A stretch of 64,000 nucleotides of DNA, from contig NZ_CP125378.1 of the NCBI RefSeq assembly GCF_034008635.1, forward strand, positions 2,284,001-2,348,000, read 5' to 3'. The DNA is from Pseudomonas sp. P8_229. GTDB taxonomy: Bacteria > Pseudomonadota > Gammaproteobacteria > Pseudomonadales > Pseudomonadaceae. Positions 1 through 64,000 of this stretch are shown here, piece after piece. Positions within the stretch are counted from its first letter, which is position 1; every line of letters begins with the position of its first letter. The notes beneath the pieces are model-generated. The model was given only the letters and a program-made list of their open reading frames with translations. It did no database searches and was not told the DNA's origin. The position numbers and the translations under genes are program-made.

Positions 1-1
1 A

Positions 2-301
2 GACATTCTTTACGTCCTCAGCGGACAAATCGCACAACGTCTGCGCAATACCACGCGCAAAGTGGGCGACCTGGCGTTCTTCGACGTCACCGGTCGCGTG
101 GCTCGCTGCCTGCTGGAACTGTGCAAACAACCCGACGCTATGACCCACCCGGACGGCATGCAGATCAAGGTAACCCGTCAGGAAATCGGGCGGATTGTCG
201 GTTGTTCGCGGGAGATGGTCGGTCGCGTGCTCAAGGATCTGGAAGAACGCAACCTGGTCGATGTGAAAGGCAAGACCATGGTGGTCTTCGGTACCCGCTA
301 A
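2..301 (+). CDS. vfr: Vfr/Crp-family cAMP-responsive regulator, C-terminal part
   Basis: The reading frame is open from the left edge, so the N-terminal cyclic-nucleotide-binding domain lies outside the window. What is present is about 99 residues: the end of the dimerisation helix and the complete winged helix. The recognition region reads [20 protein letters not shown], and the C-terminus KTMVVFGTR is typical of Pseudomonas Vfr, the Crp homologue that acts as a global regulator. It converges on the lipoate-ligase-like gene only ten bases away. Family assignment is firm; start and upstream control cannot be seen. Confidence 0.93.
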
Positions 302-311
302 GCGCGCACCG

Positions 312-1010
312 TCAGGCGCTGTAGACCTGCGCCAGCATCAAACGAAACAGCTCAGCAAGACGCGCCAGTGCATTTGGCGCGGCGAACTTCTCGTGCAGGG
401 CGATATGGCTTTCGGCACGCACTCGCTGCTCCAGTCCGCAAGCCTCATTGAAGCGATTGACCGCTGCGACCATCGACTCGCGCTCGTTAGCCACCAGCAT
501 CGCCCCGTGCACCAGACCCACCGGGCGCTGACCGCCCTGACTCTGGCGCCAGCGCTGGGCCGTACCGACCATCTTGCGCCCGTCGAGGTTGACGTTGAAA
601 CGACCGTCGCAGAATGCACCGTCGATTTCACCCAAGGACGACGTGCCGCCCAGTTCATCCAGCAACTCGCGGATCGGATCACACAGACGCCGGTAACCGG
701 TTTCGATGCGGTTCAGATCGCCTTCGCTGCGAGGCGGAGCATAGACCAGAGCGATGTTGATGGTTGAAGCCGATTGCGGGACCGGTTCGCCGCCTGTTTC
801 ACGCAACAGCACCGGCCAGCCGGCAGCGGCGGAGACTTCGCAGGCATGCTCAAAACCGGGCAGGCGGTTGAGGCGGCGCGGCATGACCAGCGCGCGATCG
901 CTGGGTTGCCAGAACAGCAGGTCGAATTCGGCGTTACCAGCGCAGACCGAGGCCAGCAAATCCTGTTCGGCTTGCAGGCCGGCTTCGATGGTGAGGGAGG
1001 CAGGGATCAT
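312..1010 (-). CDS. Lipoate-protein ligase A-like protein (BPL/LplA/LipB fold)
   Basis: A 232-residue protein with motifs of the biotin/lipoate ligase fold: RETGGEPVPQ around residue 70 (the counterpart of the LplA RRxSGGG loop) and GRKMVGTAQRW around residue 143, which contains the conserved lysine that contacts the acyl-adenylate. Enzymes of this family attach lipoate or octanoate to carrier domains of 2-oxoacid dehydrogenases or the glycine cleavage system. It is shorter than E. coli LplA (about 338 residues) and lacks its C-terminal accessory domain, so it could be an octanoyltransferase or amidotransferase type instead. It lies downstream of trpC, separated by an inverted REP pair. The ATG is preceded by a GGA-type ribosome site. 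Confidence 0.75.
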   Translation of the reverse strand: MIPASLTIEAGLQAEQDLLASVCAGNAEFDLLFWQPSDRALVMPRRLNRLPGFEHACEVSAAAGWPVLLRETGGEPVPQSASTINIALVYAPPRSEGDLNRIETGYRRLCDPIRELLDELGGTSSLGEIDGAFCDGRFNVNLDGRKMVGTAQRWRQSQGGQRPVGLVHGAMLVANERESMVAAVNRFNEACGLEQRVRAESHIALHEKFAAPNALARLAELFRLMLAQVYSA

Positions 1011-1055
1011 AAGGTTTCCGTAGGACGTTCAGTCTGAGGTGAATCTTATGTCGTC

Positions 1056-1122
1056 ATCGCGAGCAGGCTCACTCCTACAGGGGGAACGCATTCCAAGTGT
1101 AGGAGTGAGCCTGCTCGCAATG
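1056..1122. repeat. Inverted REP pair, TGTAGGAGTGAGCC family
   Basis: Two arms in opposite orientation (about 1056-1079 and 1099-1121) are near-perfect complements, separated by a short spacer, forming a REPIN-like cruciform downstream of trpC. The same family recurs at 10543-10632 and 55190-55253. Confidence 0.9.
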
Positions 1123-1144
1123 GCGTCTACTCGGTCTGACCGAG

Positions 1145-1981
1145 TCAGTCGAGGGTCGAACCGCTGACCGGAACGCCACGCTCCGGGAAGAACAGGCGTT
1201 GCAGCTCGGTGCCCGGGCTTTCGGCACGCATGAACGCCTCGCCCACCAGGAACGCGTAGACGTCGCTGATTTCCATCAGTTCGACATCGGCGCGGTTGAG
1301 GATGCCGCTCTCGGTGATCACCAGACGATCGCGCGGGATGCGCGGCAGCAGGTCGAGGGTGGTTTCCAGGCTGACGTCGAAGGTGTGCAGATTGCGGTTG
1401 TTGACCCCGACCAGTGGCGTGTCGAGGGTTTTCAGCGCGCGCTCCAGCTCATCACCGTCGTGCACTTCCACCAGCACGTCAAGACCGACGCCTTTGGCGA
1501 CCGAAGCCAGCTCGGCCATTTTCACGTCATCCAGTGCGGAGACGATCAACAGCACGCAGTCGGCGCCCAGCGCGCGGGCTTCGACGATCTGGTACGGATC
1601 GATCATGAAGTCCTTGCGGATCACCGGCAACTTGCACGCGGCGCGGGCCTGTTGCAGGTAAGCATCGGCGCCCTGGAAGTAATCGATGTCGGTCAGCACC
1701 GACAGGCAGGTCGCCCCGCCCTTCTCGTAGCTCCTGGCGATGTCGGCGGGCACGAAGTTCTCGCGGATCACACCTTTGCTCGGCGAAGCCTTCTTGATTT
1801 CAGCGATCACCGCCGGTTGTTTCTTCTTGGCCTGCGCCAGCAATGCCTGGGCAAAACCACGGGGTGCATCGGCCGCCTTGGCCAGACTTTCCAGCTCGCT
1901 CAGGCTGACGCGAGCGCTACGTTCGGCGACCTCCTGGACTTTGCGCGCCAGAATGTTTTCCAGAACCGTCGGTACACTCAT
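1145..1981 (-). CDS. trpC: Indole-3-glycerol phosphate synthase
   Basis: A 278-residue TIM-barrel enzyme that closes carboxyphenylamino-deoxyribulose phosphate to indole-3-glycerol phosphate in tryptophan synthesis. Diagnostic strands are visible: [12 protein letters not shown] near residue 60, [12 protein letters not shown] near 120, LVGVNNRNL near 190 and VITESGI near 220. It is a single-function TrpC, not fused to TrpF. The start ATG overlaps the trpD stop by four bases, so translation is probably coupled. It is the last gene of trpGDC; an inverted REP pair follows it. Confidence 0.97.
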
Positions 1982-3027
1982 CCCTCATTCTCCACTTTGA
2001 ATACCGCGGTAAAGGCACCCAACTCTTCGAGTTTCTCCCGAGCGAGACCGGTGTGCAGGGCGTCGTGCGCAAGCGCCACGCCTTCTTTCAAACTTGAGGC
2101 CAGGTCGGCAGCGTACAGTGCGGCACCGGCATTGAGCACAATCATTTCAGCAGCTTTCTGGCCGTTTTCGGTTTTGCGCTTGCCCAGTGCATCGCGGATC
2201 AGCGCCAGCGACGCTTCCGGACCGTCAACCGACAGGCCATGCAGGCTCTGGCTCTTCATGCCCAGATCTTCCGGCTCGACCCAATACTCAGTGATCTCGT
2301 TGTTCTTCAGCTCGGCGACATACGTCGGCGCGGCCAGGCTGAACTCGTCCAGACCGTCTTTGGAATGCACCACCAGCACGTGTTTGCTGCCCAGGCGCTG
2401 CAAGACTTCGGCCAATGGCCGGCACAAGGCCTGGGTGAACACGCCCACCACCTGATGTTTCACACCGGCCGGATTCGTAAGCGGGCCGAGCATGTTGAAC
2501 AGCGTACGCAGGCCGAGATCGCGGCGCGGGCCGGCGGCGTACTTCATGGCTTTGTGATGGGTCTGGGCAAACATGAAACCGATGCCGACGTTGTCGATGC
2601 AACGGGCAACCTGCACCGGCGTCAGGTTCAGGTAGATGCCGGCGGCTTCCAGCAAGTCGGCGCTGCCGCTCTTGCCCGATACCGCGCGGTTGCCGTGCTT
2701 GGCCACTGTGCAACCGGCGGCTGCGACAACAAAGGAAGAAGCGGTCGACACGTTGAAGATGTTCGCGCCGTCACCGCCGGTGCCGACCACGTCGACTACG
2801 CCGTCGAGAGTTTTGAGTTCGACCTGATCTGCCAGCTCACGCATCACCGACACGGCGCCGACGATTTCGTCGATGCTCTCGCTCTTCATGCGCATGGCCA
2901 TCATGAACGCGCCAATCTGCGCGTCGGTGCATTGGCCGGTCATGATTTCGCGCATCACGTCGCGCATTTCTTCGGTGCTGAGGTCGAGGTGTTCGACGAT
3001 ACGGCTCAGGGCTGTCTTGATATTCAT
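1978..3027 (-). CDS. trpD: Anthranilate phosphoribosyltransferase
   Basis: A 349-residue protein, the usual length for TrpD. It transfers phosphoribose from PRPP to anthranilate. The glycine-rich PRPP loop [14 protein letters not shown] lies near residue 83, and [19 protein letters not shown] near 112 is the second conserved block. It begins nine bases after the trpG stop and overlaps trpC by four bases, so trpG, trpD and trpC form one translationally coupled operon. Confidence 0.97.
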
Positions 3028-3036
3028 GGAAAGTCC

Positions 3037-3630
3037 TTAGCGCGTGCCGCCGGTTTGTTTGAGGAAGTTGGCAAACAGTTCATGGCCCTGCTCCGTCAGG
3101 ATCGACTCGGGGTGGAACTGTACGCCCTCAATGTTCAGGGTCTTGTGACGCAGGCCCATGATTTCGTCGACGCTGCCGTCATCGTGCTGGGTCCACGCCG
3201 TTAGCTCCAGGCAATCGGGCAAAGTATCGTGTTTGACGATCAGCGAGTGGTAGCGGGTAACCGTCAGCGGATGATTCAGACCGGCAAAAACGCCCTTGTC
3301 CTCGTGGAATACCGGACTAGTCTTACCGTGCATCACCTGACGGGCACGCACCACATCGCCGCCGAAGGCCTGACCGATGGACTGATGGCCCAGGCAAACG
3401 CCGAGGATCGGCAGTTTGCCGGCGAAGTGCTTGATGGCTTCGATGGAGATGCCGGCTTCGGTCGGTGTGCACGGACCTGGGGAAACCACGATGCGCTCCG
3501 GGTTGAGCGCTTCGATTTCGGCGATGGTCAATTCGTCGTTGCGCACGACTTTGACCTCGGCACCCAGCTCGCCGAGGTATTGCACAACGTTGTAAGTAAA
3601 GGAGTCGTAGTTGTCGATCATCAGCAACAT
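3037..3630 (-). CDS. trpG: Anthranilate synthase component II (glutamine amidotransferase)
   Basis: A 197-residue class I glutamine amidotransferase that supplies ammonia to TrpE. The nucleophile cysteine lies in [15 protein letters not shown], and the His-Glu pair in FHPESILT. The frame is open further upstream, but the family begins [14 protein letters not shown], so the ATG at 3630 was chosen; an AGAGG sequence lies upstream of it. The unused open stretch upstream lies in the leader RNA. It is the first structural gene of trpGDC and is separated from its partner trpE by estA. A leader ORF and promoter (3795-3945) precede it. Confidence 0.96.
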
Positions 3631-3771
3631 GGCGTTTCGAACCTCTTGAATTCTGACTTGAAGACAGCCTTCAGATGACTTGCCCGCAGGGCGCTGCACG
3701 ATGTCGGACGCGGGGATGCGCGTCGGCACAGCGGGATATCAAACGGGCAAGGAAGGCAAAGCGATACAGAT

Positions 3772-3784
3772 CCGGCGGGGCCGG
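3772..3784 (-). promoter_or_regulatory. GC-rich hairpin after the trpG leader ORF
   Basis: On the transcribed strand this is CCGGC-CCC-GCCGG, ten bases after the leader stop codon. Its position matches an attenuator hairpin in the trp leader. The downstream sequence is only moderately U-rich, so a classical terminator is not certain. A similar hairpin follows the gph stop codon in front of trpE. Confidence 0.5.
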
Positions 3785-3794
3785 CAGAAAGGAT

Positions 3795-3881
3795 TCAGGC
3801 GCGCCAACGCCAGCGGGCGTGTGCCTTGATGACTTGATCCAGAAGTTTGCTGGTGATCAACACGGGGAAGGTCTCGTTCAT
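3795..3881 (-). CDS. Putative trpGDC leader peptide (28 aa, tandem Trp codons)
   Basis: A short open frame starting with ATG at 3881, with a GGA ribosome-site remnant upstream, encodes 28 residues ending ARWRWRA. Trp codons are positions 24 and 26, alternating with Arg, and a hairpin follows the stop. It lies about 30 bases inside the transcript predicted from the promoter at 3917-3945 and about 165 bases before trpG. This is the arrangement expected of an attenuation leader; attenuation of trpE and trpGDC has been described in Pseudomonas putida. Its last half is closely related in DNA and protein to the end of gph. Confidence 0.7.
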   Translation of the reverse strand: MNETFPVLITSKLLDQVIKAHARWRWRA

Positions 3882-3916
3882 ACGTTCCAGCACAGTAACT
3901 TAGCTGGGCAGAGCGT

Positions 3917-3945
3917 GCAATATGGCGGGGTCGGCAGGGGGTCAA
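3917..3945 (-). promoter_or_regulatory. Candidate sigma-70 promoter of the trpGDC leader
   Basis: On the minus strand there is a TTGACC -35 box (3940-3945), a 17-base spacer and a TATTGC -10 box (3917-3922). This is a good match at the right distance from the leader ORF. Confidence 0.6.
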
Positions 3946-3988
3946 ACTTTAGGAGGGTTCACGACCGATGGCAAAAGGCCGGAAGTTT

Positions 3989-4017
3989 TTGGTACTGTCG
4001 TTTCGTTCACCTACAAC
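3989..4017 (+). promoter_or_regulatory. Candidate estA promoter
   Basis: TTGGTA (3989-3994) and TACAAC (4012-4017), four of six matches each, are separated by 17 bases and lie about 20 bases before the estA ATG. Confidence 0.35.
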
Positions 4018-4038
4018 AATAAATAAACGGACTTGCTC

Positions 4039-5949
4039 ATGATCAAACAGACGTTGTTTGTACCGCTTGCCGGATGCCTGCTCGCCATTGCATGCGCCCA
4101 GGCCTACGCAGCACCCGCGCCCTATTCCAATTTCATCGTCTTCGGCGACAGCCTGAATGATGCCGGGACCTTCAAGGACACTGGCGGCCCGGCCGGCGCC
4201 ACGCAGCGCTACACCAACCGCACCGGCCCGCTGTACAAGGATGGCACTGGCGAAAACCGCGACCTCAACGCCACGCAGATTATCGGCGGCAAACTGGGTT
4301 TCAGCCCGGATCAGACGGCGTCCTCGTCCTCGGCCGTGCGTGCCGGTGAGGGTCTGGCGGATGGCAACAACTGGGCGGTGGGTGGCTACCGCACTGACCA
4401 GATTCTCGACTCGATCACCACGCAATCGGCCACCGGTGAGCGCACCCGCAGCGGTTACCTGCCCTCGAATGGCTTGCGCGCCGATCCGAATGCGCTGTAT
4501 TACCTGTCCGGTGGCGGTAACGACTTCCTCCAGGGCCGCGTGCTCAGCCTCGATCAGGCCAGCGCGGCGGCAGATCGCCTGGCCGACAGCGTCCGTACGC
4601 TGCAAGGTGCCGGCGCCAAATACATCATGGTCTGGCTGCTGCCGGACATCGGGCTGACCCCGGCGATCAACGGCTCGCCGCTGCAGGGCTTCACCTCGCA
4701 GCTCAGCGCCCAGTTCAACACTGAGCTGGTCAGTCAGTTGCAAGGCATCAGCGCCGAAATCATTCCGCTGAACATTCCGGTGTTGCTCAAAGAGGCCTTC
4801 GCCAACCCGGCGCAATTCGGCCTCGCGGCAGACCAGAACCTCACGGCCACCTGCTTCAGCGGCGACAGTTGCACGGAGAACGCCAAATACGGCATCAACA
4901 GCGCCACTCCCGATCCGACCAAGCTGATCTACAACGATGCGGTGCACCCGACCGAAGCCGGCCAGCGCTTGATTGCCGACTACGCCTATTCGCTGCTGGC
5001 GGCACCGTGGGAACTGACCCTGCTGCCGGAAATGGCCCAGGGTTCGTTACGCGCGCATCAGGATGAACTGCGCAACCAATGGCTCGCCGACTGGGAAAAC
5101 TGGCAAGGCATCGGCCAATGGCGGGCGATTGTCGCCGGGGGCGGCCAACATCAGGATTTCGACGGTCAACACAGCGCAGCCAGTGCCGACGGCAACGGCT
5201 ATAACCTGAACATCGGCGGCAGCTATCGCGTCAACGAAGCCTGGCGTGTCGGTTTGGCCGCAGGTTTCTATAACCAGAAACTCGAAGCCGGCGACGCCGA
5301 CTCGGAATACAAACTCAACTCTTACATGGGCACTGCGTTCGCCCAGTATCAGCAAAACCGCTGGTGGGGCGATCTGGCGATGACCGCCGGCAAACTCGAC
5401 TACGACAGCCTCAAGCGTAAGTTTCAGCTCGGGGTAAACGAGCGCGGGGAGAAAGGCGATACCGACGGCTATGTGCTGGCGATCAGCGGGCGCATCGGCT
5501 ACGACATCGCACAGCAGGCCAGCAGTCCATGGCACCTGTCGCCGTTCGTCAGCGCCGATTTTGGCAAGACCGAAGTGGATGGTTACTCGGAAAAAGGCGC
5601 GGACTCCACAGCACTGACCTTCGATGACCAGTCACGCAACTCGCGACGTCTGGGCCTGGGTATCCAGGGCAAGTACCAGATCACCGCGCAGACCGAAGTG
5701 TTCGGCGAGTTCGCTCACGAGCGTGAGTACAACGACGATCGGCAGGACCTGACCATCAACCTCAACAGCCTGCCGGGCAACCGTTTCACCCTCGAAGGCT
5801 ACGAGCCGCAAACCAACCTCAATCGCCTGAACCTGGGCGTGAGCCACAAACTCACGCAGGACCTGGCCCTGCGCGCCAGCTACAACGTGCGCAAGGATGA
5901 TGACTTTACCCAGCAGGGGGTTAACGTCGGGGTCAGCCTCGACTTCTGA
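4039..5949 (+). CDS. estA: Autotransporter GDSL esterase
   Basis: A 636-residue outer-membrane esterase of the GDSL/SGNH family fused to an autotransporter barrel. A signal peptide (residues 1-24, ending QAYA) precedes the mature protein. Block I is FGDSLNDAG with nucleophile Ser38; the block III asparagine is in GGNDFL, and the Asp-His pair is in [12 protein letters not shown] around residue 310. The last roughly 270 residues form a beta-barrel ending VGVSLDF. P. aeruginosa EstA has 646 residues and affects rhamnolipid production and motility. An upstream in-frame TTG exists, but the ATG at 4039 gives a normal signal peptide. It sits between trpE and trpG on the opposite strand. Confidence 0.95.
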
Positions 5950-5960
5950 TTGACAGGCAT

Positions 5961-5997
5961 AAAAAACGCGGCGCCCTTACAGGCGCCGCGTTTTTTT
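5961..5997. terminator. Bidirectional terminator between estA and trpE
   Basis: A ten-base-pair stem (ACGCGGCGCC, loop 5976-5981, complement) is flanked by six A on the left and seven T on the right. It can therefore end both estA (plus) and trpE (minus) transcripts. Confidence 0.9.
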
Positions 5998-6018
5998 ATG
6001 GCTAAACACAAGGCCAGT

Positions 6019-6108
6019 GTGGGAGCGGGCTTGCTCGCGAAAGCGGTGTATCAGTCGACATCAATATTGAATGTCAGTCCGCATTCGCGAGCAAGCCCCG
6101 CTCCCACA
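6019..6108. repeat. Inverted REP pair, GTGGGAGCGGGC family
   Basis: Arms at about 6019-6041 and 6084-6107 in opposite orientation, lying between the convergent estA and trpE genes beside the terminator. Confidence 0.9.
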
Positions 6109-6126
6109 GAGGCGGATGGTGTGGGC

Positions 6127-7608
6127 TCAGCTTTCCGGGGTCTGCTCGGCCAGGGCCACGGCGCGGAACATCGCGCGGCGCTTGTTCAGGGTTTCTTCCC
6201 ATTCCAACGCTGGCACCGAGTCGGCAACGATGCCGCCACCGGCCTGCACGTGCAGTTCACCGTTCTTGATCACGGCGGTGCGAATCGCAATCGCGGTGTC
6301 CATGTTGCCATTCCAGGCGAAGTAACCGACTGCGCCGCCGTACACGCCACGCTTGACCGGCTCCAGTTCGTCGATGATTTCCATCGCACGAATCTTCGGC
6401 GCGCCAGACAAGGTGCCCGCCGGCAGAATCGCCCGCAGTGCGTCCATTGCCGTCAACCCGGCCTTCAACTGACCGGTGACGTTGGACACGATGTGCATCA
6501 CGTTGGAATAGCGCTCGATGACCATCTTCTCGGTGAGTTTCACCGAGCCGATTTCCGAAACCCGCCCGGTGTCGTTACGACCGAGGTCGATCAACATCAA
6601 GTGCTCGGCAATCTCTTTATCGTCCGACAGCAGGTCTTCTTCCAGCGCCAGATCTGCTTCTTCGGTGGCGCCACGCGGACGCGTGCCGGCAATCGGGCGC
6701 ACAGTGATCAGGTTGTCTTCGACCCGCACCAGCACTTCCGGCGAACTGCCAACGACGTGGAAGTCGCCGAAGTTGAAGAAGTACATGTACGGCGTCGGGT
6801 TGAAGCAACGCAGTGCGCGGTACAGATCGATCGGCGCTGCCTTGAAGTCGATCGACATGCGCTGCGACGGCACGACCTGCATGCAGTCACCCGCGAGGAT
6901 GTATTCCTTGATGGTGTCGACGGCTTTTTCGTAATCGCTCTGGGTGAAACTGGAACGGAACAGCGGATCAGCCGACTGCTGTTTGCTGAAGTCCAGACCA
7001 CGGCGCGGGGTGATCGGCTGGCGCAGTTTCTCCAGCAGTTCCTGCAATTGCGCCTGGCCTTGCTCGTAAGCATCCGCTTGCGCCGGGTCGGCCAGCACGA
7101 TCGCGTGCATCTTGCCGGCGAGGTTGTCGAACACCACCACCGCATCGGACACCATCAGCAGAATGTCCGGCACGCCCAGCGGATCCGGGTTCGGGCATTT
7201 GCCCAGACGCTTCTCGACATAGCGCACGCAGTCATAACCGAAGTAACCGACCAGACCACCGTTGAAACGCGGCAGACCGGCGATGGTCGGCACGTTGTAA
7301 CGGGTCTTGAAGGTTTCGACGAAGGCCAGCGGGTCTTCGACGTCATGGCTTTCGGTCTCGACGCCGTCGACGGTGATGCTCACGTGGTGGTCGTGAACCC
7401 GCAGCACGGTGCGGCATGGCAGGCCGATGATCGAGTAACGGCCCCATTTCTCGCCGCCCTGCACCGATTCGAGCAGATAGGAGTTGGGCTGGTCGGCCAG
7501 TTTCAGGTAGATCGACAGCGGCGTGTCGAAGTCGGCCAAGGTTTCGCAGGCCAACGGAATGCGGTTGTAGCCGTCAGCGGCCAAGCGCAGGAATTCTTCG
7601 CGGATCAT
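6127..7608 (-). CDS. trpE: Anthranilate synthase component I
   Basis: A 493-residue chorismate-utilising enzyme making anthranilate with TrpG ammonia. The tryptophan feedback-site motif LLES is at about residue 45. The catalytic core shows [14 protein letters not shown] near 310, [14 protein letters not shown] near 345 and [15 protein letters not shown] near 410. The ATG is preceded by GAGG six bases away. It is the third gene of rpe-gph-trpE, 70 bases after the gph stop. The gph end carries Trp-rich codons and a hairpin, so control by attenuation is likely. Confidence 0.97.
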
Positions 7609-7747
7609 GAGGTGCCTCGTGGTGTGAGGTGCTAACAGTCAGGTATGCAAACGCGCCGGCGAGCCGGCCAGGAATCAGTCAGGCGCGCCAACGCCAGCGG
7701 GCCAGGGCCTTGATGACTTTCATCCAGAGTTTGCGGGTGACCACCAC
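7609..7747 (-). promoter_or_regulatory. Putative trpE attenuator overlapping the 3' end of gph
   Basis: The last codons of gph encode Trp258, Trp268 and Trp270 and end ARWRWRA, as the trpGDC leader does. The stop is followed by a GCCGG-CGAG-CCGGC hairpin (7655-7668) and then by trpE. A short leader could start in the gph frame at GTG 7747 (22 aa) or ATG 7723 (14 aa). The last 24 bases of this ORF, including the stop, are identical to the end of the trpG leader. Attenuation is inferred from this structure; no strong U-tract is seen. Confidence 0.6.
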
Positions 7748-8497
7748 GATGGCGTTTCCAGAATGGGATTGAGAAGCGTCGGCCAACGTTATCTCAGCGG
7801 CTGTACCGAGGCAACCGGGAATTAGCTTGCGCAGATCGTCGATCACCAGCGCCGGAGATTCCTCGGCAATCGGCCGGCCGTGGTTGTAGCCGTAACTCAG
7901 CGCCACGCATTTGACCCCTGCTGCTTTCGCCGCCAGCACGTCGCTGCGCGAATCGCCGACGAACAGCGATTGCGAGGCCGGGATGTTGGCCATTTTCATC
8001 ACGAAGAACAGCGCGGCCGGATCAGGTTTCTTCTGCGGCAGGGTGTCGCCGCCGATGATCCACTTGAAGTAGCGGCCGATCTTCATCTGATCCAGCAGCG
8101 GCGCGACAAAGCGCTCCGGCTTGTTGGTGATCAGCGCCATCGCCACGCCCTGCTTGTGCAACCACTTGAGGGTGTCACGCACACCGGGATAGACCACAGT
8201 CAGCTCATGGCTCGCGCCGTAGGCTTCCATGAACACTTCCAGTGCGTGCTCGGCTTCAACGTCATCCACAGCAGAATGATCGATGCCGCCGGCCAACGCC
8301 CGGCGCACCAGCACCGGTGCGCCGTTGCCGACCCACTCGCGCACCGACTCGATGCCGGCAGGCTTGCGGCCGAGGGAGAGCAGCATGGTGTCCACCGCCG
8401 CCGCCAGGTCGGGAACCGAGTCGATCAGCGTGCCATCCAGATCGAACATCACCAACCGTGGCAGTTGCCCCGGGAACAGCTGCTCAAAACCACTCAT
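7679..8497 (-). CDS. gph: Phosphoglycolate phosphatase (HAD family) with Trp-rich tail
   Basis: A 272-residue HAD phosphatase that dephosphorylates 2-phosphoglycolate. Motif I is [10 protein letters not shown] near residue 19, motif [13 protein letters not shown] near 121, and the Asp pair of motif IV is [16 protein letters not shown] near 178. Homology to ordinary Gph proteins fades after [20 protein letters not shown]. The last 40 or so residues end ARWRWRA and look like a trp leader peptide joined in frame. The start overlaps the rpe stop (ATGA). The length matches what I recall for other Pseudomonas Gph proteins, so the tail is probably conserved. Confidence 0.95.
7786..7814 (-). promoter_or_regulatory. 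Weak candidate trpE promoter inside gph
   Basis: TTGCCT (7809-7814) and TAACGT (7786-7791), 17 bases apart on the minus strand, would start a transcript before the Trp-rich gph end. The -10 match is poor (three of six). Confidence 0.25.
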
Positions 8498-9168
8498 GGG
8501 AGCGCCAGCGCCAGTTCGGAACGCATCTTGTCGATGACTTCCTGATAGTTCGGCGCATTGAAGATCGCCGAGCCGGCGACGAAGGTGTCAGCACCAGCGG
8601 CCGCGATTTCGCGGATGTTGTTGACGTTGACGCCGCCGTCGATTTCCAGACGGATGTCGCGACCCGAAGCATCGATGATTGCCCGCGCTTCGCGCAGTTT
8701 GTCGAGGGTGCCAGGAATGAACTTCTGCCCGCCGAAGCCTGGGTTTACGCTCATCAGCAAGACCATGTCGACCTTGTCGATCACGTACTTGAGCACGTCC
8801 AGCGGGGTCGCCGGGTTGAACACCAGGCCAGATTTGCAGCCGCCTTCACGGATCAGTTGCAGCGAGCGATCGACGTGCAACGTGGCTTCCGGGTGGAAGG
8901 TGATGTAAGTCGCGCCGGCCTCAATGAAGTCTCCGACGATGCGATCCACGGGGCTGACCATCAGGTGTGCGTCGATCGGCGCGGTGACGCCGTACTTGCG
9001 CAGCGCCGCGCAGACCATCGGACCGATGGTCAGGTTTGGCACATAGTGGTTGTCCATGACATCGAAGTGAACGAAGTCCGCACCGGCGGCCAGAACATTG
9101 TCCACTTCTTCGCCGAGGCGGGCGAAGTCGGCGGAGAGAATCGACGGAGCAATTACGAAGGGCTGCAT
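8494..9168 (-). CDS. rpe: Ribulose-phosphate 3-epimerase
   Basis: A 224-residue TIM barrel that interconverts ribulose 5-phosphate and xylulose 5-phosphate. Family signatures are [16 protein letters not shown] at the start, [15 protein letters not shown] with the metal-binding His and Asp near residue 33, [12 protein letters not shown] near 139 and [11 protein letters not shown] near 173. It is the first gene of rpe-gph-trpE and overlaps gph by four bases. It links carbon metabolism genes to trpE as in other pseudomonads. Confidence 0.97.
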
Positions 9169-9281
9169 GACGCACCTTTTCTGAGCTAAATCACGATGGC
9201 GCGCATTGTAGCCTCATGCTTGGGCGCGCGCACCGTGACCGCGATGATTGGGTTGTGCCATGAGCGCTGACCGAGCACGCC

Positions 9282-10430
9282 TCAGTAAGCCGCGCGGTAG
9301 ATCTTCTCGATATCGGCAGCGCTGAGTTTGCGCGGGTTATTGCGCATCAGACGCTCGATCCCCGCGGCTTCCACGGCCATGGCCGGGATTGCCTCCTCGG
9401 GTACACCGAAACTGCGCAGCCCGGCCGGAATCTCCACCGCCGCACACAGTTCGCTCATCGCCTGCACGGCTTTGTCCGCCGCCTCCGTGGCACTCAGGTG
9501 AGCGGTCTTGACCCCCATGGCTTCAGCAATATCCTGCATGCGCTCGACGCAGGCCATCTTGTTCCAGGTCATGACATACGGCAGCAGCAACGCGTTACTC
9601 ACGCCATGGGCGATGTTGAAACGCCCGCCCAGCGGATACGCCAGCGCATGCACCGCGCCGACACCCGCGTTGCCGAACGCCATGCCGGCCATCAGGCTGG
9701 CGGTGGCCATGTCTTCGCGGGCTTGCAGGTTGCCGCCGTTGGCGTACGCCTTGGGCAGCGCTTTGGCGATCAGTTTGATGGCGCCGATGGCGAGGGAATC
9801 GGTGATCGGCGAGGCATTCACCGACAGATAGGATTCGATGGCATGCACCAGCGCATCGACGCCACTGGCGGCAGTGACGCTGCGCGGGCAGGTCAGGGTC
9901 ATCTGCGGACTGACCAACGCGACGTCGGGTAATAGAAAATCGCTGACGATGCCTTTCTTCAACTGGGCAACTTTGTCCGAGAGGATCGCCACATTGGTCA
10001 CTTCCGAACCGGTGCCAGCGGTGGTCGGGATGGCGATCAGCGGCGGGCCTTTGCGCGGCACCTGATCGACGCCGAACAGGTCCTCCAGCGCGCCGTGATA
10101 ACCGGCGTAGGCGGCGACACTTTTGGCGATGTCGATGGCACTGCCGCCACCGAGGCCGATCAAGCCGTCATGCCCGCCTTCTCGGTAAACACGCATGCAG
10201 TCTTCGACGATGGCAATTGCCGGGTCCGGCAGCACGCGGTCGAAAATCTCGTACTCGCGCCCGCCCAATTGGCACAGCGCCAGCTCCACGGTGCCGGATT
10301 TGACCAGCGCGGCGTCGGTGACGATCAGCGGGTTGTCGATATCCAGACGCGTGAGCTCCGCCGCCAGTTGCTCGATGGCCCCGGCGCCGGTGATCAGTTT
10401 GTGAGCGATTTTGAACTGGGACAGACTCAT
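9282..10430 (-). CDS. Iron-containing alcohol dehydrogenase
   Basis: A 382-residue group III (iron-dependent) alcohol dehydrogenase. The cofactor-binding segment GLGGGSAIDIAKSVAAYAG is near residue 93 and TTAGTGSEVTN near 137. Metal ligands lie in SGVDALVHAIESYLS near 194 and in GAVHALAYPLGGRFNIAHG near 260. The frame is open for 23 more codons upstream, but the ATG at 10430 has an AGAGG site nine bases away and fits the family start. It is the downstream neighbour of the ABC transporter on the same strand, with an inverted REP pair between. It may oxidise an alcohol or reduce an aldehyde from the transported compound; the substrate cannot be read from the sequence. Confidence 0.88.
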   Translation of the reverse strand: MSLSQFKIAHKLITGAGAIEQLAAELTRLDIDNPLIVTDAALVKSGTVELALCQLGGREYEIFDRVLPDPAIAIVEDCMRVYREGGHDGLIGLGGGSAIDIAKSVAAYAGYHGALEDLFGVDQVPRKGPPLIAIPTTAGTGSEVTNVAILSDKVAQLKKGIVSDFLLPDVALVSPQMTLTCPRSVTAASGVDALVHAIESYLSVNASPITDSLAIGAIKLIAKALPKAYANGGNLQAREDMATASLMAGMAFGNAGVGAVHALAYPLGGRFNIAHGVSNALLLPYVMTWNKMACVERMQDIAEAMGVKTAHLSATEAADKAVQAMSELCAAVEIPAGLRSFGVPEEAIPAMAVEAAGIERLMRNNPRKLSAADIEKIYRAAY

Positions 10431-10542
10431 CGTGCGCAGCCTCTTATAAGTGTGGGAGCTGAGCACAAGCGTAGCTGAGGGTTTGGGGTTGTCTGCCATT
10501 CACTGCATGAATGACCCAACCTCTGAACACACCAAAAATCAT

Positions 10543-10632
10543 TGTAGGAGTGAGCCTGCTCGCGATGACGGACTGACATCCACCAATGATGTCGACTGAA
10601 AGTCCGCAATCGCGAGCAGGCTCACTCCTACA
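10543..10632. repeat. Inverted REP pair, TGTAGGAGTGAGCC family
   Basis: Arms at about 10543-10566 and 10608-10632, between the last permease gene and the alcohol dehydrogenase gene, both on the minus strand. It probably marks an expression boundary within a run of co-oriented genes. Confidence 0.9.
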
Positions 10633-10642
10633 GGGGAATACG

Positions 10643-11467
10643 CTAGACCTGGGCGGTACGCAGTTTTTCGCTACGCCCGCGTAGCCATTCCAGGGTCAGC
10701 AGCAGAATCACCGAAAAGGCGATCAGCAGCGTTGCCGCCGCCGCGATGGTCGGGCTGAGGTTCTCGCGAATCCCGCTGAACATCTGCCGTGGCAACGTCG
10801 CTTGCTCGGGACCTGCAAGGAACAACGTCACTACCACCTCATCAAACGAAGTCGCAAAGGCGAACAGCGCCCCGGAAATCACCCCCGGTGCAATCAGCGG
10901 CAAAGTCACACGACGGAACGCGGTCAATGGCGATGCACCAAGACTCGCCGCCGCCCGCACCAGATTGTGATTAAACCCCTGCAACGTCGCCGACACAGTG
11001 ATGATCACGAACGGCACCCCCAAAACCGCGTGGACCACGATCAACGAGAAGAAACTGTTGCCCAGCCCCAGCGGCGCGAAGAACAGATAACTCGCCACGC
11101 CAATGATCACCACCGGCACCACCATCGGCGAAATCACCAGCGCCATCACCAGCGATTTGCCGGGGAAGTCGCCACGGGTCAGGCCGATCGCGGCCAATGT
11201 GCCGAAGACCATCGCCAGCACCGTCGCGGCGGGGGCGACGATGATGCTGTTCTTCAGCGAGCGCATCCATTCGGCCGAGGCGAAGAAGTCCTGATACCAG
11301 TGCAGGGAAAAGCCCTGCAGCGGATACACCAGGAAACTGCCCGAGTTGAACGACAGCGGCACGATCACCAGCACCGGCAGAATCAGGAACAGCAGGATCA
11401 GGCCGCAGAGAATCCGCAAGCTGTAGAACCACACCCGTTCGATGGGCGACATGTAAGGACTCAGCAT
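10643..11467 (-). CDS. ABC transporter permease, PotC-like
   Basis: A 274-residue inner-membrane permease with six hydrophobic segments. The cytoplasmic EAA-type loop reads AAASLGASPLTAFRRVTLPLI around residue 180. It resembles PotC/PotI of polyamine importers. The first ATG at 11467 has AAGGGG seven bases upstream; a second ATG five codons later has no such site. It lies 12 bases after the preceding permease stop, in the operon ATPase, binding protein, permease, permease. The cognate ligand is probably putrescine, spermidine or a similar amine. Confidence 0.9.
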   Translation of the reverse strand: MLSPYMSPIERVWFYSLRILCGLILLFLILPVLVIVPLSFNSGSFLVYPLQGFSLHWYQDFFASAEWMRSLKNSIIVAPAATVLAMVFGTLAAIGLTRGDFPGKSLVMALVISPMVVPVVIIGVASYLFFAPLGLGNSFFSLIVVHAVLGVPFVIITVSATLQGFNHNLVRAAASLGASPLTAFRRVTLPLIAPGVISGALFAFATSFDEVVVTLFLAGPEQATLPRQMFSGIRENLSPTIAAAATLLIAFSVILLLTLEWLRGRSEKLRTAQV

Positions 11468-11479
11468 TTCAAATTCCCC

Positions 11480-12727
11480 TTAGCTCAGGCGCAGGCGACT
11501 GGCGCCCACCAGCCAGCTGTAGATCAGATACAGCACCACGGTCGCCAGCAGCAGCAAGCCGCCGAGCGCAGTGGCCATGCCCCAGTTGATGCTGGTGTTG
11601 GTGTAGAACGCGACGAAGTAGCTGACCATTTGATCGTTCGGGCTGCCGAGCAGCGCCGGGGTGATGTAGTAGCCGATGGCGAGGATGAACACCAACAGGC
11701 AACCGGCGCCGACGCCGGCATAGGTCTGCGGGAAGTACACCCGCCAGAAACTGGCGAAGGGGTGGCAGCCCAGCGAGATGGCGGCGCGCATGTAGGTCGG
11801 CGAGATGCCTTTCATCACACTGTAGATCGGCAGAATCATGAACGGCAGCAGGATGTGCACCATCGAGATGTACACCCCGGTGCGGTTGAACACCAACTCC
11901 AGCGGCTTGTCGATGATGCCCATCGCCATCAGCGCGCTGTTGATCAGCCCGCCCGATTGCAGCAGTACGATCCACGCTGCGACCCGTACCAGAATCGAGG
12001 TCCAGAACGGCAGCAGCACCAGAATCATCAGCAGGTTGCTCTGGCGCGACGGCAGGTTCGCCAGCAGGTACGCCAGTGGATACGCGAGGAACAGGCAGAT
12101 CACGGTGATGATCAGGCCCATCCAGAAAGTGCGCGCAAAGATGTCGAGGTAGATCGCCTGATCCGGAGTGGCCGGGGCCAGTTCGCCGAGGTCGTCGATG
12201 CGGTGATCGACCGCTGCCAGCAGGTAATACGGGGTGATGCTGCTGGTGTTGCGTTTGACCGCCTGCCAATAGGCCGGATCGCCCCAGCGCTCATCGAGGC
12301 CTTCGAGTGCTTCTTTATAAGAGGCCGGTTCGCTGGTGAACGGCAGCGCCCGGGCAGTTTTGGTCAGCAGGCTGCGATAGCCGGCCAACTCCATGTTCAA
12401 GCGCTTGGACAAGTCGCCCAGCGTCTGGTTTTTGCGGGCTTCGGCAAGGTCTTCGCCCGCCGCTTTGTACACCGGTTCAGCGGGCAGGCCGCGACCGTCC
12501 CAACTGGCGATGGCCGCCACGGTGCGTGGCATGCCGCCGACCACTTCCGGGTTACCGACGCTTTTGTAGAGCAGCGCCACGATTGGCACCAGGAACACCA
12601 ACAACAGAAACAGCACCAGCGGCGCAATCAACGCCTGGGCCTTCCAGCGGTTGACCCGCTCGGCGCGCTTGAGCTTCTGCTTCAAGGTGGGGCTGGCGCC
12701 CTCGTTCAGGGGAACGGCGATGGCCAT
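11480..12727 (-). CDS. ABC transporter permease, PotB-like
   Basis: A 415-residue permease, longer than PotB (about 275). After the first membrane segment (around residues 35-55) there is a soluble insertion of some 130 residues, and then five membrane segments. The EAA loop is RAAISLGCHPFASFWRVYFPQT near residue 330. The large periplasmic insertion is seen in a subset of Pseudomonas polyamine-type permeases. The start ATG at 12727 follows a GGAGT stretch; the open frame upstream is not needed. It pairs with the following permease. Confidence 0.9.
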   Translation of the reverse strand: MAIAVPLNEGASPTLKQKLKRAERVNRWKAQALIAPLVLFLLLVFLVPIVALLYKSVGNPEVVGGMPRTVAAIASWDGRGLPAEPVYKAAGEDLAEARKNQTLGDLSKRLNMELAGYRSLLTKTARALPFTSEPASYKEALEGLDERWGDPAYWQAVKRNTSSITPYYLLAAVDHRIDDLGELAPATPDQAIYLDIFARTFWMGLIITVICLFLAYPLAYLLANLPSRQSNLLMILVLLPFWTSILVRVAAWIVLLQSGGLINSALMAMGIIDKPLELVFNRTGVYISMVHILLPFMILPIYSVMKGISPTYMRAAISLGCHPFASFWRVYFPQTYAGVGAGCLLVFILAIGYYITPALLGSPNDQMVSYFVAFYTNTSINWGMATALGGLLLLATVVLYLIYSWLVGASRLRLS

Positions 12728-12795
12728 GACGTACTCCGCAAATCTTTGATCGTTACAGAGGTGGCGAACCACCTCTGTTATTGATTGCTACACAT

Positions 12796-12902
12796 GATCG
12801 TTCCCACGCTCCGCGTGGGAATGAATCCAGTGACGCTCTGCGTCACACAGGGACGCGGAGCGTCCCGGGCGGCATTCCCACGCAGAGCGTGGGAACGCTC
12901 AT
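12796..12902. repeat. Palindromic GTTCCCACGC repeat block
   Basis: Several short palindromes of the GTTCCCACGCTC/GCGTGGGAA type form a compound inverted repeat, with arms around 12800-12822 and 12875-12897 and an inner pair near 12830-12866. It is unlike the REP families elsewhere in the window. It lies between the binding-protein and permease genes of one operon. Confidence 0.8.
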
Positions 12903-12931
12903 CCGGAAAGCCGTCGGCCCGTATGCTCGGG

Positions 12932-13975
12932 TTATTTCGCCGCCCAGGAATTGAAGCGCTGTTCCAGTTGCTCGCCGTTGTCAGCCCAGAAGCTGACGTC
13001 GATCTGCACCTGGTTGGCGATGTTTTCCGGGGTGGTCGGCATGTCTTTCAGCACGTCCTTGCTCAGCAGCGGTACTGCTTGAGTGTTGGCAGGGCCGTAG
13101 GCGATGTTTTCCGAGTAGGTCTTCTGCTGCTGCGGCTGAACCGAGTAGGCGATGAATTTCTTCGCCGCTTCAGCGCGCGCCTTGTCCAGACCTTTCGGGA
13201 TGGCCCACGCGTCGAAGTCGTAGATACCGCCGTTCCACACCACTTTCAGGTTGGATTCTTTCTGCACCGCGGCGATACGACCGTTGTAGGCCGAGCTCAT
13301 GACCACGTCACCGGAAGCGAGGTACTGCGGCGGTTGCGCGCCGGCTTCCCACCACTGGATGCTTGGCTTGAGTTCATCGAGTTTCTTGAACGCACGGTCC
13401 TGGCCATCCTTGCCGGCCAGCACTTTGTAGACGTCTTTCGGCGCCACACCATCGGCCATCAAAGCGAATTCCAGGGTGTACTTGGCGCCTTTACGCAGGC
13501 CACGTTTGCCCGGGAATTTCTTGGTATCCCAGAAATCGGCCCAACTGGTCGGCGCGGTTTTCAGCTTGTCGGCGTTGTAGGCCAGCACGGTCGACCAGAC
13601 GAAGAAGCCCACGCCGCACGGCTGGATCGCCCCCTTGACGTAATCTTCGGACTTGCCGAACAGCGCCGGGTCCAGCGGTTCGAACATGTCTTCATCGCAG
13701 CCACGGGCCAGTTCCGGCGACTCGACTTCCACCAGGTCCCACGACACGCTCTTGGTGTCGACCATGGCTTTGACCTTGGCCATTTCACCGTTGTATTCGC
13801 CGGCGACGATCTTGCCATTGCCCGCCGCTTCCCACGGTGCATAGAAGGCTTTGACTTGCGCCGCCTTGTTCGCCCCGCCAAACGACACCACAGTCAAATC
13901 CGGGCCAGCGGCCATTGCGCTGGCCGCACCCATCAGGCCCAGGGTCAGGGCGGTGAACTTCAGGGATCTCAACAT
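12932..13975 (-). CDS. Periplasmic substrate-binding protein, PotD-like
   Basis: A 347-residue exported binding protein with a signal peptide of about 22 residues ending ASAMA. The mature chain begins GPDLTVVSFGGANKAAQ, the usual start of the polyamine/iron-type (bacterial extracellular solute-binding) fold. It should capture the ligand in the periplasm and deliver it to the two permeases. It follows the ATPase gene by 48 bases, and a palindromic repeat block separates it from the permeases. That block could let the binding protein be made in excess. Confidence 0.9.
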   Translation of the reverse strand: MLRSLKFTALTLGLMGAASAMAAGPDLTVVSFGGANKAAQVKAFYAPWEAAGNGKIVAGEYNGEMAKVKAMVDTKSVSWDLVEVESPELARGCDEDMFEPLDPALFGKSEDYVKGAIQPCGVGFFVWSTVLAYNADKLKTAPTSWADFWDTKKFPGKRGLRKGAKYTLEFALMADGVAPKDVYKVLAGKDGQDRAFKKLDELKPSIQWWEAGAQPPQYLASGDVVMSSAYNGRIAAVQKESNLKVVWNGGIYDFDAWAIPKGLDKARAEAAKKFIAYSVQPQQQKTYSENIAYGPANTQAVPLLSKDVLKDMPTTPENIANQVQIDVSFWADNGEQLEQRFNSWAAK

Positions 13976-14023
13976 TTATTGTTCTCTCCACGTGCAGGGT
14001 TGGTGTTGGTATTGCGGGGGCGA

Positions 14024-15148
14024 TCAGTTCGCCTCTAACAGCGGGTCAAGTGCACGAACGTGCTCGACCTGCCAGCCAAGCGGTACCACGTCCCCGACCG
14101 CGAGCGCTGGATCGAGCTCGGCAATCGGCTGTTTCACGAAGAAGTCGGTCTTGCCGCAGACTTCCAGACGCACCCGGACGTGGTCGCCCAGATAGATGAA
14201 TTCCGCCACCCTCCCTGAGAAGCGGTTGACGCATTGATCGCTCGAGCCATTGAGGCTGACGCGCTCCGGACGAATCGACAGGGTCACCGGTTCGCCGGTC
14301 TGGCCGACGTTGACCGCCAGCGCCTCGACCTTCTCGCCACGGCCCAGCTCGACCACGCAGCGCTCACCGCTCTGGCTGAGCAGGCGACCGTTGAGGCGGT
14401 TGTTCTCACCGATGAAGTTGGCGACGAAGGTGTTTTTCGGTTCTTCGTAAAGGGTGCGCGGCGGGGCGATCTGCTGGATCTCGCCCTGGTGGAACACGGC
14501 CACTCGGTCGGACATGGTCAGCGCTTCGCCCTGGTCGTGGGTCACATAGACCACGGTCACGCCGAGGCGCTGGTGCAGGTGTTTGATCTCCATCTGCATG
14601 TGTTCACGCAGTTGTTTGTCGAGAGCGCCGAGGGGTTCGTCCATCAAAACCAGTTGCGGTTCGAACACCAGTGCCCGGGCCAGCGCCACCCGCTGTTGCT
14701 GACCACCGGACAGTTGCGCCGGATAACGCGAGGCGAAGGCGTCGAGCTGGACCATGCTGAGGACTTTCTTGACCTTGTCGCTGACGTCGCTTTTGTTCAG
14801 GCCACGCACGGTCAGCGGGAAGGCGAGGTTTTCGGCGACGGTCATGTGCGGGAACAACGCGTAGTTCTGGAACACCATGCCGATGTCACGCTTGTGCGGC
14901 GGCACGTTGTTGATTGCGCGACCGGCCAGGAGGATTTCGCCGGCGGTCGGCGTTTCGAACCCGGCGAGCATCATCAGGCTGGTGGTCTTGCCGGAGCCGG
15001 ATGGCCCGAGCAGGGTCAGGAACTCGCCTTTGCGAATGTCCAGGTTGAGGTCTTTGACGATCAGGTTCTCGCCGTCGTAGCTCTTCTGCACTCCACGAAA
15101 GCTGACCAGCACGTCACTGGCCCCTGCGTTTGATTCGACCTGGCTCAT
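14024..15148 (-). CDS. ABC transporter ATP-binding protein, PotA-like
   Basis: A 374-residue ATPase. Walker A is GPSGSGKTTS near residue 48, the Q-loop VFQNYALFPHMTV near 91, the signature LSGGQQQRVALARAL near 142, Walker B LVLMDEPLGALD near 164 and the switch histidine YVTHDQGEA near 197. A C-terminal TOBE-type regulatory domain follows. The ATG at 15148 has AAGG eight bases upstream and is preferred to an in-frame GTG two codons earlier. It is the first gene of the transporter operon. Confidence 0.93.
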   Translation of the reverse strand: MSQVESNAGASDVLVSFRGVQKSYDGENLIVKDLNLDIRKGEFLTLLGPSGSGKTTSLMMLAGFETPTAGEILLAGRAINNVPPHKRDIGMVFQNYALFPHMTVAENLAFPLTVRGLNKSDVSDKVKKVLSMVQLDAFASRYPAQLSGGQQQRVALARALVFEPQLVLMDEPLGALDKQLREHMQMEIKHLHQRLGVTVVYVTHDQGEALTMSDRVAVFHQGEIQQIAPPRTLYEEPKNTFVANFIGENNRLNGRLLSQSGERCVVELGRGEKVEALAVNVGQTGEPVTLSIRPERVSLNGSSDQCVNRFSGRVAEFIYLGDHVRVRLEVCGKTDFFVKQPIAELDPALAVGDVVPLGWQVEHVRALDPLLEAN

Positions 15149-15391
15149 ACCCACACCTTTGTTATTGGTAACTGCTGTGGATTAAGCCTAGTGGCTGGCG
15201 CCAGCCGCGCAAATCGGGGCGCAGGAGAGAATCGCCTCAGCCGGATGGAAGGTTGGGGGTAGGGATTGCCCTACAAGGATGGCGCGATTGGGTAAGCCGC
15301 CGACAGGTGTGGAACCGCAAGCCGCAAGAACAGGCGAAAGCGTCTGTCGTAAATGGATATGACCTCCATCCTGAGCACGGTGGAGATCTTA
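15149..15391. promoter_or_regulatory. Upstream region of the ABC transporter with two palindromes
   Basis: There is no gene here. A 14-base perfect palindrome GGCTGGCGCCAGCC lies at 15193-15206, and a 16-base inverted repeat GTAGGG-ATTG-CCCTAC at 15259-15274. On the minus strand TTGCGC and TAGGCT flank the first palindrome at roughly promoter spacing, but both boxes are weak. These look like operator sites for the transporter operon; the regulator could be the adjacent two-component system. Confidence 0.4.
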
Positions 15392-15482
15392 TGTGGGAGG
15401 GGGCTTGCTCCCGAATGCGGCGGGTCATCCAACTTATTCAGCGACTGACACAGCGCATTCGGGAGCAAGCCCCCTCCCACAG
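15392..15482. repeat. Inverted REP pair, GTGGGAGGGGGC variant
   Basis: Arms at about 15393-15415 and 15457-15480, between the transporter operon and the response-regulator gene. The arms carry GGGAGGGGGCTTGCTCCCG instead of the more common GGGAGCGGGCTTGCTCGCG. Confidence 0.9.
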
Positions 15483-15501
15483 CTTTTGATTGCGGTGTGG
15501 C

Positions 15502-16131
15502 TCAGAGAAGTTTGTGTTCCATCGCGTACTTCACCAACTCGGCCAGCGAGGTGATGTTGAGCTTCTGCATCAGCCGCGCCTTGTGGGTGCTGATGGTCTT
15601 GCTGCTCAGGGCCAGTTGCTGGGCGATGTCGTTGACGTTGGCGCCCTGGGCCAGACGCTCGAACACCGAGAACTCGCGCTCGGACAGCAGCGAATGCAAT
15701 GGACGGGTGTCGGTCAGGCCGACTTCAAAGACCATCCGGTCGGCCAGCTCCGGGTCAATGTAGCGCCCGCCGGCGGCGACTTTACGAATGGCGGTCAGCA
15801 GCAACGCAGGATCGCTGTCCTTGGTCGCGTAACCCGCTGCGCCCACCTTCAGCGCGCGGGCAGCCATCTGCGCTTCATCGTGCATCGACAGCACCAGAAT
15901 CGCCGGCGGATTGTTCAGCGCGCGGATCCGCGGGATCGCCTCCAGACCGTTGACCCCAGGCATCGAGATGTCCAGCAGCACCACCTCGCACGGCACACTG
16001 CGCAGGGTTTCCAGCAACTGCTCGCCATTGCTCGCCTCGCCCACCACTTGCAGATCCTTGGCCAGGCCGATCAATTGCTTGATCCCTTCACGGACGATGG
16101 TGTGGTCTTCGGCTACCAGTACACGGATCAC
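15502..16131 (-). CDS. NarL/FixJ-family response regulator
   Basis: A 209-residue regulator with a receiver domain (phospho-acceptor Asp54 in VVLLDISMPG, acidic pocket AEDH at residues 7-10) and a C-terminal LuxR-type helix-turn-helix. The latter contains LSEREFSVFERLAQGANVND and ALSSKTISTHKARLMQKL. It lies 84 bases downstream of the histidine kinase gene, so the two form a two-component system. Likely targets include the adjacent transporter operon, but that is inference from position. Confidence 0.93.
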   Translation of the reverse strand: MIRVLVAEDHTIVREGIKQLIGLAKDLQVVGEASNGEQLLETLRSVPCEVVLLDISMPGVNGLEAIPRIRALNNPPAILVLSMHDEAQMAARALKVGAAGYATKDSDPALLLTAIRKVAAGGRYIDPELADRMVFEVGLTDTRPLHSLLSEREFSVFERLAQGANVNDIAQQLALSSKTISTHKARLMQKLNITSLAELVKYAMEHKLL

Positions 16132-16165
16132 GTTCTTCTCCAGAATTCAGACATACACAGATCCC

Positions 16166-16189
16166 TGTGGGAGCGAGCTTGCTCGCGAA
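16166..16189 (+). repeat. Single REP sequence
   Basis: A solitary arm of the GTGGGAGCGAGC type lies between the kinase and the response-regulator genes; no inverted partner is visible nearby. Confidence 0.8.
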
Positions 16190-16215
16190 GGCATCAGTCC
16201 AGACACCACAACATG

Positions 16216-18612
16216 TCAAACCTCACTCACCGGCACCCGCACCACCAGACTCGTGCCCTCCCCCGGCTCACTCTCAAGCAGCAAGCGCCCGCCCATGATC
16301 AGCACGCGCTCGCGCATGCCCACCAGGCCAAAGGAAGTCGGCCGATCGGTGGCGGCGACGAAACCTACGCCATCATCACTGACCGTCAGACACAATTCAT
16401 CGCCTTCCAGCACCAGCGTCAGTTCCACAGTATGCGCCTGGGCATGGCGCATCACATTGGTCAGCGCCTCCTGCAAAATCCGGAACAGCCCGATCGCCTT
16501 GGCATCGCTGAGCGCCGGCAGATTGTCCGGCACCTGCACCAGACACGGAATCTGCGTACGCGCTTCAAACCGCCGTGCCTGCCACTCAATCGCCGAGGCG
16601 ATCCCGGCATCGAGAATCGGCGGACGCAGCGCCGTCGCCACGTCGCGCACCAGCTGAAACAACTGGGCGATCAGGCGTTTCATGCTGTTCAACCGCTCGT
16701 TCAGCCCCGGGTCGAGTTGCGCATAGGCCAGCTCGCACATCGAGGTTTCCAGTTTCAGCACCGTGAGCATTTGCCCCAGCTCATCGTGCACTTCCCGGGC
16801 AATGCGCGCCTTCTCTTCTTCACGCACGCTCTCAAGGTGCGCCGACAGCTCGCGCAGTTGCTCGCGGGACGCGGCCAGTTCCAGTTCGATGCGCTTGCTT
16901 TCGCTGATGTCCCAGACAATACCGTCCCAGACATAGGCACCGTCCTCCAGTTGCCGGGTGATCGCCTTGATCTCGGCCCAGCGCTGTTCACCCTGACGGG
17001 TGAGGATACGGCCCTGCCACGACCAGTCGCTGTCGGTGTCCAGCGCTTGATCCTGGGTCTGGTGATAACTGGCCTTGTCGTCGGGGTGCACCAGACTGCG
17101 CAGGCCCATGTCACGGTGCGCGATGGCGGCCGGTGCGTAACCGACCAGGCTCTCGCTGCCCTCACTGATGTAGGCGAAATCGATCTGCCCGGTCACCGGC
17201 GCGCGTTCGAGGCGGAACACCAGCCCCGGCACGTTGGCGGCGATGCCCTGCAGGCGCGCTTCACTTTCCTGCAAGGCGGCCAGCGCGCGGCGGCGCTCGG
17301 TGACGTCGGTGAGATAAACCACCAGGTACTCGCTGTCGCGAAACCGCAGGAAACTCAGCGAGACGTCCGCCGGCAGGACGCTGCCATTGGCGCGCACGCA
17401 ACTGGTTTCAAAGCTCAGCGGCCCTTCTTCACTGGCCCGTGCGCGTTTCCACAGGTTGAGCCAGCGGTCCATGTGCAGGCCGGGTTCGAAATCGATCAGC
17501 GGTCGTTCGATGAGCGCGCCCTGTGGATAACCGAGCATGCTTTCCGCCGCGCGGTTGGCGTAGCGCACATGGCTGTCCCAATTGACCCAGAGAATGCCGA
17601 CGGTGCTTTGGTCGATGGAAAACTGCGTCAGGCGCAGAGCCTCTTCGCTGGCTGCGCGCAGCGCGATGTCTTCGCGCGCTGCCAGTAATCGATGTTCAAG
17701 GCTGTGCTGCTGACGCCGCTGCCACCAGACGATGGCGATGCAACTGAGCAGCAACACGGCAAACAGCAGGCTGAGGTTCTGCCAGAACCCCGGCGACTCC
17801 GACAGACGCGGATACTTGGGTTGCAGCCATTGCGTGTGCAGGCGCTCCAGATCCTTGGCCGGGATCGCCCGCAAGGCGCTTTCGACAATCGCGGCCAGCT
17901 CCGGCCAGTCGCGCCGCGTGGCGACCCGCAACAGTTGCGGCAGCCCGATATCACCGACCACCACCAACCCGGCGAACTCAGGTTCCGCGGACAACCGCCC
18001 GAGCTGCGCTTCATCTATCACGGCGTAGGACGCCTGCTGACTCAGCAGCAATTGCAGCGCCTGACGCTCCAGCGGCACACCCTGCAGATTCAGGTGAGGA
18101 TAATTGCTGCGCAAATAATCGGCGGTGGCGCTGGGCATGCGCACGGCGACGCGGGCCAGGCTGTCGACTTTCTCCAGCTCCACCACACCGCTGCTCTTCT
18201 GGTCGCTGACCACCAGTTGCGGCACACGCATGTAAGGATCGGAAAACAACCACAGACGCAGTGCACCCGGGGTCTGGGTCAGGCCCGGGGCGATGTCGAT
18301 TTCGCCGTCGCGGGCAGCCTCTTCCAGTTGCGCCAGATCCTGAAAGTTGCGCCAGCTCAGCTCGACGTTCAACGTCTTGGCCAGTGACTTCATCAGTTCG
18401 ACGTTGGCCCCGGACAGTCGCTGCAGGCGCCGATCGTATTGCGCGTACGGCGCCTGCAGGACCAGACCGACGCGCAGCTCACGGTGCTGCGCCAGCCACT
18501 GCTGCTCGCTGAACGTCAACGACGCGCCGTGCGCTGCCGGCGCAGACGCCGCCCAGCCCATCAAGGGAAAACACAACCAGCCGATAACCCACAGGCAGCA
18601 AAAACGCATCAT
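16216..18612 (-). CDS. Sensor histidine kinase with periplasmic solute-binding domain and PAS domains
   Basis: About 798 residues. A signal or anchor segment is followed by a bacterial solute-binding family 3 domain (about residues 35-275, starting HRELRVGLVLQAPYAQYDRR) and a membrane segment near 285-305 (NLSLLFAVLLLSCIAIVWW). Then come two or three PAS domains, a HisKA_3 dimerisation domain with phospho-acceptor His in IAREVHDELGQ, and an ATPase domain with SDDGVGF and GLVGMRERV. It should sense a small periplasmic amine, amino acid or similar ligand and phosphorylate the next-gene regulator. The frame also opens with a TTG at 18633; the ATG at 18612 (or 18609) is more credible. Confidence 0.88.
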   Translation of the reverse strand: MMRFCCLWVIGWLCFPLMGWAASAPAAHGASLTFSEQQWLAQHRELRVGLVLQAPYAQYDRRLQRLSGANVELMKSLAKTLNVELSWRNFQDLAQLEEAARDGEIDIAPGLTQTPGALRLWLFSDPYMRVPQLVVSDQKSSGVVELEKVDSLARVAVRMPSATADYLRSNYPHLNLQGVPLERQALQLLLSQQASYAVIDEAQLGRLSAEPEFAGLVVVGDIGLPQLLRVATRRDWPELAAIVESALRAIPAKDLERLHTQWLQPKYPRLSESPGFWQNLSLLFAVLLLSCIAIVWWQRRQQHSLEHRLLAAREDIALRAASEEALRLTQFSIDQSTVGILWVNWDSHVRYANRAAESMLGYPQGALIERPLIDFEPGLHMDRWLNLWKRARASEEGPLSFETSCVRANGSVLPADVSLSFLRFRDSEYLVVYLTDVTERRRALAALQESEARLQGIAANVPGLVFRLERAPVTGQIDFAYISEGSESLVGYAPAAIAHRDMGLRSLVHPDDKASYHQTQDQALDTDSDWSWQGRILTRQGEQRWAEIKAITRQLEDGAYVWDGIVWDISESKRIELELAASREQLRELSAHLESVREEEKARIAREVHDELGQMLTVLKLETSMCELAYAQLDPGLNERLNSMKRLIAQLFQLVRDVATALRPPILDAGIASAIEWQARRFEARTQIPCLVQVPDNLPALSDAKAIGLFRILQEALTNVMRHAQAHTVELTLVLEGDELCLTVSDDGVGFVAATDRPTSFGLVGMRERVLIMGGRLLLESEPGEGTSLVVRVPVSEV

Positions 18613-18686
18613 TGAAGTCTCGTACACTGACAAATTCTGACCAACCCATTAGGCTGCCGGGATACTTTTCTGGCCTGGAATAACCG

Positions 18687-19676
18687 ATGCCCTCTGTCTA
18701 CCGCCTGGCAATGCCAGCATTGTGCCTGTCGCTGATCCTGCCTTGTGCGTTTTCCGTCGAAGCTGCCGACCCGGCGCCCGCCTCCACGGCCGAGCAACCG
18801 GCCGCCGAAAAACCGGCTGAACGCCAGCCACTGCTTGAGCGTAGTCAGGAAGAGGCCGCGGCACTCGAACGCAAAGTCCCGGCGCAAGAGCAACAACAAT
18901 TGCAGGCCGGCGCCGACACCTTCCTCGCGCTGTGGAAACCGGCCAACACCGCCGAGCCAAAAGGTGCGGTGATTATCGTCCCCGGCGCTGGCGAAACGGC
19001 TGACTGGCCGCAAGTCATCGGCCCGCTGCGACGCAAACTGCCCGACGTCGAGTGGAGCAGCCTGAGTATCACCTTGCCCGACCTGCAAAGCGATGCCATC
19101 GCACCGCGAGTGATTGCAGCCCCGGCAGCACCGAAAGTCCCTGAAAGCGGCAGCAAGGATTCCACCACCGCGCAACCGATCGAGCAGGCCGCAGGTGGTG
19201 AAGCGGACGTTGCAGATCAAGTGGTTGCCGAAACCAGCGAAGAGCAAGCCAAGGCTGACGCCGAACGTATCTTCGCCCGTATCGACGCCGCGATTGGCTA
19301 CGCCGAACAGCAAAGTGCCCGGCACATCGTGGTGCTGGGGCACGGCACTGGCGCTTATTGGGCGGCGCGGTTTCTGAGCGAGCGGCAGACAGCCCAGGTG
19401 GAAAAATTCGTCATGGTCGACGCCCAGGCACCGGCCAAGGCCCAACCGCAACTGGCCGAGCTGACGCCGACATTGAAGCTGCCGACGGCCGACATTTTCT
19501 ACATGGACAAGTCGCTGGACCGCAACGCAGCACTGGAGCGCATGCAGGCCAGCAAGCGCTTGAAGACCTCGGCATTCAGCCAGGTGGCGCTCAAGGCGTT
19601 GCCGGACAACAAGGCCGAGCAGGAACAACTGTTTCGTCGGGTTCGCGGTTGGTTGAATCCGCAGAAGACTGACTGA
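18687..19676 (+). CDS. Exported DUF3530 alpha/beta-hydrolase-like protein
   Basis: A 329-residue protein with a signal peptide (about residues 1-27, ending FSVEAA). A low-complexity Ala/Pro/Glu segment follows, then an alpha/beta-hydrolase-like region with IIVPGAGETADWP near residue 98 and HIVVLGHGTGAYWAARFL near 213. The elbow motif is GHGTG, so the usual Ser nucleophile is Thr or absent. Enzymatic activity is therefore uncertain. An Ala/Glu-rich insertion lies near residues 140-185. It is divergent from the kinase gene and convergent with djlA. No function is established that I know of. Confidence 0.75.
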   Translation: MPSVYRLAMPALCLSLILPCAFSVEAADPAPASTAEQPAAEKPAERQPLLERSQEEAAALERKVPAQEQQQLQAGADTFLALWKPANTAEPKGAVIIVPGAGETADWPQVIGPLRRKLPDVEWSSLSITLPDLQSDAIAPRVIAAPAAPKVPESGSKDSTTAQPIEQAAGGEADVADQVVAETSEEQAKADAERIFARIDAAIGYAEQQSARHIVVLGHGTGAYWAARFLSERQTAQVEKFVMVDAQAPAKAQPQLAELTPTLKLPTADIFYMDKSLDRNAALERMQASKRLKTSAFSQVALKALPDNKAEQEQLFRRVRGWLNPQKTD

Positions 19677-19692
19677 CAGACCGAGTCGCCCC

Positions 19693-19776
19693 ATTCGCGA
19701 GCAAGCCCGCTTCCACCCTGATCGAGTTCCACCAGTTGGAATGCGATCAGGGTGGAAGCGGGCTTGCTCGCGAAGA
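19693..19776. repeat. Inverted REP pair between convergent genes
   Basis: Arms at about 19693-19715 and 19751-19776 of the GTGGAAGCGGGC type, between the DUF3530 gene and djlA. This position allows it to block read-through in both directions. Confidence 0.9.
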
Positions 19777-19805
19777 GGCCCTCATCAACAACTCATCTCT
19801 ATCGA

Positions 19806-20573
19806 TCAGCGAAAATCCCGCCGCGCCCGAATCAGGGTAAACGCGTTGTGCAGCTCGCGGGTTTTCTCGGTCGCCTCACGCACCTGTTCCGGCGTCGCAC
19901 CGCTGCCGGCAATCTTGTCCGGATGATGACGGCTGAGCAGGCGCCGGTACGCTCGCTTGATCTGCGCCGGTTCGCTGGTTGCCGACACACCAAGCAGGCG
20001 CATCGCTTCCTGATAGCTCACCGCCGCACTGACAATAGGGCGCTTGTTCGGCTCGTAATCACTGGCCAGCGCCTGTATCTGGTGCGTTGTCCAACCCAGC
20101 CACTTGCCCCACTGCGCCAACAGTTCACGCTCACTGACGCCCGCGCGGCCGTCGGCCCAGACCATCCGCCAGCAGGCACGCAACACGCCTTCGGCCGCAT
20201 GGGGCTGGGCACTCAGGCGCCGCAGATAACCGCGCAAGCGGTCACCGCCGGACTTGCCGCGATTGAACGCGGCGATCGCCCGACGCCGCGCCGGCTCGCT
20301 CATTTCCAGAGCGTTCATTTCATTGCGCGCCTGCTGGATATGGCCGTCCGTCACCCGTCCATCGCTCTTGGCCAGACGCCCGAGCAAGACGAACAGCAGT
20401 TCGTCGTTGCGCAGCATCGGCCGTCCACCAAGTTTTTCCCGCAGATGTCCCCAGCTCTGCAAATGCAGGCGCCGATCCAGCGCTTGCCCCAACAACGCCC
20501 CAAGCATGGCCCCCGGAATGCTGGCAATGGCAAAACCCGCTCCGGCTCCAATCAGAGTCCCTGGCCACAACAT
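19806..20573 (-). CDS. djlA: DjlA-type membrane-anchored J-domain protein
   Basis: A 255-residue protein with an N-terminal Gly/Ala-rich membrane segment (about residues 5-30). A TerB-like helical domain follows (ELLFVLLGRLAKSDGRVTDGHI near residue 58), and then a C-terminal J domain with the HPD motif in RLLSRHHPDKI near 215. This order matches DjlA, which recruits DnaK at the inner membrane. The start is one base after the murU stop, so it is the third gene of amgK-murU-djlA. Confidence 0.9.
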   Translation of the reverse strand: MLWPGTLIGAGAGFAIASIPGAMLGALLGQALDRRLHLQSWGHLREKLGGRPMLRNDELLFVLLGRLAKSDGRVTDGHIQQARNEMNALEMSEPARRRAIAAFNRGKSGGDRLRGYLRRLSAQPHAAEGVLRACWRMVWADGRAGVSERELLAQWGKWLGWTTHQIQALASDYEPNKRPIVSAAVSYQEAMRLLGVSATSEPAQIKRAYRRLLSRHHPDKIAGSGATPEQVREATEKTRELHNAFTLIRARRDFR

Positions 20574-20574
20574 A

Positions 20575-22262
<1,688 letters not shown>

Positions 22263-22306
22263 TGCAAGGGTCTCCGACGGCGCTAGCCGTCAAGCGGGTC
22301 ATGCTT

Positions 22307-22312
22307 TATTAT
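22307..22312 (+). promoter_or_regulatory. Candidate -10 box for lptD
   Basis: TATTAT lies about 80 bases before the lptD ATG in the divergent amgK/lptD region. No convincing -35 box is found, and no clear sigma-E site is seen. Confidence 0.3.
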
Positions 22313-22392
22313 CCAGCATCTTTTTCAGACCATCGAGAGGCGTGCGGCCCACACCGCGGGCAGATGGCACGCAGGAAGCCCGGACTAATAAG

Positions 22393-25191
22393 ATGGCATT
22401 GAAATCCCCCGCGTTTCGTAAAAAATTTCCGTTGTTGGTAACCGGCAGTCTGCTGGCTATGCAACCTCTGGCCAGTCAATTCGTTGTTGCCGCCGAGCAG
22501 TATGACTGCGCCGTCTCGGCAACGGGTGGCTGGGCGTGTGCGCCCAAGGCGCCGGCCGCTGCATTGCCGCCGCGTCCGGTGCATGACGGCAGCGCTGTCA
22601 GCGCCGCCGGCGAAGCCCCGGCCCAGAACGGTTCCACTTCCGACACCGGCGCCAAGCCTGTGCTGGTCACCGAAGCCAAGGGCCGCGGCCTGAAATCCCG
22701 TAGCGAAGACTACAGTCACCTCGACTGGGTTCCGCGCGAGAAGCTCACCGCCGCCCAATTGGCCGAGACCGGTCCTTACTGCTCTGGTTCCTATATCGAA
22801 CCGATTCGTCCTGGCATGAATGACAAGACGAATAAAAGTGACGCACCGACCTTTATCGGCGCCAAGGCCTCGCGCTACAACACCGAAGATCAGGTGGGTA
22901 CGCTGGCCGGCGACGTGGTGCTGCGTCAGGGCAGCATGCAGGTCGAGTCCGACGAGGCCAGCCTGTATCAGGCCGAGAGCCGCGCCGAACTCAACGGCGA
23001 CGTACGCATCCGCGACAACGGCGCGCTGATCGTCGGCGACCACGCCGATGTGCAGCTCGACACCGGTGAAGCCAAGGTCGACAACGCCGAATACGTGATG
23101 CACAAATCGCGCATCCGCGGTAATGCGCTGTACGCCAAGCGCGCCGAAAACGCGATCATCCGCTTGAAGGACGGCACGTACACCACGTGCGAACCGAACA
23201 GCAACGCGTGGCAGCTCAAGGGCAACAACATCACCCTGAACCCGGCCACCGGCTTCGGTACCGCGACCAACGTGACGCTGCGGGTCAAGGACATTCCGAT
23301 CCTGTACACGCCGTACATCTACTTCCCGATCGACGACCGTCGCCAGTCGGGCTTCCTGCCGCCGACCATCGGCACCGGCAGCGATACCGGCTTCACGCTG
23401 GTCACCCCGTACTACTTCAACCTGGCGCCAAACTACGACGCCACGTTGTACCCGCGTTACATGAGCAAGCGCGGCATGCTGGTCGAAGGCGAGTTCCGCT
23501 ACCTGACCAAGACCAGCGAAGGTCAGTTCGGTGCGGCGTATCTGAACGACGAAGATACCGATCGCAGCAAGCAGACCGACTACGAAAAGAATCGCTACAT
23601 GTACAACTGGCAGCACAAGGGTGGTCTCGACTCCCGTGTGATGACTCAGGTTGACTACACCAAGATCAGCGATCCGTACTATTTCCAGGACCTGACCACC
23701 GATCAGATCGGTGTGAAGAGCGCCGACTACGTGAATCAGCAGGGTTCGGTGACCTACCGTGGCGACAGCTATACCGCTCGCTTGAACGCTCAGCAGTACC
23801 AACTGGCTACTGTTTCGAACATCACGCCGTACGGTCGACTGCCGCAGATCACCTTCAATGGTCAACTGCCATATCACCCGGAAGGTTTGAACTTCGATTA
23901 CGAGACCGAAATCGTCCGTTTCGATCGTGATCTGCAGAATGGCAACTTCGTAAATGAAGACGGCACTACTGCCCCGCGCCTCGATACCAATATTCAGGGT
24001 CTGGCGCGCGCCAACGGTGATCGCCTGAACCTGAAACCAGGTGTCAGCCTGCCGATGAACTGGACCTATGGCTTCCTCAAGCCATCGCTCAAGTACCAGT
24101 ACACCCAGTACCAACTGGATCTGGACGGTACCGGCAAGTCGCAGATTGCTGCGCAAAACGCTGAGCAGAACAAACTCAACGGCACCTTCGACAGCAACCA
24201 GAGCCGTGGCGTACCGATCGCCAGCGTCGACAGCGGCCTGTACTTCGACCGCAACACGTCGTACTTCGGCAAGAACTATCGCCAGACCCTGGAACCGCGT
24301 CTGTTCTACCTGTATGTACCCAAGGTCGATCAGGAAGACATTCCGGTATTCGATACCAGTGAATACACCTTCAACTACGCGTCGCTGTTCCGTGACAACC
24401 GTTTCTCCGGCTCCGACCGTGTCGGCGACGAGAACAAGCTGTCGCTGGGTGTGACCAGCCGCTGGATCGAGGACGACGGTTTCGAGCGTCAACGCATCAG
24501 CGTCGGTCAGGCTTACTACTTCAAGGATCGTGAAGTACAACTGCCGGGCATCGCATTCAAGGATCGCAAAGACGCCCAGGCCGACGTATCGCCGTACGCA
24601 CTGGAATACGAATACCGCTGGAACCGTGACTGGCGTACCACTGCCGACTACAACTGGGACCCGGACAGCCGCAGCCCGCGTTCCGGCAGCGCGATGTTCC
24701 ACTACCAGCCTGAAGACAACCCGAACAAGGTGGTCAACGTCGGCTATCGCTATCGCAATGACCAGGTTCGTTTCGACCAGAACACCGGTAAATGGTCGGT
24801 GGGTGGCGGTGACTACGGCACCCCGGGTCAGCCTGGCTATGTGAAGGACTACTACAAGATCGAGCAGCACGACTTCTCGGTCATCTGGCCGATCGTTCCG
24901 CAGTGGAGCGCCATCAGCCGCTGGCAGTACGACTACAACCGCAACCGTACGCTGGAAGCCTTCGGTGGTTTCGAATACGACAACTGCTGCTGGAAACTGC
25001 GCCTGATCAACCGTTACTGGGTCAGCTATGACGAGTTCAGTCAGAACGCCCCGGAAAACGAAAAAGGCGACCACGGCGTCTTCCTCCAAATTGTTCTGAA
25101 GGGACTCGGCGGCCTGACTGGCGCCAAGGTAGAGAGCTTCCTCGACAAAGGCATCCAAGGTTATCGTCAACGTGAAGACCAAGCTTTCTGA
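22393..25191 (+). CDS. lptD: LPS-assembly outer membrane protein LptD
   Basis: A 932-residue outer-membrane barrel that, with LptE, inserts lipopolysaccharide into the outer leaflet. It has a signal sequence ending VVAA (about residue 33) and a Pseudomonas-type N-terminal extension of about 100 residues. The periplasmic jellyroll follows (from about 150, [18 protein letters not shown]), then the C-terminal barrel. A cysteine pair (DNCCWKL) lies near residue 864, matching the adjacent cysteines that form disulfides in E. coli LptD. The frame is open 17 codons upstream, but the ATG at 22393 precedes the standard [15 protein letters not shown] start. Confidence 0.96.
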
Positions 25192-26488
25192 TTGTCTGCG
25201 CCCGCTGCTGCTGGGCGCGTTGTTCCTGGGTACTGCGGCCAACGCCGCAGTACAGTCCATCGATAAAGTGGTCGCGATCGTTGATAACGACGTGGTCATG
25301 CAGAGCCAGCTGGACCAGCGTGTCCACGAAGTTCAGCAGACCATTGCCAAGCGTGGCGGCGGCATGCCGCCTCCGGGCGTGCTGGATCAACAGGTGCTCG
25401 AACGCCTGATCGTCGAAAACCTGCAACTGCAGATCGGCGAGCGTTCCGGCATCCGCATTACCGATGAAGAGCTGAACCAGGCTGTCGGCACTATTGCCCA
25501 GCGCAACAACATGACCGTGGATCAATTCCGCGCTGCTCTGGCTCACGACGGTCTGAACTATGACGACGCTCGTGACCAGATCAAACGCGAAATGATCATC
25601 AGCCGTGTACGTCAGCGTCGCGTGGCAGAACGCATTCAGGTCTCCGAGCAGGAAGTGAAGAACTTCCTCGCTTCCGACCTGGGCAAGATGCAGCTGTCCG
25701 AAGAACTGCACCTGGCCAATATTCTGATCCCGACCCCGGAAAGCGCCAGCTCTGAAGCGATTCAGAGTGCCGCACGCCAGGCGATGGAGGTTTACCAGCA
25801 GCTCAAGCAAGGCGCTGACTTCGGCCAGATGGCCGTAGCCAAGTCCGGCAGCGACAACGCACTGGAAGGCGGCGACATGGGCTGGCGTAAAGCCGCGCAA
25901 CTGCCACCACCGTTCGACCGCGAGTTGAGCAGCATGGCCGTTGGCGACATCACCCAACCTGCACGCACCCCGGGTGGTTTTATCATCCTTAAAGTGCTGG
26001 CAAAACGTGGTGGCGAAAGCCAGATGAGCGACGAAGTCCATGTACGCCACATTTTGGTCAAGCCAAGTCCGATTCGTGACGAAGCCAAGACCAAGGCACT
26101 GGTTCAATCGCTGTATGAGCGCATTCTGGCGGGCGAAGATTTTGCCACTCTGGCGAAAAGCTACTCCGAAGATCCGGGCTCGGCGCTCAACGGTGGTGAT
26201 CTGACCTGGATCGATCCGAACGCACTGGTACCGGAATTCCGTGAAGTCATGAACAAGACCCCACAAGGTCAACTGTCCAAGCCATTCCAGACCCAATACG
26301 GCTGGCATGTTCTGGAAGTCCTTGGTCGTCGCGCTACCGACAGCACCGAAAAAGCCCGCGAGCAACAGGCAATGACTGTTCTACGTAACAAGAAATACGA
26401 TGAAGAGCTGCAGAACTGGCTGCGTCAGATTCGTGAAGAAGCCTACGTAGAAATCAAACTCCCTGGCGCAGACCAGGCAGCGCAGTGA
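25172..26488 (+). CDS. surA: Periplasmic chaperone and peptidyl-prolyl isomerase SurA
   Basis: A 438-residue periplasmic protein that escorts outer-membrane proteins, including LptD. A signal peptide (ending TAANA, about residue 25) precedes the SurA N domain ([18 protein letters not shown]). Two parvulin domains follow, at about residues 174-275 and 285-385; the second contains [17 protein letters not shown]. The start is a GTG lying 20 bases before the lptD stop, the only start that leaves a full signal peptide. Confidence 0.95.
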
Positions 26489-27474
26489 AACCCAAGCGTT
26501 TCGCGCTGACACCCGGCGAACCAGCCGGCATCGGTCCCGACCTGTGCCTGCTGCTCGCCTCGCAAGCCCAGCCACATCCCCTGATTGCCATCACCAGCCG
26601 CGACCTGCTCCTTGAGCGGGCCGCGCAGCTGGGGCTGGCTGTCAACTTGCTGGACGTCGGGCCGGGTCACTGGCCGGATGCTCCGGCGCCTGCCAACAGC
26701 CTTTACGTCTGGGATACGCCGCTCAGCGCCCCCGTGGTCGCCGGGCAACTGGACAAGGCCAACGCCGCGTTCGTCCTTGAAACCCTGACCCGCGCCGGCA
26801 ACGGCTGCCTGAACGGCGATTTCGCCGGGATGATCACTGCGCCCGTACACAAGGGCGTGATCAACGAATCCGGCATCCCGTTCTCCGGGCACACGGAATT
26901 TCTCGCTGACCTGACCCACACCGCCCAAGTGGTGATGATGCTCGCCACCCGCGGTTTGCGCGTGGCACTGGTCACCACCCACCTGCCCCTGCGCGAGATT
27001 GCCGACGCAATCACACCAGAACGGCTGGAACGCGTGACGCGGATCCTGCACAGCGACCTGCAAAACAAATTCGGCATCGCCCAACCACGCATTCTGGTCT
27101 GCGGACTCAATCCGCACGCCGGTGAAGGCGGACACCTGGGCCATGAAGAAATCGACATCATTGAACCGACATTAGAGCGCCTGCGCGGCGAGGGTATGGA
27201 CCTTCGTGGCCCGCTGCCTGCCGACACTCTGTTTACCCCCAAATATCTGGAGCACTGCGACGCAGTGCTGGCGATGTACCACGACCAGGGCCTGCCCGTG
27301 CTGAAGTACAAAGGCTTCGGCGCCGCAGTCAACGTGACCCTCGGCCTGCCGATCATCCGCACTTCGGTCGATCACGGCACCGCCCTGGATCTGGCCGGTA
27401 GCGGCAAGATCGACACCGGCAGCCTGCAGGTCGCCCTGGAAACCGCCTACCAGATGGCCGAGACCCGTTTATGA
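26485..27474 (+). CDS. pdxA: 4-hydroxythreonine-4-phosphate dehydrogenase
   Basis: A 329-residue enzyme of the pyridoxal phosphate pathway that oxidises 4-phosphohydroxy-L-threonine. Motifs include [14 protein letters not shown] at the start, [14 protein letters not shown] near residue 116 and FSGHTEFL near 133. [15 protein letters not shown] is near 212 and [16 protein letters not shown] near 265; histidines in these motifs bind the metal. The GTG start overlaps the surA TGA (GTGA), and the stop overlaps rsmA. Confidence 0.95.
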
Positions 27475-28280
27475 CCGAGCAATACCAACACAAGGCGCGC
27501 AAACGCTTTGGCCAGAACTTTCTGCACGATGCCGGCGTCATCGACCGCATCCTGCGCTCCATCAGCGCCAAGCCTGACGACCGCCTGCTGGAAATCGGCC
27601 CCGGCCAGGGCGCACTGACCGCCGGCCTGCTCAACTCCGGCGCGCAACTCGACGTGGTGGAACTGGACAAGGACCTGATCCCGATCCTCAACCAGCAGTT
27701 CGCCGGCAAGAGCAACTTCAACCTGCACCAGGGCGACGCGCTGAAGTTCGACTTCAATACGCTGAATGCCGCACCGAACAGCCTGCGCGTGGTCGGCAAC
27801 CTGCCGTACAACATCTCCACGCCATTGATTTTTCACCTGCTGAACAACGCCGGCATCATTCGCGACATGCACTTCATGTTGCAGAAGGAAGTGGTCGAGC
27901 GTCTGGCGGCGGGCCCGGGTGGCGGTGACTGGGGTCGCCTGTCGATCATGGTTCAGTACCACTGCCGCGTAGAGCACCTGTTCAACGTGGGGCCGGGCGC
28001 GTTCAACCCGCCGCCGAAAGTCGACTCGGCTATCGTCCGTCTGGTGCCGCACGCAGTACTGCCGCACCCGGCCAAGGATCATCGCCTGCTGGAACGCGTC
28101 GTTCGCGAAGCCTTCAACCAGCGCCGCAAGACCCTGCGCAATACCCTCAAGCAATTGATGACCGCCGCCGAGATCGAAGCCGCCGGTGTCGATGGCAGCC
28201 TGCGTCCCGAGCAACTGGACCTGGCCGCGTTCGTGCGCCTGGCCGACAAGCTCAGCGAACAAGCCCCCGCCGCCGACTGA
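27471..28280 (+). CDS. rsmA: 16S rRNA dimethyladenosine transferase
   Basis: A 269-residue methyltransferase (KsgA) that dimethylates two adjacent adenosines near the 3' end of 16S rRNA during small-subunit assembly. The entry motif [10 protein letters not shown] is near residue 10, the SAM-binding loop [12 protein letters not shown] near 40 and the catalytic NLPYNIS near 108. The start overlaps the pdxA stop (ATGA). A perfect ten-base-pair hairpin follows before apaG. Confidence 0.96.
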
Positions 28281-28294
28281 CAGGCGATGAACGC

Positions 28295-28331
28295 TATCGG
28301 GCAGGACGCCACTCTGGTTTACTGCCCGATA
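28295..28331 (+). repeat. Perfect inverted repeat between rsmA and apaG
   Basis: Arms TATCGGGCAG (28295-28304) and CTGCCCGATA (28322-28331) with a 17-base loop. There is no U-tract after it, so it is more likely a processing, stability or weak termination hairpin than a full terminator. Confidence 0.7.
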
Positions 28332-28394
28332 CTTGCCTAGACTGATTCCCCATCAGCTACGCCTCGCGTTCCGCTTTGCTTAAGGCCCTTTTGC

Positions 28395-28775
28395 ATGTCC
28401 GATCCTCGCTATCAGGTCGATGTCAGTGTCGTCACCCACTATCTGGCAGACCAATCGCAACCCGAGCACGACCGCTTCGCCTTCGCCTACACCATCACCG
28501 TGCAGAACAACGGCGAGCAGCCCGCGCGCCTGATGTCGCGACACTGGGTGATCACCGACGGTGACGGCCATGTCGAAGAGGTTCGCGGTGCAGGCGTCGT
28601 CGGCCAGCAACCGCTGATCGACGCCGGCAAAAGCCACACCTACAGCAGCGGTACGGTCATGACCACCAAGGTCGGCACCATGCAGGGCACCTACGAAATG
28701 GTCGCCACCGATGGCAAACATTTCGACGCAATCATCAAGCCCTTCCGCCTCGCCGTGCCCGGAGCCCTGCACTGA
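28395..28775 (+). CDS. apaG: ApaG protein
   Basis: A 126-residue protein of the ApaG/DUF525 beta-sandwich family, often called Co2+/Mg2+ efflux protein, though the molecular role is unsettled. Characteristic segments are [24 protein letters not shown], shown here only as its start [13 protein letters not shown], then WVITDGDG and GVVGQQPLI. It is full length. Its stop shares one base with the apaH start (TGATG). Confidence 0.93.
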
Positions 28776-29656
28776 TGACGACGTACGCCGTGGGCGATCT
28801 GCAAGGCTGCCTTGAACCGCTCAAGTGCCTGCTCAGGCAAGTGGCGTTCGACCCGGCGCACGATCGGCTCTGGCTGGTCGGCGATCTGGTCAACCGTGGC
28901 CCGCAATCGCTGGAGACCCTGCGTTTTCTCTATGGCATGCGCGACTCGCTGGTCTGCGTGCTCGGCAACCATGACCTGCACCTGCTGGCTGTCAGCAGGC
29001 ACGTCGAGCGTCTGAAAAAGTCCGACACCCTGCGCGAGATCCTCGAAGCCCCCGACGGCCCTGCACTGCTTGAATGGCTGCGCCAGCAAAAGCTGGTGCA
29101 CTACGATGAGCAGCGCGATGTCGTCATGGTCCACGCCGGCATCCCGCCGCAATGGTCGCTACGTCGCGCCTTGAAGTGCGCTGACGAAGTGGAAACGGCT
29201 TTGCGTGATGACAATCTGCTTCCGGTGTTTCTTGACGGCATGTACGGCAATGAACCCGCCAAATGGGACAACGATCTCAAAGGCGTCACCCGCCTGCGCG
29301 TGATCACCAACTATTTCACCCGTATGCGTTTCTGCACCGCCGACGGCAAGCTCGACCTCAAAAGCAAGGAAGGCCTCGATACCGCACCGCCAGGTTACAA
29401 ACCGTGGTTCCAGCACAAAGAGCGCAAGACCCGCGGTCTGCGCATCATTTTCGGCCACTGGGCCGCGCTGGAAGGCGATGTCCACGAACCCGGCATCTCG
29501 GCACTGGACACCGGTTGTGTCTGGGGCGGCAGCCTGACCCTGATGAACGTCGACAGCGGCGAGCGCGTGTCGTGCAAATGCGATGAACACGGTGGCCTTG
29601 CACCAACCGTCGCACCACTTATCCCCGAAACGTCGCCAGTCAGCGCCCCGCGTTAG
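28775..29656 (+). CDS. apaH: Diadenosine tetraphosphatase (symmetrical)
   Basis: A 293-residue metallophosphatase that splits Ap4A into two ADP and also removes Np4-type RNA caps in E. coli. Metal-binding motifs are in order: YAVGDLQGC near residue 4, [10 protein letters not shown] near 33, [10 protein letters not shown] near 63 and [10 protein letters not shown] near 118. It is coupled to apaG by a one-base overlap and followed by glpE. Confidence 0.95.
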
Positions 29657-29689
29657 ACTGCACATTCTGCCGAGCTACAGGAACCCGCC

Positions 29690-30019
29690 ATGAGCGAATT
29701 CAAACGAATCCCCCCGGAACAGGCCCAGGCCCTGCGTGAGCAAGGTGCCGTGGTAGTCGATGTCCGCGACCCTGCGACTTTTGCCGCCCTGCATATCACT
29801 GGTTCGAAGCATCTGGACAACCACTCACTGCACGCTTTCATTCAAGGCGCCGATCTCGATGCACCGACTGTTGTCGTCTGCTACCACGGCAATTCCAGCC
29901 AGGGTGCGGCGGCCTACCTGATCAGTCAGGGCTTCTCCGACGTCTACAGCATGGACGGCGGCTTTGAGTTATGGCGTACGACTTATCCGTCGAAAACCGC
30001 GCAAGGCACCACCGAATAA
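29690..30019 (+). CDS. glpE: Thiosulfate sulfurtransferase (rhodanese)
   Basis: A 109-residue single-domain rhodanese that moves sulfane sulfur from thiosulfate to cyanide or thioredoxin-like acceptors. The active-site cysteine lies in [13 protein letters not shown] near residue 64; the N-terminal part [16 protein letters not shown] is typical. AGGA eight bases upstream supports the ATG. It ends the lptD-to-glpE series. Confidence 0.92.
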
Positions 30020-30033
30020 TTTTTTTGTCACGT

Positions 30034-30059
30034 GCAGGCCCCGGCTGCCGTGGGCCTGC
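30034..30059. repeat. Hairpin downstream of glpE
   Basis: GCAGGCCC (30034-30041) pairs with GGGCCTGC (30052-30059). The T-run lies before it, not after, so it does not look like a standard terminator for glpE. Confidence 0.5.
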
Positions 30060-30124
30060 GCGCGGCAGACGAACGGTCTGCCACACATAATTACGTATCT
30101 CGCCTTTACCTCCCGAATTCCCAA

Positions 30125-30131
30125 CTATCCT
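30125..30131 (+). promoter_or_regulatory. Candidate RpoS-type -10 element for prkA
   Basis: CTATCCTTAAG closely resembles the stationary-phase sigma consensus CTATACTTAA. It lies about 185 bases before the prkA ATG. The rest of the 294-base glpE-prkA gap holds no gene. Confidence 0.4.
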
Positions 30132-30313
30132 TAAGCCCAGGCCATCCAAAACAGGGGAGAGCCGGTACACCGGCGCACGGGTCATCGGGAGTGACTTTCA
30201 AGGTTGTCGACCGCGAAAGTGTTCTGGGGGGTAAACAAGCGGCCACCGCGGCTGCTTGCCAGCATCGACTGAGTGATCCGGCGTCGGCTCCACGTATCGA
30301 GCGAGGTGACGTC

Positions 30314-32236
30314 ATGAGTATCTTTAGCCACTTCCAACAACGCTTCGAGTCCACACGCCAGGAAGAACTCTCGCTGCAGGAGTACCTGGAGCTGTGCAAA
30401 AAGGACCGCAGCGCTTACGTTTCCGCCGCCGAGCGTCTATTGATGGCAATTGGCGAACCCGAGCTGCTCGACACATCGACCAACTCGCGGCTGTCGCGGA
30501 TCTTCTCCAACAAGGTGATTCGTCGCTATCCGGCCTTTGAAGACTTCCACGGGATGGAAGAATGCATCGACCAGATCGTCTCGTATTTCCGCCATGCCGC
30601 CCAAGGCCTGGAAGAGAAGAAACAGATCCTCTATCTGCTCGGCCCCGTCGGTGGCGGTAAATCGTCGCTGGCCGAGAAGCTGAAACAGCTGATGGAAAAA
30701 GTGCCCTTCTACGCGATCAAGGGCTCACCGGTATTCGAATCCCCTCTGGGTCTGTTCAACGCCACCGAAGATGGCGCGATTCTCGAGGAAGACTTCGGCA
30801 TCCCACGGCGCTACCTGAACACCATCATGTCGCCCTGGGCGACCAAACGCCTGGCCGAATTCGGCGGCGACATCAGCCAGTTCCGCGTGGTCAAGCTGTA
30901 TCCGTCGATCCTCAACCAGATCGCCGTGGCCAAGACCGAACCGGGTGATGAGAACAACCAGGACATCTCGGCACTGGTCGGCAAGGTCGACATCCGCAAA
31001 CTCGAGGAATACCCACAGAACGACGCCGACGCCTACAGCTACTCCGGTGCGCTGTGCCGGGCCAACCAGGGGCTGATGGAATTCGTCGAAATGTTCAAGG
31101 CACCGATCAAGGTGCTGCACCCGTTGCTGACCGCTACCCAGGAAGGCAACTACAACAGTACCGAAGGCCTGGGGGCGATTCCGTTTACCGGGATTCTGCT
31201 CGCTCACTCCAACGAATCGGAGTGGCACACCTTCCGTAACAACAAGAACAACGAAGCGTTCATCGACCGGATCTACATCGTCAAGGTGCCGTACTGCCTG
31301 CGGGTCAGCGACGAAGTGAAGATCTACGACAAGCTGCTGTTCAACAGCTCCCTGGCCAAGGCCCACTGCGCACCCGACACCCTGAAGATGCTGGCGCAGT
31401 TCACCGTGCTCTCACGCCTCAAGGAGCCGGAAAACTCCAATATCTATTCGAAAATGCGCGTCTACGACGGGGAAAACCTCAAGGACACCGATCCGAAGGC
31501 CAAATCGATCCAGGAATACCGCGACTCGGCCGGCGTCGACGAGGGCATGAACGGTCTGTCGACCCGCTTCGCGTTCAAGATCCTGTCCAAAGTGTTCAAC
31601 TTCGATCCGCATGAAATCGCCGCCAACCCGGTGCACCTGCTCTATGTGCTGGAACAGCAGATCGAACAGGAACAGTTCCAGGCCGAGACCCGCGAACGCT
31701 ACCTGCGCTACCTCAAGGAATACCTGGCACCGCGTTATATCGAATTCATCGGCAAGGAGATCCAGACCGCGTACCTGGAGTCTTACAGCGAGTACGGTCA
31801 GAACATCTTCGACCGCTACGTGCTGTATGCGGACTTCTGGATTCAGGATCAGGAATATCGCGATCCGGAAACCGGCGAGATTCTCAACCGCGTGGCATTG
31901 AACGAAGAACTGGAGAAAATCGAAAAACCGGCCGGCATCAGCAATCCGAAGGATTTTCGCAACGAAATCGTCAACTTCGTATTACGGGCCCGGGCCAACA
32001 ACAACGGCAAGAACCCGACCTGGCTCAGCTACGAAAAACTGCGGGTGGTCATCGAGAAGAAAATGTTCTCGAACACCGAGGACCTGCTGCCAGTCATCAG
32101 CTTCAATGCCAAGGCCAGCAAAGAGGATCAACAGAAACACAACGACTTCGTTACTCGAATGGTCGAACGCGGCTACACCGACAAACAGGTACGACTGCTG
32201 TCCGAGTGGTATCTGCGGGTCAGAAAATCACAGTAA
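30314..32236 (+). CDS. prkA: PrkA-type serine protein kinase (YeaG family)
   Basis: A 640-residue protein matching PrkA/YeaG in length. An AAA-type N-terminal domain carries Walker A GPVGGGKSSLAEK near residue 110, and a C-terminal kinase-like domain follows. In E. coli yeaG-yeaH responds to nitrogen starvation and stationary phase. The open frame continues far upstream, but the ATG at 30314 has GAGG seven bases before it and fits the family start MSIFSHFQQRFE. It heads prkA-yeaH-spoVR. Confidence 0.95.
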   Translation: MSIFSHFQQRFESTRQEELSLQEYLELCKKDRSAYVSAAERLLMAIGEPELLDTSTNSRLSRIFSNKVIRRYPAFEDFHGMEECIDQIVSYFRHAAQGLEEKKQILYLLGPVGGGKSSLAEKLKQLMEKVPFYAIKGSPVFESPLGLFNATEDGAILEEDFGIPRRYLNTIMSPWATKRLAEFGGDISQFRVVKLYPSILNQIAVAKTEPGDENNQDISALVGKVDIRKLEEYPQNDADAYSYSGALCRANQGLMEFVEMFKAPIKVLHPLLTATQEGNYNSTEGLGAIPFTGILLAHSNESEWHTFRNNKNNEAFIDRIYIVKVPYCLRVSDEVKIYDKLLFNSSLAKAHCAPDTLKMLAQFTVLSRLKEPENSNIYSKMRVYDGENLKDTDPKAKSIQEYRDSAGVDEGMNGLSTRFAFKILSKVFNFDPHEIAANPVHLLYVLEQQIEQEQFQAETRERYLRYLKEYLAPRYIEFIGKEIQTAYLESYSEYGQNIFDRYVLYADFWIQDQEYRDPETGEILNRVALNEELEKIEKPAGISNPKDFRNEIVNFVLRARANNNGKNPTWLSYEKLRVVIEKKMFSNTEDLLPVISFNAKASKEDQQKHNDFVTRMVERGYTDKQVRLLSEWYLRVRKSQ

Positions 32237-32269
32237 ACCGCGGCCGGTCAGACCGGTTGTCGTCAGCCC

Positions 32270-32305
32270 GAGGCCTGTGCGCGAATTTTCTGCTACACAG
32301 GCCTC
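32270..32305 (+). repeat. Large perfect hairpin between prkA and the yeaH-type gene
   Basis: Arms GAGGCCTGTG (32270-32279) and CACAGGCCTC (32296-32305) enclose a 16-base AT-richer loop. It sits in the 205-base gap between two genes usually co-transcribed. Confidence 0.7.
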
Positions 32306-32441
32306 TGGAAGGTGTTCGCAAGTCGGTAGCGAGGTACAGGCAGCATCCAGAGCGCTTGGGGGAGCGTGTACGCCCCTTGGCATTCGGTTCCATGCTGCAT
32401 GACCGCTCGCCCCTTTGCAGGACAGCTTCTAAGGAGCAGTC

Positions 32442-33713
32442 ATGAGCTATGTGATCGACCGACGTCTCAATGGCAAGAACAAGAGCACGGTGAACCGTCA
32501 GCGTTTCCTGCGGCGTTACCGTGATCACATCAAGAAGGCTGTCGAAGAGGCGGTCAGCCGGCGTTCCATCACTGACATGGAACATGGCGAACAGATCAGC
32601 ATTCCCGGTCGCGACATCGACGAACCGGTGCTTCACCACGGCCGCGGCGGCAAGCAGACCGTGGTTCACCCCGGCAACAAGGAATTCACCGCCGGCGAAC
32701 ACATCGCCAGGCCACCCGGGGGTGGCGGCGGACGCGGGCCGGGCAAGGCTGGCAACTCCGGCGAGGGCATGGACGAATTCGTCTTCCAGATCACCCAGGA
32801 AGAGTTCCTCGAATTCATGTTCGAAGACCTCGAACTGCCCAACCTGGTAAAACGCAATCTGAGCGGCACCGATACCTTCAAGACCGTGCGCGCCGGGATC
32901 AGCAACGAAGGCAATCCGTCGCGGATCAACATCATCCGCACCCTGCGCTCGGCCCACGCACGGCGCATTGCGCTGTCCGGCAGCAGCCGTGCCAAGCTGC
33001 GCGAAGCCAAAGAGGAACTCGCGCGACTCAAACGTGAAGAACCAGACAACTTCGGTGATATTCAGGAAATTGAAGCGGAAATCGAGCGGCTCAGCGCGCG
33101 CATCCATCGCGTGCCGTTTCTCGATACCTTCGACCTCAAGTACAACCTGCTGATCAAGCAACCCAACCCCAGTTCCAAGGCTGTCATGTTCTGCCTGATG
33201 GACGTTTCCGGCTCCATGACCCAGGCCACCAAGGACATCGCCAAGCGCTTTTTCATCCTGCTGTATCTGTTCCTCAAGCGGAACTACGACAAGATTGACG
33301 TAGTGTTCATCCGCCATCACACCAGTGCCCGGGAAGTAGACGAAGAAGAGTTCTTCTATTCACGGGAAACCGGCGGCACCATCGTGTCCAGCGCCCTGAA
33401 ACTGATGCAGGAGATCATGGCCGAGCGCTATCCAAGCAACGAGTGGAACATCTATGCCGCGCAAGCCTCCGACGGCGACAACTGGAACGATGACTCGCCG
33501 ATCTGCCGCGACATCCTGATCAATCAGATCATGCCGTTTGTGCAGTACTACACTTATGTGGAGATCACCCCACGCGAACATCAGGCCCTCTGGTACGAAT
33601 ACGAACGCATCGCCGAAGCCTTTTCCGACACGTTTGCCCAGCAGCAGCTGGTCTCGGCCGGGGATATTTATCCGGTCTTCCGTGAACTCTTCCAGCGCAG
33701 GTTAGTGACATGA
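32442..33713 (+). CDS. yeaH: YeaH/YhbH-family (DUF444) protein
   Basis: A 423-residue protein with an Arg/Gly-rich N-terminal part ([13 protein letters not shown], then a Gly-rich run near residue 90). The C-terminal von Willebrand-type domain has MIDAS motif MDVSGSMTQ near residue 253. It is a partner of PrkA in a conserved stress module; the biochemical role is not known. It overlaps the spoVR gene by four bases (ATGA). Confidence 0.93.
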
Positions 33714-35272
33714 CCGCCAAAGAGCAGAAACGCCAACCCATTTCCACCGGCTCCGAATGGACGTTCGAGCTGATTCAGGCCTATGACCGCGAGATCAGCC
33801 GGCTCGCCGATCGCTACGCGCTGGATACCTATCCCAACCAGATCGAAGTGATCACCGCCGAACAGATGATGGATGCCTATGCTTCAGTGGGCATGCCGCT
33901 GGGCTACCACCACTGGTCCTACGGCAAACACTTCCTCAGCACCGAGAAATCCTACAGTCGCGGGCAGATGGGGCTGGCCTACGAGATTGTGATCAACTCG
34001 GACCCGTGCATCGCCTACCTGATGGAAGAAAACACCATCTGCATGCAGGCGCTGGTGGTGGCTCACGCGTGCTACGGCCATAACAGCTTCTTCAAGGGCA
34101 ACTACCTGTTCCGCACCTGGACCGACGCCAGTTCGATCATCGATTACCTGGTGTTCGCCAAGCAGTACATCATGCAGTGCGAGGAACGCCACGGTATCGA
34201 TGCGGTGGAGGACCTGCTCGACTCCTGCCACGCCCTGATGAACTACGGCGTCGACCGCTACAAACGCCCGTATCCGATTTCCGCCGAAGAAGAGCGCCGG
34301 CGGCAGAAGGATCGCGAAGAACACCTGCAGAAGCAGATCAATGATCTGTGGCGCACCATCCCCAAAGGCGCGGACAAATATAGCGACAAGGACAACGCAC
34401 GCTTCCCGGCCGAACCGCAGGAAAACATCCTGTATTTCATCGAGAAACATGCCCCGCTGCTGGAGCCGTGGCAGCGGGAAATCGTGCGGATCGTGCGCAA
34501 GATCGCCCAGTATTTCTATCCACAACGCCAGACCCAGGTGATGAACGAAGGCTGGGCCACGTTCTGGCACTACACGCTGATGAACGATCTGTATGACGAA
34601 GGCCTGGTGACTGACGGATTCATGATGGAATTCCTCACTTCGCACACCAGCGTAGTGTTCCAGCCGGGTTTCGACAGCCCCTACTACAGCGGCATCAACC
34701 CTTACGCACTGGGCTTTGCGATGTACCGCGATATCCGGCGCATGTGCGAAGAACCTACCGAGGAAGACCACCGCTGGTTCCCGGACATCGCCGGTACCGA
34801 CTGGCTCTCCACGATCAAGTTCGCCATGAGCAGTTTCAAGGATGAGAGCTTCATCCTGCAGTACCTGTCACCGAAAGTGATCCGCGATCTGAAGCTGTTC
34901 AGCATCCTCGATGACGACCAGAAGGACGACCTGCTGGTGCCGGCGATCCACGACGAAACCGGTTACCGGATCATCCGTGAAACCCTGGCCGCGCAATACA
35001 ACCTCGGCAATCGCGAACCAAACGTGCAGATCTATAGCATCGACCGGCGCGGCGACCGCTCGCTGACCCTGCGCCATCAGCAACATGATCGCAAACCACT
35101 GGGTGACTCAACCGACGAGGTACTGAAGCATCTGCACCGGCTGTGGGGCTTCGACATTCATCTGGAAACCCTGCAGGGTGATCAGATCATGAAAACCCAC
35201 CACGTACCGCCACGCAATGAACACAGTGAAGGGGATTACGGCAGGCTTGATCTGGCCGTCATTCATCTTTGA
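33710..35272 (+). CDS. SpoVR family protein (YcgB-like)
   Basis: A 520-residue SpoVR-family protein, full length. Recognisable segments are [11 protein letters not shown] near residue 63, [20 protein letters not shown] near 117 and [20 protein letters not shown] near 278. The Glu/His pattern suggests a metal-binding or zincin-like fold, but no activity is established. It is the third gene of the prkA cluster, coupled to the preceding gene by a four-base overlap. Confidence 0.93.
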
Positions 35273-35335
35273 TCCGGTTTTGGCCTCCGAAAGTCCGGCG
35301 CAAGGGTTATCCTGTCGGGCCTACGGAGGTTTTTT

Positions 35336-36565
35336 ATGCAGATTTACAAGGTCGGCGGCGCGGTACGTGATCGCTTGCTCGGACTACCGGTTACCGATAT
35401 CGATTGGGTGGTGGTCGGGACCACGACAGAAGAGATGCTCGCCCAGGGATTTCGCCCGGTCGGCGCAGATTTTCCGGTGTTTCTTCATCCCAAAACTGGC
35501 GAGGAGTACGCCCTTGCCCGCACCGAGCGCAAAAGCGGTCGCGGTTATGGTGGCTTCACTTTTCACGCCAGCCCCGAAGTTACCCTTGAAGAAGACCTCA
35601 TTCGCCGTGACCTGACGATCAACGCGATGGCCGAGGACCGCCAGCAGAATCTGACCGATCCCTATCACGGCCAACGCGACCTCGAAAATCGAATCCTGCG
35701 CCACGTTTCCCCGGCGTTTGCCGAAGATCCCCTCCGTGTATTGCGCGTTGCGCGCTTTGCCGCTCGCTATGCCGGGCTGGGTTTCACCGTCGCTCCAGAG
35801 ACCCTCGAACTGATGACTCAGCTCAGCGAGTCCGGCGAACTGCAAGCCTTGACCGCCGAGCGCAGCTGGAAAGAGATTTCGCGCGCGCTGATGGAGGATC
35901 AGCCACAGGTGTTCATCCAGGTGTTGCGTGACTGCGGCGCCTTGAAGGTCTTGATGCCGGAGGTGGACGCACTGTTCGGCGTGCCGCAGCCGGAGGCCCA
36001 TCACCCGGAAATCGACAGCGGCATCCACACCCTGAGCGTGCTGGAACAAGCGGCACTGCACAAACAGCCACTGACCGTGCGCTGGGCCTGCCTGCTGCAC
36101 GACCTCGGCAAAGGCCTGACCCCGGAAGAAGAGTGGCCACGGCACATCGCCCATGAGCATAAAGGACTGAAGTTGATCAAAGCGGTCAACGAACGCTTCA
36201 AGGCGCCGAAGGATTGCCAGGAACTGGCACTGCTGGTCGGCCAGTACCACACCCACGGCCACCGGGCTCTGGAGCTGAAGGCGTCGACCTTGCTGGAGTT
36301 ACTGCAAAGCTTCGACGTTTATCGCCGTCCGCAGCGTTTTGAAGAATTCATCGTTGCCTGCGAGATGGATGCTCGCGGACGCAAGGGACTGGAGCAGCGC
36401 AGTTATCCACAGGCGGATTATCTGCGCGGCGCGGCCAAGGTTGCGCGCAGTGTGGCAGTGCAGCCGCTGCTGGAGAAGGGATTCAAAGGGCCGGAACTGG
36501 GCGAAGCGCTGAAGCGCGAGCGACTGAAAGCGCTGAAGACCTATAAAGACACGGCGTCAGTCTGA
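35336..36565 (+). CDS. cca: CCA tRNA nucleotidyltransferase (multifunctional, HD domain)
   Basis: A 409-residue class II CCA-adding enzyme. The nucleotidyltransferase head has [13 protein letters not shown] and DIDWVV with the catalytic Asp pair near residue 22. [10 protein letters not shown] is near 90. A C-terminal HD domain has CLLHDLGKG near 237, as in the E. coli enzyme with phosphodiesterase and phosphatase activity. A strong GGAGG precedes the ATG. It repairs or builds tRNA 3' ends. Confidence 0.95.
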
Positions 36566-36570
36566 AAAGC

Positions 36571-36637
36571 TTCGCGAGCAAGCCCGCTCCCACAAGGGGA
36601 ATGCATTCCAAATGTGGGAGCGGGCTTGCTCGCGAAG
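36571..36637. repeat. Inverted REP pair between cca and folK
   Basis: Arms at about 36571-36593 and 36613-36637 of the GTGGGAGCGGGC family with a short spacer, between convergent genes. Confidence 0.92.
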
Positions 36638-36649
36638 GCGGCAGTCAAC

Positions 36650-37168
36650 TCAACGAAGATCCGAAGGCGTGAGTTGCCGCCCGCGCCATTCAAACCCAAC
36701 CGGCGCCAGCACCTGATCAATCTGCGCCTCGGCCCACAGTGTCGCGAAACTTTTTCCCGCCCCCGGATGCACCCGATCCGGCGCAATCAGCGACAGCGGC
36801 CACAGCACAAAAGCGTTTTTCAGAATTTCGGCACGCGGCAGAATCAAACCGTCGAAGTTACCCGTCAGGTCGCCGTACAACAGCACGTCGATATCCAGCG
36901 GCAACCCCTTGCGGTCCGGTGCATAGCGACCGTTATCGGCCTCGATGAATTTCAGGCGTCGATCCAGTTCCATCAACGGCAGATCGGTATACGCCGAGAC
37001 TACGAAGTTGAAGAACGGTCCGCTCTTGATTCCCACCGGCTGACTCTCGAACACCGCCGAACAGCGGATATCCACCAGAAACGTCGCCAAAGCGTCGAGC
37101 CCGGCGCGCAAATGGGTTTCGCGCTCGATATTGCTACCGAGCCCGAGGTACACCTGAGTCAGCGACAT
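36650..37168 (-). CDS. folK: 2-amino-4-hydroxy-6-hydroxymethyldihydropteridine pyrophosphokinase
   Basis: A 172-residue folate-pathway enzyme that pyrophosphorylates hydroxymethyldihydropterin. The N-terminus VYLGLGSNIERETHLRAG and the magnesium-binding block LPLDIDVLLYGD near residue 90 are diagnostic. Its start lies ten bases inside folB, so both steps are made from one message. Confidence 0.94.
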   Translation of the reverse strand: MSLTQVYLGLGSNIERETHLRAGLDALATFLVDIRCSAVFESQPVGIKSGPFFNFVVSAYTDLPLMELDRRLKFIEADNGRYAPDRKGLPLDIDVLLYGDLTGNFDGLILPRAEILKNAFVLWPLSLIAPDRVHPGAGKSFATLWAEAQIDQVLAPVGFEWRGRQLTPSDLR

Positions 37169-37515
37169 CCGCGCTCGATCTCCACACCCACGCCACCCTT
37201 GGCTGCCGGCACGGCGCCAGGCTTGGTCAGCTTCAGGCGAACCCAGGTGATCTTGAATTCGGCCATCAGCACTTCGACCAGTCGCTCGGCGAAGGTCTCG
37301 ACCAGTTGGAACTGCGCCTGCTCGGCAAAGGCCTGGATGCGCGTGGAAACACTGGCGTAATCGAGCGCCAGGGTCAGGTCGTCACCGGCCGCAGCCGGGC
37401 GATTATCCCAGGCGAAGCTCAGATCAAGACGCAGACACTGTCGGATGCCGCGCTCCCAGTCGTAGGCACCGATCACGGTGTCGACTTCCAGGCCCTCGAT
37501 AAACACTCTGTCCAA
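37159..37515 (-). CDS. folB: Dihydroneopterin aldolase
   Basis: A 118-residue aldolase or epimerase that acts just before FolK. The tunnel-fold signatures [18 protein letters not shown] at the start, LVETFAERL near 80 and [22 protein letters not shown] end are visible. The frame is open to an ATG eight codons upstream, but the family start corresponds to TTG at 37515 (MDRVFIEGL). A GGAGA lies ten bases before it. A TTG start is therefore the best call. Confidence 0.92.
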
Positions 37516-37589
37516 GCACTTTTCTCCGCTGCACGACAAGGGCGCAATGCGCCGTTAGAATCAGGGCGTCCTCGCCCGGAATAGTTAGC

Positions 37590-38159
37590 ATGTTTTGGTT
37601 ACTGGCGACTCTCGCCTACCTGCTCGGCTCTCTGTCCTTCGCCATTTTGCTCAGCCGCCTGACCGGAAACCCGGATCCGCGAATGAGTGGCTCGGGTAAT
37701 GCCGGCGCCACCAACATGCTGCGCGTGGCCGGTCGCAAACTCGCGATCCTGACCCTGCTGGGTGATCTGTGCAAAGGCCTTCTGCCGGTGCTGATCGCAG
37801 CGACCATGGGCCTTTCGCTGCAGGATCAGGCCTGGATCGGCGTGTGCGCCGTGATCGGTCACCTGTTCCCGCTGTATTTCCGTTTTCGCGGCGGCAAAGG
37901 CGTCGCCACGGCTGCCGGCATGCTGCTGGGCCTGTATCCGCCCGCCGCCTTGCTGGCGGTGTGCGCCTGGCTGCTGACGTTCTACCTGACCCGCACCAGC
38001 TCACTGGCGGCGCTGATCGCCACACCCCTGACCCTGCCATTGCTGGCCTGGCAGGAGCCGGAGGCGCTGCTGCCGATGAGCGCGTTGACGCTATTGATCG
38101 TCTGGCGCCACCGCGGCAATCTACGCGACCTGTTTGCCGGGCGCGAACGGCATTTTTAA
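37590..38159 (+). CDS. plsY: Acyl-phosphate glycerol-3-phosphate acyltransferase
   Basis: A 189-residue inner-membrane enzyme that makes lysophosphatidic acid from acyl-phosphate. It has about five membrane segments. Conserved loops are [16 protein letters not shown] near residue 36 and [18 protein letters not shown] near 90. It is divergent from folB and ends 24 bases from the tsaD stop on the other strand. Confidence 0.95.
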
Positions 38160-38182
38160 ATACCGCCCATGAACGCCGCTCA

Positions 38183-39208
38183 TCACAGCGCCGACAACTG
38201 CTCCATCGGCCAGCGCGCCTGCACGCTGATCGCCAGACTTTCCTGCTGACCGGCCTGCAAACGCTGGCAACCGGCAAACGCGATCATCGCGCCATTGTCG
38301 GTGCAGAACTCGGGACGGGCGTAAAACACATCGCCCTTCATGTCGCCGAGCATCTTTTCCAGCGAAACACGCAACGCCTTGTTGGCGCTGACGCCGCCAG
38401 CGATCACCAGACGCTTCATGCCCGCCTGTTTCAGGGCACGCTTGCACTTGATGGTCAAAGTCTCCACCACGGCCTGCTGGAACGCCAGCGCGATGTCGCA
38501 ACGGGCTTGCTCGCTGTCGTCCCCGGCGCTGACACATTGCTGCCAGGTGTTGAGGGCGAAGGTCTTGAGGCCGCTGAAGCTGAAATCCAGACCCGGGCGA
38601 TCACACATCGGACGCGGGAAAGTGAAACGTCCTGCAACGCCCTTTTCCGCCAGCTTGGCGATTTCCGGTCCGCCCGGATAATTGAGACCCATCATTTTCG
38701 CAGTCTTGTCGAACGCTTCGCCGGCGGCATCGTCGAGAGTCTCGCCGAGCAGGCTGTATTGGCCGATGCCATCGACCTGAACCAGCTGCGTATGACCACC
38801 GGAAACCAACAAAGCGACGAACGGGAATTCAGGCGGTTTCGGCTCCAGCATCGGTGCCAGCAAGTGGCCTTCCATGTGGTGCACGCCGAGCGCCGGAATG
38901 CCCCAGGCAAACGCCAGCGCCTGGGCGCAGGAAGCACCGACCAGCAGCGCCCCGACCAGGCCAGGACCTGCGGTATAGGCGATGGCGTCGATCTCGGTCG
39001 GCACGCAGTCGGCTTCGGCCAACACCTGACGAATCAAGGGCAGCATGCGTTTGACGTGGTCACGCGAGGCCAGCTCCGGTACCACACCGCCATAGGCGCG
39101 GTGCAGGTCGATCTGGCTGAACAGCGCGTCGGCCAGCAGGCCGCGTTCACTGTCATATAATGCGACGCCGGTTTCGTCGCAGGAGGTTTCTAATCCCAGT
39201 ACTAGCAT
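38183..39208 (-). CDS. tsaD: tRNA N6-threonylcarbamoyladenosine transferase subunit TsaD
   Basis: A 341-residue ASKHA-fold protein. The N-terminal [16 protein letters not shown], the metal-binding [12 protein letters not shown] near residue 110 and the phosphate loop [11 protein letters not shown] near 132 identify it. It transfers the threonylcarbamoyl group to A37 of ANN-decoding tRNAs, with TsaB and TsaE encoded elsewhere. It is divergent from rpsU, the usual arrangement in gammaproteobacteria. A TATTAT at 39248-39253 on the minus strand could be its -10 box. Confidence 0.96.
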
Positions 39209-39407
39209 GGGTTTGCGCCTTGTTTAGGCTGAATTCGAAGGCGCGCATAATAGTCGCCGCGTGATGCCCCGACCAGCGGTTTTCGATCAGAGGCTTTGCA
39301 TTCCGAGCGATGAGGGGTTAACATCCGCAACCCTTAAAAACCGACGTCTTCAAGTGCTCTTTTGCCGCGAGGATGTTGACCCCGGTAATGAATGAAGGTA
39401 GCTCTGG

Positions 39408-39623
39408 ATGCCAGCCGTCAAAGTTAAAGAGAACGAACCCTTCGACGTAGCTCTGCGTCGTTTCAAGCGCTCCTGCGAAAAAGCCGGTGTACTGGCTGAA
39501 GTTCGTAGCCGCGAATTTTACGAGAAGCCAACTTCTGAGCGTAAGCGCAAAGCAGCAGCCGCTGTTAAGCGTCACGCCAAGAAAGTTCAGCGCGAACAGC
39601 GCCGCGCCGTTCGTCTGTACTAA
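39408..39623 (+). CDS. rpsU: 30S ribosomal protein bS21
   Basis: A 71-residue, very basic protein, full length, starting [20 protein letters not shown]. It is the first gene of the rpsU-dnaG-rpoD macromolecular synthesis operon. A 482-base spacer with a GC-rich hairpin follows it, which would allow much more rpsU than dnaG expression. Confidence 0.97.
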
Positions 39624-39655
39624 TACACAGACGATCGTAGCAAGCTTCTTGCCTA

Positions 39656-39676
39656 AGCCCGGCCCTCAGCCGGGCT
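39656..39676 (+). terminator. Hairpin in the rpsU-dnaG spacer
   Basis: AGCCCGGC (39656-39663) and GCCGGGCT (39669-39676) form an eight-base-pair stem with a five-base loop, 33 bases after rpsU. No strong U-run follows, so it may be a partial terminator or processing site. The remaining 429 bases to dnaG hold no gene that I can support. Confidence 0.55.
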
Positions 39677-40105
39677 AATGGCATTTGCGTAAAACGCTTG
39701 ATGCTTCACCGTCGAAGCCGCACACGCGACCGAGACAAAATCGCTTCACCGCGTCAGGCCTGGCTCTTTTGCCAGCGGTGCACGTCTTTTCTGACGAGCC
39801 TTTCAAGGCTACTGACGAGCACACCCACTGATTCCTCTCACGACGATCAGCCCAAGGCACCTGCATGCGTGCCCGCTTTATTGAGCTATCCGAGGCCATT
39901 CATCGGCCGCCAGCGGATTCAGCGCAACACTTTCAAATAGTCGAAAACTGATGAGTACTAACGTCAGTGGATTTTCGGCAGATACACTTCCCGACAGCGA
40001 TCACGCAACCGACCACGGTCGAGCCGCCCATTGTGCGCGCCTCATTCAAGACCTGCGTCCAGCCGCCCTTCGCATCGGACTCATTACAGCACAGACGAGA
40101 ACGCC

Positions 40106-42070
40106 ATGGCCGGGCTGATTCCCCAGAGCTTTATTGACGACCTCCTGAACCGCACCGACATCGTCGATGTGGTCAGCTCGCGCGTGCAACTGAAAAAGGC
40201 CGGCAAGAACTACACCGCCTGCTGCCCGTTCCATAAAGAGAAAACCCCGTCGTTCAGCGTCAGCCCCGACAAGCAGTTCTATTACTGCTTCGGCTGCGGT
40301 GCCGGCGGCAACGCCCTGGGCTTTCTCATGGACCACGACAACCTGGACTTCCCCCAGGCCGTCGAAGATCTGGCCAAAGCCGCCGGAATGGAAATCCCCC
40401 GCGAAGAAAGTGGCCGCCCGCACAAACCGCGGCAGCCGACCGATTCGCCGCTGTACCCACTACTGACCGCCGCCGCCGACTTTTACCGGCAGGCACTCAA
40501 GAGCCATCCCGCGCGCAAGGCCGCCGTGGATTACCTCAAGGGCCGCGGACTGACCGGCGAAATCGCCCGGGACTTCGGTCTCGGCTTCGCGCCGCCGGGC
40601 TGGGACAACCTGTTCAAACACTTGAGCAGCGACACCTTGCAACAGAAAGCCATGATCGACGCCGGCCTGCTGATCGAGAACGCCGAAACCGGCAAACGCT
40701 ATGACCGCTTCCGCGATCGCGTGATGTTCCCGATCCGTGACACTCGTGGCCGGATCATCGCTTTCGGTGGCCGGGTACTCGGCGACGACAAGCCGAAATA
40801 CCTGAACTCGCCGGAAACCCCGGTCTTCCATAAAGGCCAGGAACTCTACGGCCTCTATGAAGCCCGCAAGAACAACCGCAACCTCGACGAAATCATCGTC
40901 GTCGAGGGTTACATGGACGTCATCGCTCTGGCCCAACAAGGCCTGAAAAATGCCGTCGCAACGCTGGGTACCGCGACCAGCGAAGAACATTTGAAACGTC
41001 TGTTTCGCGTCGTGCCGAACGTATTGTTCTGCTTCGACGGCGACCAGGCCGGTCGCAACGCCGCCTGGCGCGCGCTGGAAGCGACACTTCCGTGTCTGCA
41101 GGACGGGCGCCGCGCACGCTTCCTGTTTCTGCCCGAAGGCGAAGACCCGGACACCTTGGTGCGCGCCGAAGGCACTGATGCCTTCAAGGCTCGAATCAAT
41201 CAGCATGCACAGCCGCTGGCGGACTATTTTTTCCAGCAACTGACCGAAGAAGCCGATCCGCGCTCGCTCGAGGGCAAGGCTCACATGGCCACCCTCGCCG
41301 CACCGTTGATCGACAAAGTGCCCGGAGCCAATCTGCGCATCCTGATGCGTCAGCGCCTGACCGAAATCACCGGCCTGAGCAGCGAAACCGTCAGTCAGCT
41401 CGCGCAAAGTGCGCCACAGGAAGCGCCGCCGGCTTACGATCCGGGCATCGATTACGACGCAATGCCGGACTACAGCGACTACCATCAGCCGCAGGCACAG
41501 GACATGTATGTGCCGCAGCAGGAGTGGACGCCGAAAAAACCCGGCGCCGGCGGCAAGAAGTGGGACAAGAAACCCTGGGACAAGAACGGCAAGCGTGGCG
41601 GCGATCGCGATCAACAACGCCCGCGGACGCCGATTGGCGTCGAATCGCCGACCCTGACCGCCCTGCGCACCTTGCTTCATCACCCGCAACTGGCCGAGCA
41701 CGTCGAGGACGCCGGGCACATCGCGGACGAAAATCAGACCAACGCCCAGTTGCTTGTGGCGCTGCTCGAAGCCGTACAGAAGAATCCCAAGCTAAACTCA
41801 TTTCAGTTGATCGCGCGATGGCACGGCACTGAACAGGGTCGCTTGCTTAAAGCACTCGCGGAAAAGGAGTGGCTGATTGATGGAGAAAACCTTGAACAAC
41901 AGTTTTTCGACACCATTACTAGCTTGTCAGCCCGCCAACGCGAGCGAAATCTGGAACAGTTACTCAGGAAAGCGCGTCAAAGCGAACTGAGCATCGAAGA
42001 GAAAAATCAACTGCGCGACCTTCTAAGTCGCAATGTTTCCGCATCAAACCCGACCTCAACTGGCGCGTGA
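40106..42070 (+). CDS. dnaG: DNA primase
   Basis: A 654-residue primase. A CHC2 zinc-binding domain (Cys, His, Cys, Cys in CCPFHKEKTPSF and FYYCFGCGAGG, residues about 39-65) is followed by the RNA-polymerase core. That core carries the TOPRIM motif IIVVEGYMDVIAL near residue 263 and FCFDGDQAGRNA near 307. The C-terminal part binds DnaB. A Lys/Gly/Asp-rich linker (about 470-510) precedes it. The frame extends upstream, but the ATG at 40106 gives the family start MAGLIPQSFIDDLL. Confidence 0.96.
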   Translation: MAGLIPQSFIDDLLNRTDIVDVVSSRVQLKKAGKNYTACCPFHKEKTPSFSVSPDKQFYYCFGCGAGGNALGFLMDHDNLDFPQAVEDLAKAAGMEIPREESGRPHKPRQPTDSPLYPLLTAAADFYRQALKSHPARKAAVDYLKGRGLTGEIARDFGLGFAPPGWDNLFKHLSSDTLQQKAMIDAGLLIENAETGKRYDRFRDRVMFPIRDTRGRIIAFGGRVLGDDKPKYLNSPETPVFHKGQELYGLYEARKNNRNLDEIIVVEGYMDVIALAQQGLKNAVATLGTATSEEHLKRLFRVVPNVLFCFDGDQAGRNAAWRALEATLPCLQDGRRARFLFLPEGEDPDTLVRAEGTDAFKARINQHAQPLADYFFQQLTEEADPRSLEGKAHMATLAAPLIDKVPGANLRILMRQRLTEITGLSSETVSQLAQSAPQEAPPAYDPGIDYDAMPDYSDYHQPQAQDMYVPQQEWTPKKPGAGGKKWDKKPWDKNGKRGGDRDQQRPRTPIGVESPTLTALRTLLHHPQLAEHVEDAGHIADENQTNAQLLVALLEAVQKNPKLNSFQLIARWHGTEQGRLLKALAEKEWLIDGENLEQQFFDTITSLSARQRERNLEQLLRKARQSELSIEEKNQLRDLLSRNVSASNPTSTGA

Positions 42071-42084
42071 GGTCATAGCTCAGG

Positions 42085-42090
42085 TATAAT
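42085..42090 (+). promoter_or_regulatory. Candidate -10 box of an rpoD-proximal promoter
   Basis: A perfect TATAAT lies 48 bases before the rpoD ATG and just after the dnaG stop. No good -35 box is present at 16-18 bases. Confidence 0.35.
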
Positions 42091-42137
42091 CCTCGGCTTG
42101 TTTTTTGCCCGCCAAGACCTTCAGTGGATAGGGTGTT

Positions 42138-43985
<1,848 letters not shown>

Positions 43986-43991
43986 TACCAG

Positions 43992-44022
43992 AACCCCCGG
44001 CCCAGGCCGGGGGTTTTGTTTA
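43992..44022 (+). terminator. rpoD terminator
   Basis: AACCCCCGGCC and GGCCGGGGGTT form an eleven-base-pair stem with a two-base nominal loop, followed by TTTTGTTT. It ends the rpsU-dnaG-rpoD operon. Confidence 0.92.
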
Positions 44023-44111
44023 TAGAGCAGATTAAATCCCCCGCACCGCCCCTCCCCCGCATACCCCGTCTACACTCGAAACTATGAATCCCGTGCCCTA
44101 ACGAGACGGTT

Positions 44112-47100
44112 ATGCCCAGACTGGCGCCCGTGCTTTTCTTGCTGTCACTGATGATCTGGACCGCAACGGCTAACGCGCTGACTCTGACCGATGAAGAACG
44201 TAGCTGGCTCGCGGCTCACCCGGACTTGCGCCTGGGTGTCGACGCCTCGTGGCCGCCGTTCGAGTTCCGCGATGAACAGAATCGCTATCAAGGCCTGGCC
44301 GCGGATTACATCGACGTCATCCGCCAGCGTCTGGCGGTCAAACTCACCCCGATCGAACCATCGAGCTGGACCGAAGTGCTGGCTCAGGTGAAAGCCGGCA
44401 AGATCGATCTGCTGCCGGGGATCATGTCCACACCCGAGCGCCAGAGCTATCTGTCGTTCACCCGCCCCTACCTCGACTTCCCGATTGTGATCCTCGCCCA
44501 CATCGGCGGCGCACAGCCACGCAAAATCGAAGACTTGTACGGCCTGAAGATCGCCGTAGTAGAGAACTACGCCCCCCACGAACTCCTGCGCACCCACCAT
44601 CCCGACCTGAATCTGGTGGCGATGCCCAATGTCAGCTCGGCACTCCAGGCCCTGGCCACCGATGAGGTGGACGCCGTGGTCGGCGATCTCGCCTCCAGCG
44701 TCTGGAGCCTGCGCCAACTCAAGCTCGACGGTTTATACGTGAGCGGCGAAACGCCGTATCGCTACCAGTTGGCAATGGGCGTGCCCCGCGACAACAAAAT
44801 GCTGGTGGGCATTCTAGACAAAGTCCTGGCGGACATGAGCCCGGAGGAAATCAGCAGCATTCAGGAACACTGGGTCGGCAATGTCCTGGACCATCGGACA
44901 TTTTGGTCGGACCTGCTGATTTACGGTCTGCCGGGCCTGTTATTGCTGGTGATCATCCTGGGGGTGGTCATTCGCATCAACCGCCGCCTGAGCTCGGAAA
45001 TTGCCCGGCGCGTCGACCTCGAACAGGAATTGCGCAGCAGCGAATATCACTATCGCGGCCTGGTGGAGAGCCTGTCGGCCATCGCCTGGGAAGCGCGCAT
45101 GAGCGACTTCACTTACAGCTATGTGTCGCCCCATGCCGAGGACTTGCTCGGTTATCCACAGGCGCATTGGCTGATCCCCGGTTTCTGGCGCAACATCATC
45201 CACCCCGCCGACCTGACCCGTGCCCAGACCATCTGCGATGACGCGGTGCGCGAAGGGCGTGATCACACGCTCGACTATCGGGTGATTACCGCTGACGGGC
45301 GCTGCCTGTGGGTTCGCGACATCGTCAGCCTGATTGAGCACGGGCATGAGCCGGTGATGCGCGGGCTGATGATCGACATCAGCGAGACCAAACGTACCGA
45401 GGAGGCGCTGCGGCTGTCAGAGCAGAAATTCGCCTCGGTATTCCAGCAATGCCCGGACATTCTGGTGATCGCACGGCTGTCTGACGGCTGCCTGCTGGAG
45501 GTCAACGAAGCCTTTGAAGAACAAATCGGCTTGAAAGCCGAAGAGGTCGTCGGCCAGACCGCCACCGAACTCAGCATCTGGGGCATTCCCGGAGTCGGGC
45601 CGGGACTGCTGCAGCGCTTGCAGGCCGGCAGCATCCGCAACCTGGAGATGCCCTTTCGCCGCAACAACGGCCAGGTGTTCACCGGCCTGATTTCCGCCGA
45701 GCCGTTCGACCTCGACACCACCCCGGCGCTGGTGGTGGTGGTGCGCGACATCACCCAGCTCAAGGAAACCCAGCAGCAGCTGCAAACCTCCGAAGAGAAA
45801 TTCGCGAAGGCCTTCCATGCCTCGCCGGACGGCTTGCTGCTGTCGCGCCAAAGCGACGGTCTGCTGCTGGAGGTCAACGAGGGTTTCAGCCGCATCACCG
45901 GGTTCAACAGCGCGATGTCGGTGGACCGCTCGGCGCTGGACCTGGGGATCTGGGTCAACCTCAACGAACGCAAGCAGATGCTCGACCTGTTGCACCGCGA
46001 CGGTTTCGTACGCGACTTCACCTGCCATATCCGCCGCAGCGACGGGCAGATCCGTCTGTGTGAAGTGTCCAGCCGACCGCTGCCGATCGGCGAAGAAGAC
46101 TGCATGCTGACCATCGCCCGGGACATCACCGAGCGCCATCTGATGCAGGAAAAGCTGCAACAGGCCGCCACCGTATTCGAGAGCACTGCCGAGGGCGTGC
46201 TGATCACCGACACCCAGCAGCACATCAGCGCGGTCAATCGCGCCTTCACCGAAATCACCGGCTACAGCGAAAGCGAAGCCCTCGGCCACACCCCGCGCCT
46301 GCTCGCCTCGGGACTGCACGACAGCGCGTTTTATGCGGCGATGTGGCACCAGTTGACCGACGAGGGACACTGGCAGGGCGAGATATCGAACCGACGCAAG
46401 AACGGCGAGCTGTACCCGAGCTGGCTGACCATCAGCGCCGTGCGCAACCGCGACAAGTTCATCACTCACTTCGTCGCGGTGTTTGCCGACATCTCCAGCC
46501 TCAAACACGCGCAGGCCAAGCTCGACTATCAGGCGCACCATGATCCACTCACCGGCCTGCCGAATCGCACGCTGTTTGAAAGTCGCTTGCTCACCGCACT
46601 GAACAGCCAGCAGGAAAACGGCGGTCAGGGCGCGGTGCTGTTCCTCGATCTCGACCGTTTCAAACACATCAACGATAGCCTCGGGCACCCGGTCGGCGAC
46701 CTGCTGCTCAAGGGCATTGCCGTGCGCCTGAAGGAACAATTGCGTGACATCGATACTGTCGCGCGTTTAGGCGGCGATGAATTCATTATCCTGCTGCCCG
46801 GCCTGCAACAAGCCAGCGACGCCGACCACATCGCCACCAAACTGCTCAATTGCTTTGGCGCGCCGTTTCAGGCCGGCGAACACGAGTTTTTCATCAGCGC
46901 CAGTATCGGCACCAGCCTGTACCCTCGCGACGGCTGCGACGTCGCCACGCTAGTGAAAAACGCCGATGCCGCGATGTACCGCTCCAAGGCCAAGGGCCGC
47001 AATCGCGTCGAAAGCTACACCCGCGACCTCACCGCCCAGGCCAGCGAACGCGTGGCACTGGAGCACGAACTGCGCCGCGCCATCGAACGCGACGAACTGT

Positions 47101-47858
47101 TCCTCTACTACCAACCGAAGATCAGCCTCGACGACCATCGCCTGGTCGGCGCCGAAGCGCTGATTCGCTGGCGCCACCCGACCTTTGGCGAAGTGCCGCC
47201 AGAGCACTTCATCCCATTGGCCGAAGAGAACGGCATGATCCTGCAGATCGGCGACTGGGTACTCGAAACCGCCTGCCGGCAGATGTTCGAATGGAACCAG
47301 ATCTACGACAGTCTCGGCCCACTGTCGGTCAACCTCGCCGGCGCGCAACTGCGCCAGCCGAACCTGCTCGGGCGCATCGAACAACTGCTGAGGGAGAACG
47401 GTCTGCAGCCAGATTTACTGCAACTGGAAATTACCGAAAACTTCATCATGAGCCAGGCCGAAGAGGCGCTGGCGGTACTGCACCAGCTCAAACACCTGGG
47501 TGTGCAACTGGCAATTGACGACTTCGGCACCGGCTATTCCTCGCTCAGTTACCTCAAACGCTTGCCGCTGGACATCCTCAAGATCGACCAGTCGTTCGTC
47601 CGCGGCCTGCCCGACGACCCGCACGACGCGGCGATTGTACGAGCGATCATAGCGCTTGGCCGGAGCATGCAATTCACCGTGATTGCCGAAGGTGTGGAAA
47701 CCCAGGCGCAACAACAATTCCTCGCCGCCGAAGGCTGCGAACAGATCCAGGGCTACATCGTCAGCCTGCCACTGCCCCCGGAAGAGTTCGCCGCAACGTT
47801 TCTGCGTATTACCGTATCGGATTATTCGGATAGCACAGCCGAGAAACCATCGCTATAA
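44112..47858 (+). CDS. rmcA: RmcA-like sensor: solute-binding, PAS, GGDEF and EAL domains
   Basis: A 1248-residue membrane protein. In order: a signal sequence (about 1-22), a family 3 solute-binding domain (about 30-255), and a membrane segment near 265-290 (YGLPGLLLLVIILGVVIRI). Four PAS-type domains span about 310-790. A GGDEF domain has an intact GGDEF near residue 886, and an EAL domain has AEALIRWRHP near 1013 and DDFGTGYSS near 1137. It should make and/or degrade cyclic di-GMP. Position after rpoD and domain order match PA0575 (RmcA), which in P. aeruginosa links redox state to biofilm. The stop overlaps the tRNA promoter. Confidence 0.88.
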   Translation: MPRLAPVLFLLSLMIWTATANALTLTDEERSWLAAHPDLRLGVDASWPPFEFRDEQNRYQGLAADYIDVIRQRLAVKLTPIEPSSWTEVLAQVKAGKIDLLPGIMSTPERQSYLSFTRPYLDFPIVILAHIGGAQPRKIEDLYGLKIAVVENYAPHELLRTHHPDLNLVAMPNVSSALQALATDEVDAVVGDLASSVWSLRQLKLDGLYVSGETPYRYQLAMGVPRDNKMLVGILDKVLADMSPEEISSIQEHWVGNVLDHRTFWSDLLIYGLPGLLLLVIILGVVIRINRRLSSEIARRVDLEQELRSSEYHYRGLVESLSAIAWEARMSDFTYSYVSPHAEDLLGYPQAHWLIPGFWRNIIHPADLTRAQTICDDAVREGRDHTLDYRVITADGRCLWVRDIVSLIEHGHEPVMRGLMIDISETKRTEEALRLSEQKFASVFQQCPDILVIARLSDGCLLEVNEAFEEQIGLKAEEVVGQTATELSIWGIPGVGPGLLQRLQAGSIRNLEMPFRRNNGQVFTGLISAEPFDLDTTPALVVVVRDITQLKETQQQLQTSEEKFAKAFHASPDGLLLSRQSDGLLLEVNEGFSRITGFNSAMSVDRSALDLGIWVNLNERKQMLDLLHRDGFVRDFTCHIRRSDGQIRLCEVSSRPLPIGEEDCMLTIARDITERHLMQEKLQQAATVFESTAEGVLITDTQQHISAVNRAFTEITGYSESEALGHTPRLLASGLHDSAFYAAMWHQLTDEGHWQGEISNRRKNGELYPSWLTISAVRNRDKFITHFVAVFADISSLKHAQAKLDYQAHHDPLTGLPNRTLFESRLLTALNSQQENGGQGAVLFLDLDRFKHINDSLGHPVGDLLLKGIAVRLKEQLRDIDTVARLGGDEFIILLPGLQQASDADHIATKLLNCFGAPFQAGEHEFFISASIGTSLYPRDGCDVATLVKNADAAMYRSKAKGRNRVESYTRDLTAQASERVALEHELRRAIERDELFLYYQPKISLDDHRLVGAEALIRWRHPTFGEVPPEHFIPLAEENGMILQIGDWVLETACRQMFEWNQIYDSLGPLSVNLAGAQLRQPNLLGRIEQLLRENGLQPDLLQLEITENFIMSQAEEALAVLHQLKHLGVQLAIDDFGTGYSSLSYLKRLPLDILKIDQSFVRGLPDDPHDAAIVRAIIALGRSMQFTVIAEGVETQAQQQFLAAEGCEQIQGYIVSLPLPPEEFAATFLRITVSDYSDSTAEKPSL

Positions 47859-47859
47859 T
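47854..47859 (+). promoter_or_regulatory. tRNA promoter -10 box
   Basis: A perfect TATAAT lies 15 bases before the tRNA and overlaps the rmcA stop codon. The -35 side (within rmcA codons) is a weak match. Confidence 0.5.
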
Positions 47860-47873
47860 CCGCGACCTACTGA

Positions 47874-47950
47874 GGGCCTATAGCTCAGTTGGTTAGAGCA
47901 GAGGACTCATAATCCTTTGGTCCACGGTTCAAGTCCGTGTGGGCCCACCA
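47874..47950 (+). tRNA. tRNA with CAT anticodon, probably tRNA-Ile2 (lysidine-modified)
   Basis: The 77-base cloverleaf is complete, with encoded CCA. The acceptor GGGCCTA pairs with TGGGCCC, the anticodon loop is CTCATAA and the T-loop TTCAAGT. The C4-G69 and C5-G68 pairs, the TTTGGTC variable region and the GGTTCAAGTCC T-arm resemble E. coli tRNA-Ile2 rather than elongator tRNA-Met (GGTTCGAATCC). The first anticodon base would then be changed to lysidine by TilS so that it reads AUA. Automatic pipelines may call it tRNA-Met. Confidence 0.85.
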
Positions 47951-47957
47951 CATTTGA

Positions 47958-47988
47958 AAGCCGCGCTACATGCGCGGCTTTTTCGTTT
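47958..47988 (+). terminator. tRNA terminator
   Basis: AAGCCGCGC and GCGCGGCTT form a nine-base-pair stem with loop TACAT and a T-rich tail, eight bases after the CCA end. Confidence 0.9.
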
Positions 47989-48086
47989 CTGCGTTTAACC
48001 CCGACTACGATAAGGGGCTTCCATATCCAGCCGGCTGACGCTGTAACATGCTCGCCCAAAGACCCGCGCCCCATGGAGCCCCGCCC

Positions 48087-48548
48087 TTGCCAGACATCCG
48101 CCCGCCCGTGCTCGATGAAATCGACCGCCAGTTGATCGCCGCCCTGCAAATCAACGCCCGCGAGAGCGTGGCAATGCTCGCCCGGCAGTTGGGCATTGCG
48201 CGTACCACTGTCACGTCGCGGCTGGCGCGACTGGAAAAGGCCAAGGTGATCACCGGCTATGGCGTGCGGCTGGGGCAACGGGTGGTCGATGGCGGGTTGC
48301 AGGCATATGTCGGGATCAAGGTGCAGCCGCGCTCCGGCAAGGAAGTGTTGCGCCGCTTGAGTGCGATGGCGCAGGTCCAGCAGTTGTGTGCGGTGAGTGG
48401 CGAATTTGATTATGTCGCGTGGTTGCGCACCGATTCGCCGGAACAGCTGGATCAGTTGCTGGATCAGATTGGCGGGGTGGATGGGGTAGAGAAGACCACT
48501 ACTTCGATTATTTTGAGTAGCAAGATTGATCGCGGGCAACCGGTTTGA
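48087..48548 (+). CDS. Lrp/AsnC family transcriptional regulator
   Basis: A 153-residue regulator. The helix-turn-helix is in VAMLARQLGIARTTVTSRLARLE near the N-terminus (shown in parts as VAMLARQLGIART), and the C-terminal RAM/AsnC domain binds small molecules such as amino acids. The TTG at 48087 is preferred: GGAG lies nine bases before it, and it gives the family-like start MPDIRPPVLDEID. An ATG 13 codons upstream would add an odd extension. It is upstream of the lysine catabolic davBA genes on the same strand and may regulate them. Confidence 0.85.
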   Translation: MPDIRPPVLDEIDRQLIAALQINARESVAMLARQLGIARTTVTSRLARLEKAKVITGYGVRLGQRVVDGGLQAYVGIKVQPRSGKEVLRRLSAMAQVQQLCAVSGEFDYVAWLRTDSPEQLDQLLDQIGGVDGVEKTTTSIILSSKIDRGQPV

Positions 48549-48586
48549 ATGTTGGTCGTGACATTTCGGTTGGCGGACAGTGCCTC

Positions 48587-48810
48587 TTCGCGAGCAAGCC
48601 CGCTCCCACCTTTGACCGGATCACGCACAGAATCTGCGCCAGCTACAAATCCACTGTGGGAGCGGGCTTGCTCGCGAAGGCGGTGGATCAGCCACTGTTG
48701 ATGGCGACTGACGAGACGCTTTCGCGAGCAAGCCCACTCCCACCTTTGACCGGATCACGCACAGAGTCTGCGCCAGCTACAAATCCACTGTGGGAGCAGG
48801 CTCGTGCCTA
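48587..48810. repeat. Tandemly duplicated REP module
   Basis: Two direct copies of a unit of about 90 bases occupy 48587-48678 and 48721-48810. Each consists of inverted REP arms around the same spacer (CTTTGACCGGATCACGCACAG and a tail CCAGCTACAAATCCACTG), differing at a few bases. The last arm of copy two is degenerate (GAGCAGGCTCGTGCC). They lie in the 425-base gap before davB. Confidence 0.9.
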
Positions 48811-48973
48811 CATTTTGGTCGGTATGCAGTCATCAATCGTCATATTGATCATTTAATTGGCAAAACGACGACACTTTGCGTCTTATTAACGTGTTCTACG
48901 CTCCCTAGAATGGCTGGCATCTTTTCCTATACTCAGACGCGCATTCGGTGTCGGGTCGCCAGCAAGGTCAGCC
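48811..48973 (+). promoter_or_regulatory. Upstream region of davB
   Basis: An AT-rich stretch (48835-48895) that stands out from its neighbours, with a TAGAAT -10-like box at 48906-48911 and no firm -35 box. An Lrp-type regulator site could be here, but no clear motif can be claimed. Confidence 0.3.
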
Positions 48974-50656
48974 ATGAACAAGAACAATCGCCATCCTGCA
49001 GACGGTAAGAAACCAATCACCATTTTCGGTCCGGACTTTCCTTTCGCTTTCGACGACTGGATCGAACACCCGGCCGGTCTAGGCAGCATTCCTGAACACA
49101 ATCACGGCGCTGAAGTGGCGATTGTCGGTGCTGGTATCGCTGGTCTGGTGGCCGCGTACGAATTGATGAAGCTCGGCCTGAAACCGGTGGTGTACGAGGC
49201 TTCGAAGCTCGGCGGACGTCTGCGTTCACAAGCGTTCAACGGCACCGACGGCATCGTCGCGGAACTGGGCGGCATGCGTTTCCCGGTGTCCTCCACGGCG
49301 TTCTACCACTATGTCGACAAGCTAGGCCTCGAGACCAAACCGTTCCCGAACCCGCTGACGCCGGCCTCCGGCAGCACCGTCATCGACCTGGAAGGCAAAA
49401 CCCATTACGCACAAAGCCTGAAGGATCTTCCTGCACTGTTCCAGGAAGTGGCTGACGCCTGGGCGGATGCGCTGGAGGCCGGCTCGCAGTTCGCCGATAT
49501 CCAGCAAGCAATCCGCGACCGCGATGTGCCACGCCTCAAGGAGCTATGGAACAAGCTCGTGCCGCTGTGGGATGACCGCACGTTCTACGACTTCGTTGCC
49601 ACGTCCAAGGCCTTCGCCAAGCTGTCGTTCCATCACCGCGAAGTGTTCGGTCAGGTCGGCTTCGGCACTGGCGGCTGGGACTCGGACTTCCCCAACTCGA
49701 TGCTGGAAATCTTCCGCGTGGTGATGACCAACTGCGACGATCACCAGCACCTGGTGGTCGGCGGTGTCGAACAGGTGCCGCAAGGCATCTGGCGGCATGT
49801 GCCGGAGCGTTGCGTGTACTGGCCTGAAGGCACCAGCCTGAAGTCCCTGCACCGTGGCGCGCCGCGTTCCGGCGTGAAAAAAATCGCCCACGCGCCGGAC
49901 GGCCGTTTCGCCGTCACCGACAACAACGGCGACACCCGCGAATACGCCGCCGTGCTGACCACTTGCCAGAGCTGGCTGCTGACCACCCAGATCGAATGCG
50001 ACGAAACCCTGTTCTCGCAGAAAATGTGGATGGCGCTGGACCGTACGCGCTACATGCAGTCGTCGAAGACCTTCGTGATGGTCGACCGACCGTTCTGGAA
50101 GGACAAGGACCCGCAAACTGGTCGCGACCTGATGAGCATGACCCTCACCGATCGCCTGACCCGTGGCACCTATCTGTTCGATAACGGCGACGACAAGCCC
50201 GGCGTGATCTGCCTGTCGTACTCGTGGATGAGCGACGCGCTGAAGATGCTGCCGCACCCGGTGGAAAAACGTGTGGAACTGGCGTTGAACGCGTTGAAGA
50301 AGATCTACCCGAAAGTCGACATCGCCGCGCGGATCATCGGCGATCCGATCACCGTGTCGTGGGAAGCCGACCCGTACTTCCTCGGTGCGTTCAAGGGCGC
50401 CCTGCCCGGCCACTATCGCTACAACCAGCGCATGTACGCGCACTTCATGCAGGACGACATGCCAGCCGAGCAGCGCGGGATTTTCATCGCCGGTGATGAC
50501 GTGTCGTGGACGCCGGCGTGGGTCGAAGGCGCGGTGCAGACTTCGCTCAACGCGGTATGGGGCATCATGAAGCACTTCGGCGGGTCGACACATAAAGCGA
50601 ACCCGGGCCCGGGTGATGTGTTCAAAGACATCGGCCCTATCGCCCTGCCCGAGTAA
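48974..50656 (+). CDS. davB: L-lysine 2-monooxygenase
   Basis: A 560-residue flavoprotein closely resembling DavB of P. putida, with the same start MNKNNRHPADGKKPITIFGP and the same length. The FAD-binding dinucleotide motif is VAIVGAGIAGLVAAYELMKL near residue 51. The C-terminal flavin motif FIAGDDVSWTPAWVEGAVQT is near 506. It converts lysine and O2 into 5-aminovaleramide, CO2 and water. AAGG six bases before the ATG serves as ribosome site. The next gene hydrolyses the product. Confidence 0.94.
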   Translation: MNKNNRHPADGKKPITIFGPDFPFAFDDWIEHPAGLGSIPEHNHGAEVAIVGAGIAGLVAAYELMKLGLKPVVYEASKLGGRLRSQAFNGTDGIVAELGGMRFPVSSTAFYHYVDKLGLETKPFPNPLTPASGSTVIDLEGKTHYAQSLKDLPALFQEVADAWADALEAGSQFADIQQAIRDRDVPRLKELWNKLVPLWDDRTFYDFVATSKAFAKLSFHHREVFGQVGFGTGGWDSDFPNSMLEIFRVVMTNCDDHQHLVVGGVEQVPQGIWRHVPERCVYWPEGTSLKSLHRGAPRSGVKKIAHAPDGRFAVTDNNGDTREYAAVLTTCQSWLLTTQIECDETLFSQKMWMALDRTRYMQSSKTFVMVDRPFWKDKDPQTGRDLMSMTLTDRLTRGTYLFDNGDDKPGVICLSYSWMSDALKMLPHPVEKRVELALNALKKIYPKVDIAARIIGDPITVSWEADPYFLGAFKGALPGHYRYNQRMYAHFMQDDMPAEQRGIFIAGDDVSWTPAWVEGAVQTSLNAVWGIMKHFGGSTHKANPGPGDVFKDIGPIALPE

Positions 50657-50668
50657 GAGGAATCCCCG

Positions 50669-51463
50669 ATGCGTGTAGCCCTTTACCAATGTCCACCGCT
50701 GCCCCTGGACCCCGCCGCCAACCTGCAACGCCTGCAGCAACTGGCGATGGAGGCCAAGGGCGCCGACCTGCTGGTGTTGCCGGAGATGTTTCTGACCGGC
50801 TACAACATTGGTGCCGAGGCAGTCAGTACGCTGGCCGAGGTCTACAACGGCGAATGGGCGCAACAGATCGGTCGAATCGCCAAAGCCGCCGGACTGGCGA
50901 TTGCCTACGGTTATCCGGAGCGCACCGCCGACGGGCAGATCTACAACGCCGTGCAGTTGATCGATGCGCACGGCGAACGCCTGTGCAATTACCGCAAGAC
51001 GCATCTGTTCGGTGATCTGGACCGCTCGATGTTCAGCCCGGGCGAAGACGATTTTCCGCTGGTCGAACTCAACGGCTGGAAGCTCGGTTTCCTGATCTGC
51101 TACGACCTGGAGTTTCCGGAGAACGCGCGGCGCCTGGCACTGGCCGGTGCCGAGCTGATTCTGGTGCCGACGGCGAACATGATCCCGTTCGATTTCGTCG
51201 CCGACGTCACCGTGCGTTCGCGCGCTTTCGAAAACCAGTGCTACGTGGCCTATGCCAACTACTGCGGGCAGGAAGGCGAGATCCACTATTGCGGGCAAAG
51301 CAGCATCGCCGCACCGGACGGCAGCCGTATCGCCCAGGCCGGGCTGGATGAAGCGCTGATCGTCGGCGAGCTGGATCGTCAGTTGATGGTCGATTCCCGC
51401 GCCGCCAATCGCTACCTCAGTGACCGCCGTCCCGAGCTTTACGACGCACTGAACAAGCGCTGA
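50669..51463 (+). CDS. davA: 5-aminovaleramidase (delta-aminovaleramidase)
   Basis: A 264-residue nitrilase-superfamily amidase. The Glu-Lys-Cys triad is visible: Glu in LLVLPEMFLTGYNIG near residue 42, Lys in YRKTHLFGD near 110 and Cys in GFLICYDLEFPENARRL near 145. It turns 5-aminovaleramide into 5-aminovalerate, which enters the glutarate route. It starts 12 bases after davB with AAGAGG upstream, so davBA form an operon. The next gene is pqqF. Confidence 0.94.
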   Translation: MRVALYQCPPLPLDPAANLQRLQQLAMEAKGADLLVLPEMFLTGYNIGAEAVSTLAEVYNGEWAQQIGRIAKAAGLAIAYGYPERTADGQIYNAVQLIDAHGERLCNYRKTHLFGDLDRSMFSPGEDDFPLVELNGWKLGFLICYDLEFPENARRLALAGAELILVPTANMIPFDFVADVTVRSRAFENQCYVAYANYCGQEGEIHYCGQSSIAAPDGSRIAQAGLDEALIVGELDRQLMVDSRAANRYLSDRRPELYDALNKR

Positions 51464-51511
51464 CCCCACGCAATCCGCTAGCATTGGCACTTCACTGTTC
51501 TGGAAGTGCCC

Positions 51512-53929
51512 ATGCCTGCGCCGACTCACCCCCGCCCTCACACTGAAACCCTGGCCAACGGCTTGCGCGTGACCCTGCGTCATGTGCCTGGCTTGAAGCG
51601 CTGCGCTGCCGCGTTGCGGGTGGCTGCCGGTAGTCATGATGTGCCGCTGGATTGGCCGGGGCTCGCGCATTTCCTCGAGCATTTGCTGTTTCTCGGCACC
51701 GAGCGGTTTCTTGCCGATCAGGCACTCATGGCCTACGTGCAAAGGCATGGAGGCCAGGTGAATGCCAGCACACGCGAGCGCACGACCGACTTCTTCTTTG
51801 AGTTGCCGACCACGGCCTTCGACGCTGGGCTTGAGCGTCTGTCAGACATGCTCGCCCACCCGCGTATGAATCTGGACGATCAGTTGCGTGAACGCGAAGT
51901 GCTGGACGCGGAATTTGTCGCCTGGTCGCAGGATCCCACAGCGCAGCAGGCACTTTCCTTGTACGAGGGTTTGCCGGCAGCGCATCCGTTGCGCGGTTTT
52001 CATGCGGGCAATCGCGACAGCCTGAAGGTCGAGCAGCCGGCGTTTCAACAGGCGTTGAAGAACTTCCATCAGCAGTTTTATCGCAGCGGCCAAATGACCT
52101 TGAGTCTGGTCGGGCCGCAGAGCATTGAGGAGTTGCGCACACTGGCGCAGCAGTTTGCCGCGAGGCTGCCGGTTGGGGATAACGTTGCGCAAGCGGCAAC
52201 CCAGCCACTGCAGGTAACAAGTTATCAACAGCTCGGCGGGCAGCACTGCAATCTGCTGTTCGCCCTCGAAGCGCTGCCCGACGCTTGCGTTGAAGCGCTG
52301 GCGTTCCTTTGCCATGGATTGAACAACACCAAGCCCGGCGGCCTGCTCGCACATCTGCGGCAACAGAATCTCGCGGACAGCCTCAAAGCTACACCGCTGT
52401 ATCACTTTGCCGGACAAGCCTTGCTGCACCTGCAATTCACTGCTCCGGCCGAATCCCTGAGCGCCATTGGTGAACAGGCGCTGGATTGGCTGAGTTTCTT
52501 CGCCGCGCAACAGGACTGGGCAGCGTTGCGCGAGGAGTACGCCAGGTTGCTGGAACGTCTACAGCAAATCAGCGGCGCACTGCAATTGGCGCGGCTCGAC
52601 AGCGAACAGCTCGAACACGGCTTGTCGGAAAACGGCGGCGTCGCCCTCAAACAGATCCTGAGCGACATCGGTGTTGTGGATAACTTCAGCGCGCACTGGC
52701 ACCTGCCTGCCGCCAACCCTTTCCTCGGTTCCAGCGAACCGCTGGCCAACGCCGGGCTGATTCGCGGTCAAACCAGCGCCCACCGAGGCCTGCGTACCTT
52801 TGCCCAGGATCGCTCACGCAGCCGCCGCGAACGCTCGCCGATGCAATTCAGCCAGGCCTTGGCGGATAGCGATGATGAGGGGGCGATTTACCTGCGCTGG
52901 CAGTTGGAAGCAGCAGCAACGAACGATCTGCACGGGAAGCTGCAACACAGTCTGCGAGAAACCCGGGAAGACGCACGTCAGGCCGGGGTCGAATTGTCGT
53001 TCAGTGCCAGCGGGACTCAATGGCTGCTGAAACTGACCGGGCTGCAAGAACCGATGCCCAGTGTCCTGGAACATGCGCTGAAATGCCTGACGCACGTTGA
53101 CGCCAATTCTTCGAGCGCAGAGCCGGAAGCGCCGTTGATAGCGATCCGCGAGTTGCTCAAGGCATTGCCAGAACGTTGCCTGCCAACGGCGGCGCGCTCG
53201 GACGACACCAAACAGCTGTGGACAACTTCCCGTTGGGACGGACTGGCCCTGGGCCTCAGCGCGCAGACGCAATCCGCCATGGGCCTGGCCCTGAGTCGCA
53301 TCCCCGGCATCCCGGACAACCAGATCCCTGCAACGCCAGCGAGCAACACTCGACATGTCTGGTACCACATCGACACAGCCTCCAGCGAATACGCACTGCT
53401 GCTGTTCTGCCCGACTGCGGGCCACGAGATCGCCGACGAAGCCGCCTGGCGTCTGCTCGCGCAGCTGTGCCAGGCCCCGTTCTATCAGCGCCTACGGGTC
53501 GAGTTGCAGTTGGGTTATGCTGTGTTCAGCGCCTTGCGACAGATCCACGGCCAGACCGGATTGCTGTTTGGGGTGCAGTCGCCCAACGCCGCGCCAGTGG
53601 CGTTGCTCGGGCATATCCAGCGGTTCCTCGCCAGCGTTCCCGGACTGATCGAACGTCTGGATGACCACAGTTTCAACCAGCTGCGCCAGTCTCTCGCAGA
53701 GCAATTGGACGAGAGCAACCTGTCCGCCAAGGATGCCGCCGAGTTGCTGTGGCAGGCCAAGCTCGCCGGCCACTCGTCGGATTATCTGACACAACTGATC
53801 GCAGCCATCGCGCAACTGGAGCGCCCGGCACTGCTGGCGGCGGCGCAACGCCTGATCAGCGCCGAGGGCGGCTGGCACTGTCTGGCCAGCAGCGCTTCAC
53901 CCGGCGCGCCGTGGCAAGCAGGAAAATGA
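51512..53929 (+). CDS. pqqF: PqqF, M16 zinc protease of PQQ biosynthesis
   Basis: An 805-residue M16 (insulysin-like) protease. The inverted zinc motif HFLEH has His53, Glu56 and His57, with the third ligand expected in EREVLDAEF near residue 130. A second M16-like half (from about 450) lacks the zinc motif, as usual. It is thought to trim PqqA or the crosslinked peptide. The ATG at 51512 with GGAA upstream is preferred to a GTG two codons earlier. It comes before pqqA in this cluster. Confidence 0.9.
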   Translation: MPAPTHPRPHTETLANGLRVTLRHVPGLKRCAAALRVAAGSHDVPLDWPGLAHFLEHLLFLGTERFLADQALMAYVQRHGGQVNASTRERTTDFFFELPTTAFDAGLERLSDMLAHPRMNLDDQLREREVLDAEFVAWSQDPTAQQALSLYEGLPAAHPLRGFHAGNRDSLKVEQPAFQQALKNFHQQFYRSGQMTLSLVGPQSIEELRTLAQQFAARLPVGDNVAQAATQPLQVTSYQQLGGQHCNLLFALEALPDACVEALAFLCHGLNNTKPGGLLAHLRQQNLADSLKATPLYHFAGQALLHLQFTAPAESLSAIGEQALDWLSFFAAQQDWAALREEYARLLERLQQISGALQLARLDSEQLEHGLSENGGVALKQILSDIGVVDNFSAHWHLPAANPFLGSSEPLANAGLIRGQTSAHRGLRTFAQDRSRSRRERSPMQFSQALADSDDEGAIYLRWQLEAAATNDLHGKLQHSLRETREDARQAGVELSFSASGTQWLLKLTGLQEPMPSVLEHALKCLTHVDANSSSAEPEAPLIAIRELLKALPERCLPTAARSDDTKQLWTTSRWDGLALGLSAQTQSAMGLALSRIPGIPDNQIPATPASNTRHVWYHIDTASSEYALLLFCPTAGHEIADEAAWRLLAQLCQAPFYQRLRVELQLGYAVFSALRQIHGQTGLLFGVQSPNAAPVALLGHIQRFLASVPGLIERLDDHSFNQLRQSLAEQLDESNLSAKDAAELLWQAKLAGHSSDYLTQLIAAIAQLERPALLAAAQRLISAEGGWHCLASSASPGAPWQAGK

Positions 53930-53987
53930 TCATTACTCAAGCTGCAAGGAGCTTTCTCAAAGATTCACGGGCAATCACCTGGAAATT

Positions 53988-54015
53988 TTGAGTAACATAG
54001 CAGCCTAACTATTTG
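53988..54015 (+). promoter_or_regulatory. Candidate pqqA promoter
   Basis: TTGAGT (53988-53993) and TATTTG (54010-54015) are 16 bases apart, about 85 bases before pqqA. The match is only fair. Confidence 0.3.
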
Positions 54016-54097
54016 GAACATCCCTGCGCTGCCGTGGACTATAACTATGGACAGCGCTATCCCATCCACCGCATTACCCACTTGAAGGAGTCACCTC

Positions 54098-54172
54098 ATG
54101 GCTTGGACCAAACCGGCTTACACCGACCTGCGTATCGGCTTCGAAGTCACCATGTACTTCGCCAGCCGCTGA
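54098..54172 (+). CDS. pqqA: PQQ precursor peptide
   Basis: A 24-residue peptide starting MAWTKPAYTDLRIGFE. It contains the conserved Glu16 and Tyr20 (EVTMY), which are crosslinked to build pyrroloquinoline quinone. GAAGGAG before the ATG is a strong ribosome site. A terminator-like hairpin follows, as in other pqq operons, which makes pqqA the most abundant transcript. Confidence 0.96.
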   Translation: MAWTKPAYTDLRIGFEVTMYFASR

Positions 54173-54198
54173 GTTCTGCCTACGCAGACTTGCAGTGC

Positions 54199-54229
54199 AA
54201 CGCCTCGGCTCGCCGGGGCGTTTTATTTT
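54199..54229 (+). terminator. Hairpin between pqqA and pqqB
   Basis: AACGCCTCGG and CCGGGGCGTT form a ten-base-pair stem (one G-T pair) with loop CTCG, followed by TTATTTT. It is a good intrinsic terminator that would limit read-through into pqqB. Confidence 0.85.
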
Positions 54230-54253
54230 CAGCGTTGAAAGATGGGAGCGTTC

Positions 54254-55165
54254 ATGTTCGTCCAGATTCTGGGTTCGGCCGCCGGTGGCGGATTTCCGCA
54301 GTGGAACTGCAACTGCGTCAATTGCGCAGGCTTTCGCGACGGCAGCCTGAATGCCAAGGCCCGCACCCAATCGTCCATCGCGATTTCCGATGACGGCGTG
54401 AACTGGGTGCTGTGCAACGCCTCGCCAGACATCCGCGCGCAACTGCAGAGCTTCGCCCCGATGCAACCGGGCCGCGCTCTGCGTGACACCGGCATCAGCG
54501 CGATCATCCTGATGGACAGCCAGATCGACCACACCACCGGCCTGCTCAGCCTGCGCGAAGGCTGCCCGCATCAGGTCTGGTGCACGGACATGGTTCACGA
54601 AGACCTGAGCACCGGTTTCCCGCTGTTCAAGATGCTCACCCACTGGAACGGCGGGTTGAACTGGAACCGCATCGAACTCGACCAGAGCTTCACCGTCGCC
54701 GCCTGCCCGAACCTGCGCTTTACTCCGCTGCCGTTGCGTAGCGCAGCGCCGCCGTACTCGCCGCACCGCTTCGACCCGCACCCGGGCGACAACATCGGCC
54801 TGATCGTCGAAGACCTGAAGACAGGCGGCAAGCTGTTCTATGCGCCGGGGCTGGGCAAGGTTGATGCGCCGTTGCTGGAGATCATGGCTGGCAGCGATTG
54901 CCTGTTGGTCGACGGCACGATGTGGGACGACGATGAAATGCAGCGCCGTGGCGTCGGCACCCGCACCGGGCGCGAGATGGGCCACTTGGCGCAAAACGGC
55001 CCCGGCGGCATGCTCGAAGTACTGGAGCAGTTGCCCGAGCAGCGCAAGGTGCTTATCCACATCAACAACACCAACCCGATTCTCGATGAGGATTCGGCGG
55101 AGCGTGCGGAGTTGGCGCGGCGTAATGTTGAAGTGGCGTATGACGGCATGAGCATTGTGTTGTAA
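54254..55165 (+). CDS. pqqB: PqqB, metallo-beta-lactamase-fold PQQ biosynthesis protein
   Basis: A 303-residue protein of the metallo-beta-lactamase fold; family start [20 protein letters not shown]. The segment [16 protein letters not shown] near residue 95 is in the region of the fold's metal site. PqqB is proposed to act as a hydroxylase on the Glu-Tyr intermediate. An upstream in-frame ATG (54242) exists, but the GGGAG site five bases before the ATG at 54254 supports this start. Confidence 0.95.
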
Positions 55166-55189
55166 GCCTTTGAGACCGCTGCGCGGTCT

Positions 55190-55253
55190 ATCGCGAGCAG
55201 GCTCACTCCTACATTGGAACGCGATCACTTGTAGGAGTGAGCCTGCTCGCGAT
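55190..55253. repeat. Inverted REP pair within the pqq operon
   Basis: Arms at about 55190-55213 and 55231-55253 of the TGTAGGAGTGAGCC family, between pqqB and pqqC. It interrupts an otherwise tight operon. Confidence 0.92.
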
Positions 55254-55304
55254 GAGGCCCGAGCAGACAACACTGAATCCAATGGTTGTTCCCGGAGAAC
55301 AGAC

Positions 55305-56057
55305 ATGACTGACACGCCAATGTCCCCCACCGAATTCGAAGCGGCCCTGCGTGCCAAAGGCACCTACTACCACATCTACCACCCCTACCACGTGGCGATG
55401 TATGAAGGTCGCGCCACCCGCGAACAGATTCAGGGCTGGGTCGCCAACCGCTTCTACTATCAGGTGAACATCCCCCTGAAAGACGCGGCAATTCTCGCCA
55501 ATTGCCCGGATCGCGAGATCCGTCGCGAGTGGATTCAACGCCTGCTCGATCACGACGGCGCCCCCGGTGAAGACGGTGGTATCGAAGCCTGGCTGCGCCT
55601 CGGTCAAGCGGTCGGCCTCGACCCGGATCAACTGCGCTCCCAGGAACTGGTGCTGCCCGGCGTGCGTTTCGCCGTCGATGCCTACGTCAACTTCGCCCGC
55701 CGGGCCAGTTGGCAGGAAGCCGCCAGCAGTTCGTTGACCGAACTGTTCGCGCCACAGATCCACCAGTCGCGCCTCGACAGTTGGCCGCAGCATTACCCGT
55801 GGATCGATCCGGCCGGTTACGAGTACTTCCGTACCCGCCTCGGGCAGGCCCGGCGCGATGTCGAGCACGGGCTGGCGATCACGCTCGAACACTACAAGAC
55901 CCGCGAAGGCCAGGAGCGCATGCTGGAAATTCTCCAGTTCAAACTGGACATTCTTTGGAGCATGCTCGATGCCATGAGCATGGCTTACGAACTGAACCGC
56001 CCGCCGTATCACAGTGTCACCGAGCAACGGGTCTGGCACAAAGGAATCACCCTATGA
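55305..56057 (+). CDS. pqqC: Pyrroloquinoline-quinone synthase
   Basis: A 250-residue all-helical oxidase that carries out the last ring closure and eight-electron oxidation to PQQ. The stretch [18 protein letters not shown], then [10 protein letters not shown] near residue 45, is diagnostic. GGAGA eight bases before the ATG. It overlaps pqqD by four bases (ATGA). Confidence 0.95.
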
Positions 56058-56329
56058 GTTTCGATCGCAGCAAGATCCCGACCTGGCGTCCCGGCTACCG
56101 CTTCCAGTACGAACCGGCGCAGAAAGGCCACGTGCTGCTCTACCCCGAGGGCATGATCAAGCTCAACGACAGCGCCGCGCTGATCGGGGGTTTGATCGAC
56201 GGTGAGCGCGATGTCACGGCGATCATCGCCAGACTCGATGAGCAGTTCCCCGGCGTGCCCGAGCTCGGTGACGATATCGAGCAATTCATGGAGGTTGCCC
56301 GTGCGCAGCACTGGATCACCCTTGACTGA
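56054..56329 (+). CDS. pqqD: PqqD, PqqA-binding chaperone
   Basis: A 91-residue protein that binds PqqA and presents it to PqqE. Family features: [21 protein letters not shown] at the N-terminal side (given as [15 protein letters not shown]) and [14 protein letters not shown] near residue 40. It overlaps pqqC by four bases and pqqE by 29 bases. Confidence 0.94.
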
Positions 56330-57461
56330 TCTGCCGCCCAAGCCTGAAGTCGGCCTGCCGCTGTGGCTGCTCGCCGAGCTGACCTACCGCTGCCCGCTGC
56401 AATGCCCGTACTGCTCCAATCCGCTGGATTTCGCCGAGCAGGGCAAAGAGCTGAGTACCGAGCAGTGGATCAAGGTCTTCCGCGAAGCGCGGGAGATGGG
56501 CGCGGCGCAACTGGGCTTTTCCGGCGGCGAGCCTTTGGTGCGGCAGGATCTCGCCGAACTGATTCATGAGGCGCGGCAGTTGGGTTTCTACACCAACCTG
56601 ATCACCTCCGGCATCGGCTTGACCGAGCAGAAAATCAGCGACTTCAAGAAGGCTGGGCTCGATCACATCCAGATCAGCTTCCAGGCCAGTGACGAGCAAG
56701 TGAACAACCTGCTCGCCGGCTCGAAAAAGGCTTTCGCACAGAAGCTGGAAATGGCCCGGGCGGTGAAGGCCCACGGCTATCCGATGGTGCTGAACTTCGT
56801 CACCCATCGGCACAACATCGACAAGATCGACCGCATCATCGAGCTGTGCATCGCGCTTGAGGCCGACTTCGTCGAACTCGCCACCTGCCAGTTCTACGGC
56901 TGGGCGCAGCTCAACCGGGTCGGCCTGTTGCCGACCCAGGAACAACTGGTGCGCGCCGAACGCATCACCAACCAATACCGCGCCAAACTGGAGGCCGAAG
57001 GGCATCCGTGCAAGCTGATTTTCGTCACCCCGGACTACTACGAAGAACGCCCGAAAGCCTGCATGAACGGCTGGGGCAGCATCTTTCTAACCGTCACCCC
57101 GGACGGCACCGCCCTGCCCTGCCACGGTGCCCGGCAGATGCCGGTTCAGTTTCCCAATGTGCGCGATCACAGCATGCAGCACATCTGGTACGACTCGTTC
57201 GGCTTCAATCGCTTTCGCGGTTACGACTGGATGCCCGAGCCGTGCCGCTCCTGCGACGAGAAAGAAAAGGACTTCGGCGGCTGCCGCTGCCAGGCGTTCA
57301 TGCTCACGGGTGACGCGAGCAATGCCGACCCGGTGTGCAGCAAATCCGAACATCACGGCGTAATCCTCAAGGCCCGCGAAGAAGCCGAGCACGCCACCCA
57401 GACCATCGAACAACTGGCCTTTCGCAATGAACGAAACTCACGCCTCATCGCCAAGGGCTGA
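56301..57461 (+). CDS. pqqE: PqqE, radical SAM PqqA peptide cyclase
   Basis: A 386-residue radical SAM enzyme that crosslinks Glu and Tyr in PqqA. The SAM cluster motif is CPLQCPYC near residue 32, with the [11 protein letters not shown] glycine motif near 73. The C-terminal SPASM cysteines are in [31 protein letters not shown]. The GTG at 56301 is chosen because GGAGG lies six bases upstream, inside pqqD; a TTG at 56322 is an alternative. It overlaps the following peptidase gene by 35 bases. Confidence 0.93.
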
Positions 57462-59238
57462 ACCTTTCAGCGCCTCGCAAGCCGTCGCCGCCGGAATGGA
57501 TTTCGCCGAACTGCAACTCGGCACCCACGGTTTGTTCTGGAATGAATATCGCCCGGAGGATGCCGCGTGCCGGATCTGGCATTGGCGCGACGGCGTGGCG
57601 AAATGTCTGACGCCTGCGGGTTTCAGCGTGCGTAGCCGGGTGTACGAATATGGCGGTGGCGCGTTTTGTCTGACGCCTGAGGGGGTGGTTTTCGTCAATG
57701 AGGCAGACCAGCAGCTGTATCGGCAGACACTGGAGGGCGTGCCTGAGGCGCTGACGTCAGGCGAGTGTCGTTATGGCGATCTGCATTTCGCTTTCGGCCA
57801 GGTTCTGGCGGTTGAGGAACAGCAAGATCAACATCGGCTGGTAGCCATTGATCTGGCTGACGGCATGCGGCATTTGCTGGCAGAAGGCGCGGACTTTTAC
57901 GCTGCGCCGATCATCAGCCCGGACGGTTCGCGACTGGCGTGGATCGAGTGGAGCCGACCACATCAGCCGTGGACGTCTACGCGACTGATGGTGGCCGAGC
58001 ATATGGCTGAGGGTGGTTTTTCCGCACCCCGCTGCGTCGCCGGTGACGACCTTGAAGAGTCGATCCAGCAACCGCGATTCGACGCCGAAAATCGCCTGTA
58101 TTGCCTGACCGATCGCGGTGGATTCTGGCAGCCATGGGCTGAAACCTCCGACGGCTTGAGGCCATTGCCAGCGGCGCAGGCCGATCATGCCCCGGCGCCG
58201 TGGCAACTGGGTGGCTGCACCTGGCTGCCTGTCGAGAGTTCGTTTTTGGCGAGCTGGAGCGAAGGTGGTTTTGGTCGCCTGATGCTCGGCGACGAAGACT
58301 TCACTGGCGACTACAGCCGCTTCCGGCATCTGGCGCTGGATCAGCAGTTCATCTACTGCATCGCCGCCTCGCCGATCAGCCCTTCAGCGGTGATCGCCAT
58401 TGATCGCGCTACTCGCGAAGTCAACGTGCTGGCCGGTGGCGTGGCGCCCTTGCCTGCCGATCGCATCAGCCGTCCGCAAACCCTGCGTTATCCAAGTGGC
58501 TCGGGTGAGGCCCACGGTTTCTTCTATCCGGCAATGAACGACGAATCCAGGCCACCGCTGGTGGTGTTCATCCACGGCGGCCCGACCTCAGCCTGCTACC
58601 CGATGCTCGACCCGCGCATCCAGTACTGGACGCAACGCGGTTTCGCCGTCGCCGACCTCAACTATCGCGGCAGCAGCGGTTATGGCCGCGAGTATCGCCA
58701 GGCTTTGCATCTGAGCTGGGGGGAAGTGGATGTCGAGGACGCCTGCGCGGTGGTGGCGTATCTGGCGGAACAAGGCTTGATCGACGGCGAGCGCGCCTTC
58801 ATCCGCGGTGGCAGTGCCGGGGGTTACACAACGTTGTGCGCGTTGGCGTTCCAGCAGGTGTTCCGTGCGGGCGCCAGTTTGTACGGCGTCAGCGACCCCG
58901 TGGCACTGGCCCGGGCGACGCACAAGTTCGAAGGTGATTATCTGGACTGGCTGATCGGCGATCCCGTACAGGACGCCGACCGCTACGCCGCCCGCACGCC
59001 ATTGCTGCACGCGAGCAACATTCGTGTGCCGGTGATTTTCTTTCAGGGCGAACTGGACGCCGTCGTCGTGCCGCAACAGACCCGCGACATGGTCATGGCA
59101 CTGGAGCGCAATGGCATCGCGGTCGAGGCGCATTACTACGCTGAAGAGCGCCATGGCTTTCGCCGGGCGGTGAATCAGGCGCATGCGCTGGAGCAGGAGT
59201 GGACGTTTTATCGGCGGGTGATGGGGTTGGCGGACTGA
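57427..59238 (+). CDS. S9 family (prolyl oligopeptidase-like) peptidase of the pqq cluster
   Basis: A 603-residue protein with an N-terminal propeller-like half and a C-terminal alpha/beta-hydrolase half. The nucleophile Ser is in [12 protein letters not shown] near residue 462, with Asp near 550 ([12 protein letters not shown]) and His in [12 protein letters not shown] near 577. The catalytic domain opens with [14 protein letters not shown]. Similar genes end the pqq cluster in several pseudomonads (called pqqM in some). It may help peptide processing, but a direct role in PQQ synthesis is not proven. The start overlaps pqqE by 35 bases; a ribosome site is weak. Confidence 0.85.
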
Positions 59239-59271
59239 GTACCGCGCTTCTTTCAAATTAGCGTCGACCCA

Positions 59272-59347
59272 TTCGCGAGCAGGCTCGCTCCCACAATGGA
59301 TCTGTGGTGTTCACAAATCCCCAGTGGGAGCGAGCCTGCTCGCGAAA
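59272..59347. repeat. Inverted REP pair, GTGGGAGCGAGCC variant
   Basis: Arms at about 59272-59294 and 59323-59346, between the convergent peptidase gene and the small membrane protein gene. Confidence 0.92.
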
Positions 59348-59371
59348 GCTATCTACTGGGCGCCGCTGAAC

Positions 59372-59530
59372 TCAGCGCTTGGCGATGATGTACACCGCAT
59401 GCACGATCCCCGGAATGTAGCCACACAGCGTCAGCAGAATGTTCAGCCAGAACGCCCCGCCGAACCCGACCTGCAGAAACACACCCAGTGGCGGCAACAG
59501 AATGGCGATGATGATGCGAATGAAGTCCAT
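59372..59530 (-). CDS. YqaE/Pmp3 family small membrane protein
   Basis: A 52-residue protein starting MDFIRIIIAILLPPLGVF, with two hydrophobic helices (residues about 4-21 and 27-49) and the central GGAFWLNILLTLCGYIPG. This is the UPF0057/Pmp3 pattern; in yeast and plants such proteins affect membrane potential and salt tolerance, and the bacterial role is unknown. AGGAG seven bases before the ATG supports it. Confidence 0.88.
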   Translation of the reverse strand: MDFIRIIIAILLPPLGVFLQVGFGGAFWLNILLTLCGYIPGIVHAVYIIAKR

Positions 59531-59640
59531 GGGGCAGCTCCTGATTGGGGGGTTGGCTCACTTGAGCCATACAAGCTAATCGACCCGTGCCGTTCGTCAG
59601 GGTTCAGTGCAAACGCCATTTGATCGCCATCATCGAGCAC

Positions 59641-59680
59641 AAAAAAACGCCCCACGCCAAAAGAATCAGGCGTGAGGCGT
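59641..59680 (-). terminator. Terminator of the aminotransferase gene
   Basis: On the minus strand ACGCCTCACGCC pairs with GGCGTGGGGCGT (one mismatch) around a ten-base loop and is followed by seven T. It lies 48 bases after the aminotransferase stop. Confidence 0.85.
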
Positions 59681-59727
59681 GCGTTATACCGCGAGACGGT
59701 TCTTGAAATCGGGTAGGAAACTTCAGC

Positions 59728-61011
59728 TCAGACGGCAATCCCTTTGCGACATTGCAATTGCGCGGTACGCACCCGCGAGAAGGCACGGGTCAGGCGCAGG
59801 AGCATTTCGTCGATGTTGGCCTTGCTGACGGTGAGTGCCGGAGTGAAACGCAGGCAGTTGGCTTGCGGGGCGTTGAGCAACAGGCCTTCATGCAGGGCGG
59901 CATTGACCACAGCATCAGCGCAATCCTCTGACAGGCTCAGTCCCCAGAACAGCCCTTGCCCACGCAACTCGCCTTGGCCGTAACGGTGTGCCAGTCGAGC
60001 GAGGCCTTCGCGCAGGTACTGGCCGTGGTCGTTGACTTGCTGCAGAAACGCCCGGTCCTGCACGCTGTCGAGCACCACCAGACCGGCCGCTGTCATCAGT
60101 GCGTTGCCGTGATGAGTACCGCCCAACTCGCCCACCTCGAAGCAGCAAGCCTGGCCCCGGGCCAGCAGCGCCGCCAGCGGCACGCCACCACCAAGCCCTT
60201 TGCCGAGCACGACGATATCGGCGCGTACGCCGTAGGACTGTTCGGCGAGCAAGGTACCGCAGCGACCGATGCCGGTCTGGACTTCATCGAGAATCAGCAG
60301 AATGCCCAGTTCGCGGCACAGCCGCTCAACGCCTTTGAGGTAATGCTCGGTGCCCGCAATCACCCCGGCATCGCTCTGGATCGGTTCGAGCATGATCGCC
60401 ACGGTTTGCGCATCGACAGCCGCATGCAGCGCCGGCAAGTCGTTGAACGGCACCAGATCGAAACCCGGCAGCAACGGAGCGAAACGGTTGTGCAGGTTGC
60501 AACTGTCCGACGCCGAAATCGTCGCCAGACTGCGACCGTGGCAGCCTTGCTTCGCCACGATGATCCGTGACGCGCCGCCACGATGCAGCTGGCCCCATTT
60601 ACGCGCCAGTTTGATCGCCGCTTCACAGGCCTCACTGCCGCTGTTGAGCAAGTAGGCCTGATCGCTTGAGGTGCTGGCACACAGGCGCTCGGCGAGGCTG
60701 AGCATGCCGCGATTGTGCAGATTGAAACCGGGATTGATCAGCGCCTGAGCCTGACCGGCAATCGCTTTGACCAGCGCCGATGGGCTGTGCCCCAGACTGT
60801 TGGCGCCGCCGGCCTGAGAGAAGTCGAGGTAGGCGCGATCATTGCTGTCCCACAGCCAGGAACCCTGGCCGCGAACAAACACCTGCTGTGGTCGTTCAAC
60901 GCTGGGCATCAGCCGTTCGGCATTCAGACTTTCGCCGGCATCGCGTGGGTTGGCCTCGAACGCGAGGTCATCAAGACTCGGCGTCTGGCGCCGCAAACTG
61001 AACAGATTCAT
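59728..61011 (-). CDS. Class III pyridoxal-phosphate aminotransferase
   Basis: A 427-residue aminotransferase of the acetylornithine/ornithine-type family. The PLP-binding block contains ILDEVQTGIGRCGTLLAEQ near residue 240 and the Schiff-base Lys in VVLGKGLGGGVPLAALLA near 270. An N-terminal segment with AYLDFSQAGGANSLGHS fits the family. The substrate is unclear: acetylornithine, 4-aminobutyrate, 5-aminovalerate or another omega-amino acid are all possible. The frame opens 19 codons earlier, but the ATG at 61011 fits the GAGG site. That site sits inside a terminator-like hairpin. It is divergent from a LysR gene. Confidence 0.87.
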   Translation of the reverse strand: MNLFSLRRQTPSLDDLAFEANPRDAGESLNAERLMPSVERPQQVFVRGQGSWLWDSNDRAYLDFSQAGGANSLGHSPSALVKAIAGQAQALINPGFNLHNRGMLSLAERLCASTSSDQAYLLNSGSEACEAAIKLARKWGQLHRGGASRIIVAKQGCHGRSLATISASDSCNLHNRFAPLLPGFDLVPFNDLPALHAAVDAQTVAIMLEPIQSDAGVIAGTEHYLKGVERLCRELGILLILDEVQTGIGRCGTLLAEQSYGVRADIVVLGKGLGGGVPLAALLARGQACCFEVGELGGTHHGNALMTAAGLVVLDSVQDRAFLQQVNDHGQYLREGLARLAHRYGQGELRGQGLFWGLSLSEDCADAVVNAALHEGLLLNAPQANCLRFTPALTVSKANIDEMLLRLTRAFSRVRTAQLQCRKGIAV

Positions 61012-61013
61012 TG

Positions 61014-61038
61014 AAAAAAACCTCGCGTGAGGTTTTTT
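61014..61038 (-). promoter_or_regulatory. Terminator-like hairpin covering the aminotransferase ribosome site
   Basis: On the minus strand AAAAAACCTC-ACGC-GAGGTTTTTT forms a ten-base-pair stem. The GAGG of the right arm is the only Shine-Dalgarno candidate for the ATG nine bases on, and the arm ends in seven T. It could stop transcription or hide the ribosome site. Confidence 0.6.
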
Positions 61039-61180
61039 GAACTGCCTATGCAAACACTGTCGAAGCAAACGCTATTCATCGCGCTTTATGGCCCTGTAAG
61101 CCTTGTGATTGCGGTTAGACTAGGCTCAGCGAGGGCTTCGGGCCATTTCGATTTACCAGCATTTTCGATAAGAATTACTT

Positions 61181-62095
61181 ATGGATTTTAAACAACTGCG
61201 TTATTTCGTCGCGGTCTACGAAGAAGGCCATGTCGGCCGAGCCGCCGAGCGCCTGTCGATCTCGCAACCGGCGCTGTCGCAGCAGATTCGCCAACTCGAA
61301 CAAAACCTCGACGTCACCCTGTTCGAACGCAGCAGCAAACGCCTGCTGCCGACCCTCGCCGCGCACACCTTGTACAACCACGCCCTGCCACTGCTCGATG
61401 GTTTGCAACGGGCACGAGAGGCGCTGGGCAACTTCAAGGGCCAGGCATTACGCACCCTGGCGATTGGCGTGCTGCAAACCGTGCACACCAGCCTCGTACC
61501 GCAAATGCTCGAGCGGGTGCGCAAGGCGCAGCCGCATCTGGTGGTGCAGATTTATGAGCTGAGTGGGCTGGAAATCGAACGTCGCTTGCTCAACGGCTCG
61601 CTGGACATTGGCATCAGCTACCTGCCACCGCGACAGCCCGGGCTGCATGGCGTGATGCTCTACGAAGATGAGCTGACGCTGGTGATCCCGGCAGATCATC
61701 CGTTGCGTGAGTTCAAGAAGGTTTCGATCCGTCAGGCGGCCGAGCTGCCGATGTTGCTGCTGGGCGAAGAGTTCCAGATTCGGCAGATCTGGCAGGCTCA
61801 GCTGACCAGCCTGGGACGGCGCCCGCAAGTTCAGGCCGAGCTGAACAATATGCTGGGGATTCTCGACAGCCTGCCGCACACCAAACTGGCGACGGTACTT
61901 CCCGGACGTTCGCAGAAGGAGTACGACGATGAGGATCTGCTGTGGAAGCCACTGAGCGAACCACGGGTGCCGCTGAAGGTCGGTCTGGTGTGTCGCGACG
62001 TACAACGCCAGCAGGCGCCTTTGGCGCTGCTACGGACATTGTTGGAGGAAGTGATGGAACGTGAAGTGAAACCGGCGCTGGATCCCCTAGCCTGA
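61181..62095 (+). CDS. LysR family transcriptional regulator
   Basis: A 304-residue regulator. The N-terminal winged helix contains FVAVYEEGHVGRAAERL and SISQPALSQQIRQLEQNL near residues 10-45. The C-terminal effector domain starts near 90. It is divergent from the aminotransferase gene across 169 bases, the usual LysR arrangement, so it probably regulates that gene and itself. No clear T-N11-A operator was found. The ribosome site is poor. Confidence 0.92.
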   Translation: MDFKQLRYFVAVYEEGHVGRAAERLSISQPALSQQIRQLEQNLDVTLFERSSKRLLPTLAAHTLYNHALPLLDGLQRAREALGNFKGQALRTLAIGVLQTVHTSLVPQMLERVRKAQPHLVVQIYELSGLEIERRLLNGSLDIGISYLPPRQPGLHGVMLYEDELTLVIPADHPLREFKKVSIRQAAELPMLLLGEEFQIRQIWQAQLTSLGRRPQVQAELNNMLGILDSLPHTKLATVLPGRSQKEYDDEDLLWKPLSEPRVPLKVGLVCRDVQRQQAPLALLRTLLEEVMEREVKPALDPLA

Positions 62096-62112
62096 ACACT
62101 TTTCTTCAGGCA

Positions 62113-62140
62113 AAAGAAAACCCCGCCGAAGCGGGGCTTT
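62113..62140. terminator. Hairpin after the LysR gene, stronger terminator on the minus strand
   Basis: CCCCGC (62121-62126), CGAA loop, GCGGGG (62131-62136). On the minus strand it is followed by TTTTCTTTT, a good terminator for transcripts from the acyl-CoA dehydrogenase gene; on the plus strand only CTTT follows. Confidence 0.75.
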
Positions 62141-62285
62141 GCAGACTGTTTCCCTGACATCCATTTCACTCCGCCACCCTGGCAGAATCCTACGTGTCCA
62201 TGTTGTTGCTTTGCGCTTCCTGCGCGACGTCCATGAGTTGTAGATTAGCTGTGGATCCAATCTACGCCTATGGGAGAACAGCAGC

Positions 62286-62315
62286 ACGTCACGTAAGAGA
62301 ATGCTTACATGACGT
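62286..62315. repeat. Inverted repeat after the acyl-CoA dehydrogenase gene
   Basis: ACGTCACGTAAG (62286-62297) and CTTACATGACGT (62304-62315) match with one mismatch around six bases. There is no U-run next to it. The rest of the 227-base gap 62096-62322 contains no gene I can support. Confidence 0.6.
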
Positions 62316-62322
62316 TACATCA

Positions 62323-64000
<1,678 letters not shown>

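Follow-up and report, generated by a model that had tools for sequence, protein, structure and literature searches.

The last 44 codons of gph in Pseudomonas probably hold a nested trpE attenuator

Why does the phosphoglycolate phosphatase (Gph) of Pseudomonas sp. P8_229 end with an odd tail that is rich in tryptophan, just upstream of trpE? A preliminary description of this locus, made by reading the DNA, had proposed that the leader peptide of trpE is fused in frame to the 3' end of gph, and that the translation of gph is part of an attenuator. We analyzed the window of 64,000 nucleotides that contains these genes (positions 2,284,001 to 2,348,000 of contig NZ_CP125378.1; all coordinates below are within the window) together with the corresponding loci of relatives. 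Our best explanation, which we consider quite probable, is that an attenuator for trpE is nested within gph by a fusion with a single origin; that the translation of gph is a second input to this attenuator is a part that we hold with less confidence. The genes at the junction are:

8494 to 9168, minus strand: rpe (open reading frame and domain match), whose end shares 4 bases with the start of gph
7679 to 8497, minus strand: gph, phosphoglycolate phosphatase, 272 amino acids (open reading frame), with a core to about residue 228 and a tail at residues 229-272
6127 to 7608, minus strand: trpE, anthranilate synthase component I (open reading frame and domain match), which starts at 7608

General models for phosphoglycolate phosphatases and HAD proteins end at residues 225-228 of Gph (TIGR01449 matches residues 16-225 and NF009697 matches residues 14-228), close to residue 230, where homology had been thought to end. 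The frame continues for 44 codons past the end of these models, to a TGA stop codon at 7681-7679. The curated family NF009698 matches Gph over its full length (residues 1-272), with 556.5 bits (the curated cut-off is 466). A length of 272 residues had been expected for other pseudomonads, and this agrees with the 272-residue curated family and with the lengths of 271-276 amino acids in 120 relatives among the matches listed. When we searched 80 members of the genus, chosen from the lower-scoring of 398, the tail was aligned through residue 272 in 74 of the 78 that matched. Alignments of Gph to 14 relatives with solved structures, among the matches listed, stop at or before residue 231. AlphaFold gives pLDDT values below 50 for residues 202-272, which is a weak argument about the tail because the alignment was shallow (31 rows) and because core residues 202-228 score low as well.

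The end of gph is similar to a second, free-standing leader in the window:

3795 to 3863, minus strand: trpG leader open reading frame (GTG start, 22 codons), preceded by boxes TTGCAC (3920-3915) and TACTGT (3897-3892)

The last 24 bases of gph match this leader at 24 of 24 positions, and the last 69 bases match at 56 positions (81%), so the reported duplication holds up at both lengths. On both strands of the window, every other ungapped 69-mer matches at fewer than 42 bases, and the pattern of the leader's end occurs just twice in the whole genome, before trpE and before trpG. Given these results, the duplication is real; chance resemblance between the end of gph and the trpG leader was ruled out by the 69-mer and whole-genome searches. 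Among relatives whose trpG has the leader, the boxes are found at 72 of 74 junctions, and a GTG codon is at the equivalent place in 71 of 74. Considering the 152 junctions with both trpE and trpG in the locus, trpG has its own leader in 0 of the 84 cases where it is adjacent to trpE and in 61 of the 68 cases where the two are split. Because 60 of these 61 are in the clade with fused genes (see below) and many of them are close kin, this pattern represents few independent events. In the window, the esterase gene estP (4033-5949, plus strand) lies between trpE and trpG, in the interval 3797-6127. Just past the trp genes, at 1059-1118, is an inverted repeat with perfect 21-base arms (GCGAGCAGGCTCACTCCTACA), which is REP-like by eye.

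To see how the leader is distributed, we collected 313 gph/trpE loci from genomes of the genus, the family, and the order. After dropping loci that lacked trpE, that had fewer than 150 bases upstream, or whose junction was identical to another, 281 distinct junctions were kept. This sample is uneven: the named loci are close relatives, and other genomes were partly chosen for low scores (thinned representatives are used where stated). We considered the leader to be present if a peptide ended with [RK]W[RK]W and up to two more residues. By this rule, the leader is found in 256 of 281 junctions: in 172 of these it is an in-frame (fused) extension of gph, in 75 it is separate from gph, in 3 it overlaps gph in another frame, and in 6 there is no gph nearby. 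It is absent by the rule from 25 junctions, 20 of which are from other families of the order; some of the 25 have other W-rich frames. One 14-residue leader end is the commonest among both the fused junctions (146/172) and the separate junctions (37/75). The leader peptide is thus independent of being in Gph. The earlier description of the fused tail as the trpE leader peptide is supported by the comparison. A few loci are unusual. Three loci from one genus of the family (L189, L194, and L195) have a different leader (GTLPAASGRWRWRV), and gph is missing or about 1 kb upstream. In L198, a gph of 261 amino acids overlaps trpE by 4 bases, and the leader was not found at that junction. The gph frame is broken near residue 165 in L308 (an assembly of 2 contigs) and in L311 (1 contig), with intact boxes and leader, which could be real or could be a sequencing error. 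L312, whose assembly has 9% contamination, has two tandem matches to gph upstream of trpE.

The comparison of the 281 junctions indicates what the tail contains. From codon 229 onward, it holds conserved boxes, bases that resemble a Shine-Dalgarno (SD) sequence, and a leader of 22 codons:

7809 to 7814, minus strand: putative -35 box of a trpE promoter, TTGCCT, identified by comparison only; codon 229 is TGC where relatives have the stop codon TGA
7786 to 7791, minus strand: putative -10 box of the trpE promoter, TAACGT, within gph codons 236-238 and separated from the -35 box by 17 nt, identified by comparison
7756 to 7759, minus strand: SD-like GGAA, 8 nt before GTG251; codon 247 keeps GA at its second and third positions, with 3 changes
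7679 to 7747, minus strand: putative trpE leader open reading frame, with a GTG start and 22 codons, in the frame of gph and sharing its stop codon, identified by comparison
7724 to 7726, minus strand: Trp codon 258 (TGG)
7688 to 7696, minus strand: Trp codons 268 and 270 (TGG CGT TGG)

The bases of the three Trp codons, which had been listed beforehand, were checked at 7726-7724, 7696-7694, and 7690-7688.

In other words, the last 44 codons of gph are probably the control region of trpE, read as protein. A pattern of TTGnnn, 17 nt, and TAnnnT is present in 172/172 fused junctions and in 66/75 separate ones; another 8 of the separate junctions have a spacer of 16 or 18 nt, and 1 lacks the pattern. 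A control stretch of equal length, 200 nt further upstream, has the pattern in just 1 of 255 cases. In the 96 fused representatives, the first T, the A, and the last T of the -10 box had zero changes. The two putative boxes together match the sigma-70 consensus at 7 of 12 bases, and consensus scans of 7550-7900 found neither a promoter nor a terminator. Since the boxes are poor by consensus and the standard scan is silent, the case for a trpE promoter is a comparative one.

Both GTG251 and TGC229 are invariant (each 96/96 fused representatives), while codon 252, which is mostly Val, varies. GTG251 is preceded by GGAA or by GAGA-like bases, usually 8-10 nt upstream, and the SD match is mostly only 3 bases. 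From the invariance of GTG251 and these upstream bases, we take the leader to be the 22-codon frame at 7747-7679 with its own start, which fits the idea that a ribosome could start inside gph. We also considered ATG259 as the start of the leader, and we rejected it because it is not universal (it is ACC in 2/96) and GTG251 is. The last 22 residues include three Trp codons in 93 of 96 fused representatives. In 245 of 256 junctions, 59-100 nt separate the leader's stop codon from trpE.

Across the 96 fused representatives, parsimony gave 5.05, 3.32, and 18.77 changes per site at codon positions 1, 2, and 3 of the gph core; 10.71, 7.71, and 10.89 in the linker (codons 223-250); and 1.95, 1.36, and 4.77 in the leader. 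By these counts, the linker evolves almost as non-coding DNA, except for the boxes, and the leader is constrained at all positions, with roughly 4 times fewer changes at third positions than in the gph core. Alignment across Pseudomonas had been suggested as a check, and it agrees: the leader is kept at the level of nucleotides and Trp codons, and the linker before it drifts.

Nevertheless, the linker's reading frame is kept. Across the 96 fused rows, the distance from the -10 box to GTG takes the values 41, 44, 47, 50, 53, or 74, all equal modulo 3. Changes in the linker's length come in threes in 6 of 8 cases in the fused clade and in 7 of 34 cases in unfused rows (P = 0.006, Fisher exact test; P = 0.002 without a change in L276, which was already un-fused). 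Considering tree length, the fused clade has 2 indels that are not multiples of three on a length of 6.5, as compared to 27 on a length of 9.9 in unfused rows; for multiples of three, the counts are 6 and 7. This comparison used 51 of the 53 unfused representatives. Excluded were L311 (gph is broken upstream), L312 (gph is duplicated), and the unfused rows that lacked boxes or GTG; L308 had already been removed by thinning. As the indels in the linker mostly preserve the frame, the open frame of gph seems to be kept even though its amino acids are free, and translation of gph into the leader seems to be under selection. Gains of stop codons give a weaker hint. In the frame of gph, we found 0 gains versus 14.4 expected in codons 230-250, or versus 5.7-6.8 expected for the last 27-36 bases. 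Control counts were 13 versus 14.5-16.9 expected in another frame of fused rows, 0 versus 3.0-3.6 expected in their third frame, and 2-5 versus 10-15 expected in unfused rows, so that the expectation can be 3-7 times too high. Because the controls disagree, this test is only suggestive of selection on the frame.

How did gph come to include the leader? In unfused relatives, the boxes and the leader sit outside of gph, in any frame. Among 53 unfused representatives, gph ends at the TGA within the -35 box (TTGATT or TTGATC) in 9 cases and at the TAG or TAA that opens the -10 box in 16 cases; in the remaining 28, gph ends elsewhere or no box was identified. At fused junctions, TGC takes the place of TGA in 172/172 cases, always with the -35 box in the phase T-TGC, and their -10 box is split across codons so that it contains no stop. 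To place these changes, we built a tree from TrpE and the Gph core for 156 representatives, thinned from 246 at 93% DNA identity. With FastTree, the fused rows fall in one clade (support 0.95). In a quick tree from IQ-TREE, an unfused row with a long branch (L193) falls inside that clade, with 4 state changes. Holding the 103 rows as a clade was not rejected by IQ-TREE's AU test (P = 0.79), and it gave a higher likelihood than the free quick tree. On the simplest history, it looks like the fusion arose once, by one loss of a stop codon in one clade, and the TGC in all 172 fused junctions fits this. We infer that the ancestor had TGA at the fusion site. The TGA within the -35 box TTGATT would have changed to TGC, which would leave gph open in the leader's frame as far as the leader's stop. 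Two lineages of the clade have lost the fusion and retained the leader: L116/L118/L260 (whose gph of 252 amino acids is out of frame with the leader) and L274-L277 (235 amino acids).

A GC hairpin between the gph stop codon and trpE had been pointed out, and it is present at 7668-7655. The relevant elements, each found by comparison, are:

7655 to 7668, minus strand: GC hairpin GCCGG-CUCG-CCGGC after the leader stop, a putative terminator
7647 to 7652, minus strand: GUUUGC directly downstream of the hairpin, which is complementary to the leader's GCAAAC
7729 to 7734, minus strand: GCAAAC, leader codons 5-7, the potential partner of GUUUGC

A perfect stem of at least 5 pairs follows the leader stop in 57 of 71 thinned representatives (shuffled sequences gave a mean of 7.8 and a maximum of 13). 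The hairpin begins about 6-12 nt past the leader stop, and its arms vary with compensation (GCCGG/CCGGC, GCCGC/GCGGC, or GGCTTT/AAAGCC). After it there is UUU only, without a long U run, and TTTG is close behind in 49 of the 71. The 3' side of the hairpin and the TTTG motif can be paired with leader codons 4-9 (around GCAAACUCUGG). Across 69 thinned rows, this pairing averaged -12.28 kcal/mol with matched partners versus -11.36 kcal/mol with permuted partners, and 0 of 5000 permutations did as well; by subset, the counts were 4/5000 for unfused rows and 128/5000 for fused and overlapping rows. Because the pairing uses the hairpin's 3' arm in many rows, it would compete with the hairpin, which suits a switch. 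The fold of the whole trpE leader is no more stable than shuffles (z = 0.16), nor is the stretch downstream of the leader stop. The local hairpin, with its compensatory changes, and the long-range pairing are the only RNA features that stand out. In L306, the leader stop is 59 nt from trpE and the hairpin is missing, with the leader and CGTTTGC retained, so this locus is a natural test of the terminator. A search of the window against Rfam release 15 (4227 families) found no trp leader at the gathering cut-off, just the small RNA RsmY (at 62234-62117, minus strand) and a tRNA.

Sequence comparison establishes the anatomy of the junction, its conservation and distribution, its restriction to one clade in its fused form, and the keeping of the frame. 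The junction most likely works as a ribosome-mediated attenuator that lies within gph and has a promoter and a leader of its own; we infer the activity of the promoter and of the leader. A promoter inside gph would give a short transcript, ribosomes would start at GTG251 and read the three Trp codons of the 22-codon leader, and whether or not they stall at those codons would decide if transcription continues past the hairpin into trpE. Transcripts of rpe-gph-trpE may also exist, given the 4-base overlap of rpe and gph (by which the two are probably co-transcribed) and the lack of a terminator other than the hairpin in our scan. On such transcripts, the ribosomes that finish gph would read the same Trp codons, as a second input. 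For this second input, the evidence is only suggestive. That gph translation is part of the attenuator had been proposed outright: the in-frame indels favor this, but unfused relatives have a complete leader outside of gph, and the fusion was lost twice. Since two lineages un-fused and kept the leader, gph's ribosomes are not essential to it. Still, it may be that one frame encodes both an enzyme and a sensor. A shortage of tryptophan would then stall the ribosomes that are completing Gph on its last codons and let the transcription of trpE continue, which would tie the completion of Gph to the tryptophan supply. We offer this tentatively, as slightly less probable than not.

Three other readings should be weighed against a nested attenuator that gph's ribosomes help to control. 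The closest is that the nested attenuator is real and self-contained, and that gph merely lost its stop codon, so that its ribosomes have no role in control. This would explain why the boxes, the GTG, and the leader are much alike where gph stops upstream, why the linker's amino acids drift with nearly no codon periodicity, and why the leader outlived the fusion in two lineages. It is harder to reconcile with the rarity of linker indels that break the frame in the fused clade, as indels of multiples of three are not rare there. We consider it a serious contender, with a bit under an even chance of being right. The rarity of frame breaks could have another cause: perhaps the frame is kept only because out-of-frame ribosomes from gph would enter the hairpin and melt it. 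Indeed, after a +2 shift past the -10 box, gph would be read beyond the leader stop in 75 of 96 fused rows (ending before trpE in 57 and beyond the start of trpE in 18). However, after a +1 shift, gph would end inside the leader in 92 of 96, and yet there is a single frame break in a still-fused lineage (the L116 group). No stop codon was seen in the linker either, which is a weak test. Because +1 shifts would stop inside the leader, avoiding entry into the hairpin explains only part of the frame bias, and we think that it is unlikely to be the sole reason.

Alternatively, the WRWR tail might serve Gph itself, in its localisation, binding, or stability, with the similarity to the trpG leader being secondary. 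A protein function would account for the conservation of the leader's residues as protein, for a curated family that spans the tail, and for the kept frame. But the peptide is conserved outside of Gph as well, in the 75 separate junctions, and so are its third codon positions; the alignments to solved relatives end at residue 231 or earlier; and the low AlphaFold scores point the same way, weakly. We consider this reading very improbable. Overall, we prefer the nested attenuator, which explains why Gph of Pseudomonas has an odd tail. If it is correct, our results suggest that a single substitution, in a promoter box that also served as a stop codon, can turn a promoter, a start codon, and a regulatory peptide into the coding sequence of a neighbor, and that such a nested arrangement can persist across a large clade. 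The fused, separate, overlapping, and un-fused junctions are natural controls for whether upstream translation feeds an attenuator.

In the trpL attenuator of E. coli, the trp genes are preceded by a GC hairpin and by a short open reading frame in which Trp codons are next to each other. The trpE leader of Pseudomonas is alike in having a short frame with Trp codons and a GC hairpin before trp genes; it differs in that it has no match to an Rfam leader, no long U run, and a hairpin just 6-12 nt or so past its stop codon, and in that it lies within an enzyme gene upstream of trpE and shares its frame. Among the matches listed in the open-access literature, we recognised no paper that describes a trpE leader inside gph. 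Regulation by attenuation is reported for trpE and trpGDC of P. putida (Olekhnovich and Gussin 2001, J Bacteriol 183:3256), and these are the same operons as here. In P. aeruginosa, premature 3' ends are described near a potential upstream open reading frame with a GTG start at trpGDC (PMC8297930). That leader is the free-standing copy upstream of trpG, and its GTG start agrees with our analysis; the article concerns trpGDC, and its main text does not use "gph" and has "trpE" solely in a cited title. Finally, the NCBIfam model NF009698 (PRK13223; 272 amino acids) covers residues 1-272 of Gph and so takes the leader peptide to belong to the enzyme. More broadly, curated protein families may include regulatory sequence that is presented as protein.
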